DNA from: an uncultured Ignavibacteriota bacterium
GTDB lineage: Bacteria; Bacteroidota; Ignavibacteria; UBA10030; UBA8401
Direction of reading: 5' to 3'
DNA: 64,000 nt
Assembly (NCBI GenBank): GCA_903861125.1
Contig: CAIOTF010000049.1
Span: 62,001 to 126,000 of the forward strand
Within the stretch, counting starts at the first letter, position 1, and the number at the start of each line of letters is the position of its first letter. The notes under the pieces were generated by a model. It was not told the origin of the DNA, did no database searches, and saw only the letters and a list, made by a program, of their open reading frames with translations. The position numbers and the translations under genes were made by a program. Below, piece after piece: positions 1 to 64,000 of this stretch.

Positions 1-1
1 G

Positions 2-961
2 TTCCAGAATACCAATAGTACAATCGGTTCTGCGTATTTAATATTCGTTTCCGGAATGGTGGAGACAGGAACGAACAATATTTGGGTTGTGCTGGTTACG
101 GCTGCTGCCGGACTAAACACTGCTACAACCACAATGTATGTGAACGGAAACCTGGGAAGAGGAATTACATCTACCGGTGGAAACCGTCATTTCGGTGTTG
201 GTGATGCAAACGGATATCGGCCGATACAGATCTACCCTGTTGCAACAACGTATGTCAATCAACAGTATCTGGTTGTTCGCGCAGTTTCCGGAAATGCGAA
301 TTCGGGTTCCAGTTCATTTACTGGTACCATTGATAAAGTATCGGCAGTTCGGTATTACAAAGTAACGTATTACCAGGGACAAAGTACAACACCTTCATTT
401 TCGTATTCATACTGCTACATGTATTACGGTACTGATGATGGAGTTGCTCCCGGCAACACCAACTTGAGGGTTGCATATTCTGCTGATAATAGAGCAACAT
501 GGAATGGAATGTTAAATACATCTCATACAACTTCTCTCACAACGCCGCCGACGGAAATAAGGGCAACCGCACTTGCCAGCGGTAACCCCGTGCTTACCGA
601 CGGCCAATCGATGTACATAGCATTAGCACGCGCAACCGGTACAACGGAGAACACTCTTGGAACCGGAACTTTCGTTGATGATGCCGAAGGAGTTCCAACC
701 TTCTGTGAACTTTCTCAGAATTATCCCAATCCGTTCAATCCAACTACGACCATCCGATATTCATTGCCGATGAGCAGTTACGTTACGCTGAGCGTATTTG
801 ATGTTCTCGGAAAAGAAGTTGCAACGTTGGTGAATGGAAATAGTGAAGCCGGTGTTCATTCGGTGCAGTTCAATGGGGCGGATCTTTCTAGCGGGATCTA
901 TTTCTATACGCTACGCGCAGGAAACGTTGTTCAACATAAAAAAATGCTGATGCTGAAATAA
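2..961 (+). CDS. T9SS-sorted surface protein, 5'-truncated by window edge
   Basis: The frame is open from base 2 with no start, so the N-terminus lies outside the window; about 319 residues are visible. The last ~85 residues form a type A T9SS sorting domain (SQNYPNPFNPTTTIRYSLP, then GKEVATLVNG and SSGIYFYTLRAG), which marks export through the outer membrane and surface attachment or release. The preceding part matches the middle of the protein at 59820-61379 (shared YRP, GNANSGSS and IDKVSAVRYYKV blocks), so the two are paralogues and the missing N-terminus may be G8-like. No catalytic motif is visible. The sorting domain is certain from sequence; the function is unknown. Confidence 0.85.
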   Translation, partial: FQNTNSTIGSAYLIFVSGMVETGTNNIWVVLVTAAAGLNTATTTMYVNGNLGRGITSTGGNRHFGVGDANGYRPIQIYPVATTYVNQQYLVVRAVSGNANSGSSSFTGTIDKVSAVRYYKVTYYQGQSTTPSFSYSYCYMYYGTDDGVAPGNTNLRVAYSADNRATWNGMLNTSHTTSLTTPPTEIRATALASGNPVLTDGQSMYIALARATGTTENTLGTGTFVDDAEGVPTFCELSQNYPNPFNPTTTIRYSLPMSSYVTLSVFDVLGKEVATLVNGNSEAGVHSVQFNGADLSSGIYFYTLRAGNVVQHKKMLMLK

Positions 962-980
962 CAAAAACCCCTATCAAAAA

Positions 981-1046
981 GTTGTTCAGTCTGAACAACA
1001 GCAAAAGTAACTTAGCCGTGCAGCGGTTTGCTGCTGCTGCACGGTT
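981..1046. repeat. Two stem-loops between T9SS genes
   Basis: Bases 981-999 are a near-perfect palindrome (GTTGTTCAG, T, CTGAACAAC). Bases 1014-1046 hold a second stem: CCGTGCAGC at 1016-1024 pairs with GCTGCACGG at 1036-1044, with an 11-nt loop. The second stem shares its CCGTGCAGC core with the hairpin at 3098-3129 after the next gene. No U-tract follows, so a classical intrinsic terminator is not supported; mRNA end protection or a repeated intergenic element is possible. Confidence 0.6.
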
Positions 1047-1108
1047 CAGCGAAACGAAAGATCCGCAGATCGATAAAAATCCCTTAATCATTTACTAGAG
1101 GAGGTCCT

Positions 1109-3076
1109 ATGAAACATACATTACAATTTCTTTTTCTTGCCGTTCTTGTTCTGACAATGGCAGTAGTTTCTAATGCTCAGATCACATCGGCGGCATCCGG
1201 TAATTGGAGTGCTGGAGCTACGTGGGTAGGCGGCGTCGTGCCAAGCAGCGGCGATGTGGTCATCGCCAACGGTCATACGGTCACCATCGATCAAAATGTT
1301 TCCGTCACCAATCTTACGGTTGGCGGCGGCACAAGCGGCACATTAACATTTGATAAAGTTGCCCGGCGCGTTGTTACCGTTTCGGGAAATATCACCGTTG
1401 CCGCAGGAGGAACATTTATTGCACAGGATGCCATCAGCACAACGGGCGATTTAGCCGCGACTTCGACGTCAATTACCAATGTTGCCTCTACGGCAGGTGT
1501 TGTGAATGGAATGAATATCGGCACTCTTACCGGTATCGCCGCGGGCACAACGGTCGCATCATTTTCCGCAAATACGATAACGCTTTCAGTTGCATCAACA
1601 AATACCGCAGCTTTGACCGGCGCAATTCTTGCTATGGGATATGATGATACGCTCTCCATCGGCGGTAATCTGACCAATAACGGTACGTTTGATATGACGC
1701 GCGGTAATGCCGCCGGGATCTGCCATGTTATCTTTACAAAGGCAGGTGACCAAACGATCAGCGGCAGCGGAACTACCACACGATTCAGGAGTATCACATT
1801 AAATAAAACTGCAGTAACAAATAAAGTTATTGCAAGCATCAATGTGACAACATCCGGATCGAATATTATCTTTATTGCCGGTACGTGGGAACAAAATGCG
1901 GGCAGGCTCACTGCCACAAGCGGAAGTATTGCAATCGGTTCACTGACAGCAACGTCGTGTGCATTGAACATCATCGGTTCGGCCGGTGCCTCTATTGCCA
2001 GTAACTTAAATGTCTATGGAGCCTTCCTTCTTAACACGACCGATTCACTAATTGTCGGAGCCGGAACCAGCAAAATCGACCTTACCTATATTATTGGAGC
2101 TTCTGCTACATTCACAAAAGGGACAGTGCTGATCAATGGAAAATTTGCTACAGCTGCTCTCACCGCAACGACAATTAATGGCGCCAATATCATTATCGAT
2201 CCGAAAGGTTTTGCTGCTGCGTCAGGAACGGACTACGCATTCAGGGCCACGACCGGTACAGGCGGAACTAATCCATTTACATTTACCAGCGGAACGATCA
2301 CCATTCTTAACCCAAACAGCACGGCAAGCTCCAATCCTGAACTGGCAATGTCATCTTCTGTTGCTCCGAACATTTCAGGAACAGCAATGTTTGTTTTGGG
2401 TCAGGGAGTTAATACTGTTGCCAGCGCAGCAGGATATAGAATTAATTTTAATTCCGTGGTATCACTTAATCATTTCACAATTAATACCGGCAGTGTCGGT
2501 GTTACACTTCAGAGTAATATAACAGTAAAAGGAACGCTCACAATGAAGAGTTGCGGTACACTTGGCGGAGCATTTAAATGGAAAGCTGACAACTATCTGT
2601 TCAACGGTGGTGCCGCACTGGTTACCGGAACAATCATGCCGGATACCGTCAGAAAAGTGGTTATAAATAATTCTCTTGGTGTTACATCATCCCAAACATT
2701 ATTTATTTCCGATACGCTGGTTCTCACTGCGGGTGCTTTAACAGGTCCGTTCACTGCCCGCGTTACCGTTACGGGCGGAACAGCCGTTCGTGATGATAAT
2801 TCGGGATTGCCGCGTGAGTTCGCGCTAACGCAAAATTATCCAAATCCGTTCAATCCTTCAACGACGATACAATATGAATTGCCCGTGAACAGCAATGTTA
2901 CATTGAGCGTGTATGACGTACTTGGTAAAGAGGTTGCAACACTGGTGAATGGAAATATTGAAGCAGGAGTGCATTCAGTGCAATTCAATGCTGCGAATCT
3001 TTCAAGCGGCATCTATTTCTATACGTTGCGAACAGGAAGCTATGTTGAAAACAAAAAGATGATGCTGTTGAAATAA
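1109..3076 (+). CDS. Secreted G8-like/beta-helix protein with T9SS sorting domain
   Basis: The 655-residue protein starts at an ATG behind a strong AGGAGG site. A signal peptide covers residues 1-24 (cleavage near SNAQ). Residues ~25-110 resemble a G8-type repeat start (NWSAGATWVGGVVPSSGD, then VVIANGHTVTID). The middle is Thr/Ser/Gly-rich with many short beta repeats, as expected for a beta-helix or adhesin stalk. Residues ~570-655 are a T9SS type A sorting domain (QNYPNPFNPSTTIQYELP). Its 3' end is almost identical in DNA to that of the next gene, suggesting recent domain copying. No enzymatic residues are recognised; it is likely a surface glycan-binding or adhesion protein, which is inference. 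Confidence 0.85.
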   Translation: MKHTLQFLFLAVLVLTMAVVSNAQITSAASGNWSAGATWVGGVVPSSGDVVIANGHTVTIDQNVSVTNLTVGGGTSGTLTFDKVARRVVTVSGNITVAAGGTFIAQDAISTTGDLAATSTSITNVASTAGVVNGMNIGTLTGIAAGTTVASFSANTITLSVASTNTAALTGAILAMGYDDTLSIGGNLTNNGTFDMTRGNAAGICHVIFTKAGDQTISGSGTTTRFRSITLNKTAVTNKVIASINVTTSGSNIIFIAGTWEQNAGRLTATSGSIAIGSLTATSCALNIIGSAGASIASNLNVYGAFLLNTTDSLIVGAGTSKIDLTYIIGASATFTKGTVLINGKFATAALTATTINGANIIIDPKGFAAASGTDYAFRATTGTGGTNPFTFTSGTITILNPNSTASSNPELAMSSSVAPNISGTAMFVLGQGVNTVASAAGYRINFNSVVSLNHFTINTGSVGVTLQSNITVKGTLTMKSCGTLGGAFKWKADNYLFNGGAALVTGTIMPDTVRKVVINNSLGVTSSQTLFISDTLVLTAGALTGPFTARVTVTGGTAVRDDNSGLPREFALTQNYPNPFNPSTTIQYELPVNSNVTLSVYDVLGKEVATLVNGNIEAGVHSVQFNAANLSSGIYFYTLRTGSYVENKKMMLLK

Positions 3077-3097
3077 CCACAAACCATAAAAGTAATC

Positions 3098-3129
3098 AAC
3101 CGTGCAGCAGCTTGTACTGCTGCACGGTT
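3098..3129. repeat. Perfect 13-bp stem-loop downstream of T9SS gene
   Basis: AACCGTGCAGCAG (3098-3110) pairs perfectly with CTGCTGCACGGTT (3117-3129) around the loop CTTGTA. It is followed by an A-run, not a T-run, so it is not a canonical intrinsic terminator for the + strand. The core is shared with the stem-loop at 1016-1044. Confidence 0.65.
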
Positions 3130-3164
3130 CAAAAAAATAACCGGTGTATCAATTATAAATGTAT

Positions 3165-3953
3165 ATGAAAAAAATAATTCCGTTGATCTCTTTTGTAAGT
3201 ATTGTCTTTACGTTAATGACTGCTAAAAATTCCTATACGGGCGGATATTCAAGTGCCCCGGGTAAGAGTGCATGTGCGTCATCCTGTCATGGCGGAACAG
3301 CAGGTACTATGCAGGTAAGCGGTTTTCCTGCGTCATATATTCCGGGACAGACTTACACCATCACGATTTCCCATAGCAGCGGCAATAAATTTGTGAATGT
3401 CAATGCAACAACACGGTTAGGTACGACGGCTGCTGTTGCCGGTTCTTTTGTCGCAGGTTCGGGCAGTGCTCTCTATACGGGTGCCGATGGCGGCATTTAT
3501 GCGCCGACACATCTTGTTGATGTTATCGTATTTCAATGGAAAGCTCCGGCAGCCGGCAGCGGTCCGGTGACATTGTATACATCCGGCTTTCAAGGGACAT
3601 CAACCGGAAGTAAAACCGGTGAAAGTTCTAAATCGTCGCAAACGGCAGTAGAAGTTACAACGGGTGTTAATCAGATTCTTGAACAGCCGCATGAGTTTGC
3701 TCTTTTTCAGAATTATCCAAATCCGTTCAATCCTTCAACAACGATACAATATGAATTGCCAGTGAACAACAACGTTACATTGAGTGTCTATAATGTACTC
3801 GGCAAAGAGGTGGCCACATTGGTGAATGGAACTATTGAAGCAGGAGTGCATTCAGTGCAATTCAATGCGGCGAATCTTTCAAGCGGCATCTATTTCTATA
3901 CGTTGCGAGCAGGAAACTATGTTGAAAACAAAAAAATGATGCTTCTAAAATAG
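3165..3953 (+). CDS. Small exported protein with CX3CH motif and T9SS sorting domain
   Basis: This is a ~262-residue protein. The ATG at 3165 (MKKIIPL) gives a better signal peptide than the in-frame ATG at 3159; neither has a strong ribosome binding site. Residues ~20-45 carry TGGYSSAPGKSACASSCHGG, similar to Bacteroidota exported proteins with a CxxCH-type heme site, but here the cysteines are separated by three residues (CASSCH). The middle (~45-165) looks like a beta-sandwich of the Reelin-like or choice-of-anchor kind seen with such motifs. The last ~80 residues are a T9SS type A sorting domain almost identical to the one in the preceding gene. It is possibly a surface c-type heme protein; heme attachment at CX3CH is uncertain. 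Confidence 0.8.
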   Translation: MKKIIPLISFVSIVFTLMTAKNSYTGGYSSAPGKSACASSCHGGTAGTMQVSGFPASYIPGQTYTITISHSSGNKFVNVNATTRLGTTAAVAGSFVAGSGSALYTGADGGIYAPTHLVDVIVFQWKAPAAGSGPVTLYTSGFQGTSTGSKTGESSKSSQTAVEVTTGVNQILEQPHEFALFQNYPNPFNPSTTIQYELPVNNNVTLSVYNVLGKEVATLVNGTIEAGVHSVQFNAANLSSGIYFYTLRAGNYVENKKMMLLK

Positions 3954-4171
3954 TGCCACGAAGACACAAATTAATTCTCCTTCTCTACGTGTCGTTGGGA
4001 AGGATTCGAAAAAGATCGTTTTCTACACTTGGCTTCCTAATGGAATGAAAACGAATGCCAAGGAGCAATGTACTGTTGATTGCGCAGAAACGACTGTTAT
4101 CTGCTTACAAAAGAAAAAAATATTGGTGAAATTTATCCGTCAGTATTGCGCTCATACAGGTTTCTGAAATT

Positions 4172-5305
4172 ATGAAAAAAATATTAAACTCGCTGTTGAT
4201 CAAGCCATCTGGTCCCGACTGCAATCTGGACTGTACGTATTGTTTTTATCTGGACCGGGCTGAGCTCTTTCCTGAAACAAAAACACATCGTATGTCTTTG
4301 CAGACGCTGGAAGATTTGATCAAGCAAACTATGCATCAAGGGAGCAATCAAATATCCATCGCCTGGCAGGGGGGAGAACCAACGCTGATGGGTCTTCCCT
4401 TTTTCCAAAAAGCGGTCGAGTTTCAGACAAAATATGGAACCGGCAAAGCGGTTGGGAACGGATTTCAAACAAATGGATTATTGATTGATAAAGAGTGGGC
4501 GGCATTTTTCAACAAATACAATTTTCTGATTGGTCTCTCGCTCGATGGTCCGGAACATATTCACGACAAATACCGGTATGCAAAAGGGGGGCAAGGTTCG
4601 TGGAAACAGGTTGATGCGAGCGCACGGCTGCTGCTTGAAGCAGGCGTCGCTACGAACGCACTTGTAGTCGTCAACGATTATTCCGTGAATTTTCCAGAGG
4701 AGATCTACGCATATCATAAATCCCTTGGTTTGAATTATATGCAGTTCATTCCCTGCGTTGAGACCGACCCGAAGAATCCTGCTCAGGCCGCATCGTATTC
4801 CGTCTCGGCGGAAAAATACGGCGAGTTTCTCAAAAAAGTTTTCGATCTCTGGTATGCCGATATCGCTGATGGGGTGGCCTCTACATCGGTTCGATATTTT
4901 GATTCCGTTTTCCACAAATATGTCGGTTTGAACGCGCCGGACTGCACGTTAATGAAAAGCTGCGGTGCATATTTGGTGGTTGAGCATACCGGCGATGTCT
5001 ATGCATGCGATTTCTTTGTTGAGAATAACTGGAAACTTGGAAATATCGCGACACATCGTTTAGACAAAATGCTCAACTCATCACGTCAGCAGGAATTCGG
5101 CGATATGAAGGCCGAGCTTCCGGAAGAATGCACAACGTGTGAATGGCTGCAGAAGTGTCAGGGGGGCTGCACGAAAGATAGGATCCGTGATCCTCGGGAC
5201 AATGGGTCGAATCATTTTTGTCAGTCATACAAAATGTTCTTTGCTCACGCGGATAAAAAATTGACCGTGCTTGCTGATCAATGGATGAAAAATCAAGGAA
5301 GATAA
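4172..5305 (+). CDS. Anaerobic sulfatase-maturating enzyme (radical SAM/SPASM)
   Basis: The 377-residue cytoplasmic enzyme converts the active-site Cys (or Ser) of sulfatases to formylglycine before export. The radical SAM cluster CX3CX2C is at Cys17, Cys21 and Cys24 (DCNLDCTYCFYLDR), typical of the AslB/AtsB/ChuR family. A GGEP motif (AWQGGEPTLMG) follows. The C-terminal SPASM cysteines are present (CTLMKSCG, YACDFF, CTTCEWLQKCQGGC, HFCQSY), which bind the auxiliary Fe-S clusters. Length is normal for the family. Its stop lies two bases before the start of a sulfatase, and four Cys-type sulfatases lie in the window, so these are its likely substrates. It implies function under anoxic or low-oxygen conditions. 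Confidence 0.95.
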   Translation: MKKILNSLLIKPSGPDCNLDCTYCFYLDRAELFPETKTHRMSLQTLEDLIKQTMHQGSNQISIAWQGGEPTLMGLPFFQKAVEFQTKYGTGKAVGNGFQTNGLLIDKEWAAFFNKYNFLIGLSLDGPEHIHDKYRYAKGGQGSWKQVDASARLLLEAGVATNALVVVNDYSVNFPEEIYAYHKSLGLNYMQFIPCVETDPKNPAQAASYSVSAEKYGEFLKKVFDLWYADIADGVASTSVRYFDSVFHKYVGLNAPDCTLMKSCGAYLVVEHTGDVYACDFFVENNWKLGNIATHRLDKMLNSSRQQEFGDMKAELPEECTTCEWLQKCQGGCTKDRIRDPRDNGSNHFCQSYKMFFAHADKKLTVLADQWMKNQGR

Positions 5306-5307
5306 TA

Positions 5308-6816
5308 ATGGAACGAAGGAAATTTATAAAATCCGCAGGTGCAGTTGCCGGCACGACGCTGTTCGCAGGTCCTCTATTCGGAAAAGAGTGGTCATCTGTC
5401 TTTGATGCTTCGACAAAAAAACCGAACGTTTTATTCATCATGACCGATCAGCAAATGTACACGATGATGAGCTGCATGGGAAATACATGGCTGAAAACTC
5501 CGCACATGGATAGTATCGCCAAAAGGGGTTACAGTTTTCATAAGACGTATTGTGCAAATCCGGTCTGCATGCCGTCACGGTTTTCTTTGCTGACAGGACA
5601 TTATGCATCCGATGTCGGCGTGAAAGAGAATACATCCGCAGCAGATGAAACAAAACTGGACGGAATAATTTCAGAGGGGGCGTTAGGGAATATTTTTCGT
5701 AAGGCGGGCTACGAAACGCTGTATTCGGGCAAGACGCATCTGTATGGTTCATCGGATGTATCCGAATATGGTTTCACGCTTGACGATAAAGATCCGTATG
5801 ACGGACCGGCATTGTATGCAGAAAAAGTATTGGCGGAAATTGGAAAAGGAAAACAGGAAAAACCGTTTTTCTTATTTCTTTCCTTCTTAAATCCTCACGA
5901 CATCTGTTATAAGGCCGGCGTCGATAAACGCTTCCCCGATGAATTACCGGAACCCAATACGCGTGAAACAAAAAGACTGCTCGCGTTATATAAATCATTA
6001 CCTCCGGAAGAATACCGCAAACAAATTCCGCCGCGCCCAACCAACATTGAGCCGATTAACGGTGAACAACAGGATATGGTTTCCATGTCCACCCAGGGAA
6101 GAAAGTGGGACGATGATCAATGGGATCTCTATAATTGGATGTACCATCGATTAACGGAAGGCGTGGATGCGCAAATCGGCAGAGCATTGACAGCACTGAA
6201 AAATGCCGGTTTGGAAGAGAACACAATTATTGTTTTCACTTCAGACCATGGTGAAATGAACCGGTCGCATGGTTTGATCACGAAAAACGTGATGTTCGAA
6301 GAGAGCCAGCGTGTTCCGCTGATGTTTGCCGGAAAGGGGATAAAATCCAATGTTGCCGACACATCAACACTTGCATGCAATGGATTGGATTTTCTGCCGA
6401 CAATCTGCGAATTGACAGGATTAGAAATACCCAAAAAACTTCCCGGCATTTCTCTTGCACCGTTTCTGAAAGGGATGGGAAAGAAACCCGCACGGAAATA
6501 TATCATCACCGAAGATTATAATGCCAACCAGATCACCGACGGTCGGTATAAATATACCGTCTACGAATTGCCCGGGAATCCTGAAATGTTGACGGATCTG
6601 GCGGTAAATCCCGGCGAAACAATAAATTATGCAGACGATCCGTCATACGCTGCAATTAAATTAGATCTTAAGAAAGAATTGATGGCTGATCTGACCAAAA
6701 GAGGTCTCACCCCGTTACGGGAAGACCGGACGATCCAAAATATTCGGGCGGCGGAGAAAGCAAAAAAGACAAGAAAAAAAGAGAGACCAAAAAATAAAAT
6801 TGATTATGAAGAGTAA
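5308..6816 (+). CDS. Sulfatase (S1 family, formylglycine type), Tat-exported
   Basis: A ~502-residue S1 sulfatase that hydrolyses sulfate esters on a sugar. The start at 5308 is preferred over the in-frame ATG at 5281 because it follows AAGGAAG and directly begins a twin-arginine signal (MERRKFIKSAG). The maturation signature is CMPSR with Cys87 as the formylglycine precursor; N-terminal metal ligands are in FIMTDQQ, and the second metal site is in FTSDHGEMNRSHG. The C-terminus is Lys/Arg-rich (AEKAKKTRKKERPKNK). It is translationally coupled to the maturase upstream. Substrate position cannot be told; neighbouring lyases and GH88 suggest a sulfated uronic-acid glycan. Confidence 0.92.
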   Translation: MERRKFIKSAGAVAGTTLFAGPLFGKEWSSVFDASTKKPNVLFIMTDQQMYTMMSCMGNTWLKTPHMDSIAKRGYSFHKTYCANPVCMPSRFSLLTGHYASDVGVKENTSAADETKLDGIISEGALGNIFRKAGYETLYSGKTHLYGSSDVSEYGFTLDDKDPYDGPALYAEKVLAEIGKGKQEKPFFLFLSFLNPHDICYKAGVDKRFPDELPEPNTRETKRLLALYKSLPPEEYRKQIPPRPTNIEPINGEQQDMVSMSTQGRKWDDDQWDLYNWMYHRLTEGVDAQIGRALTALKNAGLEENTIIVFTSDHGEMNRSHGLITKNVMFEESQRVPLMFAGKGIKSNVADTSTLACNGLDFLPTICELTGLEIPKKLPGISLAPFLKGMGKKPARKYIITEDYNANQITDGRYKYTVYELPGNPEMLTDLAVNPGETINYADDPSYAAIKLDLKKELMADLTKRGLTPLREDRTIQNIRAAEKAKKTRKKERPKNKIDYEE

Positions 6817-6883
6817 GAATCCAAAAATATTTGAAGCAATAACACAAGCACACATGGTTTGTCATACTTCGACTCCGTTGGGC

Positions 6884-8467
6884 ATGAGAATATCGTATAA
6901 AAATTCATTGTTAAAATGGCTTCCGATCTTTGTTGCGGCAATGTTGATGTCGGTCTGTTCGGTATTGGCGGAATCATCTGTTATCGGCAAAGATATTTTC
7001 GTGTCGACTCAGGCCGAATTAAATTCAGCAATTGCTTCAGCTAAACCCGGACAGAGTATTGTGATGAAGGACGGGATCTGGCATGATACGGTCATCGATT
7101 TTACGTCATCAGCCAATTCTTCTTCGCCGGTAACATTGCGGGCTCAAACAGCCGGGAATGTAATTCTGGACGGCATTTCCATGCTGACATTTTCGAAGCC
7201 ACATCTGATCGTCGACGGATTGTTTTTCAAACATGGCGCCATTGATAAAAATTCCGTCATAAATTTTTATTCGGATAGCTGCCGGCTAACAAACTCGGCC
7301 ATACTGGATTATAATCCGGAAGATTTCGAAACAAAATATTACTGGGTGTATTTTAAAGGAAATAATAATCAGGTTGATCATTGCTTTTTCAAAGGGAAAA
7401 GCAATATGAATCCGGTGATGGGCAATGACAACGAAAATTCCCGTTATAACAAAGTGGATCATTGTTACATAAAAGATATTCCGTACAAGGAAGATGTGAA
7501 CGGAAGAGAAATTCTCAGGATTTGGGGATATGGACACAGCGATGAAACGGGTGATGACGGCGCATTCTTTACCGTAGAATATAACTTATTTGAACGGGCT
7601 CATGGAGAAGGGACAGAGATTGTTTCGCTAAAATCCAATCATAACGTCGTTCGTTACAATACCATTCGCGCAACACGGGGCGGTCTCACGGGAAGAAGAG
7701 GCCATTATAACACGTTCGAGGGAAATTTTATACTCGGAGAAAATCAGGAAGGATCAACCGGCATTCGAGTAGCCGGACAGTTCCAGCGTGTTATCAATAA
7801 TTACATCTGCGATGTTACAGAAGACGGACTGAGGCTTATAGCCGGAGAATATGTAGAGTCCGGTCTCACCAACAGTTATAAACCGTTTAAGGAAAAAGGA
7901 GCATCCGGAAGAGTGCCGAAATACAGTCAGGTGACCAATAGTTTGTTCGCTCACAATACAGTAATCAATGCCGGGGGAAATGGTATCGATGTCGGATTCA
8001 GCTATAAAAACCACTGGCCGGAAGTTCAGATGGTGCTGCTTCCTGAGAAGAATCTGTTTGTAAACAATCTGGTGATGAACTGCTCGAAAAATTGTATCAA
8101 TATTACCGTCCAGGATAAAGTAGCGCCGCTGGATTTTCTCACCTTCAAACCAAATACGTTTGAGGGGAACATTGTTTTTAGCGATAAAAAAAATGCAGCT
8201 GATGTATCGGCGGGTATTCAAAGAATAGATCCGATGATGATGTTAGGCGGCGACGGATTATTCAGACCCGCAAAAAATAGCCCGGCAATGGATAGCGGCG
8301 TACGATCGGATGTTTCAACCGACATGGATGGACAAATCCGCGACGGCAATAAGGATATCGGTGCGGATGAATACAGCGATTCCATTATAATCCGTCATCC
8401 GTTGACCGCAGACGAAGTGGGACCGGAGTGGATCATCAAAAAGAGGAAAGCGGGAGAGAAGTTCTAA
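6884..8467 (+). CDS. PL6 family polysaccharide lyase (alginate lyase/chondroitinase B-like)
   Basis: A right-handed beta-helix lyase that cleaves uronic-acid polymers by beta-elimination. PL6 hallmarks are visible: EIVSLKSNHNVVRYN supplies the probable catalytic Lys and GLTGRRGHYNTFEGNFILG the probable catalytic Arg, about 20 residues apart. The C-terminal GQIRDGNKDIGADEY is also common in this family. The start at 6884 gives a clean signal peptide (MRISYKNSLLKWLPIFVAA, cleavage near VLAES); the TTG at 6800 or ATG at 6806, overlapping or abutting the sulfatase, would put an unusual 26-28 residue leader in front. No sorting domain, so it is probably periplasmic. Alginate and dermatan-type substrates are both known in PL6; sequence alone does not decide. 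Confidence 0.88.
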   Translation: MRISYKNSLLKWLPIFVAAMLMSVCSVLAESSVIGKDIFVSTQAELNSAIASAKPGQSIVMKDGIWHDTVIDFTSSANSSSPVTLRAQTAGNVILDGISMLTFSKPHLIVDGLFFKHGAIDKNSVINFYSDSCRLTNSAILDYNPEDFETKYYWVYFKGNNNQVDHCFFKGKSNMNPVMGNDNENSRYNKVDHCYIKDIPYKEDVNGREILRIWGYGHSDETGDDGAFFTVEYNLFERAHGEGTEIVSLKSNHNVVRYNTIRATRGGLTGRRGHYNTFEGNFILGENQEGSTGIRVAGQFQRVINNYICDVTEDGLRLIAGEYVESGLTNSYKPFKEKGASGRVPKYSQVTNSLFAHNTVINAGGNGIDVGFSYKNHWPEVQMVLLPEKNLFVNNLVMNCSKNCINITVQDKVAPLDFLTFKPNTFEGNIVFSDKKNAADVSAGIQRIDPMMMLGGDGLFRPAKNSPAMDSGVRSDVSTDMDGQIRDGNKDIGADEYSDSIIIRHPLTADEVGPEWIIKKRKAGEKF

Positions 8468-8621
8468 AGACATTTTCAAGAGTGATCAACGTTTAATAGC
8501 GAAGGAGCTCAAAGTGAATCAAACAAGGCGGGCGCTTCTCATTACGAAGTGACCTCTTTGCGAAGAATGATAGTGATGTAAGATTTTTCAGATGTTTTGA
8601 AGTATTGCAAAAACAGAAATT

Positions 8622-10058
8622 ATGAACAGAAGAAAATTTATTAGATCCGCTGGAGCGGCTGTTGCTGGCTCTGCCGTTGCACAAAATATTGTTTTTGGCA
8701 GAGAACTCCTTCCCGCAGTTTTTGCTTCGGACAAAAAGCCAAATATCATATTCATCCTTGCGGATGATCTTGGTATCGGCGAGGTGAGTTGCTACGGTGC
8801 GGAAAATTATAAGACGCCTCATATTGATGAGCTTGCACGAGGCGGCATTCGGTTCACCCATGCCTATACACCATCGCTGTGCGGTCCTTCCCGCGCATGC
8901 ATTTTGACCGGACGGTATGCATTTCGTACCGGCGGCACGAACCAGGACAAAGTAGGGCAGCTTAAACCTGAGAATGAAACCATCCTGCCAAAAATTTTGA
9001 AATCGGCAGGATACGTTACAACAATGGCCGGAAAATGGAGTCAGTTCCCGCTTGAACCGGCCGATTGGGGTTTCGACGAATATTTACGGTTTCAAGGGAG
9101 CGGCCAATATTGGAATACGCAGAAAAAGGCCAAAACCTATACGGTTAACGGAAAAAAAACACCGTTACTGGATGGAGAATACCTGCCGGATAAAATGCAT
9201 AATTTTGTCGTGGACTTTATTACGCGCCATAAAGAGGATCCATTCTTTGTCTATTACTCATTGTCGCACATCCACGGGGATATACTTCCGACGCCCGATA
9301 GCAGACAAGACAGCAAAGTTATTTATGCGGACAACGTCACCTACATGGACAAACTTGTCGGAAAGCTTGTTGCAGAACTTGATCGTTTAAAACTGCGTGA
9401 AAAAACCATGCTCGTATTCTTTGGTGATAACGGTACTGCAAACAAATATTCTGATCAAGCAATTATCGGAGGTCGTCGTTTGGTCGGTGCAAAAGGCTCC
9501 ATGCTCGAAGGGGGCAGTCTTGAACCGATGATTATTAATTGGCCCGGAACAACACCCGCCGGGAAAGTTTCCGATGCAATGATTGACTCTACTGATTTCA
9601 TGGCGACGTTTGCTGAAATGGCCGGTGCAAAACTTCCGCACGATACAATTATCGATGGCCGCAGTTTCAACGGACAGATATGTGGTGAAAAAGGTGAGTC
9701 CCGCGACTGGGTGTACATACAACTTGCCGGACAATGGTATGTGCGGGAGAAAAAATGGAAGCTGAATCAGGATGGGAAACTTTATGATATGAACAAGGCG
9801 CCGTTCGAAGAAATACTTGTGGCAGCCGATTCGAAAGATCCCGAGGCGATTGCAGCGCGTAAGCGCCTGCAATCGGCGCTCGACCAGTTGAATCCGGCCG
9901 GTGGTATTCTTGACGATGGTGATGGGTCCGGCCGGCACGCGAATAAAACCAAGAAAAAGAAAAAGCAGTTCGATCGCGACGATGAAAATCTTGACGAAGC
10001 GGATAGTGCAGAGAAGAACATCAACAAAAAAATGAAACACAAAAAAAAATCAAAGTGA
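8622..10058 (+). CDS. Sulfatase (S1 family) with Lys-rich C-terminal tail
   Basis: A 478-residue Tat-type sulfatase (MNRRKFIRSAG signal). The formylglycine signature is CGPSR with Cys87; other family motifs are ILADDLGIGEVSCYG near residue 50 and VFFGDNGT for the second half of the metal site. It is a close paralogue of the sulfatase at 52785-54134, sharing the C-terminal block LNPAGGILDDGDG and the SMLEGGSLEP segment. After that block comes a ~40-residue, highly charged Lys/Asp/Glu tail not needed for the fold. It sits between the PL6 lyase and the GH88 hydrolase, consistent with desulfation of lyase products in the periplasm. Confidence 0.92.
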   Translation: MNRRKFIRSAGAAVAGSAVAQNIVFGRELLPAVFASDKKPNIIFILADDLGIGEVSCYGAENYKTPHIDELARGGIRFTHAYTPSLCGPSRACILTGRYAFRTGGTNQDKVGQLKPENETILPKILKSAGYVTTMAGKWSQFPLEPADWGFDEYLRFQGSGQYWNTQKKAKTYTVNGKKTPLLDGEYLPDKMHNFVVDFITRHKEDPFFVYYSLSHIHGDILPTPDSRQDSKVIYADNVTYMDKLVGKLVAELDRLKLREKTMLVFFGDNGTANKYSDQAIIGGRRLVGAKGSMLEGGSLEPMIINWPGTTPAGKVSDAMIDSTDFMATFAEMAGAKLPHDTIIDGRSFNGQICGEKGESRDWVYIQLAGQWYVREKKWKLNQDGKLYDMNKAPFEEILVAADSKDPEAIAARKRLQSALDQLNPAGGILDDGDGSGRHANKTKKKKKQFDRDDENLDEADSAEKNINKKMKHKKKSK

Positions 10059-10082
10059 TCCAGTATTCAATACGGTGGGAAA

Positions 10083-11288
10083 ATGCTAACTAGAATTTTA
10101 ATTATTATTGTTTTGTTCTCGGGTTGTTCGGCATTGAAGGACAATAACGAAAAAATGAATATGCCGCAAAGATTCGATCCTCTGGTAGAGATCATATCGA
10201 AGAAAGTGTCGAATACAGTGCAGGAATTTGGCGATTCAACAGCCTATCCCCGAAGTACGTCGCGGGAGGGAAAATGGAAGACCGGTCCGATCCAAAGCTG
10301 GACCAGCGGATTCTTCCCCGGAATTCTCTGGTATATGAATGAATTGACCGGTGACAGTTCGTTCAGGAAATCGGCAGCACGATGGACCGAAGGGTTAACG
10401 CCGCTGCAATTTTATGGCGGATCACATGATATTGGTTTCATGGTATTTTGCAGTTTCGGAAATGGTTACCGTCTCACTCAAAATGCGGAATATAAAAAAA
10501 TTATTTTACAAACAGCCATTACACTGACTGGCCGGTATAATCCAACCGTCGGTTGTATCAAATCCTGGGATAATCGAAAATGGCAATACCCCGTTATCAT
10601 CGACAATATGATGAATCTCGAACTGCTTTTCTGGAGTTCATATAACGGCGGTACACGCACCATGTATGATGTTGCCGTCAAGCATGCAGAGAATACGATG
10701 CAGAATCATTTCCGACCCGACGGCAGCACGTATCACGTTGTTAATTATGATACGACGAATGGAAATGTCATTTCTAAAGAGACGCATCAGGGGTATTCGG
10801 ATTCTTCGTGCTGGTCGCGCGGGCAGGCGTGGGCAATGTACGGTTTCACCATGACATACCGGTATACCAAGGATGAACGCTTTTTACAGACTGCACAAAA
10901 AGCTGCTGAATATTACATCGCTCACCTTCCGGATGATCATATAACATATTGGGATTTTAATGCGCCGAATATTCCCAATGAACCGCGCGATGCATCGTCG
11001 TCGTCGATCGCCGCTTCCGCGTTGTTTGAATTAAGCGGCTTAGTGAAAAATGAAGCATCGCGGAAAAAATTCTATGATGCGGCAGTATCAATATTGGAAT
11101 CGCTCACTCATAAACCATATTTTTCCGATCAGACAAAAGATGTAGGCATTTTGAAATATGCGGTTGGCAATAAACCGGCCGGAACAGAAATCGACGTTTC
11201 ATTGATCTATGGCGATTACTATTTTATTGAGGCATTAATGCGCTTTAAGCAATATCAAACAGGTTATACCGTAAAGAATGCTGATTAA
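10083..11288 (+). CDS. GH88 unsaturated glucuronyl hydrolase, lipoprotein
   Basis: A 401-residue enzyme of GH88 (unsaturated uronyl hydrolase), which removes the 4,5-unsaturated uronic acid left by polysaccharide lyases by hydrating the double bond. An (alpha/alpha)6-barrel pattern is visible. The two catalytic Asp residues fit Asp116 in GGSHDIGFM and Asp174 in VIIDNMMNLELLFW, with the usual spacing of about 60. Other family motifs are THQGYSDSSCWSRGQAW and YWDFN. The N-terminus ends in a lipobox (LFSGC, Cys15), so it is membrane-anchored, facing the periplasm or cell surface. It lies 24 nt after a sulfatase. A related domain forms the N-half of the fusion at 47149-50670. Confidence 0.92.
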   Translation: MLTRILIIIVLFSGCSALKDNNEKMNMPQRFDPLVEIISKKVSNTVQEFGDSTAYPRSTSREGKWKTGPIQSWTSGFFPGILWYMNELTGDSSFRKSAARWTEGLTPLQFYGGSHDIGFMVFCSFGNGYRLTQNAEYKKIILQTAITLTGRYNPTVGCIKSWDNRKWQYPVIIDNMMNLELLFWSSYNGGTRTMYDVAVKHAENTMQNHFRPDGSTYHVVNYDTTNGNVISKETHQGYSDSSCWSRGQAWAMYGFTMTYRYTKDERFLQTAQKAAEYYIAHLPDDHITYWDFNAPNIPNEPRDASSSSIAASALFELSGLVKNEASRKKFYDAAVSILESLTHKPYFSDQTKDVGILKYAVGNKPAGTEIDVSLIYGDYYFIEALMRFKQYQTGYTVKNAD

Positions 11289-11400
11289 TGCTGTGGAGAA
11301 CAAGTGGTGAATAACTTTTCGGATGAAAGATAATTTTGTCTGATTTAAGAATATCCCATTCGCTAAGGGCAATTCACTGTTGATTGCTTATATGTTACTG

Positions 11401-11450
11401 CTTTCTGCTTACCTGCAATATTTATTATTGCGATATTATAACGCAGAAAG
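11401..11450. promoter_or_regulatory. Nested inverted repeat in the leader of the TonB receptor gene
   Basis: CTTTCTGC (11401-11408) pairs with GCAGAAAG (11443-11450). Inside it, GCAATA (11415-11420) pairs with TATTGC (11426-11431) around TTTAT. It lies ~125 bases before the proposed start of the outer-membrane block, in the longest gap (~290 nt) of this half of the window. An operator or mRNA leader structure is possible; no family is recognised. Confidence 0.35.
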
Positions 11451-11575
11451 TTTTGAAGGAAGGCAATGAGAGTAAATACAGTTTTTAATGAATGGCAAAA
11501 AGAAATTGTTTCTGTATGAATATTCAGCATAAAAGTGAAGAATCAATTATCGTTCGAGCAGCAAAGGTAAGACAT

Positions 11576-14416
11576 ATGACAAAATATATATTGTTGTTTT
11601 TTCTTCTCTCCGTCTCCGCCATGGCTCAGAACGCCGGGAAAATATCCGGGCGCATTATAGACGCGAAGACAAAAGAATCTCTACCATCCGTTAATGTTGT
11701 AATACGGGGAACTTCACTGGGAGCATCAAGTGATCTTGAAGGAAATTATTTTATCCTCAACGTTCCTCCCGGCGAGTATGATGTGGCCGTCTCCCTCATC
11801 GGGTATCGCGGTGTCGTTCAGAAGAACATCATTGTGAACGTGAACCGGACAACGGCAGTGGATTTTTCGATGATAGAATCGGTCGTACAGAGCGAGGAAG
11901 TGGTTGTTACTGCTACGCGCCCCGACGTGGAAAAAGAAAAAACTTCGACAAGCGAGATCCGGCGCAGCGAGGATGTGATGAACGTTCCCGGTATTCAGGA
12001 TATTGCCAATGTGATCTCGCTGAATGCTGATGTCAGCGACGGACATTTCCGCGGCGGGCGTGATAATGAGGAATTGTACAATCTTCAGGGAATGGGAATT
12101 ATGAATCCGCTTACCAGCGGGACCGCGTTCAATCCGATTATGAGTGCGGTGGAAGAAGTTGAGGTAATCACATCCGGTTTCGGAGCGCAGTACGGAAATG
12201 CTCAGTCCGGCATTGTGAATATCACCATGAAGGAAGGTCGTTCGGATAAATGGGTGGCGCGTGCAGAAGTAAGAACGCGGGCTCCCGGACGCAAACATTT
12301 TGGTCCAAGCTTGTGGGAATCAATGGCGAATGTTAATCCGTCGACGACCTCAAGTCCTCCAAATTATTTTTACGTGCTGAATTCGCCCGATGCCTGGGGA
12401 TCGAACCTTTGGGGTTTTGCAAATTATTCGAACCGTTTCTCGAAAGACTCCACCACGCTGCGTCAAATGATCTACACAATGTGGCGGTATCAGGCAAAGC
12501 GTGATTTTGGAAAGAGCTATGACGATCTTGTGGACTATTCGCTTGATGCCAATGCCGGCGGGCCATTAACAGAAAACACACGTATGTTTATAGCGGTTCA
12601 TACCGATAATAATTGGGCAATGTTACCTACACCGGATCCCAACACGAACCGGCAGGTGATGGGAAATCTTGTGTACGATTTTGGAAGTGGAATAAACCTC
12701 CGTATGAGCGGTGCGTATTCAAGGGCCGAAGGACATACATTTTCCGGAAGAAATACGCAAACGTGGTATGATTGGGTGTGGGACCGCGTCTTCAGTATTA
12801 AACGTACGTTAGATGAAAATATTCAACTTGGTGTTCGCTGGTCTCAAGCGCTCAGCCAAAGCACGTTCTATGAAATTAAACTGAATACACTTCAAACACA
12901 TGCACTCACCGGATCGCCGGTCTACAATCCCGATTTTTTTGCAGCAGCCAGTCCGGCCCTTATTTGGGAACCGTTATCAAGAAATTTAGCGGACGGTTTT
13001 AATTTCGGTCAGCTTGAAAATGACTTTACTTCCGAAAAAACGAAAACGCTCAGTATTGATGCTTCCATCACCAGTCAGGTTTCAATATCGCATATGCTTC
13101 TTGCCGGTGTTCAGGGCAACTATTCAATTCTCGATGTCAACAATGTTTCCGGTCTCAGCATTCAATCCAACGGTAATTTATCGCAATATATTATCAAACC
13201 GTTCGAGCTCGGTTTATTCGTTCAGGACAAAATGGAATTTGAAGGGATGATCGCTAATATCGGTCTTCGACTGGATGTCTATAATCCGAATATGGAGTAT
13301 TATACCGATATCTTTTCACCCTACCGGTATACAGACAGTCTTGGACTTCAAAAAATTGATGAGCGATATGCATCCAAATCGAAGACGGCCACCATCGCCC
13401 GTTTACAGCCCCGCGCAGGTTTATCCTTTCCGGTATCAACACACACTGTGTTTCATGTAAACTACGGAACCTTCCTGCAGCGCCCTCCATTTAACCGGCT
13501 TATTTCTCAATCCCGCGGCAGAAGTGATATGCTGAAGTATGGTACGGCGTTGACTGTTATTGGCGTCCTTGGAAATCCGCGATTGAAACCGGAAGTGACA
13601 AACAGTTATGATGTCGGTGTCACACAAGCGTTAGGCGAAGGGTTTACGTTGGACATCAGCGGGTATTACAAAGATGTCAGGGATCTGCTGCAACGCGCCA
13701 TCTATAGTTCTAAGCAAGGTTCGTACACAACTTATATCAATCTTGATTATGCAGACATCCGCGGATTTCGCTTAGGACTTGCGAAGCGGAGCGGAATTGT
13801 GACCGGTTCGCTGAACTATACGTACGGTGTTGCTACCGGTAAAAACGGTTCATCCGACGGATATCAATACCCGACAATCTATGAAAGCGGAGAATCGAAA
13901 GACCCGGTGCCGCAGGACATCCTGCTGGACTTTGACCGGACTCATAATCTTGTCGCCAACGTCGGGATAAATACCCCGAAAGAATGGGGGCCGGAGATGT
14001 TTGATTTTTATCCGCTCGAGCAGGTCACTATTGCGGCAACCTCATTTGCTCGCAGCGGCCGTCCGTTCTCTTCCTGGGTCAATACACTGATCAAGATGAA
14101 TATGCGTGCTCCGAGCGAATATAACACGAACATCAAAATCACAAAACAAATCTCCCGTCTTTTCGGAACCAGTACAGCATTCTATTTTGAGGTATCGAAT
14201 CTATTCAACTCCAGGATCTATGATTATACGGCGGTCTTTAATCCGGATCCAACGAACCAATACAATCTTCAAAAATATACCATCAAGTATGAGAAAGGTG
14301 AGGATATCACCTATTATGAGGACGAAGAGCATCCGGGATATTATGTCAATCAGGAATTCAGAATATATTCAAATATGCCGCGATCGATGCAATTTGGAAT
14401 GATTATTAACCTATGA
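11576..14416 (+). CDS. TonB-dependent outer-membrane receptor with carboxypeptidase-regulatory N-domain
   Basis: A ~946-residue SusC-like importer for large ligands, probably oligosaccharides. The start at 11576 (MTKYILLFFLLSVSAMAQ) follows AAAGGTAAG and gives a proper signal peptide; the in-frame ATG at 11492 would add 28 unlikely residues. Domains: carboxypeptidase-D regulatory-like domain ~20-105 (GKISGRIIDAKTKESLPSVN), plug domain ~110-230 (EEVVVTATRP, GFGAQYGNAQSGIVNITMKEG), then a 22-strand-type barrel. No SusD gene follows; instead a 742-residue exported protein starts 19 nt later and two barrel proteins follow. Specificity for polyuronate fragments is inferred from location. Confidence 0.92.
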   Translation: MTKYILLFFLLSVSAMAQNAGKISGRIIDAKTKESLPSVNVVIRGTSLGASSDLEGNYFILNVPPGEYDVAVSLIGYRGVVQKNIIVNVNRTTAVDFSMIESVVQSEEVVVTATRPDVEKEKTSTSEIRRSEDVMNVPGIQDIANVISLNADVSDGHFRGGRDNEELYNLQGMGIMNPLTSGTAFNPIMSAVEEVEVITSGFGAQYGNAQSGIVNITMKEGRSDKWVARAEVRTRAPGRKHFGPSLWESMANVNPSTTSSPPNYFYVLNSPDAWGSNLWGFANYSNRFSKDSTTLRQMIYTMWRYQAKRDFGKSYDDLVDYSLDANAGGPLTENTRMFIAVHTDNNWAMLPTPDPNTNRQVMGNLVYDFGSGINLRMSGAYSRAEGHTFSGRNTQTWYDWVWDRVFSIKRTLDENIQLGVRWSQALSQSTFYEIKLNTLQTHALTGSPVYNPDFFAAASPALIWEPLSRNLADGFNFGQLENDFTSEKTKTLSIDASITSQVSISHMLLAGVQGNYSILDVNNVSGLSIQSNGNLSQYIIKPFELGLFVQDKMEFEGMIANIGLRLDVYNPNMEYYTDIFSPYRYTDSLGLQKIDERYASKSKTATIARLQPRAGLSFPVSTHTVFHVNYGTFLQRPPFNRLISQSRGRSDMLKYGTALTVIGVLGNPRLKPEVTNSYDVGVTQALGEGFTLDISGYYKDVRDLLQRAIYSSKQGSYTTYINLDYADIRGFRLGLAKRSGIVTGSLNYTYGVATGKNGSSDGYQYPTIYESGESKDPVPQDILLDFDRTHNLVANVGINTPKEWGPEMFDFYPLEQVTIAATSFARSGRPFSSWVNTLIKMNMRAPSEYNTNIKITKQISRLFGTSTAFYFEVSNLFNSRIYDYTAVFNPDPTNQYNLQKYTIKYEKGEDITYYEDEEHPGYYVNQEFRIYSNMPRSMQFGMIINL

Positions 14417-14435
14417 GTTTTTTCAGGAGCAACAC

Positions 14436-16664
14436 ATGAGTTCTCTAAAAAATATTACATTTCTTCTTTGCCTTTTCGGAAGCATGGTCTCGGCGCAAAT
14501 GCAAAAGGATTACCTGATCCATAAACGGGGGATGCTACACCAAACCGTCTATAATACGGGTGAACTCGGCAGGAAATATGTAACATCCAATGCCAACACA
14601 GAACTCGGAATTCCCTCGTTTGAATGGCCCGGAAATTCTGCTACGATCGTCGATGCAAAACAATATACTGGCTGGCACAATTCCTACGGCGGCGGAGTGC
14701 AGATTGCAGCAGATCGAGTTGATTCTTCAAAGCGCCTTATTGCATATTGCGGCGGGGAGATCGATGCTGTTGCGGAATACGTCAATTCATTTCCGCTTAG
14801 TCAGGAACGGATCGAAAACTTTCCCGTGCTGGCAAATGGAAATCTGAATCCGACATACAATCCGGATGAAGCGGAAGAAATAATCATCTCTAAATGGGCG
14901 ACACCTGTTGGTGTTACCATTACACGGACCAGCCGGGTTTGGAGTTTTCCCGATTACGATGATTTTATCATCTATGAATATGAATTTGAAAATACCGGTG
15001 ATCTTACCGGAAATCCTGCCATTCCTCCAAAACCGGTGAAACTGAAAGATTTGATCATCGTCTTTAATCACGGTATGACCGGAGGAAAGTTCGGGTATAA
15101 CAGAGTGGGAGGATCCTGGAATAATACATTGACAGATGAAATAAATATGTATGCCCGTTGGGACCGGCAACGCTGGCTCTTCTATGGAAATCATCGAACC
15201 GGCAATCCCGAACCGACATATCTTTCGGAATGGGCTACCACCGGAAAAAATGGTGGCGGATTACTCAGTCCTCAGTCACCGGGGATGATGGCACTCTATG
15301 TGGATACCGTACATCTTGCCCGACGCGGCGACGGAACAAGAGTTGTATTCTCAGCACTTTCGGATTCCGTTGCATGGGATATCAACGGCCATATCAAGCA
15401 GCCATATTATCTGCGGTTAGAAACATCCCAGCACCGGACGGACAAGGTCTGGCCGAACGTACTCGACATTTCGCTGCCTCAGAAGACCGGCTTGTTCAAA
15501 ACGGTGAGTTTGTATGGACAGGATTGGATCGGACGGTCGAATTTCAATTGGCGTCAGGGAATGAGAATCGGATATACGTACGGATTCGGTCCGTACCATT
15601 TAATGCCGGGCCAGAAAGTCCGCATTGCGTGGGCAGAAGTATGTGGTTATGGATCGGCTCGTAAAGAAGATACTGATGCCGGTGTGAAAGATATCGGCGG
15701 GAGCAACGGAGCAACACCCCCCGATGTTGAAGCAGGAGATGCCAATTATGCATTCAATATTGTTCCTAATTACTGGCAGCCGAAGACGCGCATACAGTTA
15801 AATCCGACGGGTACTTCCACCGGTACGACGGTATTCGGTAGCGATTATCTCAGCAAATATTCTTTGCCGGATTTTGTTAATTCAAATGTTGTTACTATCC
15901 GTGAAGTTGCTGATCGTGCTATTCAAGCATATACCGGCGATACGCTGATCAATCATAATACAGTGCAATACTGGCCTGATACAAAAAATGAGCGCGGTTC
16001 GTACCGCATTCCCATTCCTGTTCCGGCTCCGGCGCTGACATTGGAAAACACGCTAGTCGGTGAAAGCAAGATCATTTGGGGACCTCAAGTTGAATCGTTT
16101 ACAACACCGCGATTGCAGGGAACGTTCGATCACTACGAAGTGTACAAATCGTCGCATCCGTTGGGACCATGGATTAAGCTAGCGACGATAGCAAAAGGTG
16201 ACCCGCAGTATATTGTCGGCGGTAAATATCAGTTTATCGATAAGAATGTCCGCATCGGCGATAACATCTATTACTCTGTATTGTCGGTGGATAATAAAGG
16301 GAATAAGAGCGGCCGGACCAACATGACGCTGCATGCTGCATCCATCGGCGCAACGGCAACGCTGCAGCAGGTCTTTGTTGCTCCGAATCCATTTATCGTG
16401 AAATCAGGATATCCAGGATCCACTCCCGACGGCGACATCAATAACCAGCTCCGTTTTTATAATCTTCCAAAAACTTGCACGATACGCGTGTACTCATACA
16501 GCGGACAACTCATTCAGACCATCGCGCACGATGCGGATGAAATTCAACATCCATATTTTCAGATAACACGGAACAATCAATTAATCGCTTCGGGTGTCTA
16601 TTTCTATGTTGTCGATGCACCGGACGGCACCCGGGTTCATGGCAAGTTTGTTATCATCAACTAA
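14436..16664 (+). CDS. Exported 742-residue protein partnered with TonB receptor, family not recognised
   Basis: It starts behind AGGAG with a signal peptide (MSSLKNITFLLCLFGSMVSAQ). The bulk (~25-540) is beta-rich with many Trp/Tyr residues (EFPWGN-type, WSFPDYDDFIIYEYEFEN, GFGPYHLMPGQKVRIAWAE) and is not an enzyme family I recognise. Residues ~550-635 look like a fibronectin type III fold (FDHYEVYKSSHPLGPWIKLA). Residues ~640-742 (VFVAPNPFIVKSG ... SGVYFYVVDAPDG) resemble a divergent sorting-type beta domain. Its position directly after the receptor, where SusD normally stands, and its lone-exported character suggest a surface glycan-binding or lid protein. That role is inference. Confidence 0.75.
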   Translation: MSSLKNITFLLCLFGSMVSAQMQKDYLIHKRGMLHQTVYNTGELGRKYVTSNANTELGIPSFEWPGNSATIVDAKQYTGWHNSYGGGVQIAADRVDSSKRLIAYCGGEIDAVAEYVNSFPLSQERIENFPVLANGNLNPTYNPDEAEEIIISKWATPVGVTITRTSRVWSFPDYDDFIIYEYEFENTGDLTGNPAIPPKPVKLKDLIIVFNHGMTGGKFGYNRVGGSWNNTLTDEINMYARWDRQRWLFYGNHRTGNPEPTYLSEWATTGKNGGGLLSPQSPGMMALYVDTVHLARRGDGTRVVFSALSDSVAWDINGHIKQPYYLRLETSQHRTDKVWPNVLDISLPQKTGLFKTVSLYGQDWIGRSNFNWRQGMRIGYTYGFGPYHLMPGQKVRIAWAEVCGYGSARKEDTDAGVKDIGGSNGATPPDVEAGDANYAFNIVPNYWQPKTRIQLNPTGTSTGTTVFGSDYLSKYSLPDFVNSNVVTIREVADRAIQAYTGDTLINHNTVQYWPDTKNERGSYRIPIPVPAPALTLENTLVGESKIIWGPQVESFTTPRLQGTFDHYEVYKSSHPLGPWIKLATIAKGDPQYIVGGKYQFIDKNVRIGDNIYYSVLSVDNKGNKSGRTNMTLHAASIGATATLQQVFVAPNPFIVKSGYPGSTPDGDINNQLRFYNLPKTCTIRVYSYSGQLIQTIAHDADEIQHPYFQITRNNQLIASGVYFYVVDAPDGTRVHGKFVIIN

Positions 16665-16667
16665 GCA

Positions 16668-17729
16668 ATGCAGATGACTATGAAACATACAATACGATCA
16701 ATGGCAACACTGCTGCTGCTGACGGTCTCGATCAGTCAGCTTCAGGCACAAAAGGTTGGCACAAGTTCAATGCAGTTTCTGAAAGTAATGCCAACGGCTC
16801 GTGCAACTGCGATGGGCGATGCATATGTTTCGCTCGCAACCGGCGTCGATGCAGTCTTTTGGAATCCGGCAGGACTGACAACAATGGAAAACCACGAAAT
16901 GAGCTCGACATTGACCATGTGGCTCTTCGATACAAAACAGGTTGCCTTGGCGTACGGACTGCCGATGGGAGACTGGGGAAGTATCGGCTTCCAGTTTCAG
17001 TACATCGACTTTGGATCAATGCAGGAAACACGAGGTGATGTGGCAGACCTTGTAAGGCCTGTTCAAGGGATTCCATACTATAATCCCGGTTTAACCGGAA
17101 GAACATTCACGCCGTTTTCGTATTTGACCGGTTTCACTTATGCGCAAAAATTCACCGATAAATTTTCAGCCGCACTTTCCGTTAAATACGCAATGGAGTC
17201 TCTCTGGTCAGAACAGTCAGTGACTATTATTAATCCTACAACCGGAGAAATAAAATCCTATAAGACATATGCGGATGTTGTGCTGTTCGATTTCGGTATG
17301 TTATACAACACGGGATTTCGATCCGTAAAAATTGGAGTGTCGACACAAAATTTTGGACAGCAGATAACCTTTGCAGAAAAAGCACATCCGGCACCGCTCG
17401 CATTTCGTCTTGGTGTTTCGGCGAACATATTCGGCAGCGAAGGATTATTGTTCCGGGACGATATGAACCGACTCACGCTTGCCTACGATCTGTTCCAACC
17501 AAACGACTATAAACAACAGATGCATATCGGCGCAGAATATTCGTTTTCTGAATTGGTTGCCCTTCGCGGAGGCTATAAAGTTGATTACGATACCGAAGGT
17601 CTCTGTTTTGGCGGCGGCGTGCATACCGATCTTTCCGGGTGGCCGATCAGTGTTGATTACAGCTATGGGAAAATGAGTGAATACCTGAATACTGTGCATC
17701 GTATTAGTTTAGGAGTGCAATTCCGATGA
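16668..17729 (+). CDS. PorV/PorQ-family outer-membrane barrel protein
   Basis: A 349-353 residue protein; ATG codons at 16668, 16674 and 16680 are all possible, the last giving MKHTIRSMATLLLLTVSISQ as signal. The start of the mature part (SSMQFLKVMPTARATAMGDAYVSLATGVDAVFWNPAGL) is the hallmark of the PorV/PorQ (UPF0164) family. PorV proteins shuttle T9SS cargo or act as outer-membrane barrels. The gene is 3 nt from the preceding stop and overlaps the next gene by ATGA. Embedding in a receptor operon rather than with T9SS core genes suggests a dedicated role in displaying the upstream protein; this is inference. Confidence 0.85.
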   Translation: MQMTMKHTIRSMATLLLLTVSISQLQAQKVGTSSMQFLKVMPTARATAMGDAYVSLATGVDAVFWNPAGLTTMENHEMSSTLTMWLFDTKQVALAYGLPMGDWGSIGFQFQYIDFGSMQETRGDVADLVRPVQGIPYYNPGLTGRTFTPFSYLTGFTYAQKFTDKFSAALSVKYAMESLWSEQSVTIINPTTGEIKSYKTYADVVLFDFGMLYNTGFRSVKIGVSTQNFGQQITFAEKAHPAPLAFRLGVSANIFGSEGLLFRDDMNRLTLAYDLFQPNDYKQQMHIGAEYSFSELVALRGGYKVDYDTEGLCFGGGVHTDLSGWPISVDYSYGKMSEYLNTVHRISLGVQFR

Positions 17730-19267
17730 AATTGAATTTTAATAAAAAATTTGCCGTGACGTTCATTGCATTGTTCCTGAGCATTGCATCCATCACGGCC
17801 GCACAACCCGCCGCAAATGCGCTTGATATCCATGGACTGGATCAATTCTCTCTCATAGGCGTTCGCTCAAGGGCAATGGGCGGAACAACAATTGCCAATG
17901 CGAATGATGCATCGGCACTATTTTCAAATCCTGCCGCTCTTTCAAAACTGAAGTCTATTGAAATTCGTGCCGGCGGATTCTTTGCCAACACTGCGCGCAA
18001 GCAGACTCAAGAATGGGTTCCGCAGCGAAGTGCTCCGGGCCTTGGATTACTTTTTGAAGGACTTACCGGTACAATCAAAACACCAGACAGCGCCGGCGTT
18101 CCGGGTGTCACCGAAAAAGATCCGTGGAAAACCGTGCAGAGACAGTATGACAACATCAAACCTAATTGGAACAATAGCACTTCTGCAATCGAACCGTTTT
18201 CATTCGCTGCTGCTGTTCCGTTTGAGATCGAAGGATTCAGTATTGTGGCGGGTATCGGAGCGTCAAAGACAATAGATCTTAACAACTATTATCAGAACAA
18301 CAATTCCATGTCGCCGTATCTCGGTCAGCTCCGTCCATATGTCAATTTCTATGACAGAAGCAAGCCAACCGACACTGCGCATGTCAAGTGGTATCAATAC
18401 ATCCGTGAAAGAAAAGGATCGATGTATGGTGTTACACCGGGTATAGCGGTCACAATTCTTACGGGTCTTACCATTGGCGGATCTGCTACGATACATTCCG
18501 GTTCGTCTGATGACAATGAATCCCGGTTAGACCGCGGACATCTGAATATTGCTGTTGAGAACGGTGCGCCGCAAAATTTCATGGTGGACACTGTCTATTA
18601 TAAACAATCGAAGGTTGGCACATCAACCTATTCGGGGAATTCAATGAATGTCGGACTATACTTCCAACAGGAACGGTACAGCATCGGCATTACCGTTGCG
18701 CCGGAAATGACGATAACACGAACGTGGAAACGGGATGTGTCGAGCATAGATACAACAAGAAAAACATTTCCGGTGAGGGTGGACAGTTTGACGACAAGAT
18801 CCTATCATGAGAGCGGAAAAGATAATCTTACATTTCCGCTGTCGTACTCATTCGGCATCGTGCTGACACCAACGGACAAGTGGACGATCGCGTTCGATTA
18901 TGAAATGAGATATTTATCGGATGTGAATTTGACCACAACATTGAACAGTGCACCGACGCATCCATGGTCCAATAACAGAGGATCGATGCACATTGGTGCT
19001 GAATACCGTCCGGACAAGATGCTGGCGCTGCGGGGCGGTTATCGTGACGACGTTCAACCGTTCTCACCCGATGGAGCCGCAATCATCGGCGAACCGGCCC
19101 GCGGGGGTATCTATTCATTAGGAGCGGGAATATTTCTTGAAGATATCCTGATCGATTTTGCATATGAATATTCGCTGCTGAAGTATGAGGATATGTATCA
19201 ATCCAATGTCAACTACAATAGCAGAGAACAGCACCGACTTATGATGGAAATCGCATATCGGTTTTAA
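17726..19267 (+). CDS. FadL/OmpP1-like outer-membrane barrel protein
   Basis: A 513-residue exported protein with a signal peptide (ends near ITAAQP) and an N-terminal FSLIGVRSRAMGGTTIANANDASALFSNPAAL segment typical of FadL/OmpP1-type or PorV-related barrels (AMGG and NPAAL motifs). The C-terminus ends in Phe (MEIAYRF), a usual signal for barrel assembly. It overlaps the PorV-like gene by the ATGA quartet, so they are translationally coupled. FadL proteins transport hydrophobic small molecules; in this context a diffusion channel or secretion partner for the receptor complex is as likely. No substrate can be assigned. Confidence 0.8.
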   Translation: MKLNFNKKFAVTFIALFLSIASITAAQPAANALDIHGLDQFSLIGVRSRAMGGTTIANANDASALFSNPAALSKLKSIEIRAGGFFANTARKQTQEWVPQRSAPGLGLLFEGLTGTIKTPDSAGVPGVTEKDPWKTVQRQYDNIKPNWNNSTSAIEPFSFAAAVPFEIEGFSIVAGIGASKTIDLNNYYQNNNSMSPYLGQLRPYVNFYDRSKPTDTAHVKWYQYIRERKGSMYGVTPGIAVTILTGLTIGGSATIHSGSSDDNESRLDRGHLNIAVENGAPQNFMVDTVYYKQSKVGTSTYSGNSMNVGLYFQQERYSIGITVAPEMTITRTWKRDVSSIDTTRKTFPVRVDSLTTRSYHESGKDNLTFPLSYSFGIVLTPTDKWTIAFDYEMRYLSDVNLTTTLNSAPTHPWSNNRGSMHIGAEYRPDKMLALRGGYRDDVQPFSPDGAAIIGEPARGGIYSLGAGIFLEDILIDFAYEYSLLKYEDMYQSNVNYNSREQHRLMMEIAYRF

Positions 19268-19380
19268 GTATAGTTTCAATCAACAGTAATAAAAATGAAA
19301 GTTCTACGTTCAAAAATTTTAATCGCCACCATTATTCGCGTGTGCAGGTATGTGCACGGAGAATCGTGATGAGGAGTTTT

Positions 19381-20133
19381 ATGAAAACGACTGCTATGAA
19401 AACCATATTTATTATTACAGCTATGTTCATTGCCGGCTGCACGGAAAACCTGGACCCGCTTGTTCCAGGTTCGATGGACGGACAATATTCGATAGGAACA
19501 AAGGGACTTGTTCCGTTGAATGTCGGGAACAGTTGGACATACAGCGTGGTGCTGTATGATACGACCGGAATAGAGCGAAAGCGTTATACCTACACCCTTA
19601 GCGTAAAAGATACGATATCTGCCGATACCGGCAAGATACCGCTGGTCTCGCCGAGTATTGACAGGAAATCCATTAAAAGAGAAGCCCTCGTGTGGTATCT
19701 TCTTCAAGGTGAATCGGGTATAACAACTTGCTGGCAGGTTGATACGTTGGAAAACCTGCGGATCCGGAAATCCGATGACACGCGGTTCTATGAACAAAAA
19801 GCATTTAATTTCAGAGCGGCGGTCGGCGACACGACAACTGCAAGGTACATTGGAGGAGACACCACGGTTTGGGCATCAGGCGACATCATCTATACAACGG
19901 CGGATTCTGTGCGGTCGTCACTTGTCTCAAAAGGTGTCGATACACTGAGAACGACCCTTGGATCAGCGCCGTATTTTTATTACCGGGAGTCATATAAAGT
20001 GCGGACCGATTACACGAACTATTACTTCAAACCCGGTTTTGGTCTGTTATTAACCGAAAAATTTCAGCGAACAGCAGGCGGAACACTGGTTCGCGTTCGC
20101 CGAGACGAACTGGTTTCCTATTATTTTAAATAA
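19381..20133 (+). CDS. Hypothetical lipoprotein in the outer-membrane block
   Basis: A ~250-residue protein. The start at 19381 follows GAGGAG; GTG at 19342 and ATG at 19369 are in frame but add non-signal residues. The lipobox is FIAGC with Cys20, so it is lipid-anchored. The mature part begins LVPLNVGNSWTYSVVLYDTTG, a phrase found in many Bacteroidota/Ignavibacteria lipoproteins of unknown function, and is beta-rich throughout. No catalytic motif is recognised. It lies 113 nt after the FadL-like gene and before a small barrel gene. Confidence 0.75.
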   Translation: MKTTAMKTIFIITAMFIAGCTENLDPLVPGSMDGQYSIGTKGLVPLNVGNSWTYSVVLYDTTGIERKRYTYTLSVKDTISADTGKIPLVSPSIDRKSIKREALVWYLLQGESGITTCWQVDTLENLRIRKSDDTRFYEQKAFNFRAAVGDTTTARYIGGDTTVWASGDIIYTTADSVRSSLVSKGVDTLRTTLGSAPYFYYRESYKVRTDYTNYYFKPGFGLLLTEKFQRTAGGTLVRVRRDELVSYYFK

Positions 20134-20187
20134 AATTCTTTAGCAGCGATTACAATATAGATCTTAACGTTTTTTCGGGAAAATATC

Positions 20188-20868
20188 ATGAAACAATTTA
20201 CAAAGTGGTTTACATGTTTGCTCACAGTGCTTATGACGGGGAATGCGCAGGAGAATTCCGGGTTTGAGGTTTCTGTCAGCAGCGGTTATGTCATTCCTTC
20301 TTCGCCCATGTCTTTTGCTAATTATTGGAAGATGCAGTACGGCGGTGCTTTGGGAGCCGGAATTGCGCTCACTCCGTCAATTACAATCGGAGGTGCATTT
20401 GAATATTATCAATTTACGCTGGACAACAACGGGATCAATAAAGGATTCGATACAAAATACATGCGCGATATTTGGGTCTTTAATGATGTCGCCTTGAAAC
20501 CTTCGGCCAATACCAGCACTGTGATGACGCTGGCGGCACAGATGCGGATTGCGCCCCCTGAATTGTCAGGATCACTCTCTCCATATTTCCTCACCGGTGC
20601 CGGCGTAATGTTTTTTTCGCTGAGCGAAATTTCACTCCCCGTAAAAAGCACGATACTGGTAGGCGGTTCAACGGTCGCGATGAGCGCACAACAACGTATC
20701 ATCGGCGGTGACGAAACAATTCCTTTTGCCCAATTCGGATTAGGAATGAATTATCGTTTAACAGAATTCTTCAATGTCTTTATCGAAGCACGTTATACCA
20801 GAGGTCTGAATAAAGGTCTCGGCACAACGTACCTGCCCCTTACGGCAGGCATAAAGTATCTCTTGTGA
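20188..20868 (+). CDS. Small outer-membrane beta-barrel protein
   Basis: A 226-residue protein with a signal peptide (MKQFTKWFTCLLTVLMTGNAQ). The mature part alternates hydrophobic and polar residues in strand-length segments (GGALGAGIALTPSITIGGAFEYYQF, near the end FAQFGLGMNYRLTEFFNVFIEARYTRG), as in OmpA-like 8-stranded barrels. It closes the outer-membrane block. Function is unknown; a porin or structural protein is possible. Confidence 0.75.
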   Translation: MKQFTKWFTCLLTVLMTGNAQENSGFEVSVSSGYVIPSSPMSFANYWKMQYGGALGAGIALTPSITIGGAFEYYQFTLDNNGINKGFDTKYMRDIWVFNDVALKPSANTSTVMTLAAQMRIAPPELSGSLSPYFLTGAGVMFFSLSEISLPVKSTILVGGSTVAMSAQQRIIGGDETIPFAQFGLGMNYRLTEFFNVFIEARYTRGLNKGLGTTYLPLTAGIKYLL

Positions 20869-21087
20869 TTGATTCATCGAATGTGTGTGGAGAAAATGTT
20901 GACACATACAACATGGAACAATTGCCCAAAACTATTCTCTCAGAGTCGTCGAACAAGTACTTCTATCCGGTCGGATATTACAAACCATTGTGTACCATTA
21001 TTTCAATAGATAAAGAACAGGGAAATGTGAGTGGATAATATTTCATCCGTTCCCTTCTTTTTCTGCTGCCGATGCTGGTGTTTGATT

Positions 21088-22191
21088 ATGAAGCGATTGC
21101 CGAAAAAATATTTGCAAAGACTTTTTGTCATTTTTTTGGCACAGTGTACCATTGCTCAATCGCAGGTTGTTCTCAATGCCGACGGACCCGGCTCTACATA
21201 TGAATTGATCAACAGCCGCTTTGCTCCCGGTTACGACTGTGTTGAAAATCCCGAATGTATCCATCCTGAATTCGGACGGCACATTGCTGAGGTATGGGAT
21301 GCCGAGCTGCAGCAATATGTCTTTGAATTCTATTCTCATGTTACTCCGGACAATGACCGTTGTATTAATTTTGACAGGCAACGGGTTGAAATTAAAACGT
21401 ATGCATCATCGCCAGATAATTTGAAAGGGGTGACGGGTGAAACAATCACGTATCAATGGAAATTCAGACTGCCTGCCGGGTTTCAGCCCTCCAGCAGTTT
21501 TACCCATATACACCAGATAAAGGCTGTCGGCGGAAACGATGGTGATCCCATATTCACGTTAACTCCAAGAAAAGGGACTCCTCATAAAATGGAACTGATA
21601 CATGATAACACAACAAAAGCGGCAATTGTTGATCTATCATTGTTTGTCGGTGTGTGGGTAGAATGCACAGAAATTGTTCATGTCGATTCTACGAATGGTG
21701 CCTATTCCATAATGATAAAGAACGTTAGTAATGGTGCAACGATACTATCATACAGCAGCAATAAAATTAAGACTATACGTTCAGACAATGATTTTATCCG
21801 GCCGAAATGGGGTATCTATCGCAGTCTCGATCATCCAGCTGACCTGCGTGACGAGGCGGTGCGTTTTGCAAACTTTTCCATTCAGGAAGGGACGACCGGG
21901 GTTGAACGGACTGATCGTTCCTTACCCGGTCACTTGATATTGGAACAAAATTATCCCAACCCTTTCAATCCGTCGACCGTTATCAAATATCAAATCCCTT
22001 CTTCATCGTCTATTTACATAGCGATCTACGATTGTTTGGGAAGTGTGATCGATGTGTTGGTCGATAAAGTTCAATCAAGCGGCAGTTATCAAACAGAATG
22101 GGATGCTTCGCGGTTTTCGAGCGGAATATATTTCTGCCGGCTGCAGACAAAAGAATTTACAGAAACAAAAAAAATAGTTTTGTTAAAATAG
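21088..22191 (+). CDS. PL7/PL13-like jelly-roll polysaccharide lyase candidate with T9SS sorting domain
   Basis: A ~367-residue secreted protein. The ATG at 21088 (MKRLPKKYLQRLFVIFLAQ) is preferred to the GTG at 21031. The catalytic-type domain (~30-285) shows three spaced motifs like those of jelly-roll polyuronate lyases: QRVEIKTY (compare R-x-E-x-R), FTHIHQIKA (compare QIH) and PKWGIYRSL (compare YFKxGxY). These support a PL7/PL13/PL18/PL20-like fold, but the exact family is not certain. Residues ~285-367 are a T9SS type A sorting domain (LEQNYPNPFNPSTVIKYQIP). Together with the PL6 gene downstream it suggests attack on a polyuronate at the cell surface. Confidence 0.72.
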   Translation: MKRLPKKYLQRLFVIFLAQCTIAQSQVVLNADGPGSTYELINSRFAPGYDCVENPECIHPEFGRHIAEVWDAELQQYVFEFYSHVTPDNDRCINFDRQRVEIKTYASSPDNLKGVTGETITYQWKFRLPAGFQPSSSFTHIHQIKAVGGNDGDPIFTLTPRKGTPHKMELIHDNTTKAAIVDLSLFVGVWVECTEIVHVDSTNGAYSIMIKNVSNGATILSYSSNKIKTIRSDNDFIRPKWGIYRSLDHPADLRDEAVRFANFSIQEGTTGVERTDRSLPGHLILEQNYPNPFNPSTVIKYQIPSSSSIYIAIYDCLGSVIDVLVDKVQSSGSYQTEWDASRFSSGIYFCRLQTKEFTETKKIVLLK

Positions 22192-22227
22192 TTTCGCCAT
22201 GGTCGGCACAGCAGCCATCTGTTTTGA

Positions 22228-23979
22228 ATGAAACGAATTTACCTAACGTACCTCATGAAATATTTTATCCGAAATTGGAATAGAGTTGTCGTCATTATTG
22301 GCATTTTCACCAGTCTGGCGCCCCTCCATTTGAATGCGTCAGTGATTCGCGTCTCATCAATACCTGATCTACAATCTGCCATTAACAATGCCTCTTCCGG
22401 CGATGTGATCATCCTCGCCAATGGTACGTATCTCAATGCAACGCTGACTATTGGTACAAGCAACATTACTGTAAAAGCCGCCGCACCCGGCGGCGTTTAT
22501 CTCAACGGACCTCAGTATATCGATATCACAGGAAATTTCGTCACGTTCAGCGGTTTCCAATTTACTTCCGGTGATATTGGCGATGCATATGTGATCGATG
22601 TCTATGGGAGTCATAATCTGATAACGCAGCTGAACTTTTCCGGTTATTCAGCAAAAAAATATATCAGCATACACGCCCCAAGTCAATATAATGAGATAAC
22701 ATACTGTAATTTTGAAAACAAGCCCGTTACTGCTCCGATCGGTAATCTCATCCATATTGATCCCGACACTCTCGTTCCCGGATATCACAAGATCAGGTAC
22801 TGCTCTTTTAAAAATATGCCGGGCGCCGGGGGCGATAATGGAAATGAATGTATCAGGATCAGCAACGGAGCAACATCCACCTACATATCGAGAACAATCG
22901 TTGAATTTTGCTACTTCGACAACACCGGTCTAGGGGATAGTGAAGCGATATCCGTAAAATGTAGAGAGAATGTTCTCAGATATAATACGTTTACGAATAA
23001 TCAGAATGCAATGATGGTCTTCAGAAACGGCGATAACAATGCGGCGTACGGGAATTTTTTTATCGGTGCAGGCGGAATAAGAGTAAAGGAAGCGAACAAC
23101 ATCTATTGCTACAACAATTATTTTGAACGTGCCGGTGCGAGCGGAACAATGGGCGCAGTAAAATACGATTACATCAGTCCGAATCTTAAGAATATCAACT
23201 TCCTGTATAATACATTTGTTGATTGCGGAGATATTAATTTAGGCGGGTCCGGCCCAACGAATAATACTTGGGCCAATAATATCTTTAAGAAGACGGCAGG
23301 AAATATCTTCACCGGTTCCTCTGCGGGAATTTCATGGGCTGGCAATATCTGCACGGGCACAGTAGGTATTTCCATAGCCTCCGGTATAACGAGCGCTGAT
23401 CCGCTTCTTATTGTTAATTCAGACGGCTACTATAGTTTATCCCCGGCAAGTCCCGCTATTGATGCATCAAGTCCAAATGTTCCGGCAATTCTCGACATTG
23501 CAAACATTGATGATGACCCTTTTGTTTTGCTTGATATCAGCGGACAGGCAAGACCTGCAGCAAAAAATTTAAAAGATGTTGGTTGCGATGAATATACAAC
23601 CGGCGCAATAACCAATCGCCCATTAAAGGTTTCGGATGTGGGACCAGTGTATGTCGGAGGGACTGCCGCAATCGTATCAGATGATCATAAGATCAATGCG
23701 ATAAACAATGCCGAATTGGTTGGTATGCTTCGGGAGTGCTATCCCAATCCGTTCAATCCAACGACGACGATTCGATTTCGGGTTCCGTCACAGGGAAACG
23801 TTACGTTGCAAATTTATGATCAGCTGGGCAGGGAAGTGGTAACGCTTTATGAAGGAGTAATGTCGGCGGGTGATTATCAGTCGGTATGGAATGCAGGTCA
23901 TTCACCAAGCGGCGTGTACTTCTGCCGGCTGCATATGGATGGATATTGGGAAACAAAGAAACTCATATTGATACAATGA
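22228..23979 (+). CDS. PL6 family lyase with T9SS sorting domain
   Basis: A 583-residue secreted beta-helix lyase; ATG at 22255 is an alternative start giving the same signal peptide core. PL6 features: EAISVKCRENVLRYNTF (probable catalytic Lys near residue 250) and MMVFRNGDNNAAYGNFFIG (probable catalytic Arg about 20 residues later), plus the C-terminal SGQARPAAKNLKDVGCDEY. A T9SS type A sorting domain occupies the last ~80 residues (YPNPFNPTTTIRFRVP). Unlike the PL6 enzyme at 6884-8467, this one is surface-sorted, so the pair may act sequentially outside and inside the outer membrane. Alginate is the most common PL6 substrate. Confidence 0.85.
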   Translation: MKRIYLTYLMKYFIRNWNRVVVIIGIFTSLAPLHLNASVIRVSSIPDLQSAINNASSGDVIILANGTYLNATLTIGTSNITVKAAAPGGVYLNGPQYIDITGNFVTFSGFQFTSGDIGDAYVIDVYGSHNLITQLNFSGYSAKKYISIHAPSQYNEITYCNFENKPVTAPIGNLIHIDPDTLVPGYHKIRYCSFKNMPGAGGDNGNECIRISNGATSTYISRTIVEFCYFDNTGLGDSEAISVKCRENVLRYNTFTNNQNAMMVFRNGDNNAAYGNFFIGAGGIRVKEANNIYCYNNYFERAGASGTMGAVKYDYISPNLKNINFLYNTFVDCGDINLGGSGPTNNTWANNIFKKTAGNIFTGSSAGISWAGNICTGTVGISIASGITSADPLLIVNSDGYYSLSPASPAIDASSPNVPAILDIANIDDDPFVLLDISGQARPAAKNLKDVGCDEYTTGAITNRPLKVSDVGPVYVGGTAAIVSDDHKINAINNAELVGMLRECYPNPFNPTTTIRFRVPSQGNVTLQIYDQLGREVVTLYEGVMSAGDYQSVWNAGHSPSGVYFCRLHMDGYWETKKLILIQ

Positions 23980-24028
23980 TCTCTTCACTTGTCAAGAAAA
24001 AACAAATACACAGAAGGACTTTGGCTAC

Positions 24029-25123
24029 ATGGAATTAAAGCGTGTCAAAAATCATTGGCGGAGATATCTTTTGTTCATCTTGGTGTTTTCCGGAATTGCA
24101 CTCCGCTCACAGCCCAAGATCATCATCAAACTGGATGATCTGGAGGCGAAGCAAAGTTCAATTGACGCGTGCATACCCACATTTGAATATCTGGTAAATA
24201 ATGGAGTTAAGGCGGGGTGGGGAGTGACGAGATTCGGCAGCGCAACGGAAAGTCAAATTGCGACGCTGAAATATTATGCTGCAAAAACAAATTCCAAAAG
24301 TGAGCCCCTCTTGGAGATATGGCATCACGGCCTGGATCACACGAAGGATAATCCGCCCGGCACATGGGAATTTTCCGGAACGACCTATGCTTATCAAAAA
24401 GCACGCTTCGACAGTGCTTCACAGATTCTGAAAAACAAACTTGGTGTAACGGTCCGCACATTCGGCGCGCCTTATAATCAAACCGATGCAACGCTTCTTC
24501 AAGTGCTGAGTGAAGCGACGAATATGAAAGTGATCCTACTCGGACAGCAAACTCCCGCACCTTCCACCGGTATAATAAATCTGAGCAACCGGGTAAATAT
24601 GGAGAGTGCGACCGGTGTTGTGAACTATAATTATTTCGTTGGCAATTATAATACAAAGAAGAGTGTCTATAAAGATTACATGGTGTTGCAGGGACACCCT
24701 CCGCAATGGACGACGGACTCTTTGAAAAATGAATTCAAAAAGATCATTACATTTTTGACCGCTGAAGGATGTGAGTTTGTAACACCGTACGGATATTACT
24801 GCTTTGTCAACAACATTACTCCGGTTGCCCCGGCGAAAGAAAAATCCGGTGCAGCGCCCCGTTCACTGAACCTGTTCCAGAATTATCCCAATCCGTTTAA
24901 TCCTGTCACGAAAGTACGTTACAGCCTGCCCGAAAAAAGTGACGTGACTTTGATCATTTATGATATGCTCGGCAGAGAAGTTGTGCAGCTTGTTCGTGCT
25001 GTTCAATCACCGGCCGAATATTCGATTGATTTTGACGGAACACGTTTAAGTTCTAACGCATATCTCTGTCAGTTAACAGCAAATAACAACGTGATAACAA
25101 GAAAGATGGTTTTATTAAAATGA
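24029..25123 (+). CDS. Polysaccharide deacetylase-like protein with T9SS sorting domain
   Basis: A 364-residue exported protein. The core (~28-265) resembles a NodB-fold deacetylase: IIIKLDDLE near residue 32 stands for the TFDD metal motif and IWHHGLDH near residue 100 for the second His motif; FGAPYN near 150 and VLQGHPPQW near 220 fit the remaining active-site loops. Removal of acetyl groups from a glycan is the likely role. The last ~80 residues are a T9SS type A sorting domain (FQNYPNPFNPVTKVRYSLP). Its stop overlaps the next start (ATGA at 25120), so they are coupled. Confidence 0.72.
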   Translation: MELKRVKNHWRRYLLFILVFSGIALRSQPKIIIKLDDLEAKQSSIDACIPTFEYLVNNGVKAGWGVTRFGSATESQIATLKYYAAKTNSKSEPLLEIWHHGLDHTKDNPPGTWEFSGTTYAYQKARFDSASQILKNKLGVTVRTFGAPYNQTDATLLQVLSEATNMKVILLGQQTPAPSTGIINLSNRVNMESATGVVNYNYFVGNYNTKKSVYKDYMVLQGHPPQWTTDSLKNEFKKIITFLTAEGCEFVTPYGYYCFVNNITPVAPAKEKSGAAPRSLNLFQNYPNPFNPVTKVRYSLPEKSDVTLIIYDMLGREVVQLVRAVQSPAEYSIDFDGTRLSSNAYLCQLTANNNVITRKMVLLK

Positions 25124-27579
25124 ATCTCTTGAACAGAGGAGGTTTCCGTACCTCCACCAGATTGATCATCGTTATTATTATATCCATACTTTTCGTAAAG
25201 TGTTCTACTGCCCAGACGAGCAGTTTGGTCTCTCTTGGTGCAGGAGGAAAACTGGAATATAAAACGTTTGCGAATACCGGTCAGACAAATTCAGTGAATA
25301 TTATTCCTGATTTCTCTTATGCGGGGTATAAAGGAGGAGGTGTCACTCTTCCCGTTGCACCAGTCGCAGAGACGGTGCAACCTGTTTCCGGAGATGCAAA
25401 AGCATTAATTCAGTCTGCGATAAACAGGGTCTCGGCGCTGCCGCTTAACGTAAATGGTTTTCGCGGTGCCGTTCTTTTGAAATCCGGGCGCTATGAAGTG
25501 AACGGTTCGTTATTTATCAAAGCAAACGGTGTTGTGCTCCGGGGAGAAGGACAAAACAGTCCCGATAAAGGGGGTACGGAACTCGTGGCAACATCTCCAA
25601 CGCAACACGATTTTATCCAGATACAGGGAAACGAATCATCCTCGGAGCCCGCAAACGAATCAGCTCTGGACACAAAACTCTATCCGGCGGTCCGCACTTG
25701 GCAGGAATTCACGGTAACAAAAGGTTTGGCGGAAGAACTGGACGGTGATAAAATTGTTTCTTTTCACCTGACGGCCGATATCAATCAATATGTGAACTAT
25801 GCAAGCCGTGAGGATTCCGTAAAGAACAGACCCGTACTCGAGATAACAGTTCGTTCGCAAACATCGGGTGTCGACAGCATCATTACGCTTCTGCCAGTTG
25901 CAGATACTTATGTTATGGGGGGAACCAATGCGAAAAATAATTATGGGGCCGACTCATCCGTTGCGGTAAAAAATGCCGGCGTAAATGCCAATGTCACAAG
26001 AGAAGCATATCTCAAATTTATCCTTCCTCAGCTACAGGACAGTATAAAAAAAGCGGTCTTAAAACTGTACGCCAAGAAAGATCTTGATGGAGATCCGGCA
26101 GCAGCGAAAGTTGTTTATGTTTCGGTTTCCTCCATCAAAAATGATTTCTGGCAGGAGATGACCCTGACGTATGAAACGCGTCCGCTTTCGGCCGGATTGA
26201 CGGGTGCCGTTCGGATATCATCTCCATACGTTGCGACCGGAGCAGCAAGTTTTACGGTGGACAGCGTTACGGGATTTTCCGTAGGTGATACAATACGAAT
26301 TACCCGCACACCCAATGATGCGTGGATCACTACGCTTGATATGGCACAATATGGATGGGTTGCGGCAGAGTACAGAGTATCGTATGAACGGATCATCACG
26401 GGTATTACAGGAAAAACAATTTCGGTAAATATCCCTCTCGTGCAGGCAATTGAAACCGGATTCGGCGGCGGCGAGATATCCAGAATTTCAATCAACGGGC
26501 GAATCACCAACTGTGGTATCGAGAAGATGTTCATCACTTCCATTTTCGCGAGTGATATCGATGAGAGTCACGGATGGAGCGCCATTACGATCTCCCAATC
26601 GACCGATTGCTGGGTGAAGAACGTTACGGCAAGGTATTTCGGCTACAGTTGTGTCGGATTGTATTGGGCTTATAACACTACCGTTGAAGAATGCGCGATG
26701 CTCGATCCGAAGTCCATTACAACCGGTTCACGAAAGTATTCTTTTTATATCGATAAAGGATCGTTCAATCTTTTTCAACGATGTTATACACGGGGCGGAA
26801 GGCACGATTATGTAACCGGATCGAGGGTTACAGGCCCTAATGTATTCGTCGATTGTTTTTCCACGCAAACATATGCCGACATCGGTCCTCACCACCGGTA
26901 CGCTACCGGAATACTCTTTGATAATATTCAAGGGGGAGAAACACGTGTACAAAACCGGAAAGATATGGGAACGGGGCATGGCTGGGCCGGTGCACAAACC
27001 ATGTTTTGGAATGGAATTTCAAATACCGGCGAATTGAAGGTGGAGAGTCCGATCGGTGCAATGAACTGGGGAATTGGGTGTAAAGGTGTTTTACAGCTTG
27101 GGGCTGGTTTTTGGGAAAGTTACGGTACGCCTGTAATGCCCAGGAGTCTCTACTTTCAGCAGCTGAAGGACAGAGCTGGCACGTCTGCGGTAGAGAATGT
27201 AACATTGCCCGCACAAAGAACAGGCAGTATCTGGACATATCTGAGTGCCTGGGCCGGAATTGGTGAACTGTCGGCGTTGACAAAAACACCTTCCGAGAAA
27301 CAAAATCAGCCATTTCAATTTTTTCTTTCACAGAACTATCCCAATCCTTTTAACCCTTCCACGGCATTGCAATTTACCGTTCCGGTAAATGGCCGCGCAA
27401 TACTTACTGTTTACAATGCAATTGGCCAACAAGTGGCCACACTGTATAACGATGAAGCGGAAGGTGGCAAAAATTATCAGGTGATATTTAATGCGCCAGC
27501 GCTGGCCAGCGGTTTATATATAGCCCGGTTAGAGCAGCAGAACAGTCTGCAGATAAAAAAGATGGTTCTCATCCGGTGA
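25120..27579 (+). CDS. Secreted beta-helix protein with inserted DNRLRE/CBM96-like module and T9SS sorting domain
   Basis: An 819-residue protein with an N-terminal signal. Residues ~90-170 begin a pectate-lyase-type beta-helix (GDAKALIQSAINRV, KANGVVLRGEGQ). The helix is then interrupted by a ~175-residue module (~180-355) with LLPVADTYVMGGTNAKNNYG, KFILPQLQDSIKKAVLKLY and MTLTYETRP, which is the DNRLRE/CBM96 pattern known from alginate-binding modules. The helix resumes (~440-700: NCGIEKMFITSIFASDIDESHGW, YTRGGRHDYVTGSRV). The last ~80 residues are a T9SS sorting domain. It could be a lyase or a glycan-binding protein; no single catalytic pair is clear. Start and stop both overlap neighbours. 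Confidence 0.78.
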   Translation: MNLLNRGGFRTSTRLIIVIIISILFVKCSTAQTSSLVSLGAGGKLEYKTFANTGQTNSVNIIPDFSYAGYKGGGVTLPVAPVAETVQPVSGDAKALIQSAINRVSALPLNVNGFRGAVLLKSGRYEVNGSLFIKANGVVLRGEGQNSPDKGGTELVATSPTQHDFIQIQGNESSSEPANESALDTKLYPAVRTWQEFTVTKGLAEELDGDKIVSFHLTADINQYVNYASREDSVKNRPVLEITVRSQTSGVDSIITLLPVADTYVMGGTNAKNNYGADSSVAVKNAGVNANVTREAYLKFILPQLQDSIKKAVLKLYAKKDLDGDPAAAKVVYVSVSSIKNDFWQEMTLTYETRPLSAGLTGAVRISSPYVATGAASFTVDSVTGFSVGDTIRITRTPNDAWITTLDMAQYGWVAAEYRVSYERIITGITGKTISVNIPLVQAIETGFGGGEISRISINGRITNCGIEKMFITSIFASDIDESHGWSAITISQSTDCWVKNVTARYFGYSCVGLYWAYNTTVEECAMLDPKSITTGSRKYSFYIDKGSFNLFQRCYTRGGRHDYVTGSRVTGPNVFVDCFSTQTYADIGPHHRYATGILFDNIQGGETRVQNRKDMGTGHGWAGAQTMFWNGISNTGELKVESPIGAMNWGIGCKGVLQLGAGFWESYGTPVMPRSLYFQQLKDRAGTSAVENVTLPAQRTGSIWTYLSAWAGIGELSALTKTPSEKQNQPFQFFLSQNYPNPFNPSTALQFTVPVNGRAILTVYNAIGQQVATLYNDEAEGGKNYQVIFNAPALASGLYIARLEQQNSLQIKKMVLIR

Positions 27580-28688
27580 AGAGTTGCTATTCCATATTGT
27601 ATTTCTGGTTCTGTCTTTGGTTGATTTTTCCCTCTTCCGCAAAAGCTTCCGACAAGGGAACGTACGTTTATGTTTCGCTTGATAGTTCGCAGACGATTGC
27701 AGTTTATAAAGTCGATCCAATAAATGGTGATCTAACATTCGTGAATGAAACGGCGGTGGACGGACAACCGGGATCGCTTGCTGTTGATCCGGCAAACCGG
27801 TTTTTGCATGCTGCACTGCGGACGAAGAACAGTGTCGCTTCGTTTCGCATCGATGAAAAGAGCGGTGAGTTAACATTGATCGGCACAGTAAACGTCAGTT
27901 GGAATCCTATCTATCTTTCGATGGACCGAACAGGGAAATTTCTATTTACGGCACATTTTTCAGACAATAAGGCGGCGGTGTATGCCGTGGGACAGAACGG
28001 AGCCGTGCAGAGCGGCGCATTACAAGTGCTGACCACCGCAAGTAATCCGCATTCGATCCTGATTGATAAAAGTAACCGCTATCTTTTTATCCCGTGCCGA
28101 TCCGGTGAAGCGATCCTTCAATATCGGTTCAATGATACGAACGGTTCAATCTCTGTACAGTCACCCGACCGGTGGACGGCCCGCGACAGTACCGGACCGC
28201 GGCATATCATTATTCATCCGTTCCTTAATACGGTATATGTTGCTAATGAATTTGGGAGGAGTGTTACGGCATTTCAATTGGATGATGAGAAGGGAACATT
28301 GACCGAAATACAAACACTTTCCATGCAGCCCGAGAACAAGGGGAAAATTACGATTGCACGAAATACCGGCGGAGCGGATATTCATTGCACACCCGACGGT
28401 CGATTCCTTTATGCCACGAATCGCGGTCCGGATAGCATTGCATCTTATAAAGTAAATCCAACAACAGGCTCAATGAAAATTGTTTCCCAATATCCTACGG
28501 AGAAAATGCCCAGGTCGTTCGACATCGATCAAACAGGAAAATTTCTTTATGCGGGTGGACAACAGTCCGGAACAATAGCTTCGTATTTTATTGAACCGGC
28601 AAACGGAAAGTTGAGACCGTTGAAAATCTATTCTGTCGGACGCAATCCTGTATGGATACTTATGACAAAGAAGGAGATACTGAAATGA
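27576..28688 (+). CDS. Exported beta-propeller protein, lactonase family
   Basis: A 370-residue seven-bladed propeller of the 6-phosphogluconolactonase-like (PF10282/YVTN) family, shown by repeated blocks such as SLAVDPANRFLHAALR, HSILIDKSNRYLFIPCRSG and HCTPDGRFLYATNRGPDSIAS. It uses a GTG start overlapping the previous stop (GTGA) and has a signal peptide (ends near SSAKASD), so it acts outside the cytoplasm and is not the pentose-phosphate enzyme. It is coupled to the GH43 gene by an ATGA overlap. A lactonase on sugar lactones or a binding role are both possible. Confidence 0.8.
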   Translation: MKSCYSILYFWFCLWLIFPSSAKASDKGTYVYVSLDSSQTIAVYKVDPINGDLTFVNETAVDGQPGSLAVDPANRFLHAALRTKNSVASFRIDEKSGELTLIGTVNVSWNPIYLSMDRTGKFLFTAHFSDNKAAVYAVGQNGAVQSGALQVLTTASNPHSILIDKSNRYLFIPCRSGEAILQYRFNDTNGSISVQSPDRWTARDSTGPRHIIIHPFLNTVYVANEFGRSVTAFQLDDEKGTLTEIQTLSMQPENKGKITIARNTGGADIHCTPDGRFLYATNRGPDSIASYKVNPTTGSMKIVSQYPTEKMPRSFDIDQTGKFLYAGGQQSGTIASYFIEPANGKLRPLKIYSVGRNPVWILMTKKEILK

Positions 28689-30376
28689 AAAGAAATTCAA
28701 TGATTTCACCTCTGCTTGTTTTCATATTTTCAATAATTCCCATACTCACATATGCTCAGACGAACTATGAAAATCCGATTATACCCGGATTTAATCCCGA
28801 CCCGAGTATCTGCAGGGTCGGCGAAGATTATTATCTGGTGACTTCCACGTTTGAATATTTCCCCGGTGTTCCGGTCTACCACAGCCGCGACCTTGTTCAC
28901 TGGAAGATGGTCGGTCATGTTCTGCAACGGCCGTCACAATTGGATCTCGATAGTATTGCATGTTCGGCAGGAATCTACGCGCCCACCATTCGATATCATA
29001 ACGGAATATTTTACATGATCACGACGCTGGTCAATCAGCCAAAGATGCCGCAGCACCGCAATTTTATTACAACGGCAACGGATCCCGCCGGTCCATGGTC
29101 TGATCCGCACTGGATCGATGGAGCGGAAGGAATTGACCCTTCACTGTTCTTTGATGACAACGGTAAAGTCTATTATTCCGGTAACGGCACGCCTCAGGTA
29201 AAGTTATGGGATAAGCATAGGAACATTTGGATCCAGGAATTGGATTTAAATACATGGAAACTTATCGGCAAGAAAATAGATGTGCTTGACGGAGGAGAAT
29301 ACTATAAGAAAGGAAATCTTGACGGCGGAATAGAAACCGGCGTCAATAACTATGAGGCATCACATATCTATAAGAAGGATGGGAAATACTATCTGCTGAT
29401 AGCGCATGGCGGCACAAGTCAGAATCATTCGGTGTCCATCTGGAAAGCCGACAGTATTTTTGGACCGTATGCGATGAACCCTGCCAATCCCATTCTGACG
29501 CACCGCGATCTTTCCAGAGAGTTGTATTTCACATCCACCGGTCATGCAGATCTCGTCCAGACTCAATTAGGGGATTGGTGGATGGTCTATTTGGCAAAGC
29601 GTCCGTACGGCGGCGAAAATCACATCATGGGACGGGAAACTTTTATGTCGCCTGTGGACTGGAGCGGAACATGGCCGGTCGTGAACCCGAAAGGACATAA
29701 AGGAAGAGGAGAATTGATCCATGAGAAACCGAATCTTCCCGAGTTCAAATTCTCAGATATCAATACTCGCGACGACTTTAAGTCCCCATTGCTGAATACG
29801 TATTGGACATTCATTCGCACTCCCAGAACCGAATGGTGGTCATTAACCAAACGGAAAGGATTTTTGCGGATCGATCTTCGTCCGGAAGCAATCTCAGATC
29901 AGGCAAATCCCTCATTCATCGGAAAACGGCAGGAGCATAAATATTTTGTTGCCACAGTGAAGATGGAGTTCACACCGCAGTCCGATAATGAAACGGCAGG
30001 TTTGGTGATCGAGCGTGACAGGGATTATTATTTACGCTTCACCATCGGGATGGAGAATGGCAAACGAGTGCTGTCACTGTTCCAAAAAAACAGGGCGGGC
30101 ATGCAGGATTCACTGATTGCAAGGAAGCCAATTGATAGATCAACCGGATTGTTACAAATCACTACACAAGGATTCCTTTATTCATTCCGGTATTCAAACA
30201 ATGGAAAGCAATGGTCGGATCTTGTGACAGGTGTTGATGGCAGATTATTGGGCCTGGCCGGCGCCGGCAGATTTACCGGAACATTTATTGGTATGTATGC
30301 ATCGTCAAATGGATTGGCCAGTAAAAATTATGTAGATGTTGATTGGTTTGAATATGGCGAAAATAAAACGAAATAA
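28685..30376 (+). CDS. GH43 family glycoside hydrolase (beta-xylosidase/arabinofuranosidase type)
   Basis: A ~563-residue exported enzyme; the start at 28685 follows AAGGAG and overlaps the upstream stop. GH43 five-bladed propeller signatures: NPDPSICRVGEDYY (Asp39, general base), GIDPSLFFDDNGKVYY (Asp151) and GVNNYEASHIYKK (Glu224, general acid). The C-terminal ~200 residues form the beta-sandwich usual in GH43 xylosidases (FKSPLLNTYWTFIRTP, NETAGLVIERDRDYYLRF). Signal peptide MKRNSMISPLLVFIFSIIP, cleavage near YAQ. It indicates that xylose or arabinose side chains or a second glycan accompany the polyuronate. Confidence 0.92.
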   Translation: MKRNSMISPLLVFIFSIIPILTYAQTNYENPIIPGFNPDPSICRVGEDYYLVTSTFEYFPGVPVYHSRDLVHWKMVGHVLQRPSQLDLDSIACSAGIYAPTIRYHNGIFYMITTLVNQPKMPQHRNFITTATDPAGPWSDPHWIDGAEGIDPSLFFDDNGKVYYSGNGTPQVKLWDKHRNIWIQELDLNTWKLIGKKIDVLDGGEYYKKGNLDGGIETGVNNYEASHIYKKDGKYYLLIAHGGTSQNHSVSIWKADSIFGPYAMNPANPILTHRDLSRELYFTSTGHADLVQTQLGDWWMVYLAKRPYGGENHIMGRETFMSPVDWSGTWPVVNPKGHKGRGELIHEKPNLPEFKFSDINTRDDFKSPLLNTYWTFIRTPRTEWWSLTKRKGFLRIDLRPEAISDQANPSFIGKRQEHKYFVATVKMEFTPQSDNETAGLVIERDRDYYLRFTIGMENGKRVLSLFQKNRAGMQDSLIARKPIDRSTGLLQITTQGFLYSFRYSNNGKQWSDLVTGVDGRLLGLAGAGRFTGTFIGMYASSNGLASKNYVDVDWFEYGENKTK

Positions 30377-30442
30377 AACAGTGCGTTCTTCATGGGAAGA
30401 AATAGAAAAACAAATTTGTCAAAATAAAGCTATGCATTTAAA

Positions 30443-32638
30443 ATGAAATATTGGCTTGTCATACTACACCTGCTTTGTTTTTCGTTTGCGACCGAACGCA
30501 GCAATTCTGTGCGACGAAGCCTCAAAGTCTATTATAATGAAACCAGCATTAGGCAGAATTTGGGAATAGAAAAACTCAAAATGGCTGCCGATATATACTA
30601 TGAACAAAATGAATTGAATGCAGATGTTCTGGTTATCGATTCAAAAGAGAGCTCTGCAAAATATCAGCTCCTGTCTGCATATTCAACGCTGTTGCCGGAG
30701 GGTTATGCGATTAAAATATTGCCGAAGAATAAAGCAGCCGTCATTTCTCCGGACCAAACCGGGGTAATGTACGGTTTAATGGACTTGGCAGAACAACTCC
30801 AGATGGGTAAACGGATTGAAACAGTAATAGAAAAAACCATTAATCCAAAATTGAAGTTCAGAGGAATTAAATTCAATCTCCCGTGGAATTCATATCGGAA
30901 AGATGAAAGTCTTCAGCTCCACGAAAAGACATTGAGGGATTTGAATTACTGGAGAAAGTTTCTGGATATGATGGCGGCGAATCGTTTTAACGCATTGACG
31001 CTCTGGAATCTGCATCCGTTCACCTATATGATCAGGGCGAAAAATTTTCCGGAAGCGTGTCCGTATTCTGGGGCGGAGTTGAAGGTGTGGCAGGATTTTT
31101 GGCACGGTCTGTTGAAAATAGCCGCTGACCGAGGGATCAAGACATATGTCTTCAATTGGAATATCATGGTGTCGCACTCGTTTGCAAAAAAATTCAGCGT
31201 TGCTGAATATTGTCTGGATGAATATCAGGGAAAGGATTTTATCGGGGAGGGGGATTATTCACCGATCGTTCAACGGTATATGCGTGAGAGCGTGACACAG
31301 CTGATTAACGAATATCCGGAATTGACCGGCATTGGTATAAGCCAGAATGAACGCATGGAAGGTGTCGACGAACAAGTCTGGCAGGATTGGATCGTCGACA
31401 CATATGGGAGCGCACTCGACAGTTCAAATCGCAAACCGGAAGTGATTGTCCGGGCCCATACGCATCCTGCGCCGGAACTGACGAGGTACGCTGTTGAAGA
31501 ACGAATGAACCGCTGGGGCACCATGTACATGGATGTGAAATTCAATTGGTCGCATGCTCATGCGACACCCGATCTCATGTATATTCATGGCGGATCGAAA
31601 TCGAAGATATTGTGGGACCCGAAACCGAAGAATTATTCGATGATCTACACCATGAGAAACGAGGATTTTTTTGTGCTGCGATGGGGTGAACCGGAATTCA
31701 TACGGGAAGTGATAAAGCGAAATTCTCAGGATTATGTCGGAGGATATTTGGTCGGTTCCGAAACCTATATTCCGGGGAAAGAATATATTACCAAACCGGG
31801 CAAGAATCGTACATGGAACTATGCGTTTGAAAAACAATGGTTGTTCTACCAGGTCTGGGGAAGATTAATGTATGACCCAAGTACCTCCAATGATGTTTTT
31901 GCAAATACGTTCGACCGGAAATACGGCATTACCTTTGGTGATAAACTGATGAGTGCACATGTGCTGGCCGATAAGATGCCTTTGAAACTAGCCTCCTTTT
32001 ATGCCGCATCGTGGGATTTTACATTGTATTCGGAAGGATTTCTTGCCAATGCTCCCTCACGGATGAAATGCGGTTATGATAGTATATCACCGTTTATCTC
32101 TGTGAATGAAATAATTGAGACCACGGTATTGGATACAAATCTTATTTCCATAAAAGATTTTGTGAGCGACAAGGGGACAGGATTACAGAAGATCAGTCCA
32201 TTGACATTAGCGGATGAATTGAACAAGAACGGCAATGATGCTTTGGATATTCTGCAAAACATTTCGGTGACAAATCCCACTATTGTTCATGAGATCGATG
32301 ACATCAAATCCTGGGCGTTTTTAAGTCTGTATTTTGGGGAAAAACTCAAGGGTGGCACTGCATTACAGCAATATCGTGTTACAGGAAATCGCGATAAACA
32401 AAAGGAAAGCATTCGGCATCTTGAAAGTGCATTACAGTATTGGAAAAAAGTTGCAGACATCACAAGTAAATATATTGATGAAATTCCCTTGATGCATCTG
32501 AATCCGAAATATGTCAACAGCGGCAATAGAAGACCGTTGAAAAAATTCTCATGGGCAGCCTTGACCGGCGAAGTGAAGAATGATATTGAAATTGCCAAAA
32601 AATCAGAACCAATAATGCCAAACGTAAATGATCAATAG
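30443..32638 (+). CDS. Putative glycoside hydrolase, alpha-glucuronidase/GH20-superfamily-like
   Basis: A 731-residue exported protein (signal ~1-16). Residues ~85-135 (LPEGYAIKILPKNKAAVIS, GVMYGLMDLAEQL) look like the N-terminal domain that precedes the barrel in GH20, GH67, GH84 and GH115 enzymes. A TIM-barrel-like part follows (KFRGIKFNLPWNSYR, FLDMMAANRFNALTLWNLHP, GIKTYVFNWN, LTGIGISQNERMEGVDE). The acidic cluster ISQNERMEG is a candidate active site. I do not recognise the exact family; a GH67/GH115-type alpha-glucuronidase fits the neighbourhood but is inference. Confidence 0.6.
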   Translation: MKYWLVILHLLCFSFATERSNSVRRSLKVYYNETSIRQNLGIEKLKMAADIYYEQNELNADVLVIDSKESSAKYQLLSAYSTLLPEGYAIKILPKNKAAVISPDQTGVMYGLMDLAEQLQMGKRIETVIEKTINPKLKFRGIKFNLPWNSYRKDESLQLHEKTLRDLNYWRKFLDMMAANRFNALTLWNLHPFTYMIRAKNFPEACPYSGAELKVWQDFWHGLLKIAADRGIKTYVFNWNIMVSHSFAKKFSVAEYCLDEYQGKDFIGEGDYSPIVQRYMRESVTQLINEYPELTGIGISQNERMEGVDEQVWQDWIVDTYGSALDSSNRKPEVIVRAHTHPAPELTRYAVEERMNRWGTMYMDVKFNWSHAHATPDLMYIHGGSKSKILWDPKPKNYSMIYTMRNEDFFVLRWGEPEFIREVIKRNSQDYVGGYLVGSETYIPGKEYITKPGKNRTWNYAFEKQWLFYQVWGRLMYDPSTSNDVFANTFDRKYGITFGDKLMSAHVLADKMPLKLASFYAASWDFTLYSEGFLANAPSRMKCGYDSISPFISVNEIIETTVLDTNLISIKDFVSDKGTGLQKISPLTLADELNKNGNDALDILQNISVTNPTIVHEIDDIKSWAFLSLYFGEKLKGGTALQQYRVTGNRDKQKESIRHLESALQYWKKVADITSKYIDEIPLMHLNPKYVNSGNRRPLKKFSWAALTGEVKNDIEIAKKSEPIMPNVNDQ

Positions 32639-32668
32639 AAAACTCATGGCCGAAAATTCGGCTGGGAA

Positions 32669-34351
32669 ATGGAAAATAAAATTGTGAACAAAGTATTTAT
32701 TATCCTTGCATGCTTTGTCGTAGGCGTGCCGTGCGTATTTGCGCAGTCAAAAACAGTTGTCACTATTCACGATGAAAAGTTTTTTATCAATAGTGAAGTA
32801 ACGCTGAAACGAAGAACGCTTGATGGTATCTCCATTGAAGGTCTGCTGCCGAACTCACGGATGGTGCAGGGGATCTTTGATGACCTTAATCCTGAAACGC
32901 GTTCTCTTTGGAAATATCCTGATACCGGAGAATGGGATGCGGAGAGGAATACGAATGAATTCATTGCTGCAATGCCCGATTGGCGCAGCCATGGATTGCT
33001 TGCCTTTTCACTGAATATTCAGGGTGGAAGTCCGACCGGCTACGGAAATAAAGGATGGGTGAATTCCGGTTATGAAAAGAACGGGAAATTACGAAACGAT
33101 TATTTTCGTCGCCTTGAACGGGTTTTATGGAAGGCTGATGAATTGGGAATGGTAGTGATTCTTGGATTATTCTATTTTGGGCAGGATGAACAATTGGAGA
33201 ACGAAGCATCGGTGATCAATGCCGTTAACAATACCGTTGATTGGTTATTTGCCAAGAAATTCCGGAATGTGATCATCGAGATCAATAACGAATGCAACAG
33301 CACATCGTACGACCATCCAATACTGAAACCGGAACGGGTGCACGAGCTGATCAATCTGGTGAAGAAAAAAAAGGATCCTGTTTCGGGATACCGGTATTAC
33401 GTCTCAACGAGTTATACGGGAAAGCGGATCCCGCATCCCAATGTAGTCAAAGCTTCCGATTTCATTCTTCTCCACGGAAATGGAGTGACCAATCCTGATA
33501 GTGTCACAATTATGGTGGAATCAGCACGAAGGGTTGACGGATACAGGCCGATGCCGATACTGTTCACCGAAGATGATCATTATGAATTCGGGAAACCGGT
33601 GAACAATATGGCCAACGCTCTCAAGGCGGGCGCTTCCTGGGGATTTTTTGATTTCCGGAAAAGAGGTGCAACGCTGACAAAAGGTGATTCCTCCTTCGAA
33701 GAAGGATACCAAAGTATACCGGTTGACTGGGGCATCAACTCGCAGAGAAAAAAAGAATTCTTTGAATTTCTTGCCGCAATATCAGGGAACAGAGTAAAAG
33801 ATTCTGTTGTCGTCGAAAATGATTACGTTACGGTTATTCGAAATTCAAGCGGTATGAAAAGTTCTGAAATTGGTAAGAGAGTGATCGTAGCATTGACGAA
33901 GTTCTCTATTCAAAGCAGCAAGGGAATCATCACTCTTGATCGCGGAGGAGTGGCTGTGTTTCAGGAACAGGATTCGTATCAGCCGCCGGCGGGAGAATAT
34001 TTTGAAGTGAATTTTAAAAAAACACACCCCCCGCTGAAGGAACCGGAAGAGTGGATTGAACCGGAAAAGAATACAATGGTATACGAAGACGATCAATTCC
34101 GCATATTTGAAGAACGGCTTCCGGCCGGCGGCGAACGTGCGCTTCACAGTCATGCGCAGCGGGTTGTTGTTCGTTTGAACGAAGTGCAATTGACAGATCC
34201 AAGGTTTCATCCTAACGGTACGCCCGGCGGCGGAATTCAAGTGCCGAACACGGCAAGGTTTGCCGAACCGATGGTGCATGTCGTTCGAAATCTCAGCGCG
34301 ATTCCATTGTTTAATATTGTCATTGAGTTCAAACTTCCGAAGAAAATGTAA
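32669..34351 (+). CDS. Clan GH-A hydrolase-like domain fused to a cupin
   Basis: A 560-residue protein with a signal peptide (ends VFAQSK). Residues ~45-390 form a GH5-like TIM barrel: candidate acid/base Glu in RNVIIEINNECN after strand 4 and candidate nucleophile in MPILFTEDDHYEFG after strand 7. Residues ~440-560 form a cupin-like beta-barrel (FRIFEERLPAGGERALHSHAQ, RVVVRLNEVQLTD). Cupin attachment to a GH-A domain is unusual. It lies between an unassigned hydrolase and an iduronate-sulfatase-like gene. Glycoside hydrolysis is likely, the bond unknown. Confidence 0.65.
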   Translation: MENKIVNKVFIILACFVVGVPCVFAQSKTVVTIHDEKFFINSEVTLKRRTLDGISIEGLLPNSRMVQGIFDDLNPETRSLWKYPDTGEWDAERNTNEFIAAMPDWRSHGLLAFSLNIQGGSPTGYGNKGWVNSGYEKNGKLRNDYFRRLERVLWKADELGMVVILGLFYFGQDEQLENEASVINAVNNTVDWLFAKKFRNVIIEINNECNSTSYDHPILKPERVHELINLVKKKKDPVSGYRYYVSTSYTGKRIPHPNVVKASDFILLHGNGVTNPDSVTIMVESARRVDGYRPMPILFTEDDHYEFGKPVNNMANALKAGASWGFFDFRKRGATLTKGDSSFEEGYQSIPVDWGINSQRKKEFFEFLAAISGNRVKDSVVVENDYVTVIRNSSGMKSSEIGKRVIVALTKFSIQSSKGIITLDRGGVAVFQEQDSYQPPAGEYFEVNFKKTHPPLKEPEEWIEPEKNTMVYEDDQFRIFEERLPAGGERALHSHAQRVVVRLNEVQLTDPRFHPNGTPGGGIQVPNTARFAEPMVHVVRNLSAIPLFNIVIEFKLPKKM

Positions 34352-34384
34352 AAACGACCTGAGAAAAATAATGAAGAGGAAAAT

Positions 34385-36004
34385 ATGTTCATGAATAAAT
34401 TCATCGCTTCGCTCGGCGTTGCCGCCCATATAGGACTGAGTGTCACTCAAGTGATGGCTCAGGATAAAAAAATGAATGTGCTTTTTATTGCCGTCGACGA
34501 TCTAAAACCTGTTTTGGGTTGTTACGGGGATAAACTTGTTAAAACTCCAAATATCGACAGGCTTGCAAAGCGCGGGACAATATTTACGCAAAGCTATTGC
34601 CAGCAGGCCGTATGCGGTCCGACACGCGCCAGTTTGTTGACAGGTCTGCGTCCCGATAACACCAAAGTGTGGGATCTGAAAACAAGGATGCGCGATGTCA
34701 ATCCGGATATTATCAGCCTGCCGCAATACCTGATTGATCAGGGATTTACCACTCAAGGTATCGGAAAAATTTATGATTCCCGATGCGTTGATAAGGATCT
34801 CGACGCTCCTTCCTGGAGCGTACCATATTATAAAAATTCGGACGACTATTTTGCGGAATCTACCGGAAAGCCAGAAGCAGGTTATCAGAAGCTTGAGACC
34901 AAAGAGTTGGCGAAAAAATACAGAGCAGAAGGGGAAAGTAAAGGTCTGAAAGGGAGCGAACTGACCGAATACATCCAAAAATTTGTCAGGCCGTCGGTGG
35001 AATGCGTCGATGTTCCGGATAATGCATACAACGACGGATCAAATGCACTCTTTGCCAAAGACATCCTCGCAAAATTAGCGAAGGAGGAGAAACCGTTCTT
35101 TTTTGCTGTTGGTTTCAGCAAGCCTCACTTGCCCTTTGTCGCTCCAAAAAAATATTGGGATATGTATAAAAGAGAGGAGATGCCCGTTGCTCCTTTCCAG
35201 CAAAAAGCAAAAAATAGTCCGGACCTTGCCTATCATCGTGCATCCGAATTATATGCCTATTCTGACATTCCATCCATCGCATCTTTTTCGGACCAAAAAG
35301 GGGGCGGATTGGATCTGCCGTTGGATAAACAGAAGGAACTTATCCATGGTTATTATGCCTCCACCTCTTATACGGATGCACAGATTGGAATCCTGCTGAA
35401 CGCACTTGATTCACTGGGATTGTCCAAAAACACGGTCATCGTACTGTGGGGAGATCATGGCTGGCATTTGGGTGATCATAATCTCTGGTGCAAACATACC
35501 AATTTTGAACAAGCAACCCGTGCTCCGCTTTTGATATCAGCGCCCTGGATAAAACCATCAGCAACAAATTCGCAGGTCGAGTTCATCGACATCTTCCCGA
35601 CCGTTTGTGATCTGGCCGGTGTGACCGTTCCCGGACATCTTGATGGAAATAGTCTTGTTCCGTTGATGAAAAATCCGCGGTCAAAAGTAAAAGAATATTC
35701 CGTCAGCCAATTTCCCAGGTCGTATAATGCGATGGAGACAGAGCGTCTTGGCTATTCGCTTGGGGAATTCATGGGTTATTCGATTCGAACAGAACGGTAC
35801 CGCTATACGGTCTGGACAAAAAACAATTTCCGGAGCACGCAGCCCTTCAACAGCGATCTGATCATTGCAACCGAAATGTATGACTACCGGAAAGATCCGA
35901 ATGAAACAGTAAATGTTGTTGATGAGAAGAAATATTCTTCGGCCTCAAAAGAATTAAACAACAAAATGATCCATTTTTTGAAAACTCAAGAAAAAATAAA
36001 GTAG
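34385..36004 (+). CDS. Sulfatase, iduronate-2-sulfatase-like
   Basis: A 539-residue S1 sulfatase with signature CGPTR (Cys77 is the formylglycine precursor). FIAVDDLKPVLGCYGDKLVKTP and LWGDHGWHLGDHNLWCKHTNFE are the patterns of iduronate-2-sulfatase-like bacterial enzymes, which act on 2-O-sulfated uronic acids. The signal is Sec-like (MFMNKFIASLGVAAHIGLS), not twin-arginine, unlike the other three sulfatases. The start follows GAGGA. It supports a sulfated uronate in the target glycan; true iduronate specificity is unproven. Confidence 0.88.
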   Translation: MFMNKFIASLGVAAHIGLSVTQVMAQDKKMNVLFIAVDDLKPVLGCYGDKLVKTPNIDRLAKRGTIFTQSYCQQAVCGPTRASLLTGLRPDNTKVWDLKTRMRDVNPDIISLPQYLIDQGFTTQGIGKIYDSRCVDKDLDAPSWSVPYYKNSDDYFAESTGKPEAGYQKLETKELAKKYRAEGESKGLKGSELTEYIQKFVRPSVECVDVPDNAYNDGSNALFAKDILAKLAKEEKPFFFAVGFSKPHLPFVAPKKYWDMYKREEMPVAPFQQKAKNSPDLAYHRASELYAYSDIPSIASFSDQKGGGLDLPLDKQKELIHGYYASTSYTDAQIGILLNALDSLGLSKNTVIVLWGDHGWHLGDHNLWCKHTNFEQATRAPLLISAPWIKPSATNSQVEFIDIFPTVCDLAGVTVPGHLDGNSLVPLMKNPRSKVKEYSVSQFPRSYNAMETERLGYSLGEFMGYSIRTERYRYTVWTKNNFRSTQPFNSDLIIATEMYDYRKDPNETVNVVDEKKYSSASKELNNKMIHFLKTQEKIK

Positions 36005-36075
36005 TATAGGAAAAGATCATTAATAATCAACGCAAACAACTTTTAGTAAACACAGAAAGCGAGGATCTTCGCCGC

Positions 36076-37494
36076 ATGGAAAACCAACCGGGAAAATTAT
36101 TTAGTATTGTTAAGCATGGAATTCTTCTCTCTCTTTTCGCTGTTTCACAACTGTTTCCGTTCTCCGGAAATCAGGATTGGATATCACTCTTTAACGGAAA
36201 AGACCTTAGGGGGTGGAAGGTTGTGAATGGAACGGCTCCTTATAAAGTCGAGAACGGAGAGATCGTCGGAATATCCGCCTCCAAATCACCTAACTCGTTT
36301 CTGGCAACAAAAGAACTCTATAAAAATTTCATTCTTGAATACGAGATGAAGATGGACGAAGGATTGAACTCCGGCGTTCAGATCAGAAGTCAAAGTCTTC
36401 CCACCTATCAGAACGGACGGGTGCACGGAACGCAGATTGAATGTGAAGATACCAAACGCGGCTGGTGCGGCGGCATCTACGATGAAGGGCGCAAAGGATG
36501 GCGGTATCCATTGGAATTCAATCCGAAGGCAAAATCGGCGTATAAAATGGGTGAATGGAATACGTTTAAAGTGATCGCTTTTGAAAATCGAATCATCGTT
36601 TGGGTGAACAATATCGCTGCGTCAAACCTTATTGAAGATGCGGTGGAAACGGGATTTTTTGCGCTTCAGGTTCATGCCATCGGGAATAAGGAAGAACTTG
36701 CCGGAAAGCTGGTGCGATGGAGGAACATCCGGATGAAACCGGCGACGGCAAACGATATCAATTCTCTCGGGAATATTGACGCTCCGGTAGTGAGTTACCT
36801 TCCCAACGAATTGACAGAAAGTGAAAAATCGGATGGATGGAAATTGTTGTGGGACGGAAAGACCACCACCGGCTGGCGGGGTGCTAAACTTACGACCTTC
36901 CCCGATAAGGGATGGCAGATATCCGACGGCGTTCTTCAGGTTCTTCCGTCAAATGGCGGTGAATCATCCAATGGCGGCGATATCGTCACCGAGAAGAAAT
37001 ACAAAAACTTCATACTGGAAGCGGATTTCATTTTTTCTAAAGGAGCTAACAGCGGGATAAAATATTTTGTTGATACAGAATTGAACAAAGGTGCAGGTTC
37101 TTCCATTGGTTGCGAGTTTCAGATACTTGATGACGATGTTCATCCAGACGCCAAACTCGGCGTTAACGGCAACCGCACAATGGGGTCGCTCTACGATCTC
37201 ATCAAAGCGAATGGTTTGGAATTCAACCCTAATCTGCCTCGCGAAAAATATGTGAACGGTTACGATCAATGGAATCGTGCTCAAATTGTCGTGCAAGGGA
37301 ATCTCGTTCAGCATTTTCTGAATGGTATTAAAGTGGTCGAATATACTCGGAATACACAACAATGGCGCGCACTCGTTGCCTATAGTAAGTATAAGGATTG
37401 GCCCGGCTTTGGCGATCAGGATTCAGGAAATATCATGCTGCAGGACCATGGAACAGAAGTGAAATTCCGAAGCATGAAAATCAAAGAATTATAA
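36076..37494 (+). CDS. Tandem DUF1080 protein (3-keto-disaccharide hydrolase family)
   Basis: A 472-residue exported protein with two copies of the DUF1080 jelly-roll: residues ~33-220 (WISLFNGKDLRGWKVV, NFILEYEMKMDEGLNSGVQIR) and ~255-470 (GWKLLWDGKTTTGWRGAK, NFILEADFIFSKGANSGIKYF). The family hydrolyses glycosides oxidised at C3. The next gene, 10 nt away, is a Tat-exported Gfo/Idh/MocA oxidoreductase that could supply the 3-keto sugar, so the two fit an oxidation/cleavage route. Start ATG at 36076 has a weak ribosome binding site. Confidence 0.85.
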   Translation: MENQPGKLFSIVKHGILLSLFAVSQLFPFSGNQDWISLFNGKDLRGWKVVNGTAPYKVENGEIVGISASKSPNSFLATKELYKNFILEYEMKMDEGLNSGVQIRSQSLPTYQNGRVHGTQIECEDTKRGWCGGIYDEGRKGWRYPLEFNPKAKSAYKMGEWNTFKVIAFENRIIVWVNNIAASNLIEDAVETGFFALQVHAIGNKEELAGKLVRWRNIRMKPATANDINSLGNIDAPVVSYLPNELTESEKSDGWKLLWDGKTTTGWRGAKLTTFPDKGWQISDGVLQVLPSNGGESSNGGDIVTEKKYKNFILEADFIFSKGANSGIKYFVDTELNKGAGSSIGCEFQILDDDVHPDAKLGVNGNRTMGSLYDLIKANGLEFNPNLPREKYVNGYDQWNRAQIVVQGNLVQHFLNGIKVVEYTRNTQQWRALVAYSKYKDWPGFGDQDSGNIMLQDHGTEVKFRSMKIKEL

Positions 37495-37504
37495 AGGACT
37501 GAAA

Positions 37505-38854
37505 ATGAACTCAGAGAAAAATTCCCGACGATATTTTTTGAAGACATCGGCGGTTGCCGCTGTTGGTGTAACATTGGGCGGATTGGGATTTACCGCAAAA
37601 AGTTATGCGCGGATCGTTGGTTCAAACGATCGATTGAATGTGGCCATCGTTGGCCTTGGCCGCCGTCTTGGTGCATTCTATGAACCGATCGCCGACAAAA
37701 ACAGCAATGTGCAGCTTGTGTACCTTTGCGATGTGATGCAGAGTCAGATGACCAAAGCGGCTGATAGTTTCTCAAAGCATATCGATTATACACCGAAACT
37801 CGAAGGAGATTTTTTTAAGGTCATTGCCGATCCGTCGGTCGATGCGGTCATCAATGCCACTCCGGATCACTGGCATGCTCCCGGTACATGGCTTGCAACA
37901 GCAGCCGGAAAACATGTTTATGTAGAAAAACCGTGCAGCCACAATCCGTACGAAGGCGAACTGCTGATTAAAGCGCAGAAAAAATTCGGCAAAGTGATCC
38001 AGATGGGAAATCAGCAGCGCTCTGCGCCCGAAACGATTGAGATCATCAGAATGATCCACGAAGGAATTATCGGAACGGCGTATCTTGCTCAGGCATTCTA
38101 TACTAATAATAGAGGCGAGGTCGTCGTTGCGAAAAAGGCTCCCGTTCCGGAAGGTCTGAACTGGGAACTTTGGCAGGGACCGGCTCCCAGAAAAGCGTAT
38201 GAACATGATACATGGAATTATAACTGGCATTGGTATGGATGGGATTATGGGACCGCTGAGACCGGTAATAACGCCACGCATGAATATGATATTGCACGCT
38301 GGGCGCTGCAGGTGGAGTTCCCCGAAAAAGTGATCGTCGATGCGGAAAAATATCATTGGAAGGAAGACGGCTGGACCGTTTACGATACGATGGATGCTAC
38401 ATTTAAATTCCCCGGAAATAAGACCATAAAATGGGATGGAAAGAGCCGCAATAATTACGAAACATTTAAGGCAGGACGCGGCACTATTATTTACGGCACA
38501 GAAGGTTCCGTCTGGGTTGACCGGGGTGGTTACATCTTGTATGACCGGAACGGGAAAGAAATACGCAGAAATCAGTCGGCCGGCAAAGAAGGTGGCACGC
38601 AATTGGGCGGCGGTGGAGATATGTCCACGCTGCATGTCCGGAATTTCTTCCAGGCCATTCGCGGGAAGGAAAAACAACGGTCGCCGATCGATGAAGGAGC
38701 AACGAGCACATTGCTGTGTCATTTATCCAATATCGCATACCGGACCGGAGAAGTGCTGGAATGCGACACGAAGAACGGTCATATCACGAATAGCGCAAAA
38801 GCAATGAAGCTCTGGAAACGTGAATATGAAAAAGGTTGGGAGCCGGCATTCTGA
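37505..38854 (+). CDS. Gfo/Idh/MocA-family oxidoreductase, Tat-exported
   Basis: A 449-residue NAD(P)-dependent sugar oxidoreductase. The N-terminus is a twin-arginine signal (NSRRYFLKTSAVAAVG). The Rossmann motif is LNVAIVGLGRR near residue 45; the catalytic Lys motif is VYVEKPCSHN near residue 140. The C-terminal half has the DUF-type extension with many Trp/His (WNYNWHWYGWDYGTAETGNN) typical of the exported subgroup in Bacteroidota and Planctomycetota. It is linked to the DUF1080 gene, suggesting oxidation of a glycoside at C3. The exact substrate is unknown. Confidence 0.88.
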   Translation: MNSEKNSRRYFLKTSAVAAVGVTLGGLGFTAKSYARIVGSNDRLNVAIVGLGRRLGAFYEPIADKNSNVQLVYLCDVMQSQMTKAADSFSKHIDYTPKLEGDFFKVIADPSVDAVINATPDHWHAPGTWLATAAGKHVYVEKPCSHNPYEGELLIKAQKKFGKVIQMGNQQRSAPETIEIIRMIHEGIIGTAYLAQAFYTNNRGEVVVAKKAPVPEGLNWELWQGPAPRKAYEHDTWNYNWHWYGWDYGTAETGNNATHEYDIARWALQVEFPEKVIVDAEKYHWKEDGWTVYDTMDATFKFPGNKTIKWDGKSRNNYETFKAGRGTIIYGTEGSVWVDRGGYILYDRNGKEIRRNQSAGKEGGTQLGGGGDMSTLHVRNFFQAIRGKEKQRSPIDEGATSTLLCHLSNIAYRTGEVLECDTKNGHITNSAKAMKLWKREYEKGWEPAF

Positions 38855-39045
38855 TTTTGAGATTGACGGCGCAGCACTACACCAAACAAAGTCATTTGGT
38901 TAGTCCGGATGGCTTTCCATCAAGACGTATTGAAGGATGATCGGGAGTTGTATCGTCACAGATTATTTTACATTGACCAGAAACCCTTTGTTTAGCAGAT
39001 GTCTCAAATAAATATTGATAATAATGTAACGGCGGAAATATTCGT

Positions 39046-40371
39046 ATGCGTGTATCATCCTTCAGTATATTTTTCATGTTTGCCGTAATGACATTGCATT
39101 CGCAAGCATTGAACGAACCGGCGACCGTCATCTGGAATATTGACAATTGTTCTTCGATCGGCGGATATCCTGTTACGGTGTTTGGGAATCCGTCCGTCAA
39201 AGAATTTCCTATCGGTAAGGCGATGGTCTTTGATGGAATTGATGATGGATTGATCGTTCAGGGTTGCCCGATGAACAAAAGCTCCGAATTCACAGTCGAG
39301 ATCATTTTTAGGCCCGATTCTTCTTTCCCCGAAAATATTGAACAGCGTTTTTTACACATTCAAAAACCAAATTTTGAACATCGGCGGATGCTTCTGGAAT
39401 TAAGATTGAATGATAAGCAAGAATGGATCGTCGATACTCATGTTAGAGCCGACTCAAATTATTTAACATCGCTTGCCAAAGACTATCCTCATCCTGTTGA
39501 TCGATGGTATCATGTAGCACTTGTTTATAAGGATGGAGTTGCATCGCATTATGTCAACGGAATCAAAGAGATGAGCGGTCCGATAAACTATATTCCGGTT
39601 GACAGCGCCCATGTGTCGCTTGGCATGAGAATGAACCAGAAGTCATTCTTCAAAGGGGCGATCAAATCCGTTCGTTTGTCAAACGTTGCGCTTTCCCCTT
39701 CCGGCTTTATGCAGTCCGGCCTTGTCCCAAAGACCGTTGGAGACAAGTTTTCTCAACGGATATTATTTTCGGATGACTTTGAAATAAACAACAAGAACTG
39801 GATTTCTGAATTTGAAGATCCGTCGTCATCAAACACAAAGATCACCAAAGGAGTGCTTGATGTCAGTGCTTCAGCCGGCGCAACGGTCTGGTTCAACAAA
39901 AAACTTTCGGGGAACATCATGATCACTTACGATGCGGTCGTCATAAATGGCGGCGGACCGAATGACCGTGTATCCGATCTGAATGCATTTTGGATGGCAA
40001 CAGATCCTGCCAATGCGAACATCTATACGCGTAACGGAAAATTCTCTTCCTATGATAATTTGAATCTCTATTATAGCGGTATCGGCGGCCATGATAATGA
40101 GACGACGAGATTCAGAAAATATCACAGCAACGGCGAAAAACCGGTGATCAAAGAGTACCTTGATAAGGCCCATTTATTGAAGGGAAACCTGAAGTATAAG
40201 ATAAAGATCGTTGTCAATAATGGCATCGTCCAATTGTATTGCAACGATGAACTCTATTTTGATTACCTGGACACACAACCATACCGCGAAGGGTATTTTG
40301 CTTTTCGAACAACAAGAAGCCATCAAATATTTGACAATTTCAAGGTATACCAAATTGAATCGGAGAAATAG
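39046..40371 (+). CDS. LamG domain plus DUF6250 protein
   Basis: A 441-residue exported protein (signal to ~HSQA). Residues ~45-220 form a LamG/concanavalin-type domain (MVFDGIDDGLIVQG, EFTVEIIFRPDSSF, RWYHVALVYKDGVASHYVNG). Residues ~240-440 match the DUF6250 jelly-roll (ILFSDDFEINNKNWISEFED, FWMATDPANANIYTRNGKF, YKIKIVVNNGIVQLYCND). Such proteins occur in polysaccharide-utilisation loci and are thought to bind or cleave uronate glycans. It starts 190 nt after the oxidoreductase gene. No catalytic residue is assigned. Confidence 0.75.
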   Translation: MRVSSFSIFFMFAVMTLHSQALNEPATVIWNIDNCSSIGGYPVTVFGNPSVKEFPIGKAMVFDGIDDGLIVQGCPMNKSSEFTVEIIFRPDSSFPENIEQRFLHIQKPNFEHRRMLLELRLNDKQEWIVDTHVRADSNYLTSLAKDYPHPVDRWYHVALVYKDGVASHYVNGIKEMSGPINYIPVDSAHVSLGMRMNQKSFFKGAIKSVRLSNVALSPSGFMQSGLVPKTVGDKFSQRILFSDDFEINNKNWISEFEDPSSSNTKITKGVLDVSASAGATVWFNKKLSGNIMITYDAVVINGGGPNDRVSDLNAFWMATDPANANIYTRNGKFSSYDNLNLYYSGIGGHDNETTRFRKYHSNGEKPVIKEYLDKAHLLKGNLKYKIKIVVNNGIVQLYCNDELYFDYLDTQPYREGYFAFRTTRSHQIFDNFKVYQIESEK

Positions 40372-40375
40372 TAGA

Positions 40376-41581
40376 ATGGTACATTCAATCAAATTGATTT
40401 TCTTCGTCGGTTTTGTAAACCTTGTTTTGTTTGCCCAATCGGGTCCCCGTAAACCGGTATTTCTTGATGTGACGCAGATTGAAAAATTTCATTCTGCATT
40501 GACAAAAAAATCCACTGATGTAAAACCAATTCTTGCAGATTTTCTCCGTGATGCCGATTCTCTTCTCACCAAGAAACCTCTATCGGTTATGGACAAACAG
40601 CAAACGCCTCCAAGCGGAGACAAGCATGATTTTATGAGCATGGGTCCGTATTGGTGGCCGGATTCATCAAAACCTGACGGATTGCCGTACATCCGAAAAG
40701 ACGGTCAGCGAAATCCTGAGTATTACACGATCTCCGACCAATTATTTTTTAGCAAGATGGTGCAAGCGGTAGAAAAATTATCAATTGCATATGCAATCAC
40801 GAACGACCCCCGCTATTCTGCCAAAGGAGCAGAACTCCTGCGCACCTGGTTTTTGGATAAACGGACAAAAATGAATCCGAATATGAACCACGCTCAATAT
40901 ATTCCCGGTATCAATACGGGAAGAGGAATAGGAATTATTGAAACGCGTTATATTTTTAAAATTCTGGATGCACTTTGTTTGCTTGAACCCTCCCGCGAAT
41001 GGAAAAAAAAGGATCGTCAGCAAATGAACGGTTGGCTGGACGAATATTTTCTATGGTTGACGACCCATCAATACGGTATTGATGAATCAAACGAAAAAAA
41101 TAATCATGGCACATGGTATGACGTTCAGACGGTTTCGCTTGCTTTATACCTTGGCAAAAAAGATGTCGCCGCAAGAATCCTGGAACAGGCAAAATCAAAA
41201 AGAATCGCCGTGCAAATTGAAGTTGACGGGAAACAACCGCTGGAACTGGCCAGAACAAGGTCGTGGAGTTACAGTACGATGAATCTCACCGCATTCTTCC
41301 ACCTTGCAACGCTTGGAGAAACAGCGGGGGTTGATCTATGGAATTATAAAAAGGCCGACGGAACTTCAATCAGAAAAGCCCTTGATTATCTTTTACCCTT
41401 TGCTGTTGATATGAGCGCATGGAAATATCAGCAGATTAGCAAAATTGAAGATGACGCACTGTTGAAACTGCTCTTAGTTGCTCAAAACAAGTTTGATGAA
41501 AATGAATATTCCGGCTGGAAGAAAAAAATCTATCCCGGAAAACGCATATTGACTGTTGAAGAGATGATAAATGTATTCTAA
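40376..41581 (+). CDS. Alginate-lyase-domain enzyme, PL38-like
   Basis: A ~401-residue exported enzyme. The start at 40376 (MVHSIKLIFFVGFVNLVLFAQ) is 4 nt after the upstream stop and gives a signal peptide; an open frame back to 40211 overlaps the previous gene and is not used. The alginate_lyase (PF05426) pattern is clear: HDFMSMGPYWWPDSSKPDG, GINTGRGIGIIETRYI, WLTTHQYGIDESNEKNNHGTW. The Asn-His-Gly block and Tyr residues nearby are the likely active site in the (alpha/alpha) toroid. A paralogue lies at 45922-47112. PL38 members cleave glucuronan or alginate; assignment to PL38 rather than PL5 is inference. Confidence 0.85.
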   Translation: MVHSIKLIFFVGFVNLVLFAQSGPRKPVFLDVTQIEKFHSALTKKSTDVKPILADFLRDADSLLTKKPLSVMDKQQTPPSGDKHDFMSMGPYWWPDSSKPDGLPYIRKDGQRNPEYYTISDQLFFSKMVQAVEKLSIAYAITNDPRYSAKGAELLRTWFLDKRTKMNPNMNHAQYIPGINTGRGIGIIETRYIFKILDALCLLEPSREWKKKDRQQMNGWLDEYFLWLTTHQYGIDESNEKNNHGTWYDVQTVSLALYLGKKDVAARILEQAKSKRIAVQIEVDGKQPLELARTRSWSYSTMNLTAFFHLATLGETAGVDLWNYKKADGTSIRKALDYLLPFAVDMSAWKYQQISKIEDDALLKLLLVAQNKFDENEYSGWKKKIYPGKRILTVEEMINVF

Positions 41582-41626
41582 TACAGACAAATATCCGCTG
41601 AAAACAATAGACAAGAGGTGATTCCA

Positions 41627-43621
41627 ATGCCAGCGATCATGAATAAGCGCAATTCACATTTGCCGGATTATATGAAGCGTTTTTCTCAATCTTTAGAGAA
41701 TATGAAGATTCCTTCACGGATTGTCTTTCTCTTTTTAGGTGTTGTCTCCACAATATGGTTTCTCATACGTGTGATCCCGAAACCGACCCGGGCTACGTAT
41801 CCCTGCATGCAGGCCGCATATCCGTTTATGTCCGGATTTATTGCTTATCTATTAGGAATTGCTGCAACGATGTTTGCGTTCAAAAAATCAAAAAAAGGTT
41901 TTATGAATGCCAGGTACATTGCAGCATTTGCTTTTCTGTTTATTTCTGTCATTGCCGCACTCTTCACACTGACAGCCGATTCAACTCCCGTCTATGCAAA
42001 TTCAAAATTAATGCTTGGTCCAAATCAACCGGTTGGGATAGCGAGAGGTGTCTTCCCCGGAAGGGTCGTATGGGTGTGGGATCCGAAATCAACCAATGAA
42101 AACTGCACAAATCTGTTCGGCGACGGCTGGTTCATGGAAAAAAATACCGATCTAACGGTAGTCAATTCTATGCTGGCCGATGTTGTTAAAAAACTGAGCG
42201 GAAAAAATACCATTAAAGATTCCTGGGATACGTTCTTCAAATACTTTAATAATCAGCATAGCAAAGGAGAGGTTGGATATACGGAGGGCGAAAAAATATT
42301 TATCCGGACCAATCAGGTAAGCGCCAGTTCCGGCACGTATAACACAACAACATTCGAGATTCTCGATCAAAAACGGTACGGAATGGCGGAGACATCACCG
42401 CAGATTGTTCTGGCGCTACTCCGTCAACTGGTCAATGACTATGGAGTGAAACAGGAATACATCTCCGTCGGCGATCCGATGAAGCATATGTATAAACATT
42501 TTTACGACATGCTCCATAATGAATTTCCGAATGTGACCTACCTCGATTCCGACGGCAAGGTCGGAAGAACCAAGCCGATCTCAAGTTCGCGGCCGGTGAT
42601 CTATTATTCGGATCGCGGCAGCATTCTTAAAGATGGCGGTACTACAGGCAATGCGGTGGTGTATGATTACTATCCAACGGTGATCACGGAAGCAAATTAT
42701 GTGATCATAGTTCCGGCGATGAAAGCACATGCGCGAGCCGGTGTTACGCTGAATGGCAAGATACATTTCGGATCCAATTTGCGGGGAAGTGCAACGCATT
42801 TGCACGGCGGCTTGGTCTCGCCGGACAAAGTTTCTACGCGCACCGGATACGGATTATATCGCGTTCAGGTCGATTTGATGGGGCACAAAGATCTGGGACA
42901 AAAAACCCTCCTCTTTATTCTCGATGCTCTTTGGGGAGGATCAGAAGCGAACGATCCCCCGAGAAAATTTCTTATGGCTCCGTTCAATAATGATTGGACC
43001 TCGTCGATTATGGTCTCACAGGATCAGGTGGCTCTCGAATCTGTCGGTTTTGATTTCCTGAAGAACGAATTCTCTGCCGGAAATCCTTTCGGATCGTATC
43101 CCCAGATGGTCGGATCGGACGATCATATTCTGCAGGCAGCGGATTCAACCTACTGGCCGGCCGGATTCAAATACGATCCGGAAGGTAACGGTACTTCTCT
43201 TCCCAGTTTAGGCGTTTGTGAACATTGGAACAATTCCACGGATAAACAGTATTCCAGAAATCTAAAGACCGGAAACGGGATTGAACTGATGTTTATCGAC
43301 AATTCGGTGACATCCGTTTCCGGTAACGAAACAGTCCGACCGGTTTCGTTCGATCTGCTGCAATGTTATCCGAATCCGTTCAATCCCAGCACAACGATCC
43401 AATATCAGCTTCAAAACGCGGGGAATGTTTCTCTTGTTGTGACCGATATTCACGGACGGATCATTTCAACACTTGTTGATGGTTACCAGAACTCAGGAAA
43501 ATTCCAATACCGTTGGGAGGCAAAGGATCAATATTCCGCCCCTGTCGCAAGCGGAATATATTTTGTAACGATCAGAACGAGTGAATTTACAAAAACGATC
43601 AAACTTCTGTTTGTGAAGTAA
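41627..43621 (+). CDS. DUF362-domain protein with N-terminal membrane segments and T9SS sorting domain
   Basis: A ~664-residue protein; ATG at 41627 follows AAGAGGTG. Residues ~35-120 contain three hydrophobic segments (IVFLFLGVVSTIWFLI, FMSGFIAYLLGIAATMFAF, YIAAFAFLFISVIAALFTL), the last possibly a cleavable signal before VYANSK. Residues ~130-560 match DUF362 (VVWVWDPKSTNEN, YISVGDPMKHMYKHFYDML, ANYVIIVPAMKAHARAGVTL, LFILDALWGG). The last ~85 residues are a T9SS type A sorting domain (CYPNPFNPSTTIQYQL). Multi-span N-terminus together with a T9SS signal is unusual. Function of DUF362 is unknown. Confidence 0.8.
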   Translation: MPAIMNKRNSHLPDYMKRFSQSLENMKIPSRIVFLFLGVVSTIWFLIRVIPKPTRATYPCMQAAYPFMSGFIAYLLGIAATMFAFKKSKKGFMNARYIAAFAFLFISVIAALFTLTADSTPVYANSKLMLGPNQPVGIARGVFPGRVVWVWDPKSTNENCTNLFGDGWFMEKNTDLTVVNSMLADVVKKLSGKNTIKDSWDTFFKYFNNQHSKGEVGYTEGEKIFIRTNQVSASSGTYNTTTFEILDQKRYGMAETSPQIVLALLRQLVNDYGVKQEYISVGDPMKHMYKHFYDMLHNEFPNVTYLDSDGKVGRTKPISSSRPVIYYSDRGSILKDGGTTGNAVVYDYYPTVITEANYVIIVPAMKAHARAGVTLNGKIHFGSNLRGSATHLHGGLVSPDKVSTRTGYGLYRVQVDLMGHKDLGQKTLLFILDALWGGSEANDPPRKFLMAPFNNDWTSSIMVSQDQVALESVGFDFLKNEFSAGNPFGSYPQMVGSDDHILQAADSTYWPAGFKYDPEGNGTSLPSLGVCEHWNNSTDKQYSRNLKTGNGIELMFIDNSVTSVSGNETVRPVSFDLLQCYPNPFNPSTTIQYQLQNAGNVSLVVTDIHGRIISTLVDGYQNSGKFQYRWEAKDQYSAPVASGIYFVTIRTSEFTKTIKLLFVK

Positions 43622-43665
43622 CATAGAGTTGAAGAATATTTACAGGGTTACCAAGAAAGAAAACC

Positions 43666-45777
43666 ATGGCTAAACTTTCCAAACGCATATTGTTCATAGC
43701 ATATATTGTGGCGCTGGTCTCTCATGCTCAAATAAAAAAAGAAGACATTGGGAAGTCCATTATCATCAGTGAATTGCAGCATCCGTATCTATTCTTTACG
43801 AATGATGAGAAGCCAAAAATATTGGAAAGAATTAAAACTGATCCCGAATGCAGAATAATCATGAAAGGATTATTGCTTGAAGGAAACCGATTCATCAGAA
43901 TGCCGTTCCAGAAAAAAATATTGCTCCAGACGAGACATCCGCGATTTGAACCGGAGAACGAAGCGGCATCGTATCTTGCCGAAATTTCAAAAGGTGCTTT
44001 GACGCTCTCATTTCTATATCAAATGACCGGTAATACGGAATATACGCCTCGGGCAATTGAATATGCCGAAGCGATCTGCGATGCTCCGGAATGGATTAAC
44101 GGCGCTCATACTTTTGATATCATCTATCCAAGAGTATGGCCGCGGAATGTTCCGGATGATCAGGTACTGTTTTCCTATGATCTGAATTCGGCACGCGTAT
44201 CACGGGTACTTTCCACCGTATACGATTGGCTCTATCCGGTGATGACCATCCGGCAGCGTGATAAACTCCGGAATGCAATTCTGGAGAAGGCGATCACCCG
44301 CGTGCGCGGAAATTATGAATTCTTCTGGTGGTCGTCGGCGTACCGCTGCAATTGGTCCGCGATCTGTTTTAGCGGACTTGGAATCTCATCGCTGGCATTA
44401 TTAAAAGAACATCCGCAGTTGACCGATGTTGTTGCCGAATCATACAACAGGATCACTCTGGCGTATGATCAGATCGGAGAGGAAGGCGGTTGGCAGGAAG
44501 GACGGGGATATTACGGATACATGGTTCACAGCGGAGCATACTTCATGGATGCTCTGAAGCGCATGTCAAACGGAAAGATCAATCTATTCCTGCATCCCAA
44601 GATCCGTGCGAATGCGTACGATTTTCAATTGTATGCTTTAACGGCAGCGTTTGGAGATAGCGAAGGGAAAAACGGGGGACCCACGTACGCCATAAATAAA
44701 TATGTTTCGGAAACCGGAAGCGCAACATCGGCATTTTATAGAAATACATTTTTCGGAGACGGCGACGATATCTTCGACATACTCTGGCCGAGAAGCAGTG
44801 TGCAGGGAGTTGAACCGCAGCAAAAATCCAGGCTGTTCAAAAATATCGATTGGGCGCTCCTCCGCAGCGATTTTCTTGATCCGTCTAAAGTTACCATTGC
44901 CTGCAAGGCCGGATTCAACGACGATCCTCATCACGGACATCTTGACTGCGGACAGTTCAGCCTTACCTGGAAGAATATCCCATTCATCAAAGATCTTGGA
45001 AGCATGAAGTACGACGAGCAATATTTTAACAATGAGCGTTTTGATTATCTCTATGCATCGAGTGAAGGTCATAATGTGATTGCTGTGAATGGTGAACAGC
45101 AGATAATTGCCAAAAAGAAAAACGAAAAATGGCAGGAAAATATAGGGGGAAAGATTCTCGATTTTCGGTCCGGTGAACAGAGGGATTATGTTCTGATGGA
45201 CCCGACCCATGCCTATCCGGGAAAAGAACTGAAGAAATGGCGCAGGAATATTGTTCTAGAAAAGCCGGTGGTTACATTGATCGTCGATGAGATAGAGACG
45301 GAGGTCGGTTCAAAGATCTCCGCCCGATTTTTCCCCGGCGTTGGTAAAAATACTTTGATCGAAGGGCACGATTCACCGGCAAACGAAAACGGAAGAACAA
45401 AAAATGAGATCGGTCAGGTAAGAGTATCGAAGGACCACGTTGTCCTAACCGATCATCGGGGAAATTCGATGGCGCTGATACCGGTAGTACTGAACAATGT
45501 ATTCTCGATCATTGATGATCGGTCTCCTAACCTGCTTGTGGCAAAAAGTGCCGTTGTGGAATGGTTTCAGCATATCAATGTTGAAACGGTGGCGAAAGAG
45601 ACAAAAACAATAGTGGCAACATTGATTCTTCCTGTTGAAAACGAACAGGATGCACAGTCCAAAGTGAAATCGCTGAACGTATCCATGGTGAACATAGACT
45701 CTTTCAGCATAAGTTCCGGTGCATATCATTGGACATTTGAACGGAAAAAAGAGGGATATAGTTTAGCAAAAGACTGA
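43666..45777 (+). CDS. Heparinase II/III-like polysaccharide lyase (PL15/PL17-type fold)
   Basis: A 703-residue exported enzyme (signal to SHAQ). Residues ~40-380 form an alpha/alpha toroid; GEEGGWQEGRGYYGYMVHSG near residue 270 contains the likely catalytic Tyr pair. Residues ~395-690 are the heparinase II/III beta-sandwich with DDPHHGHLDCGQFSLTWK supplying the likely catalytic or metal His near residue 425. The layout fits exolytic lyases of PL15/PL17/PL21-type families; exact family not decided. It differs clearly from the PL17 enzyme at 55093. Likely periplasmic, releasing unsaturated uronate from oligosaccharides. Confidence 0.82.
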   Translation: MAKLSKRILFIAYIVALVSHAQIKKEDIGKSIIISELQHPYLFFTNDEKPKILERIKTDPECRIIMKGLLLEGNRFIRMPFQKKILLQTRHPRFEPENEAASYLAEISKGALTLSFLYQMTGNTEYTPRAIEYAEAICDAPEWINGAHTFDIIYPRVWPRNVPDDQVLFSYDLNSARVSRVLSTVYDWLYPVMTIRQRDKLRNAILEKAITRVRGNYEFFWWSSAYRCNWSAICFSGLGISSLALLKEHPQLTDVVAESYNRITLAYDQIGEEGGWQEGRGYYGYMVHSGAYFMDALKRMSNGKINLFLHPKIRANAYDFQLYALTAAFGDSEGKNGGPTYAINKYVSETGSATSAFYRNTFFGDGDDIFDILWPRSSVQGVEPQQKSRLFKNIDWALLRSDFLDPSKVTIACKAGFNDDPHHGHLDCGQFSLTWKNIPFIKDLGSMKYDEQYFNNERFDYLYASSEGHNVIAVNGEQQIIAKKKNEKWQENIGGKILDFRSGEQRDYVLMDPTHAYPGKELKKWRRNIVLEKPVVTLIVDEIETEVGSKISARFFPGVGKNTLIEGHDSPANENGRTKNEIGQVRVSKDHVVLTDHRGNSMALIPVVLNNVFSIIDDRSPNLLVAKSAVVEWFQHINVETVAKETKTIVATLILPVENEQDAQSKVKSLNVSMVNIDSFSISSGAYHWTFERKKEGYSLAKD

Positions 45778-45921
45778 TTGCTGTCTGAAAAATTATTGAT
45801 CGTTTCTGTTCGAATGAGGAATGACGGTCAAGAGTGTGTCGGGTGATAGCCCAGGGATGTAAAGACAGTATTACCATTGTAGGATATAACTTCTTCAACC
45901 ACAGTAAAATTTAGGCGTCGA

Positions 45922-47112
45922 ATGAAAATCAATACATTGAACTATATCATTTTTTGCATCAACACCCTATTCCTCATTTCGTGCAGTGGAGTGTCGGATA
46001 GTGTTGTGCCGTCTAGGTCTCTCAATCTGCCTGAATGGGAAAAAGAGAGAGTTCTGGCTGCCGCTGATAAATATTTGCTTGAGGAACCGGTCACGCTCAC
46101 ATCGTTCTCGTCGCCGAGAAGTGCCGGCGGGAAGCACGATTTCTTTTCGGAAGGTGATTACTGGTGGCCCGATTCAACGAATCCTGACGGGCCGTATATT
46201 CAAAAAGACGGCATGACCAATCCGGAAAACTTTGTTGATCACCGGAAAGCAATGGTGCGATTCAGCGTTCAGGTGGCGGCAATGACGGCGGCATATAAAA
46301 TTACCGGCGAAAAGCGTTTTGCCGCCCATGCGGTAAAACATCTGATGGCATGGTTCGTTAGCGGGGAGACGAGGATGAATCCTCATCTTCTGTATGCTCA
46401 GGCGATCAAAGGAAGATTTACGGGACGCGGGATCGGAATCATCGATACGATCCATCTCATCGAAGTTGCTCAGTCAATCATAGTCCTGAATAATGCCGGA
46501 GTATTCACGCCGCAGGAAATTGCTGATATCAAACAATGGTTTCGTGAATATATACAATGGCTTACGACGCATCAGTACGGAAAAGATGAAATGAATGCAA
46601 AAAATAATCACGGTACATGCTGGGTGATGCAGACCGCGATGTTTGCGAAATTGGTCGGCGATGAAGCCGTCATGGATTTTTGCCGATACCGGTATAAAGA
46701 GGTTTTGCTTCCCGGACAGATGGCCGCTGACGGAGGTTTCCCGCTCGAGTTAAAGAGAACAAAACCCTATAACTATTCGCTGTTCAATCTGGATGCGATG
46801 GCAGCCATTTGCCAGATCCTTTCCACAGAAAAGGATGATCTTTGGAACTATACGCTGCCGGACGGACGGCAGTTGAAAAAAGGGATCGAGTTTATGTATC
46901 CCTTCATCGCCGATAAATCGACCTGGAAATATCCCCCGGATGTGATGTTCTATGAATATTATCCGGTGCGTCAGCCGTCGTTGCTCTTTGCAGGGATCGC
47001 ATATAAAGAAATGAAATATATTGAGTTATGGAGAACGCTTGATCCGGACCCGAAGAACGAAGAAGTGATCCGGAATTTCCCGATTCGCCAGCCAATTCTT
47101 TGGATCGATTAA
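45922..47112 (+). CDS. Alginate-lyase-domain lipoprotein, PL38-like
   Basis: A 396-residue paralogue of the enzyme at 40376-41581, sharing KHDFFSEGDYWWPDSTNPDGP, RGIGIIDTIHLIEVAQ, WLTTHQYGKDEMNAKNNHGT and KRTKPYNYSLFNLDAM. A lipobox (FLISC) near residue 21 makes it a lipoprotein, unlike its paralogue. Catalysis by the Asn-His-Gly block and Tyr is expected as in PF05426 lyases. Duplicates with different anchoring may divide the work between free periplasm and membrane surface. It is followed after ~36 nt by the GH88-GH2 fusion. Confidence 0.84.
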   Translation: MKINTLNYIIFCINTLFLISCSGVSDSVVPSRSLNLPEWEKERVLAAADKYLLEEPVTLTSFSSPRSAGGKHDFFSEGDYWWPDSTNPDGPYIQKDGMTNPENFVDHRKAMVRFSVQVAAMTAAYKITGEKRFAAHAVKHLMAWFVSGETRMNPHLLYAQAIKGRFTGRGIGIIDTIHLIEVAQSIIVLNNAGVFTPQEIADIKQWFREYIQWLTTHQYGKDEMNAKNNHGTCWVMQTAMFAKLVGDEAVMDFCRYRYKEVLLPGQMAADGGFPLELKRTKPYNYSLFNLDAMAAICQILSTEKDDLWNYTLPDGRQLKKGIEFMYPFIADKSTWKYPPDVMFYEYYPVRQPSLLFAGIAYKEMKYIELWRTLDPDPKNEEVIRNFPIRQPILWID

Positions 47113-47148
47113 AAACATGACATGCCACGAAGACACACAGTGAACTCT

Positions 47149-50100
47149 ATGAAAAAAAATATGCTTCTCGTAATGACGATTCTTCTTTCCATCAATGTAT
47201 TTGCTCAAGACATGCTGAAAACCGTCGGAGATCAATTGATCAGAAAGGACAAAATATTCAACGGCAGATTCCCATTATATACGCTGAACGGAAGATGGGT
47301 TCTGGATGACAAGCCCAATTGGTTTTCCGGTTTTACTTCCGGCGAACTATGGTATTTGTACGATATGACGGGAAGTGCAGAATACAAAAAAAGAGCGTTG
47401 AACCATGCAGACAGTCTTGTGAAATATGCATCGCTCGACAATACTCATGACCTTGGATTCATTTTCTTCAATTCCTGCGTGAGAGCGTATCAGCATACGG
47501 GTGTAAAGAAATATAAGGATGCTGCCGTTCAGGCTGCCCGCATGCTGGTGAAGCGGTATAATACAAAGGGAAACTTCATTAGAGCATGGGGAAAATTAGG
47601 ATCGAACGACAGGGAAGGTCTGATGATCATCGACACGATGATGAATTTAGAACTTCTTTTCTGGGCGGCTCAAGAAACCGGCGATATTACGTTTTATGAT
47701 ATTGCGTACCGGCATGCCATCACCTGCATGAATGAAAATGTACGAAGCAACTATTCCTCGTACCATGTTGTTGCTTTCGACCCTGCCAGTGGTAAGGTCG
47801 AAAAAAAACAGACCCATCAAGGATATGCCGACGAATCAACATGGGCTCGAGGACAGGCGTGGGGCATCTATGGATTTGCAATGGCATATCAATACACGCA
47901 CGACGAAAGATTTTTAATGATCTCGCAGAACATGGCGGAATATTTCATCCAAAAACTTCCGGAAGATCTTGTCCCATTTTGGGATCTTGACCTGAAAGGG
48001 GACACGATTGTGCGGGATGCTTCCGCCTCCGCTGTTGCAGCTTCCGGTATGTTCCTTCTTTCCGATCTGACAAAAGAGAAAAATACATTTGTGAAATACC
48101 GGACCTACGCAACGCAGATTACAGAATCCTTGAAAAAGAATTACACGTTCGTAAATAGCACAAGAAACGCCGAAGAAGGCATTCTGCTTCATACCGTCTA
48201 TAATTATGCAAAAAATATGGGGGTCAATGAATCCTATCCGGCCGGGGATTTTTATTTTATCGAATGCCTGAAGAAAGCAAACGATGCAGAAAAGAGGAAT
48301 AATAAAATAAACAATGTGTCCGGCAGACAGAATATTGACATCAACGAGACATGGTTCTATCTGGAAGACGATATTCAAAACATTACCGGTCTCTACCAGA
48401 CGGCGAAACAATGGCAAAAAGTGAATCTGCCGCATACCTGGAATACAACCGATGCGCTCGATCAGGAACCCGGTTACCGGCGATCGGTCGGATGGTATGA
48501 AAAAGAGATATACATTCCGCTCTTGAACGATACTCCGGTTCTTCAGCTTCATTTTGAGGGTGTGAACATGAAAGGTGAGGTGTATGTGAACGGTATGGCC
48601 GCAGGAAAGCATATCGGCGGGTTCGTAGGATTCGATGTTGATATTACCCCGTTTGTTAAAATGGGAGAAAAAAATATTATTATGGTGAAAGCGGATAATT
48701 CATACGATCCCTTTGTGGTTCCTTCGCAGAAATCCGACTTTATTCTGTACGGAGGTATTACACGCAACGTCCGGCTGAACATTCTTCCGCGGACGTATTT
48801 CGAAAAGATGCTGGTGCAAACACCAGAGGTAACGGCAAAGAAGGCAACAACAAAAATTCAGCTTCGTCTGCGTTCACACAAAAATGCGAAGTATACTGTT
48901 GAAGGAATAGTGAAAGACAACAAAGGCAGAACCGTTGCGGACAAAAAAATGACCATCAATGTTCAAACAGGTCATGAAACGATCGATCTTCTTCTTCCCG
49001 AAATATCAAAACCGGTGTTATGGTCCCCCTCCTCTCCGGCTCTGTACACGGTTGAATGCACCCTAATAGAGAACGGGAAAGTAATTGACAATATATCGGA
49101 CCGGATTGGTTATCGCTGGTTTGAATTCAAAGAACATGGCGCATTCTTCCTAAATGGTGAACGTCTGCTGCTTCGAGGAACGCACCGTCATGAAGAACTT
49201 TCCGGCTACGGAAATGCTTTGCCGGATAGTCTGCACCGTAAGGATATTGCGATGATCAAAGAGATGGGTGCGAATTTTGTACGGCTTGCTCATTATCCGC
49301 AAGCTCTTGAAGTGTACCGGGCATGCGACGAATTGGGATTGCTGGTGTGGGATGAAAATCCCTGGTGCCGGGGCGGCATGGGTCCGCAGGAATGGCAGGA
49401 AAACACAAAAAATATTTTCAAAGAAATGATCATTCAAAATTACAATCATCCTTCTATTATTCTCTGGTCCATCGGAAACGAAAGCGACTGGCTTCCGGAA
49501 TTTCCGGGAGGAGATCATCCGGATTCTTTGAAAGCATTCGCCGCACAACTTCATGCACTTGCGAAACAGCTGGATCCGTATCGCTCGACAACTACACGGA
49601 AATTTCCCGCCGCAAAAGATGTTGTTGATGTTTTTTCACCTTCTATCTGGTCTGGGTGGTATTCTGACGTTTATATAAATTATGAGAAAACACTTCTGAA
49701 GGCACGCGATACGTATAAGAGATTTTTCCACGCCGAATTTGGCGGAGACAGTCACGTTGGCCGACACACCGAACATCCGATCGACGGAGAGGGGAAAGTG
49801 ACGACAACGGGCGGTGATGAACCGGTCAATAAATTCAAAAGCAGCAGTATTGCGAACAATGGTGACTGGAGCGAAAGCTACATTGTTGATCTGTTCGACT
49901 GGTACCTGCATGTTACCGAGAATCTTGACTGGTTTACCGGTTCTGCACAATGGATCTTCCGGGATTTCACCACGCCGCTTCGTCCCGAAAACCCTATACC
50001 GTATGTGAATCAAAAGGGATTGGTTGATATGAACAACAATCCAAAAGACGCATACTTTGTTTTCAAAAGTTACTGGGCCGCCGATCCGAAATTCTGCTAC

Positions 50101-50670
50101 ATTGAATCTCACACATGGCTTGAGAGAAACGGTTTGCCGGGCGAACAAAAGATGGTAAAAGTATTCAGTAATTGCAGCGAGGTGGAACTATTCGTTAATG
50201 GAACAAGTCAGGGAAAACTGATTAAAGACATTAAACAATTTCCCGCCTCGGGGTTGCATTGGCAGGTGCAGTTCGTTGAGAATGAGAATAATATCCGTGC
50301 CGTGGGATATCAAGATGGTAAAATAATCACTGAGGATACGCTGACGGTTACCTATTCTACAAAAAAGACCGACAAGCCGGACAATCTTGTGTTAACGAGC
50401 AGCAGAATGGCGAACGGCGATTATCTGATTACGGCATATGCCGTTGATAAATCCGGAAATCATTGCACAGAGTTGGATACTCGCGTCTATTTTTCCGCGT
50501 TGAGCGGTGGGATGTTGATGGAAAATAAAGGAACTCCAACCGGCAGCAGTACGGTCGAATTGGCCAACGGAAAAGCACAGATCGTGTTCAGACATATTCC
50601 GTTTGAGAAGGGAGTTATTGAAGTGCGGTCGCAGGAATATAAAGGAACATATTTGACGTTAGAGAAATAG
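47149..50670 (+). CDS. GH88-GH2 fusion: unsaturated uronyl hydrolase plus beta-galactosidase/glucuronidase-type domain
   Basis: A ~1173-residue two-enzyme protein. The start at 47149 (MKKNMLLVMTILLSINVFAQ) gives a signal peptide; ATG at 47122 lies inside a short intergenic repeat. Residues ~20-385 are GH88: Asp101 in NTHDLGF and Asp162 in MIIDTMMNLELLFW, with THQGYADESTWARGQAWG. After a short linker, residues ~400-1173 are GH2: sugar-binding domain (WQKVNLPHTWNTTDALDQ, GWYEKEIYIP), TIM barrel with RGTHRHEELSGYG, acid/base Glu in WSIGNESDW (~778), nucleophile Glu in FHAEFGGDSH (~863), and a C-terminal beta domain. It would cleave a terminal unsaturated uronate and then the next beta-linked sugar. 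Confidence 0.92.
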   Translation: MKKNMLLVMTILLSINVFAQDMLKTVGDQLIRKDKIFNGRFPLYTLNGRWVLDDKPNWFSGFTSGELWYLYDMTGSAEYKKRALNHADSLVKYASLDNTHDLGFIFFNSCVRAYQHTGVKKYKDAAVQAARMLVKRYNTKGNFIRAWGKLGSNDREGLMIIDTMMNLELLFWAAQETGDITFYDIAYRHAITCMNENVRSNYSSYHVVAFDPASGKVEKKQTHQGYADESTWARGQAWGIYGFAMAYQYTHDERFLMISQNMAEYFIQKLPEDLVPFWDLDLKGDTIVRDASASAVAASGMFLLSDLTKEKNTFVKYRTYATQITESLKKNYTFVNSTRNAEEGILLHTVYNYAKNMGVNESYPAGDFYFIECLKKANDAEKRNNKINNVSGRQNIDINETWFYLEDDIQNITGLYQTAKQWQKVNLPHTWNTTDALDQEPGYRRSVGWYEKEIYIPLLNDTPVLQLHFEGVNMKGEVYVNGMAAGKHIGGFVGFDVDITPFVKMGEKNIIMVKADNSYDPFVVPSQKSDFILYGGITRNVRLNILPRTYFEKMLVQTPEVTAKKATTKIQLRLRSHKNAKYTVEGIVKDNKGRTVADKKMTINVQTGHETIDLLLPEISKPVLWSPSSPALYTVECTLIENGKVIDNISDRIGYRWFEFKEHGAFFLNGERLLLRGTHRHEELSGYGNALPDSLHRKDIAMIKEMGANFVRLAHYPQALEVYRACDELGLLVWDENPWCRGGMGPQEWQENTKNIFKEMIIQNYNHPSIILWSIGNESDWLPEFPGGDHPDSLKAFAAQLHALAKQLDPYRSTTTRKFPAAKDVVDVFSPSIWSGWYSDVYINYEKTLLKARDTYKRFFHAEFGGDSHVGRHTEHPIDGEGKVTTTGGDEPVNKFKSSSIANNGDWSESYIVDLFDWYLHVTENLDWFTGSAQWIFRDFTTPLRPENPIPYVNQKGLVDMNNNPKDAYFVFKSYWAADPKFCYIESHTWLERNGLPGEQKMVKVFSNCSEVELFVNGTSQGKLIKDIKQFPASGLHWQVQFVENENNIRAVGYQDGKIITEDTLTVTYSTKKTDKPDNLVLTSSRMANGDYLITAYAVDKSGNHCTELDTRVYFSALSGGMLMENKGTPTGSSTVELANGKAQIVFRHIPFEKGVIEVRSQEYKGTYLTLEK

Positions 50671-50731
50671 TCGCTAATTTTAGTTGAACGAATCTAAAGA
50701 AATTCTAAAATACAATAAAAGGATGAACACT

Positions 50732-51565
50732 ATGGAAGTACGATTTGCACCCAATGCTCATGCTGCACAACGCATGACAACAGAAGAATTACGGAGTAAT
50801 TATCTAATCGACAACCTCTTTACAGAAAACGCGGTTACGCTGGTTTATACCGATGTAGACCGTGCGATTATCGGCGGTATTGTTCCGACGAATACACCGC
50901 TTCATCTGCTTGCCAGCAAAAAAGAGATGGCGGCGGATTATTTTTGTGAACGGAGAGAAGCCGGCATCATCAATATCGGCGGGAAAGGTTCGATTGAGGT
51001 CGATGGAAAAAAATATCCGATGGAAAAAAAAGATGTCCTGTATATCGGCAGAGGAGCTCAAAAGATCTCGTTCGAAAGCGAAAAGAAAGAAGAACCGGCA
51101 CGCTATTATCTTATGAGTTATCCGGCCCATACGGCATATCCGACGGCTCACGCAAAATTCTCCGATGCAGAACCTGCACAACTCGGAAGTCAAAAAGATG
51201 CGAACAAAAGAACAATCTATAAATACATTCACCTGAACGGAATAAAAAGCTGTCAGTTGGTGATGGGCATGACGGAATTGGATGAGGGGAGCGTCTGGAA
51301 CACGATGCCGGCACACACGCACCTGCGGCGTTCCGAGATCTACATGTATTTTAATTTAAAGAGTGATGCCGTCGTGTTTCATTTCATGGGAGAACCGGTG
51401 CAAAGCAGGAATCTGGTTATGAGGAACGGACACGTTGCCATCTCCCCGAGCTGGTCGATCCATTGCGGCGCCGGCACAAGCAACTATTCTTTCGTCTGGG
51501 CAATGGGAGGCGAAAATCAGGAATTCAGTGATATGGACCCTGTTCCGATGACGGAAATACGATAA
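50732..51565 (+). CDS. kduI: 5-keto-4-deoxyuronate isomerase
   Basis: A 277-residue cytoplasmic, metal-dependent isomerase converting 4-deoxy-5-ketouronate (DKI) to 2,5-diketo-3-deoxygluconate (DKII). The start at 50732 (MEVRFAPNAH) aligns with the usual MDVR start; upstream in-frame codons at 50684 and 50723 only lengthen it. Zn ligands fit His195, His197 and Glu202 in PAHTHLRRSEIY and His244 in SPSWSIHCG, offset by one from the known enzyme of E. coli. EAGIINIGGKGSIEVDG and SFVWAMGGENQEFSDMD are also typical. It feeds KduD encoded at 58953. Confidence 0.97.
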   Translation: MEVRFAPNAHAAQRMTTEELRSNYLIDNLFTENAVTLVYTDVDRAIIGGIVPTNTPLHLLASKKEMAADYFCERREAGIINIGGKGSIEVDGKKYPMEKKDVLYIGRGAQKISFESEKKEEPARYYLMSYPAHTAYPTAHAKFSDAEPAQLGSQKDANKRTIYKYIHLNGIKSCQLVMGMTELDEGSVWNTMPAHTHLRRSEIYMYFNLKSDAVVFHFMGEPVQSRNLVMRNGHVAISPSWSIHCGAGTSNYSFVWAMGGENQEFSDMDPVPMTEIR

Positions 51566-51587
51566 TGCGACAATAGAAAGGTTCACA

Positions 51588-52736
51588 ATGAAAATAATTA
51601 CAACAATACTCATCATTATTTCGGCAGCTATGCTGCATGGCCAAACGCTCACGGTCAGCGTTGGAAATCCATCGGTCCGGATTCGCCAATCGGAAACGAT
51701 CACGCTGGATCTTCAGGGACTATATCAGTCGTATCCGGAATATCGCGGTAAGAATATTTCCGTCGCTGAATCCGGTAAACAGATCGTCCATCAGTTGATC
51801 GATGAGAACTTCGATGGGGTCCCGGATATTTTAATCTTTCAGTCTTCCTTCAAAGCAAAAGAGAAGAAAAAATTTACCCTTCTCGTCTCAGCCGGGCCGG
51901 ACAAGGAATATTCTGCACTTGTGGACGGACGATTTGTCCTTCCGCGACAAGATTTTGCCTGGGAAAATGACCGGATCGCATTTCGTGTCTATGGGTCTTC
52001 ACTGGCAGGTGATGTGAAGAATGGAACCGATGTTTGGAACAAGCGCGTCCGTTATCCGATCATTCAAAAGTGGTACGCAGGCGAAGAAGAAGTTCCGAAG
52101 CGGTCGTATCATCAGGATCACGGAGAGGGAGCCGACTATTTTTCCGTCGGCAAATCATTGGGCTGCGGCAGTGCCGGAGTGATGTGGAAGGGAAGCCTTG
52201 TGCAATCGGGATTATTTGCATTCTATCGTGTGATCACGAACGGTCCAGTTCGGGTATCATTTGAATTATATTATCCCAAAATGATGCTTGATACGATCGA
52301 AGTCATGGAAATAAAAAAGGTGACACTTGATGCCGGCAGCAATCTCAATAAGATCGAAGAGAAGTTCATCTCAAAGACCCCTTTGAATGATCTGACTGCT
52401 GCAGTCGGATTGGTCAAACGTAAGAATATCATTGTTTCTCAAAATCCGAAACAAAATTGGATGACAGTGTGGGGATTAACAACGGCCGACAGTGCAGTCG
52501 GGTATTTGGGTACTGCAGTAGTGATGAACTGCGACAATCCGTGCGTAGCATCGGAAGACACTCTGCATTGGCTGCTTTCTGCTTCGTTGGAAAAAAAATC
52601 GGCGCTGACGTATTACACCGGGGCCGGGTGGACGTTGAGCGGGGATTATAAAAATGAAACGGAATGGAAATCATATATTGAATCATTCGCCGCATCTATC
52701 GATGAACCGTTACTGATCACAGTTTCAAAAAAATAG
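51588..52736 (+). CDS. DUF4861 exported protein
   Basis: A 382-residue protein with a signal peptide (MKIITTILIIISAAMLHGQ). The DUF4861 pattern is visible: RVYGSSLAGDVKNGTDVWNKRVRYP, SYHQDHGEGADYFSVGKSLGCG, SLVQSGLFAFYRVITNGPVR. The His-Gly-Glu-Gly block is the most conserved part and a candidate active site. The family is often found beside lyases and GH88/GH105 enzymes and is beta-sandwich-like. It begins 22 nt after kduI behind AAAGG. Function is not established from sequence; an enzyme acting on uronate oligosaccharides is likely. Confidence 0.82.
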   Translation: MKIITTILIIISAAMLHGQTLTVSVGNPSVRIRQSETITLDLQGLYQSYPEYRGKNISVAESGKQIVHQLIDENFDGVPDILIFQSSFKAKEKKKFTLLVSAGPDKEYSALVDGRFVLPRQDFAWENDRIAFRVYGSSLAGDVKNGTDVWNKRVRYPIIQKWYAGEEEVPKRSYHQDHGEGADYFSVGKSLGCGSAGVMWKGSLVQSGLFAFYRVITNGPVRVSFELYYPKMMLDTIEVMEIKKVTLDAGSNLNKIEEKFISKTPLNDLTAAVGLVKRKNIIVSQNPKQNWMTVWGLTTADSAVGYLGTAVVMNCDNPCVASEDTLHWLLSASLEKKSALTYYTGAGWTLSGDYKNETEWKSYIESFAASIDEPLLITVSKK

Positions 52737-52784
52737 TTTGAGTACCATAATATTCCCATAACGTTACAATAGTGAGGCACCGCT

Positions 52785-54134
52785 ATGAAAAGACGAGAAT
52801 TCATTAAAACAACCGGCATGGTTACTATAGGAACCGCCGCGGCAGGCGAACTGGTATTTGGGAAAGAATATTTAACCGGTGCTTTACTGTCCGACAAAAA
52901 ACCGAATATCCTTTTTATCCTTGCCGATGATTATGGCATCGGTGAAGTAAGCTGCTATGGTGCAGATAATTATAAGACACCGAATATTGACAAACTTGCA
53001 CAGGGCGGTATGCGATTTACCCATGCATATACAGTATCTCTCTGCGGACCATCGCGCGCTTGCATTTTAACCGGACGCTATGCTTTCCGCACCGGTGCTA
53101 CCAACCAGGATGCTACCGGCCGTTTTACTCCTGATGCCGAAACGATGATGCCGAAAATTCTGAAACCAGCCGGATATGTTACGGCTGCAATCGGTAAATG
53201 GGGGCAGCTGCCGCTGAATCCGGCCGAGTTTGGTTTCGATGATTATCTGCAATTCTCCGGTAGCGGTATCTACTGGAACACACAGGAAAAAGGAAAAAAA
53301 TATGTCGTCAATGGCGAGACAAAGAAACTTCGCGACAAGGAATACATGCCCGATGTTATGCACAACCATCTGATAAAGTTCCTGGAGAAGAATCGCGATC
53401 AGCCATTCTATATCTATTATTCAATGTCGCATGTTCATACGGAAATACTTCCAACACCGGATAGTGCGCCGGAGACAAAAGATTTTTATGCTGACAACAT
53501 TCAATACATGGATAAGCTCATCGGAAAACTCATCAGTGAACTCGATCGTATGAAACTTCGGGAAAATACGGTGATCGTGTTCTTTGGCGATAATGGAACC
53601 GCCAAAGGTCGCGCCAATGATGCAAAAATTGGAGGCCGGAGATTGATCGGAGAAAAAGGATCTATGCTCGAAGGGGGCAGTCTTGAGCCTCTCATCGTCA
53701 ACTGGCCCGGCAAAACCCCGCAGGGGAAACTTTGCGATGACATGATCGATTCCACCGACTTTGTACCGACGTTTGCCGAACTGGCCGGTGCAAAAATGCC
53801 GCAGGATAAAAAATATGACGGACACAGCTTTGCCGCGCAGATTCGCGGTGATAAAGGGAAGCCGCGCGATTGGGCATATATTCAACTTGCTGCGATGTGG
53901 TATGTCCGGGAAAAAGGCTGGAAGCTGAATCAAAAAGGAGAACTTTTCGATATGAGCGATGCACCGTTTTCAGAGAAACCTGTTCCTGTGGAATCGACGG
54001 ATGCCGAGGCACTCGCTGCACGAAAACGTTTGCAGGCAGCTCTTGATCAGTTGAATCCTGCCGGCGGAATACTTGATGACGGGGACGGTACCGGCCGGCA
54101 TGCTAATAGGAAAAAGAAGGGGAACGACGAATAA
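52785..54134 (+). CDS. Sulfatase (S1 family), Tat-exported
   Basis: A 449-residue enzyme with a twin-arginine signal (MKRREFIKTTGMVTIGTAA). The formylglycine motif is CGPSR with Cys87; metal motifs ILADDYGIGEVSCYG and VFFGDNGTAKGR. It is the close paralogue of the sulfatase at 8622-10058, including SMLEGGSLEPLIVNWPGKTP and the final LNPAGGILDDGDGTGRHAN block, but its Lys tail is short (RKKKGNDE). Same sulfate position is likely for the two. Maturation by the radical SAM enzyme at 4172 is expected. Confidence 0.92.
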   Translation: MKRREFIKTTGMVTIGTAAAGELVFGKEYLTGALLSDKKPNILFILADDYGIGEVSCYGADNYKTPNIDKLAQGGMRFTHAYTVSLCGPSRACILTGRYAFRTGATNQDATGRFTPDAETMMPKILKPAGYVTAAIGKWGQLPLNPAEFGFDDYLQFSGSGIYWNTQEKGKKYVVNGETKKLRDKEYMPDVMHNHLIKFLEKNRDQPFYIYYSMSHVHTEILPTPDSAPETKDFYADNIQYMDKLIGKLISELDRMKLRENTVIVFFGDNGTAKGRANDAKIGGRRLIGEKGSMLEGGSLEPLIVNWPGKTPQGKLCDDMIDSTDFVPTFAELAGAKMPQDKKYDGHSFAAQIRGDKGKPRDWAYIQLAAMWYVREKGWKLNQKGELFDMSDAPFSEKPVPVESTDAEALAARKRLQAALDQLNPAGGILDDGDGTGRHANRKKKGNDE

Positions 54135-54210
54135 AATAAAGAAACAATTGAAATATCTCATATCAATGTACTTCCCCCAAAGGGGTCACTTTTTCACTGA
54201 ATTTGAGGTG

Positions 54211-54250
54211 TGAGATTTCTCGTCCCGACATATCGGGACTCGAAATGACA
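54211..54250. repeat. REP-like intergenic palindrome
   Basis: The arms ATTTCTCGTCCCGA (54215-54228) and TCGGGACTCGAAAT (54233-54246) pair except for two central bases, around the loop CATA. The outer ends (AGATTTCTCG and CGAAATGACA) match the ends of a palindromic intergenic element known from many bacterial genomes. It lies between a sulfatase gene and an SDR gene, after a CCCC/GGGG mini-hairpin near 54174-54185. Confidence 0.6.
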
Positions 54251-54334
54251 ATACACAATTAGTTTTTAAGAAGTTTCCAATATATACATATGCTGCTGTA
54301 ATTAATTCATTATCAATGATTGCGGAGGATTACG

Positions 54335-55090
54335 ATGGATGAACTGACGAACAAAATAGCAATTGTCACCGGCGGTGCACGTGATATCGGCAGACAGGTT
54401 TCCATTAAACTCGCAGCGGAAGGGGCATCCGTTGCCGTAAATTATTTCGACAATAGTGCCGATGCTGAAGACACGGTCAACACCATCATTGCTTCCGGCG
54501 GAATTGCTGTGGCGATCCAAGGGGATATGACGAAGTTTGCCGATGCTCAGCGCCTGATTGCGGAAACTCAAAAAGCCTTTGGAAAAAAGATCGATATTCT
54601 TGTAAATGTTGCCGGAGGACTGATGGGGCGTCATACGATCGTCGAAATGGAGGAGAAATTCTGGGATGCAGTGATGGATGTAAATCTTAAGAGCGTCTTC
54701 TTTGTTACCAAAGCGGCAATACCATTCATGAATGACGGCGGCGCCATCATCAATTTTTCAACTCAGGCTGTTCACGATGGCGGTGGTCCGGGTGCTATTG
54801 CGTATGCATCGGCAAAAGCCGGCGTATTGACATTCACCCGCGGTCTCGCAAAAGAACTTGCGCCGAAAAAAATCCGTGTTAACGCTGTCTCTCCGGGTAT
54901 GATCAATACGACATTCCATAATACGTTTACGAAACCGGAGGTCCGTCAGAAGGTTGCCGCAATGACCCCTCTCGGCCGGGAAGGAGAAGCATTTGAAGTT
55001 GCGGATCTGGTGGTTTTTCTTGCAAGCCAAAGAGCATCGTTCATTAACGGCGAAACGGTACAGATCAACGGGGGATTGTTCTTCGCGTAA
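54335..55090 (+). CDS. SDR-family oxidoreductase, candidate DEH reductase
   Basis: A ~251-residue cytoplasmic short-chain dehydrogenase; ATG at 54335 follows GGAGGA. The cofactor motif is TGGARDIG near residue 12, NVAGG near 91, and the catalytic set Ser142, Tyr157, Lys161 (FSTQAV, YASAKAG). Its stop is 2 nt before the PL17 oligoalginate lyase, followed by KdgF. In alginate users, an SDR in this position commonly reduces 4-deoxy-L-erythro-5-hexoseulose uronate (DEH) to KDG, so that role is plausible. An alternative is a KduD-like dehydrogenase. Confidence 0.85.
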   Translation: MDELTNKIAIVTGGARDIGRQVSIKLAAEGASVAVNYFDNSADAEDTVNTIIASGGIAVAIQGDMTKFADAQRLIAETQKAFGKKIDILVNVAGGLMGRHTIVEMEEKFWDAVMDVNLKSVFFVTKAAIPFMNDGGAIINFSTQAVHDGGGPGAIAYASAKAGVLTFTRGLAKELAPKKIRVNAVSPGMINTTFHNTFTKPEVRQKVAAMTPLGREGEAFEVADLVVFLASQRASFINGETVQINGGLFFA

Positions 55091-55092
55091 CG

Positions 55093-57267
55093 ATGAAAAA
55101 TATCTCCTTCATATTGCTTCTTCTCATTACGTCCGTCTCGGCACAACAGCATCCCAGGATGATCGTTACTGTCGGTGATATCAATGTGATGAAGAGTTCA
55201 ATTGGAAAATATCCGTTGTTTGATAAAACCTTCAATGAGGCAACGGTTTTGGTGGAAGCCGCTCTGGCGGCTCCGATGGATGTTCCCATCCCGAAAGATG
55301 CCGCCGGATATACCCACGAAAGACACAAGCAGAATTATACGGAAATGCAGATGGCAGGTCTGTTATTCCAAATAACAGGTAAGGAGAAATATGCGCGGTT
55401 TGTGAAGCAGATGCTTCTGAAATATGCAGCTTTGTATCCAACGCTCGGACCACATCCGGCAGCGACAAGTGAATCCTCCGGCAAGATCTTCTGGCAATCG
55501 CTGAATGAATCGGTCTGGCTTGTGAATACTGCACAAGCATATGATTGTGTGTATGATGCCATTCCGCCTGCGGAGAGAAACACGATTGAAAAGGATCTCT
55601 TCCGGCCGATGGTGAAATTCTTTACCGTCGATCAGAGTTCGGTCTTCAATCGCATTCATAATCACGGCACCTGGATGCTTGCGGCTGTCGGAATGACGGG
55701 ATTTGCACTCCATGATACAAATCTGGTCTCAATGGCATTGTATGGAACGGAAAAGAACAAGCGCGGCGGATTTTTCAATCAACTTGATTTGCTCTTTTCT
55801 CCCGACGGATATTATTCCGAAGGTGCATACTACATGCGCTATGCCCTCATGCCCTTCTATCTGTTTGCTCAAGCTGTAGATAATAATCGTCCAGACCTTT
55901 CGATCTTCGAATACCGCAACGGTATTCTCAAAAAAGCGGTCTTTGCGATGCTGCAATTGACATACACTGCCGGACAATTCATTCCGTTCAACGATGCGAT
56001 GAAAGAGAAAACGTATCTTTCTCCCGAAGTGATCCTTGCGCTCAACATAGCTTACAAGAAGTTCAAGAACGATCCGTCGCTTCTCAGCATTGCGCGTGAA
56101 CAGAATTCGGTTTCCCTCACCGGCGGGGGAATTGATGTTGCGCGTGATGTGTCGTACAAAAAAGAGATCACTCCATTTGACTATAAGAGCATTGAACTGC
56201 GCGACGGCGCAAATGGGGACGAAGGGGGAGTAGGCTTGTTGCGGAACGGAACCAGCGATGACCAGATGCTTCTTGTTATGAAATATACCGGTCACGGACT
56301 TTCGCACGGTCATTTTGATAAACTGTCACTTGTTTTCTACGATCAGAATCGAGAACAGCTTCAGGATTACGGTTCAGCCCGTTTCGTGAATGTCGATCCG
56401 AAATATGGCGGCCGCTATTTGCCGGAAAATAAATCATTTGCCATGCAGACGATCGCGCACAATACGGTCACTGTCGACGAACAATCACATTATCAGGGCA
56501 GGATCTCTCTTTCCGAAAAATATCATGCCGACAGAAATTTTTTCTCCGCCGGCGACAAACATCTTCAGGTGATGAGCGCAAAATGTTCCAATGCCTATGC
56601 CGGTGTAGAAATGCAGCGGACCGTGTTGATGATCCAGGACTCATCAATTCAAAAACCATTGATTGTCGATATCTTTAAGGTTGACGGCAACAAAGAACAT
56701 ACGTTCGATCTTCCGTTCTATTATATGGGACAATTCATTCAATCGAACATAAAATATACGGCATTCTCAGAACAGCAAAAGCCGCTGGGTTCGGCTAACG
56801 GGTATCAGCATCTCTGGAAGGAAGCGGAAGCAACAGCGAATGGGATGGTGCAGTTTTCCTGGCTTTCCGGAAATCGTTTTTATTCCGTCAGCAGTGCGGC
56901 GGATTCGCAGACGAATGTGTTCCTTACGCGTATCGGTGCAAACGATCCCGACTTTAATCTGCGCAGAGATGCGGCAGTGATCCTGAGAAAAAAATCCCGT
57001 TCATCCGTCTTTGCATCGGTGATTGAACCTCACGGCTTGTGGGATGGTACGATCGAGATCTCACGTAACAGCAGCAGTTCCATTGCCAATGTGACTGTTG
57101 CCGCATCGGACGAACAGGGAACAATCGTCAGGATCGACTGGAAACCGGATCATCACTGGTTCGTCATGGTATCGAATGGATCGCCTTCGGAAACTGCACA
57201 GCATACAATGAACGTTAATGGCACGGTCTATTCCTGGATTGGAAATACCGCGGTACAGAAACACTGA
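55093..57267 (+). CDS. PL17 oligoalginate lyase
   Basis: A 724-residue exported exo-lyase (signal to VSAQQ) releasing unsaturated monouronates from oligoalginate. Residues ~20-360 form the alpha/alpha toroid and ~370-700 the beta-sandwich. PL17 motifs: FNRIHNHGTWMLAAVGMTG with Asn190-His191, SEGAYYMRYALMPFYLFAQ with the Tyr246/Tyr247 pair, and GHGLSHGHFDKLSLVFY in the sheet domain. Length and motif order match family members. The gene lies between an SDR and kdgF, so product formation and ring opening are co-encoded. This is the strongest single pointer to alginate or a related polyuronate. Confidence 0.9.
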   Translation: MKNISFILLLLITSVSAQQHPRMIVTVGDINVMKSSIGKYPLFDKTFNEATVLVEAALAAPMDVPIPKDAAGYTHERHKQNYTEMQMAGLLFQITGKEKYARFVKQMLLKYAALYPTLGPHPAATSESSGKIFWQSLNESVWLVNTAQAYDCVYDAIPPAERNTIEKDLFRPMVKFFTVDQSSVFNRIHNHGTWMLAAVGMTGFALHDTNLVSMALYGTEKNKRGGFFNQLDLLFSPDGYYSEGAYYMRYALMPFYLFAQAVDNNRPDLSIFEYRNGILKKAVFAMLQLTYTAGQFIPFNDAMKEKTYLSPEVILALNIAYKKFKNDPSLLSIAREQNSVSLTGGGIDVARDVSYKKEITPFDYKSIELRDGANGDEGGVGLLRNGTSDDQMLLVMKYTGHGLSHGHFDKLSLVFYDQNREQLQDYGSARFVNVDPKYGGRYLPENKSFAMQTIAHNTVTVDEQSHYQGRISLSEKYHADRNFFSAGDKHLQVMSAKCSNAYAGVEMQRTVLMIQDSSIQKPLIVDIFKVDGNKEHTFDLPFYYMGQFIQSNIKYTAFSEQQKPLGSANGYQHLWKEAEATANGMVQFSWLSGNRFYSVSSAADSQTNVFLTRIGANDPDFNLRRDAAVILRKKSRSSVFASVIEPHGLWDGTIEISRNSSSSIANVTVAASDEQGTIVRIDWKPDHHWFVMVSNGSPSETAQHTMNVNGTVYSWIGNTAVQKH

Positions 57268-57280
57268 AAAGGAGAAAAAC

Positions 57281-57628
57281 ATGCTCGTTCAAAAGGAACA
57301 ACTCTTCACGGATTTTGCGTCGATCGACTGGGAATATCCCGCCGAAGGGATCAAAAGAAAAGTAATGTCGTACGGCGACCAATTGATGGCTGTTTATGTT
57401 GAATTCAAAAAAGGAGCGGTCGGAACGCTTCACCATCATCCGCATATGCAGATCACATATATCCAGTCCGGCTCTTTTGACGTTCAGATCGCCGGGAAGA
57501 AACAAAGGCAAAAAGGGGGAGACTTCTATTTTATCCCTGCAAATGCCGAACATGGTGTTGTTGCATTGGAAGAGAGCATTCTGATTGATTTCTTCACACC
57601 GATGCGCGAAGATTTTATTAAAGCGTAA
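57281..57628 (+). CDS. kdgF: KdgF cupin, unsaturated uronate ring-opening enzyme
   Basis: A 115-residue cytoplasmic cupin; start at 57281 follows AAGGAG, 13 nt after the PL17 stop. The metal site is in TLHHHPHMQITY (His53, His55, Gln57) with His91 in ANAEHGVVALE. The YVEFKKGAVG, YIQSGSFDVQIAG and LIDFFTPMREDF blocks match the KdgF family along its full length. KdgF linearises 4,5-unsaturated galacturonate or mannuronate/guluronate monomers made by lyases, giving DKI or DEH for the KduI/KduD and SDR branches. Confidence 0.93.
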   Translation: MLVQKEQLFTDFASIDWEYPAEGIKRKVMSYGDQLMAVYVEFKKGAVGTLHHHPHMQITYIQSGSFDVQIAGKKQRQKGGDFYFIPANAEHGVVALEESILIDFFTPMREDFIKA

Positions 57629-57652
57629 CACAATTTCAAAAAGGCACGATCA

Positions 57653-58930
57653 ATGAAAAATGTCAAAGGGCTTCGCTGGTGGATCATTGCTTTGATCGGA
57701 ACGGCTACCGTAATTAATTATATCGACCGGACATCGCTTGCGGTGATGTGGCCTGATATTTCTAAAGAGCTCAACTTGTCGAAAGATGATTATGCCTCCA
57801 TCGTTTCGGCGTTCATGATCGCGTATGCCATTGGTCAGGCATTATCAGGCAGATTTTTTGACTGGATCGGAACGAGGATCGGTTTTCTCTCTTCAATTTT
57901 GGTCTGGTCGGCAGCATGCGCAATGCATGGTTTGGCCCGAAGTATCCTCTCGTTCTCGTTATTCCGCGCAATTCTCGGCGTTAGTGAAGCCGGAAACTGG
58001 CCCGGTGCAACGAAAGCAAATGCCGAATGGTTTCCGAATAATGAACGGGCATTGGCGCAGGGAATTTTTGGTGCAGGTGCATCACTCGGAGCAGTCATAT
58101 CGGCGCCATTGATCGCATTTCTGTATCTGCTGCTGGGTTGGAAAGCAACATTTGTCGTCATCGGTCTGCTGGGTTTCATTTGGATCATACCTTGGATGAT
58201 CATCTACAAAACTACTCCGGATAAACATCCCTGGATCACGGAAGAAGAGCGAAACTATATTCTTAAAGGACCTTCCTTAACGGCTCCTGAAACAAATGAA
58301 CGGACCATGACTTGGAAAGAAGCTCTCTCACATAAACAAAGCTGGTCGGTGATCGTTTCCCGGTTTTTTCTTGATCCCATCTGGTGGCTTTTTGTCAATT
58401 GGCTGCCGATCTATCTTGTGGAACAATTCGGGTTTAACGTGAAACAGATCGGAATGTTTGCCTGGGTGCCGTATCTTGGCGCAGCCGTCGGCAGTCTTGC
58501 AGGAGGATGGTATTCGGGATATAAAATTAAGCAGGGCTGGACCGTTGATAAGGCGCGAAAACGGACAATTCTCTACGGCGGTCTGATAACGTTTCCCGCA
58601 TTTATTTTTGCAGCCTTCGCTTCAACGCCGGTCGTTGCCGTCATTGTCATGGCGGCAGTGTTGTGCGGATTTCAGATCATGATCAACAATATCCAGACAC
58701 TGCCGAGTGATTTCTATTCCGGTAAATCGGTCGGAACGGTTGCCGGTATCGGCGGCATGAGCGCCGTCTTTGGCGTACTGGTGTTCAGCACTTGGTTGAT
58801 CCCAGTCTTAAGCAAACTCAGTTACATACCGGTCTTTTTAATGGGTGCTGCACTTGTTCCGCTCGGGATATTTGCCATCTATTATTTCGGCGGGACGATA
58901 CAAAGAATTGACACAAAACAATATCAATAA
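57653..58930 (+). CDS. MFS transporter, hexuronate (ExuT)-type
   Basis: A 425-residue inner-membrane carrier with about 12 transmembrane segments. WWIIALIGTATVINYIDRTS and SGRFFDWIGTRIGF are the signatures of the anion:cation symporter group (ExuT, GudP), which moves hexuronates and similar sugar acids with protons. ILGVSEAGNWPGATKANAEW is also typical. It sits between kdgF and kduD, so it probably imports unsaturated uronates or DEH. It is the only inner-membrane transporter in the window. Confidence 0.9.
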   Translation: MKNVKGLRWWIIALIGTATVINYIDRTSLAVMWPDISKELNLSKDDYASIVSAFMIAYAIGQALSGRFFDWIGTRIGFLSSILVWSAACAMHGLARSILSFSLFRAILGVSEAGNWPGATKANAEWFPNNERALAQGIFGAGASLGAVISAPLIAFLYLLLGWKATFVVIGLLGFIWIIPWMIIYKTTPDKHPWITEEERNYILKGPSLTAPETNERTMTWKEALSHKQSWSVIVSRFFLDPIWWLFVNWLPIYLVEQFGFNVKQIGMFAWVPYLGAAVGSLAGGWYSGYKIKQGWTVDKARKRTILYGGLITFPAFIFAAFASTPVVAVIVMAAVLCGFQIMINNIQTLPSDFYSGKSVGTVAGIGGMSAVFGVLVFSTWLIPVLSKLSYIPVFLMGAALVPLGIFAIYYFGGTIQRIDTKQYQ

Positions 58931-58952
58931 TAATATTTTGGAAGGTACATCC

Positions 58953-59723
58953 ATGGGACCAAACGCGTTGAACAACCTCTTCGATCTAACAGGAAAAACC
59001 GCTATTGTCACCGGTGGCAGCACGGGGCTTGGCCAGGGAATGGCGCTTGGCCTTGCATCGGCCGGTGCAAACATTGTTCTTGTTGATTATGTTGAAAGCA
59101 CCGATACGGCAAACAAGGTGCGCGCTCTTGGACGCAAAGCGCTTGTGATTGTCGCCAATTTAATGGAGATGTCCTCTATTCCGGTGGTCATTGAAAAAAC
59201 AATTGCTGAATTCGGGAAGATCGATATCCTCATCAACAATGCCGGAATTATCCGCCGAATGAATGCGATCGATTTTACGGAGAAGGATTGGGATGATGTG
59301 ATGCTGCTGAATTCAAAAACAATCTTCTTCCTTGCACAGGCAGTTGCCAAAGATATGATGAAACGGAAATCAGGGAAGATCATCAGCACAGCATCGCTCC
59401 TGGCCTTTCAGGGTGGCATACGCGTTCCATCGTATGCGGCAAGCAAAGGGGCCGTGGCACAAATAACAAAAGCTCTTGCCAACGAATGGGGTGCGCTCGG
59501 CATAAATGTTAATGCAATCGCTCCCGGATATATGGCAACAAATAATACAACCGCATTGCGGGAAGATCCGGAACGTTCGAAGTCGATCCTTGACCGGATT
59601 CCTGCCGGTGTGTGGGGAACGCCTGAAGATCTTCAGGGAGCGGTAATCTTTTTAGCTAGCAAAGCTTCGAACTACGTGAACGGACATGTCCTTGTCGTTG
59701 ACGGCGGTTGGATGGCACGATAG
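58953..59723 (+). CDS. kduD: 2-deoxy-D-gluconate/2-dehydro-3-deoxygluconate 5-dehydrogenase (KduD)
   Basis: A 256-residue SDR converting 2,5-diketo-3-deoxygluconate to KDG with NAD(P)H. Start at 58953 follows GGAAGG, 22 nt after the transporter; longer in-frame starts overlap it. It begins LFDLTGKTAIVTGGSTGLGQG, with NNAGI near 96 and the catalytic Ser148, Tyr161, Lys165 (YAASKGA). IDILINNAGIIRR and INVNAIAPGYMATNNT are usual in KduD. The product needs a KDG kinase and aldolase that are not in the window. Confidence 0.9.
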   Translation: MGPNALNNLFDLTGKTAIVTGGSTGLGQGMALGLASAGANIVLVDYVESTDTANKVRALGRKALVIVANLMEMSSIPVVIEKTIAEFGKIDILINNAGIIRRMNAIDFTEKDWDDVMLLNSKTIFFLAQAVAKDMMKRKSGKIISTASLLAFQGGIRVPSYAASKGAVAQITKALANEWGALGINVNAIAPGYMATNNTTALREDPERSKSILDRIPAGVWGTPEDLQGAVIFLASKASNYVNGHVLVVDGGWMAR

Positions 59724-59819
59724 TATCATTGCGGCACTAATATTGATGCAAGGCCGAATAATTAGAATACGATCATACGATAGAAGATTTTTTTAAGTCA
59801 TTAATTTTTAGGAGGATCT

Positions 59820-61379
59820 ATGAGACTTTCAAAAAATGTTTGGATATACCTGTTGCTTCTTGTTGTTGTTTATGCAGGTACCTTAATGTCGGGCACGGTG
59901 AAATCAGCAGGAGTAAAAGGAAAATGGAGTGTGGGAGCAACGTGGATAGGCGGTGTCTTGCCGGGACCTCAGGATATGGTTGTTATTGCCGATGCGGATA
60001 CTGTTACCATCGACACAAGCACAACGATAGCAAATCTTACTGTTGGCGAAGGTGCCGGGGGCACATGTCAATTCTCGAAAACCGGTTCCTATAAGATTCA
60101 AATCAATGGTAATCTTCTTGTCAATGCCGCGGCAAGTCTGAGGGTGCAGACACGAACGGGCACAGATGTCATAGATACAATTGTTATCACCGGCGATATT
60201 ACAAATAACGGATCTACCTTCGATCTTCGAAGCGGTTCGGCAGGAAGTACGCTTTCGGTGTGCAATATCGTTTTCACCGGATCGGGAATTTCGACAATCA
60301 CCATGAATGGCACTTACTCTAGTACATTGAATGAATTCAATGGATTTCTTTTCGATAAATCCGGTCCGGGCAAAGTTGTTCTCACGAGCGATGTTTACAG
60401 CGCCACCGGCAGCACCAGTCAGCCGACCGGTGATCCTATTTGGACATTCAGCCGCGGCCGTGTCTATACCGGTAAATACAAAATGATTTCACAGTCGACA
60501 ACCAACGCGCACGTAGGAAGTGGTTCTGATTCAAGTTATATCGTTGGTACGTTGGGCCGCGGGATGTCGAATTCTGCAGGGAAAACGGGAACGTTTCCCG
60601 TTGGCGATGAGAAAGGTTACCGGCCTCTTAAAGTCACGGCAACAACCAGTGGAATAGCCTCAGGGCATTTTGTGATTGTTGAAGCTGTTTATGGAAACGC
60701 AAACAGTGGAAGCAGTACATTCTCGAACGGAATTGATAAAGTTTCCGCGGTTCGGTACTACAAAGTCAGCTATAACAAAGGGGCATCAGGCGCAGCAACA
60801 ATGACATTCAACAAATATGCGCCGAGCTATGGTTTAAGTGATGGTGTTGCAGCCGGCAATCAGAATCTTCGTGTAGCGATCTCTGACAGCGGCCGGTCAG
60901 TCTGGAACAATGTCGGGCCGTCATTGGTCACTCCGTATACAACCGCACTGGATAGTCTTCCGAGATATATTACATCCGATACGTCAGCTTCGACGACGGT
61001 TACACTCACATCCGGAATCGGTTCAATACTTGTGGCGCTGGCACGCGTTACCGGAACGACAGAAAATTCGCTTGTCTCAACAGGAACATCAGTTCAGCGG
61101 GGAGTTGAAAATCTTTCAGCGTTTGTTCTCTCGCAGAATTATCCCAATCCCTTCAACCCGGAAACATCAATTTCATTTACGATCCCGGAACGATCGAACG
61201 TAACGGTAGAAATATATTCTTTGATTGGAACCACTATTGCCGTGCTCCAGAATGGGACGATGAATGCCGGTGCGCATACGCTGCGTTGGAACGCTTCGAC
61301 TCAACCCTCCGGCGTCTATTTCTATCGGGTGATCGCCGGACAAACGATGTCAACGAAACGAATGATACTCTTAAAATAA
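59820..61379 (+). CDS. G8-like surface protein with T9SS sorting domain
   Basis: A 519-residue protein behind AGGAGG with a signal peptide (ends VYAGTLMSG). Residues ~32-110 are G8-like (GKWSVGATWIGGVLPGPQD), matching the start of the protein at 1109-3076. The middle ~210-400 (GTLGRGMSNSAGKTGTFPVGD, SAVRYYKVSYNKG) matches the truncated protein at 2-961. Residues ~437-519 are a T9SS type A sorting domain (SQNYPNPFNPETSISFTIP). It is therefore a full-length example of the first gene's family. Surface display is clear; function unknown. Confidence 0.85.
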   Translation: MRLSKNVWIYLLLLVVVYAGTLMSGTVKSAGVKGKWSVGATWIGGVLPGPQDMVVIADADTVTIDTSTTIANLTVGEGAGGTCQFSKTGSYKIQINGNLLVNAAASLRVQTRTGTDVIDTIVITGDITNNGSTFDLRSGSAGSTLSVCNIVFTGSGISTITMNGTYSSTLNEFNGFLFDKSGPGKVVLTSDVYSATGSTSQPTGDPIWTFSRGRVYTGKYKMISQSTTNAHVGSGSDSSYIVGTLGRGMSNSAGKTGTFPVGDEKGYRPLKVTATTSGIASGHFVIVEAVYGNANSGSSTFSNGIDKVSAVRYYKVSYNKGASGAATMTFNKYAPSYGLSDGVAAGNQNLRVAISDSGRSVWNNVGPSLVTPYTTALDSLPRYITSDTSASTTVTLTSGIGSILVALARVTGTTENSLVSTGTSVQRGVENLSAFVLSQNYPNPFNPETSISFTIPERSNVTVEIYSLIGTTIAVLQNGTMNAGAHTLRWNASTQPSGVYFYRVIAGQTMSTKRMILLK

Positions 61380-61389
61380 TAGATCGACT

Positions 61390-62922
61390 ATGAAAATATT
61401 CTTTGTTCTCATCTCCGCCTTCACTGTGATGCAGGCGGAAGTCCGTCTTGCGGCGATCTTCAGTTCAAACATGGTGCTGCAAAGGAATTGCACTGTTCCC
61501 GTCTGGGGTTTTGCCGCACCGCAGGAAACAGTTTCGGTTTCTTTCAATGCTCAGCAGCAGCGGACGGCGGCGGATATGAGCGGGAAATGGATGATAAAAC
61601 TTTCACCGATGAATGAAGGGGGGCCGTTCACTATGACGGTGAAAGGCACTAATGAATTGTTGTTGGAGAATATTCTGATCGGTGAAGTCTGGATCTGCTC
61701 CGGTCAATCCAATATGTCGTTCGAACTGAAAAAGACGAGTAATGGACCTAAGGATGTTTCGGAAGCGCTGAATCCTCTGATCCGTCTTTTTACCGTAAAA
61801 CGTGCTGTTTCCGAAACATTGCAGACCGACTGCAAAGGAAAATGGAGTGTATGTTCACCGGAAGAAGCGGGGGATTTTACTGCTGTTGGATATTTCTTCG
61901 GAAAAGCATTGCAGGAATCGCTGAAAATTCCGATCGGTCTGGTGCACGATTCCTGGGCCGGAACAGCGGCAGAGGGTTGGGTTCCGAAAGAAGTTCTTGA
62001 AGGAGATTCGGATTTTGTTCCGATCCTGAAACGGTGGAATAGCGATGTTGCAGAGTATCCGCATGCAATTATAGAATGGCAGGAACAAATGCCGAAATTG
62101 TTGGAACAATGGAAGGCTGATTCGATTACAGCGGTTGCGGCCGGGAAAATGGTACCGCGTAAGCCATCTGCTCCCCGAGGTCCCGGTCATCGCGATACGC
62201 CCACGGGACAATATAACGGGATGCTCTATCCGATCATTCCGTTCGCAATGCAGGGGGTCATCTGGTATCAGGGAGAATCGAATGCTTCCCGTGCATATCA
62301 GTATCGAAAATTATTTCCGGCGATGATCACTTATTGGAGAAGTGTTTGGCAGCAGGGGGACTTTCCGTTCTATTATGTGCAATTGCCGAATCTCGACCGT
62401 CAGCCGGAACCATCGAAAAGCGGCTGGGCAGAATTGCGCGAATCACAATTGATTACTCTTTCGCTTCCGAACACCGGCATAGCAGTAACGATTGATGTCG
62501 GAGATCCGAAGGATCTGCATCCGGTAAATAAAAGACCGGTCGGAGAACGTCTGGCGATAATAGCCCTCGCGAAAACGTACGGAAAGAAAATGGAATACTC
62601 AGGACCGCAGCTGAAAAAATTTATAATCGAAGGAACAAAGGTCCGATTGACATTCGACCATTCTGAAAATGGATTGGTCGTGACCGGAGGGAAAAAAGTG
62701 ATTGGATTCGTCATTGCAGGAAAAGATAAAATATTCCTCCCGGCGGATGCTGAGATAAAAGGAAAGACAATTACGGTATCACACAAGAAAATTAAAGATC
62801 CGGTTTCCGTCCGGTATGCGTGGGCGGATAATCCGGCCTGCAACCTCTACAACAAGACAGGACTTCCCGCATCTCCATTTCGTACGGATGATTGGGAAGA
62901 AGTAACGTTTAATAAAAAATAA
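61390..62922 (+). CDS. Sialate O-acetylesterase-like (SGNH) carbohydrate esterase
   Basis: A 510-residue exported esterase (signal ~1-16). GEVWICSGQSNMSFELKK supplies the nucleophile Ser107; GVIWYQGESNASRAYQYRKL and DPKDLHPVNKRPVGERLA supply the remaining oxyanion and Asp-His residues. The family removes acetyl groups from sugars including sialic acids and plant or algal polysaccharides. With the deacetylase-like gene at 24029 it suggests an acetylated substrate. It begins 10 nt after the preceding stop. Confidence 0.9.
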   Translation: MKIFFVLISAFTVMQAEVRLAAIFSSNMVLQRNCTVPVWGFAAPQETVSVSFNAQQQRTAADMSGKWMIKLSPMNEGGPFTMTVKGTNELLLENILIGEVWICSGQSNMSFELKKTSNGPKDVSEALNPLIRLFTVKRAVSETLQTDCKGKWSVCSPEEAGDFTAVGYFFGKALQESLKIPIGLVHDSWAGTAAEGWVPKEVLEGDSDFVPILKRWNSDVAEYPHAIIEWQEQMPKLLEQWKADSITAVAAGKMVPRKPSAPRGPGHRDTPTGQYNGMLYPIIPFAMQGVIWYQGESNASRAYQYRKLFPAMITYWRSVWQQGDFPFYYVQLPNLDRQPEPSKSGWAELRESQLITLSLPNTGIAVTIDVGDPKDLHPVNKRPVGERLAIIALAKTYGKKMEYSGPQLKKFIIEGTKVRLTFDHSENGLVVTGGKKVIGFVIAGKDKIFLPADAEIKGKTITVSHKKIKDPVSVRYAWADNPACNLYNKTGLPASPFRTDDWEEVTFNKK

Positions 62923-63559
62923 CGCTGCGCCGATTTTTATTTCAAAAAATTTTCATTTAAGACAAACTACTGCGCAATAGCCGCAATAATTTTCCCAACA
63001 ACAAGATAAAAATATCTTCTTTCCAGCCTGGGGCAATTTACAGCAACCAACAGTATTAATTTAATATTTTTTTAATAGTTTGGAGATTTGAAAAATTGAA
63101 AATACCTTAATGCTTCTATGAATCACAATGTTAATTTACATGCCATTCACTGTGCTTATCTTGTTATGTGGGATGATATAGTATAAATTAATACTGCAAT
63201 ACACTGGTAAGCTAGCATATTACGTCATGCAAAAAATATAATTGTTTCAAAATATTATTTGAAACAATTTCAATACGTCGAGACTCAACAGACAAAAATA
63301 TCTGTTGCACGATAAAATTGTAAATATATTTTTCAATTTTTAGACTTATAGGAAAAAAATCAGTGTTTTATTTTTGTTTTTTGTATATGTTAACACTCCG
63401 ATATGTTTTTGTTATTAAATAATAGTTTGCGAGACGGCACCCGGGAAAATTATTATTGCCTACATTTCAATATTTCTCTTCCACAGCATCTTATTTCAAA
63501 ACAATCATTAAAATTAAGCACAAAAAAACAAACATATTAAACTTTCTGAAGGGTATCTT
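62923..63559. other. AT-rich non-coding region with inverted repeats
   Basis: This is the only gap above 300 bases. No convincing coding frame is present. It holds a 12-bp perfect inverted repeat (arms 63240-63251 and 63258-63269), a 7-bp one (CAACAGA 63286-63292, TCTGTTG 63301-63307) and a weak AT-rich stem at 63003-63018. It probably carries the end of the uronate locus and the promoter of the next gene. Confidence 0.6.
63240..63269. promoter_or_regulatory. 12-bp inverted repeat, operator or hairpin candidate
   Basis: AATTGTTTCAAA (63240-63251) and TTTGAAACAATT (63258-63269) are perfect complements around a 6-nt AT loop. A second shorter repeat (63286-63307) follows. Symmetric AT-rich sites of this type are often bound by dimeric regulators; no regulator gene is in the window. 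Confidence 0.4.
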
Positions 63560-64000
63560 ATGAAAAAATTATTCTCTGTTCTAAAGATTGCGGTTCTTTC
63601 GCTTTTACTCGGATCCATGGCTCTCAGTCAGAATATGATCAATGTTTGGAATCCGTCCAACAATACCAATATGTATGGGAAAAGCGTTTCGGCATATTGG
63701 CGCGGGATCGCTGTCGATAAACGGACAACCGGTACGGGTGCCGGAAGAGTGTATGTAACTAATTCACTCACTGGCTCACAAAAAATTACCTATTGGGAAA
63801 AAGCACAATGGGATTCTGCGGTGACGCCGGCTACGTGGCCTGCGGGATCGTTCGGTACAACAGCGACAAGAGCATGGGGAGCAACTGCTCCGTACGGAAT
63901 ATGCATTGATGACGATGGTAACGTTTATGTCTCTGATTATAATAATAAAAAGATATTTAAATTTGATCCGGCAAATAGTTATGCAGCTGATTCCATTATG
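63560..64000 (+). CDS. NHL/propeller-like exported protein, truncated by window end
   Basis: The first 147 residues are visible; the frame is open to the last base. The start at 63560 follows GAAGGG. A signal peptide is clear (MKKLFSVLKIAVLSLLLGSM, cleavage near LSQN). The mature part has a propeller-like repeat start: WRGIAVDKRTTGTGAGRVYV, then YGICIDDDGNVYVSDYNNKK and IFKFDPANS. This is the pattern of NHL or SMP-30-like blades found in T9SS cargo of this group; a C-terminal sorting domain is likely but not seen. Confidence 0.75.
   Translation, partial: MKKLFSVLKIAVLSLLLGSMALSQNMINVWNPSNNTNMYGKSVSAYWRGIAVDKRTTGTGAGRVYVTNSLTGSQKITYWEKAQWDSAVTPATWPAGSFGTTATRAWGATAPYGICIDDDGNVYVSDYNNKKIFKFDPANSYAADSIM

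Follow-up and report, generated by a model that had tools for sequence, protein, structure and literature searches.

What takes the place of SusD at a polysaccharide locus that has a TonB-dependent receptor and, directly downstream of it, a large exported protein of a different kind? SusC/SusD (RagA/RagB) systems are glycan and peptide importers of Bacteroidota, and polymer import in the mostly uncultured lineages considered here has hardly been studied. The locus lies in a 64-kb stretch of DNA from an uncultured Ignavibacteriota bacterium (64,000 nucleotides, hereafter the window), which is a large polysaccharide cluster encoding two chondroitinase B/PL6-type lyases, one alginate lyase, a heparinase II/III-like protein, several sulfatases, and GH88, GH43, and GH2 members. 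The receptor of the locus is the sole TonB receptor in this lyase/sulfatase/GH88 window. We propose that this receptor and the products of the two genes after it, a trio, probably constitute a TonB-dependent importer whose capture subunit is exported by the T9SS and held by a dedicated PorV-like barrel.

Organization of the locus

Six open reading frames (ORFs) stand in a row on the + strand at positions 11576–20868, with order and spacing read from the sequence. Gaps of 19 nt and 3 nt, respectively, separate the receptor from the 742-residue ORF and that ORF from the PorV-family barrel, and the PorV-family and FadL-like barrel genes share an ATGA overlap. Re-inspection of ORF positions and profile searches left intact the gene order, strand, spacing, and domain calls of a preliminary description that had been made from the sequence alone. 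The features are listed below together with two lyase genes that serve as context and controls.

11576–14416, + strand: TonB-dependent receptor (TBDR) with CarboxypepD_reg domain, TonB-box-like EEVVVTATR, plug, and barrel; outside the SusC clade
14436–16664, + strand: 742-residue exported partner with Sec signal peptide, predicted beta-supersandwich (~31–525), FnIII domain (~526–637), and partner-type T9SS sorting domain (~640–742)
16668–17729, + strand: PorV/PorQ-family barrel (353 residues), proposed dedicated shuttle/anchor of the partner; NF033709 and PorV structure matches
17726–19267, + strand: FadL/BamG-like barrel, an accessory kept with the 742-residue subfamily; domain matches, 18/18 loci
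19342–20133, + strand: lipoprotein with lipobox FIAGC, an accessory of the close clade only; true start probably a downstream ATG
20188–20868, + strand: small outer-membrane barrel (OMP_b-brl, sub-threshold), an accessory of the close clade only
21031–22191, + strand: polysaccharide-lyase-like exported protein, context and control; ordinary enzyme-type T9SS tail
22228–23979, + strand: chondroitinase B/PL6-type lyase, context and control; ordinary enzyme-type T9SS tail

The receptor/partner/PorV trio is conserved and recurs within the genome

Scanning of genome contigs with the 742-residue protein yielded 22 homologous loci from Ignavibacteriota, KSB1, and MAGs (33–98% identity). A TBDR was present upstream of the partner in 19/19 loci and a PorV-family gene downstream in 21/21 loci that were long enough, and the trio was intact in all 19 loci that extended upstream, in both Ignavibacteriota and KSB1. 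The genome of origin (4.19 Mb, 54 contigs, examined region by region) encodes 33 TonB receptors above cut-off and about 16 copies of the unit, comprising 15 exact trios and one permuted arrangement (locus L051). In the exact trios, a receptor is followed by a T9SS-tailed protein of 588–1268 residues and then by a PorV-like barrel, all on one strand, with spacings of –6 to 31 nt and –82 to 40 nt. Because the arrangement is intact in 19/19 loci and recurs 15 times in one genome, it is far beyond chance, and the pairing across Ignavibacteriota and KSB1 that the preliminary description had anticipated is indeed conserved.

We also read the gene neighborhoods of 20 PorV paralogues sampled in other families of the class. 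The exact trio was found at 11 of the 20 loci; at the other nine the receptor adjoins the barrel, and eight of these have a partner-type protein several kilobases upstream on the same strand. Immediate adjacency of the partner is not obligatory, as the order is permuted in about half of the sampled class loci. Outside the class, 12 of 16 strong partner-profile matches in other parts of the phylum stood in an exact trio. Of the loci without one in these two samples, the majority have a permuted order. Of 148 genomes sampled from the phylum, 89 had matches to the partner-superfamily profile, the weak ones of which may rest on the FnIII or sorting domain. KSB1 and related genomes to which the loci led had 18–47 partner-family matches each. 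Some KSB1 partner-family genes stand in tandem arrays.

The remaining genes of the row are distributed differently. The FadL-like barrel follows in 18/18 homologous loci that reach far enough, and the lipoprotein and small barrel come after the trio only in a close clade. All three were rejected as core parts, being absent from other trios or limited to the close clade, and the import block as first described, which included them, combines the general unit with accessories of one subfamily.

The receptor appears to have been inherited with its partner and barrel

The trees of the 15 trios of the genome agree with one another. Correlations were r=0.81 for barrel versus receptor, 0.80 for the N-terminal part of the partner versus receptor, and 0.71 for partner versus barrel (permutation p=0.0002), and 0.55 for sorting domain versus barrel, with p at or below 0.0006 in all comparisons. 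Because all of these trios come from one genome, shared species history is not the cause of the agreement, and its simplest reading is that the trio was duplicated as a whole unit.

The receptor itself matched PF00593 (75 bits) and CarbopepD_reg_2 (66 bits) in Pfam, with a sub-threshold match to Plug, and its TonB-box-like motif is visible in the sequence. It had no match to the SusC/RagA models of NCBIfam. In the receptor tree, 11 genuine SusCs of the same class formed their own clade (support 1.0) that excluded every trio receptor, and trio receptors grouped apart from both SusC and non-trio receptors. Membership in SusC, which the preliminary description had implied by calling the receptor SusC-like, is ruled out by the NCBIfam result and the separate clade; the likeness is limited to the shared CarboxypepD_reg domain.

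These results bear on an alternative in which the trio is a secretion unit only, the barrel exporting a free or LPS-anchored adhesin or glycan binder while the receptor has only the operon in common with them and imports products independently. Cargo with a type B sorting domain (CTD) and a downstream PorP/SprF barrel form just such a pair without a receptor, and the permuted loci place several genes between partner and receptor. We nevertheless consider this alternative unlikely. First, every exact trio has the receptor gene directly before the partner gene. Second, the receptor tree tracks the partner and barrel trees (r 0.80–0.81) as closely as those track each other. Finally, trio receptors are a group of their own.

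The third gene encodes a PorV-family barrel, and the partner carries its own type of sorting domain

The 353-residue barrel scored 194.7 bits against NF033709 (PorV_fam; cut-off 90) and, because it fell below both the PorV and PorQ equivalog cut-offs, is neither PorV nor PorQ proper. It was also below cut-off for the PorP/SprF model (23.3 bits versus 90.55). When its profile was compared with solved structures, PorV (6h3i_F) was the only credible match (E 5.5e-15), and no FadL chain was matched. The best fold match of the predicted barrel model (pLDDT 65) was 8gl6_F, which is PorV with a bound RemA CTD; FadL, TodX, and TbuX came after PorV in the fold list. The genome encodes 20 PorV-family proteins above cut-off as well as the T9SS translocon SprA (1069 bits); support in the PorV-paralogue tree is too weak for clade claims.

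The C-terminus of the 742-residue protein matched TIGR04183 at 23.8 bits (NCBIfam; cut-off 23), a weak type A match, and had no match to the type B CTD model TIGR04131. We used two CTD models, one built from the trio partners of the genome of origin and the other from secreted-enzyme tails at the 22 loci found with the 742-residue protein. Across the 20 independently sampled loci, 11/11 proteins flanked by receptor and PorV genes scored 115–134 bits with the partner model and 4–25 bits with the enzyme model; secreted enzymes scored 70–128 bits with the enzyme model and 4–37 bits with the partner model, and one protein was intermediate (23 and 45 bits). Flanked proteins overall scored 108–142 bits with the partner model and 1–25 bits with the enzyme-tail model. 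The genome of origin displayed the same split, the positive side of which is partly circular because the partner model was trained on its trios. Each trio cargo therefore has a sorting signal distinct from that of the ordinary T9SS cargo of the same cell, and a distinct CTD combined with its own barrel for each cargo would be expected of a dedicated shuttle or anchor. The domain first described as divergent and sorting-like is thus a CTD subtype of its own, matched with a PorV-like barrel that would be dedicated to it.

Could the barrel be a FadL-type channel through which small or hydrophobic products pass passively, with the partner using the general PorV? PorV and FadL do share a fold, FadL, TodX, and TbuX rank after PorV in the fold list, and a FadL-like barrel is encoded directly next in the 742-residue subfamily. 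Three observations make this possibility quite improbable: the sequence profile of the barrel matches PorV and no FadL chain, the partner CTD subtype is missing from the general-PorV enzyme cargo of the same genome, and barrel and partner are strictly paired one-to-one.

The partner is predicted to be a noncatalytic beta-supersandwich protein

A Sec signal peptide lacking a lipobox is present in the 742-residue protein and in nearly all paralogous partners. Pfam gave nothing above cut-off, with a sub-threshold match to CHU_C only and PF18962 not reported, in agreement with the initial view that the protein belongs to no recognized family; a search of its sequence against solved structures gave nothing credible. 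Among 15 paralogous partners compared with Pfam at E 0.01, 13 matched no family and the remaining two matched only fn3/CHU_C fragments and a CHRD domain. By profile comparison, the N-terminal halves of the 742-residue family and of a group of 31 partners were related with 99.1% probability. Because these N-terminal halves are related to each other, the partners are, at the level of sequence profiles, one protein superfamily, nearly all of it without a Pfam domain.

An AlphaFold2 prediction with 20 homologues gave a moderate model (mean pLDDT 66, pTM 0.70) in which the partner is all-beta. Residues ~31–525 of the model aligned best with the beta-sandwich region at the N-terminus of GH116 and GH94-type enzymes. 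The best fold match, 7w2v, had Z 15.6 over 271 residues at 3.9 Å, and TM-scores to GH116 were low, at about 0.2 of the full chain. Beyond residue 525, the model (pLDDT 66) has an FnIII domain (~526–637), supporting the fibronectin-like domain noted previously, and then the sorting domain, where GH116 and GH94 enzymes carry an (alpha/alpha)6 barrel. This helical catalytic barrel has no counterpart in the partner model. In the model, the partner consists of a beta-supersandwich of the type seen in carbohydrate enzymes, lacking their catalytic barrel and followed by FnIII and sorting domains, and this predicted architecture fits a carbohydrate-handling, noncatalytic role. A conserved but low-confidence N-terminal stretch (24–85) was considered as a receptor contact and dropped, as its conservation was 0.65 compared to an average of 0.61.

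The best folds, which are those of GH116, GH94-type phosphorylases, and related enzymes, could suggest that the 742-residue protein is a secreted enzyme of the glycoside hydrolase/phosphorylase lineage. However, only the noncatalytic N-terminal beta-sandwich is matched, an FnIII and a sorting domain follow residue 525 in the place of the (alpha/alpha)6 barrel, and no Pfam enzyme family was found in the 742-residue protein or its 15 paralogues, which leaves this identity very unlikely. An unrelated enzyme, as the preliminary description had allowed for, was not borne out, no catalytic domain being predicted, but the predicted fold does correspond to an accessory domain of glycoside hydrolases.

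The trio and SusC/SusD are separate systems

No SusD (PF07980) was found in the whole genome, so the locus is without SusD, as first described, and none stands near it. Among 100 genomes of the class, 29 encode SusD (one to three each) and all 100 encode PorV_fam proteins (3 to at least 19 each). At ten SusD loci of the class, SusD adjoins a receptor of 1002–1226 residues and has a lipobox where the start is clear; no PorV gene was found at these ten loci. Conversely, a SusD model built from the class had no match among 1681 ORFs of trio loci. The separate receptor clade, the lack of PorV at SusD loci, and the lack of SusD at trio loci indicate two separate systems, which sometimes occur in one genome. 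The place of the partner, next to a TonB receptor that has a CarboxypepD_reg domain, could suggest a normal SusC/SusD-type system whose SusD has diverged strongly; this reading is hardly credible and was rejected, given an all-beta partner model without lipobox where the SusD fold is helical, the null results for SusD in the genome and the 1681 ORFs, and the separateness of the real SusCD pairs of the class with their different receptor clade.

A model for T9SS-delivered import

The overall interpretation in the preliminary description, of a SusD-less import block with a PorV-delivered surface partner, stands in part: conservation of the trio, absence of SusD, and the partner CTD support it, and the SusC-like receptor and the accessories as members of the unit do not. 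We infer the assembly, export route, retention on the barrel, receptor–partner complex, ligand binding, and transport of the system as follows. Synthesized with a Sec signal peptide, the partner would be exported by way of the general T9SS translocon (SprA). Its distinct CTD would be taken up by the co-encoded PorV-like barrel and not by the general PorV, and the barrel would keep the sorting domain uncleaved, anchoring the partner in the membrane beside or over the TonB receptor in the role that a lipid anchor has for SusD. The beta-supersandwich/FnIII body would capture the substrate, which the receptor would import with TonB energy; at this locus, the substrate would probably be an oligosaccharide of a sulfated polyuronate.

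Export and anchoring by the barrel are proposed by the logic of the type B CTD/PorP-SprF, PorU-PorV, and PorZ-PorQ precedents. In the T9SS, a barrel collects the cargo from SprA, and type A CTDs have been assigned to a single general PorV (PMC12618676). Type B CTDs have cognate PorP/SprF barrels, encoded directly downstream, that also anchor the cargo (PMC12618676; PMC9143113). PorU stays CTD-bound on PorV and PorZ on PorQ, and cognate barrels have been suggested in review to shield the CTD from cleavage (PMC10202324). For these lineages, our proposal contradicts the single-PorV view of type A CTDs (PMC12618676). With somewhat less assurance, we favor the broader view that such trios are a whole class of importers, occurring in many copies per genome in KSB1 as well as in several of the phylum's lineages, each having a T9SS-delivered capture subunit and a dedicated PorV paralogue as anchor.

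Relationship to known systems and implications

The trio resembles SusC/SusD (RagA/RagB) in having, within a polysaccharide-utilization cluster, a CarboxypepD_reg TonB receptor whose gene is directly followed by that of a large surface partner. It differs in that the partner is probably T9SS cargo, with a predicted beta-sandwich fold and without a lipid anchor, a PorV-like barrel comes third, and the receptor lies outside the SusC clade. BtuB-BtuG and TbpA-TbpB are TonB receptors with surface capture partners, the same functional logic that we propose for the trio, but those partners are lipoproteins, and to our knowledge no system of this type has T9SS export or a PorV-like anchor. As we propose for the trio, type B CTD systems with PorP/SprF (SprB-SprF, PG1035-PorP) place T9SS cargo directly upstream of a dedicated shuttle/anchor barrel (PMC12618676; PMC9143113); in the trio, by contrast, the barrel belongs to the PorV family, the CTD is weakly type A (TIGR04183), and the unit includes a TonB receptor. 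PorU-PorV and PorZ-PorQ share with the proposed arrangement a PorV/PorQ-family barrel holding an uncleaved cargo CTD at the surface (PMC10202324), but are single-copy secretion machinery as opposed to about 16 receptor-linked copies per genome. In BamG-BamH of the Bacteroidota BAM complex, a FadL-family barrel holds a surface partner beside another barrel (PMC12611786), although there the partner, BamH, is a lipoprotein and the function of the complex is to fold outer-membrane proteins.

Each part of the trio is of a known family or fold, and the combination looks undescribed: in open-access full text, we found no description of the receptor/partner/PorV unit, of receptor-partner-dedicated PorV paralogues, or of the partner superfamily. 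There is a fair chance that the trio deserves a class of its own among importers composed of a receptor and a surface partner.

The SusC/SusD pair, used as a marker of polysaccharide clusters, misses most loci of these lineages, and the trio, if our proposal is true, would be a new genetic marker for polysaccharide utilization in these groups. It would tie the T9SS directly to nutrient import and challenge the view that one general PorV serves every type A-like cargo, and the PorV paralogues would be natural cargo–barrel pairs for probing sorting specificity. The partner of the trio would then do the work of SusD, and PorV would have diversified into many cargo-specific anchors.

The FadL-like barrel encoded at 17726-19267 of the window scored highest against BamG (68 bits, under the BamG cut-off) and also matched PorV_fam. 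This barrel is conserved alongside the window's trio subfamily, including its KSB1 members, and is missing from other trios. In the partner protein (14436-16664), Cys105 and Cys681 were invariant among 20 aligned homologues, and these residues may participate in a disulfide or another thiol contact. Several partner-superfamily frames of ~720 residues form a tandem array on a single contig (C427) of a KSB1 genome.

Other gene arrangements were also observed. At L025 5012-9536, on the same contig and ~6 kb upstream of the window, and at L037 488-5176, the gene immediately after a TonB receptor encodes a protein whose T9SS tail is of the ordinary enzyme type, and neither locus has a PorV gene; both receptors were placed outside the trio group in the receptor tree. 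A permuted version of the trio occurs at L070-L073, L075, L081, L083, and L086 and at L051 in the window's own genome, where the receptor adjoins the PorV-like barrel, and the same strand encodes a partner-type protein and an enzyme-tailed protein several kilobases upstream. At L059 9161-12547, a 520-residue T9SS-tailed protein, whose sorting domain is intermediate, precedes two small PorV-like barrels in tandem; these genes may belong to the T9SS attachment machinery.

The window as a whole (1-64000) is a polysaccharide cluster encoding PL6/chondroitinase B, alginate lyase, heparinase-like, sulfatase, GH88, GH43, and GH2 proteins, and its substrate is probably a sulfated polyuronate.
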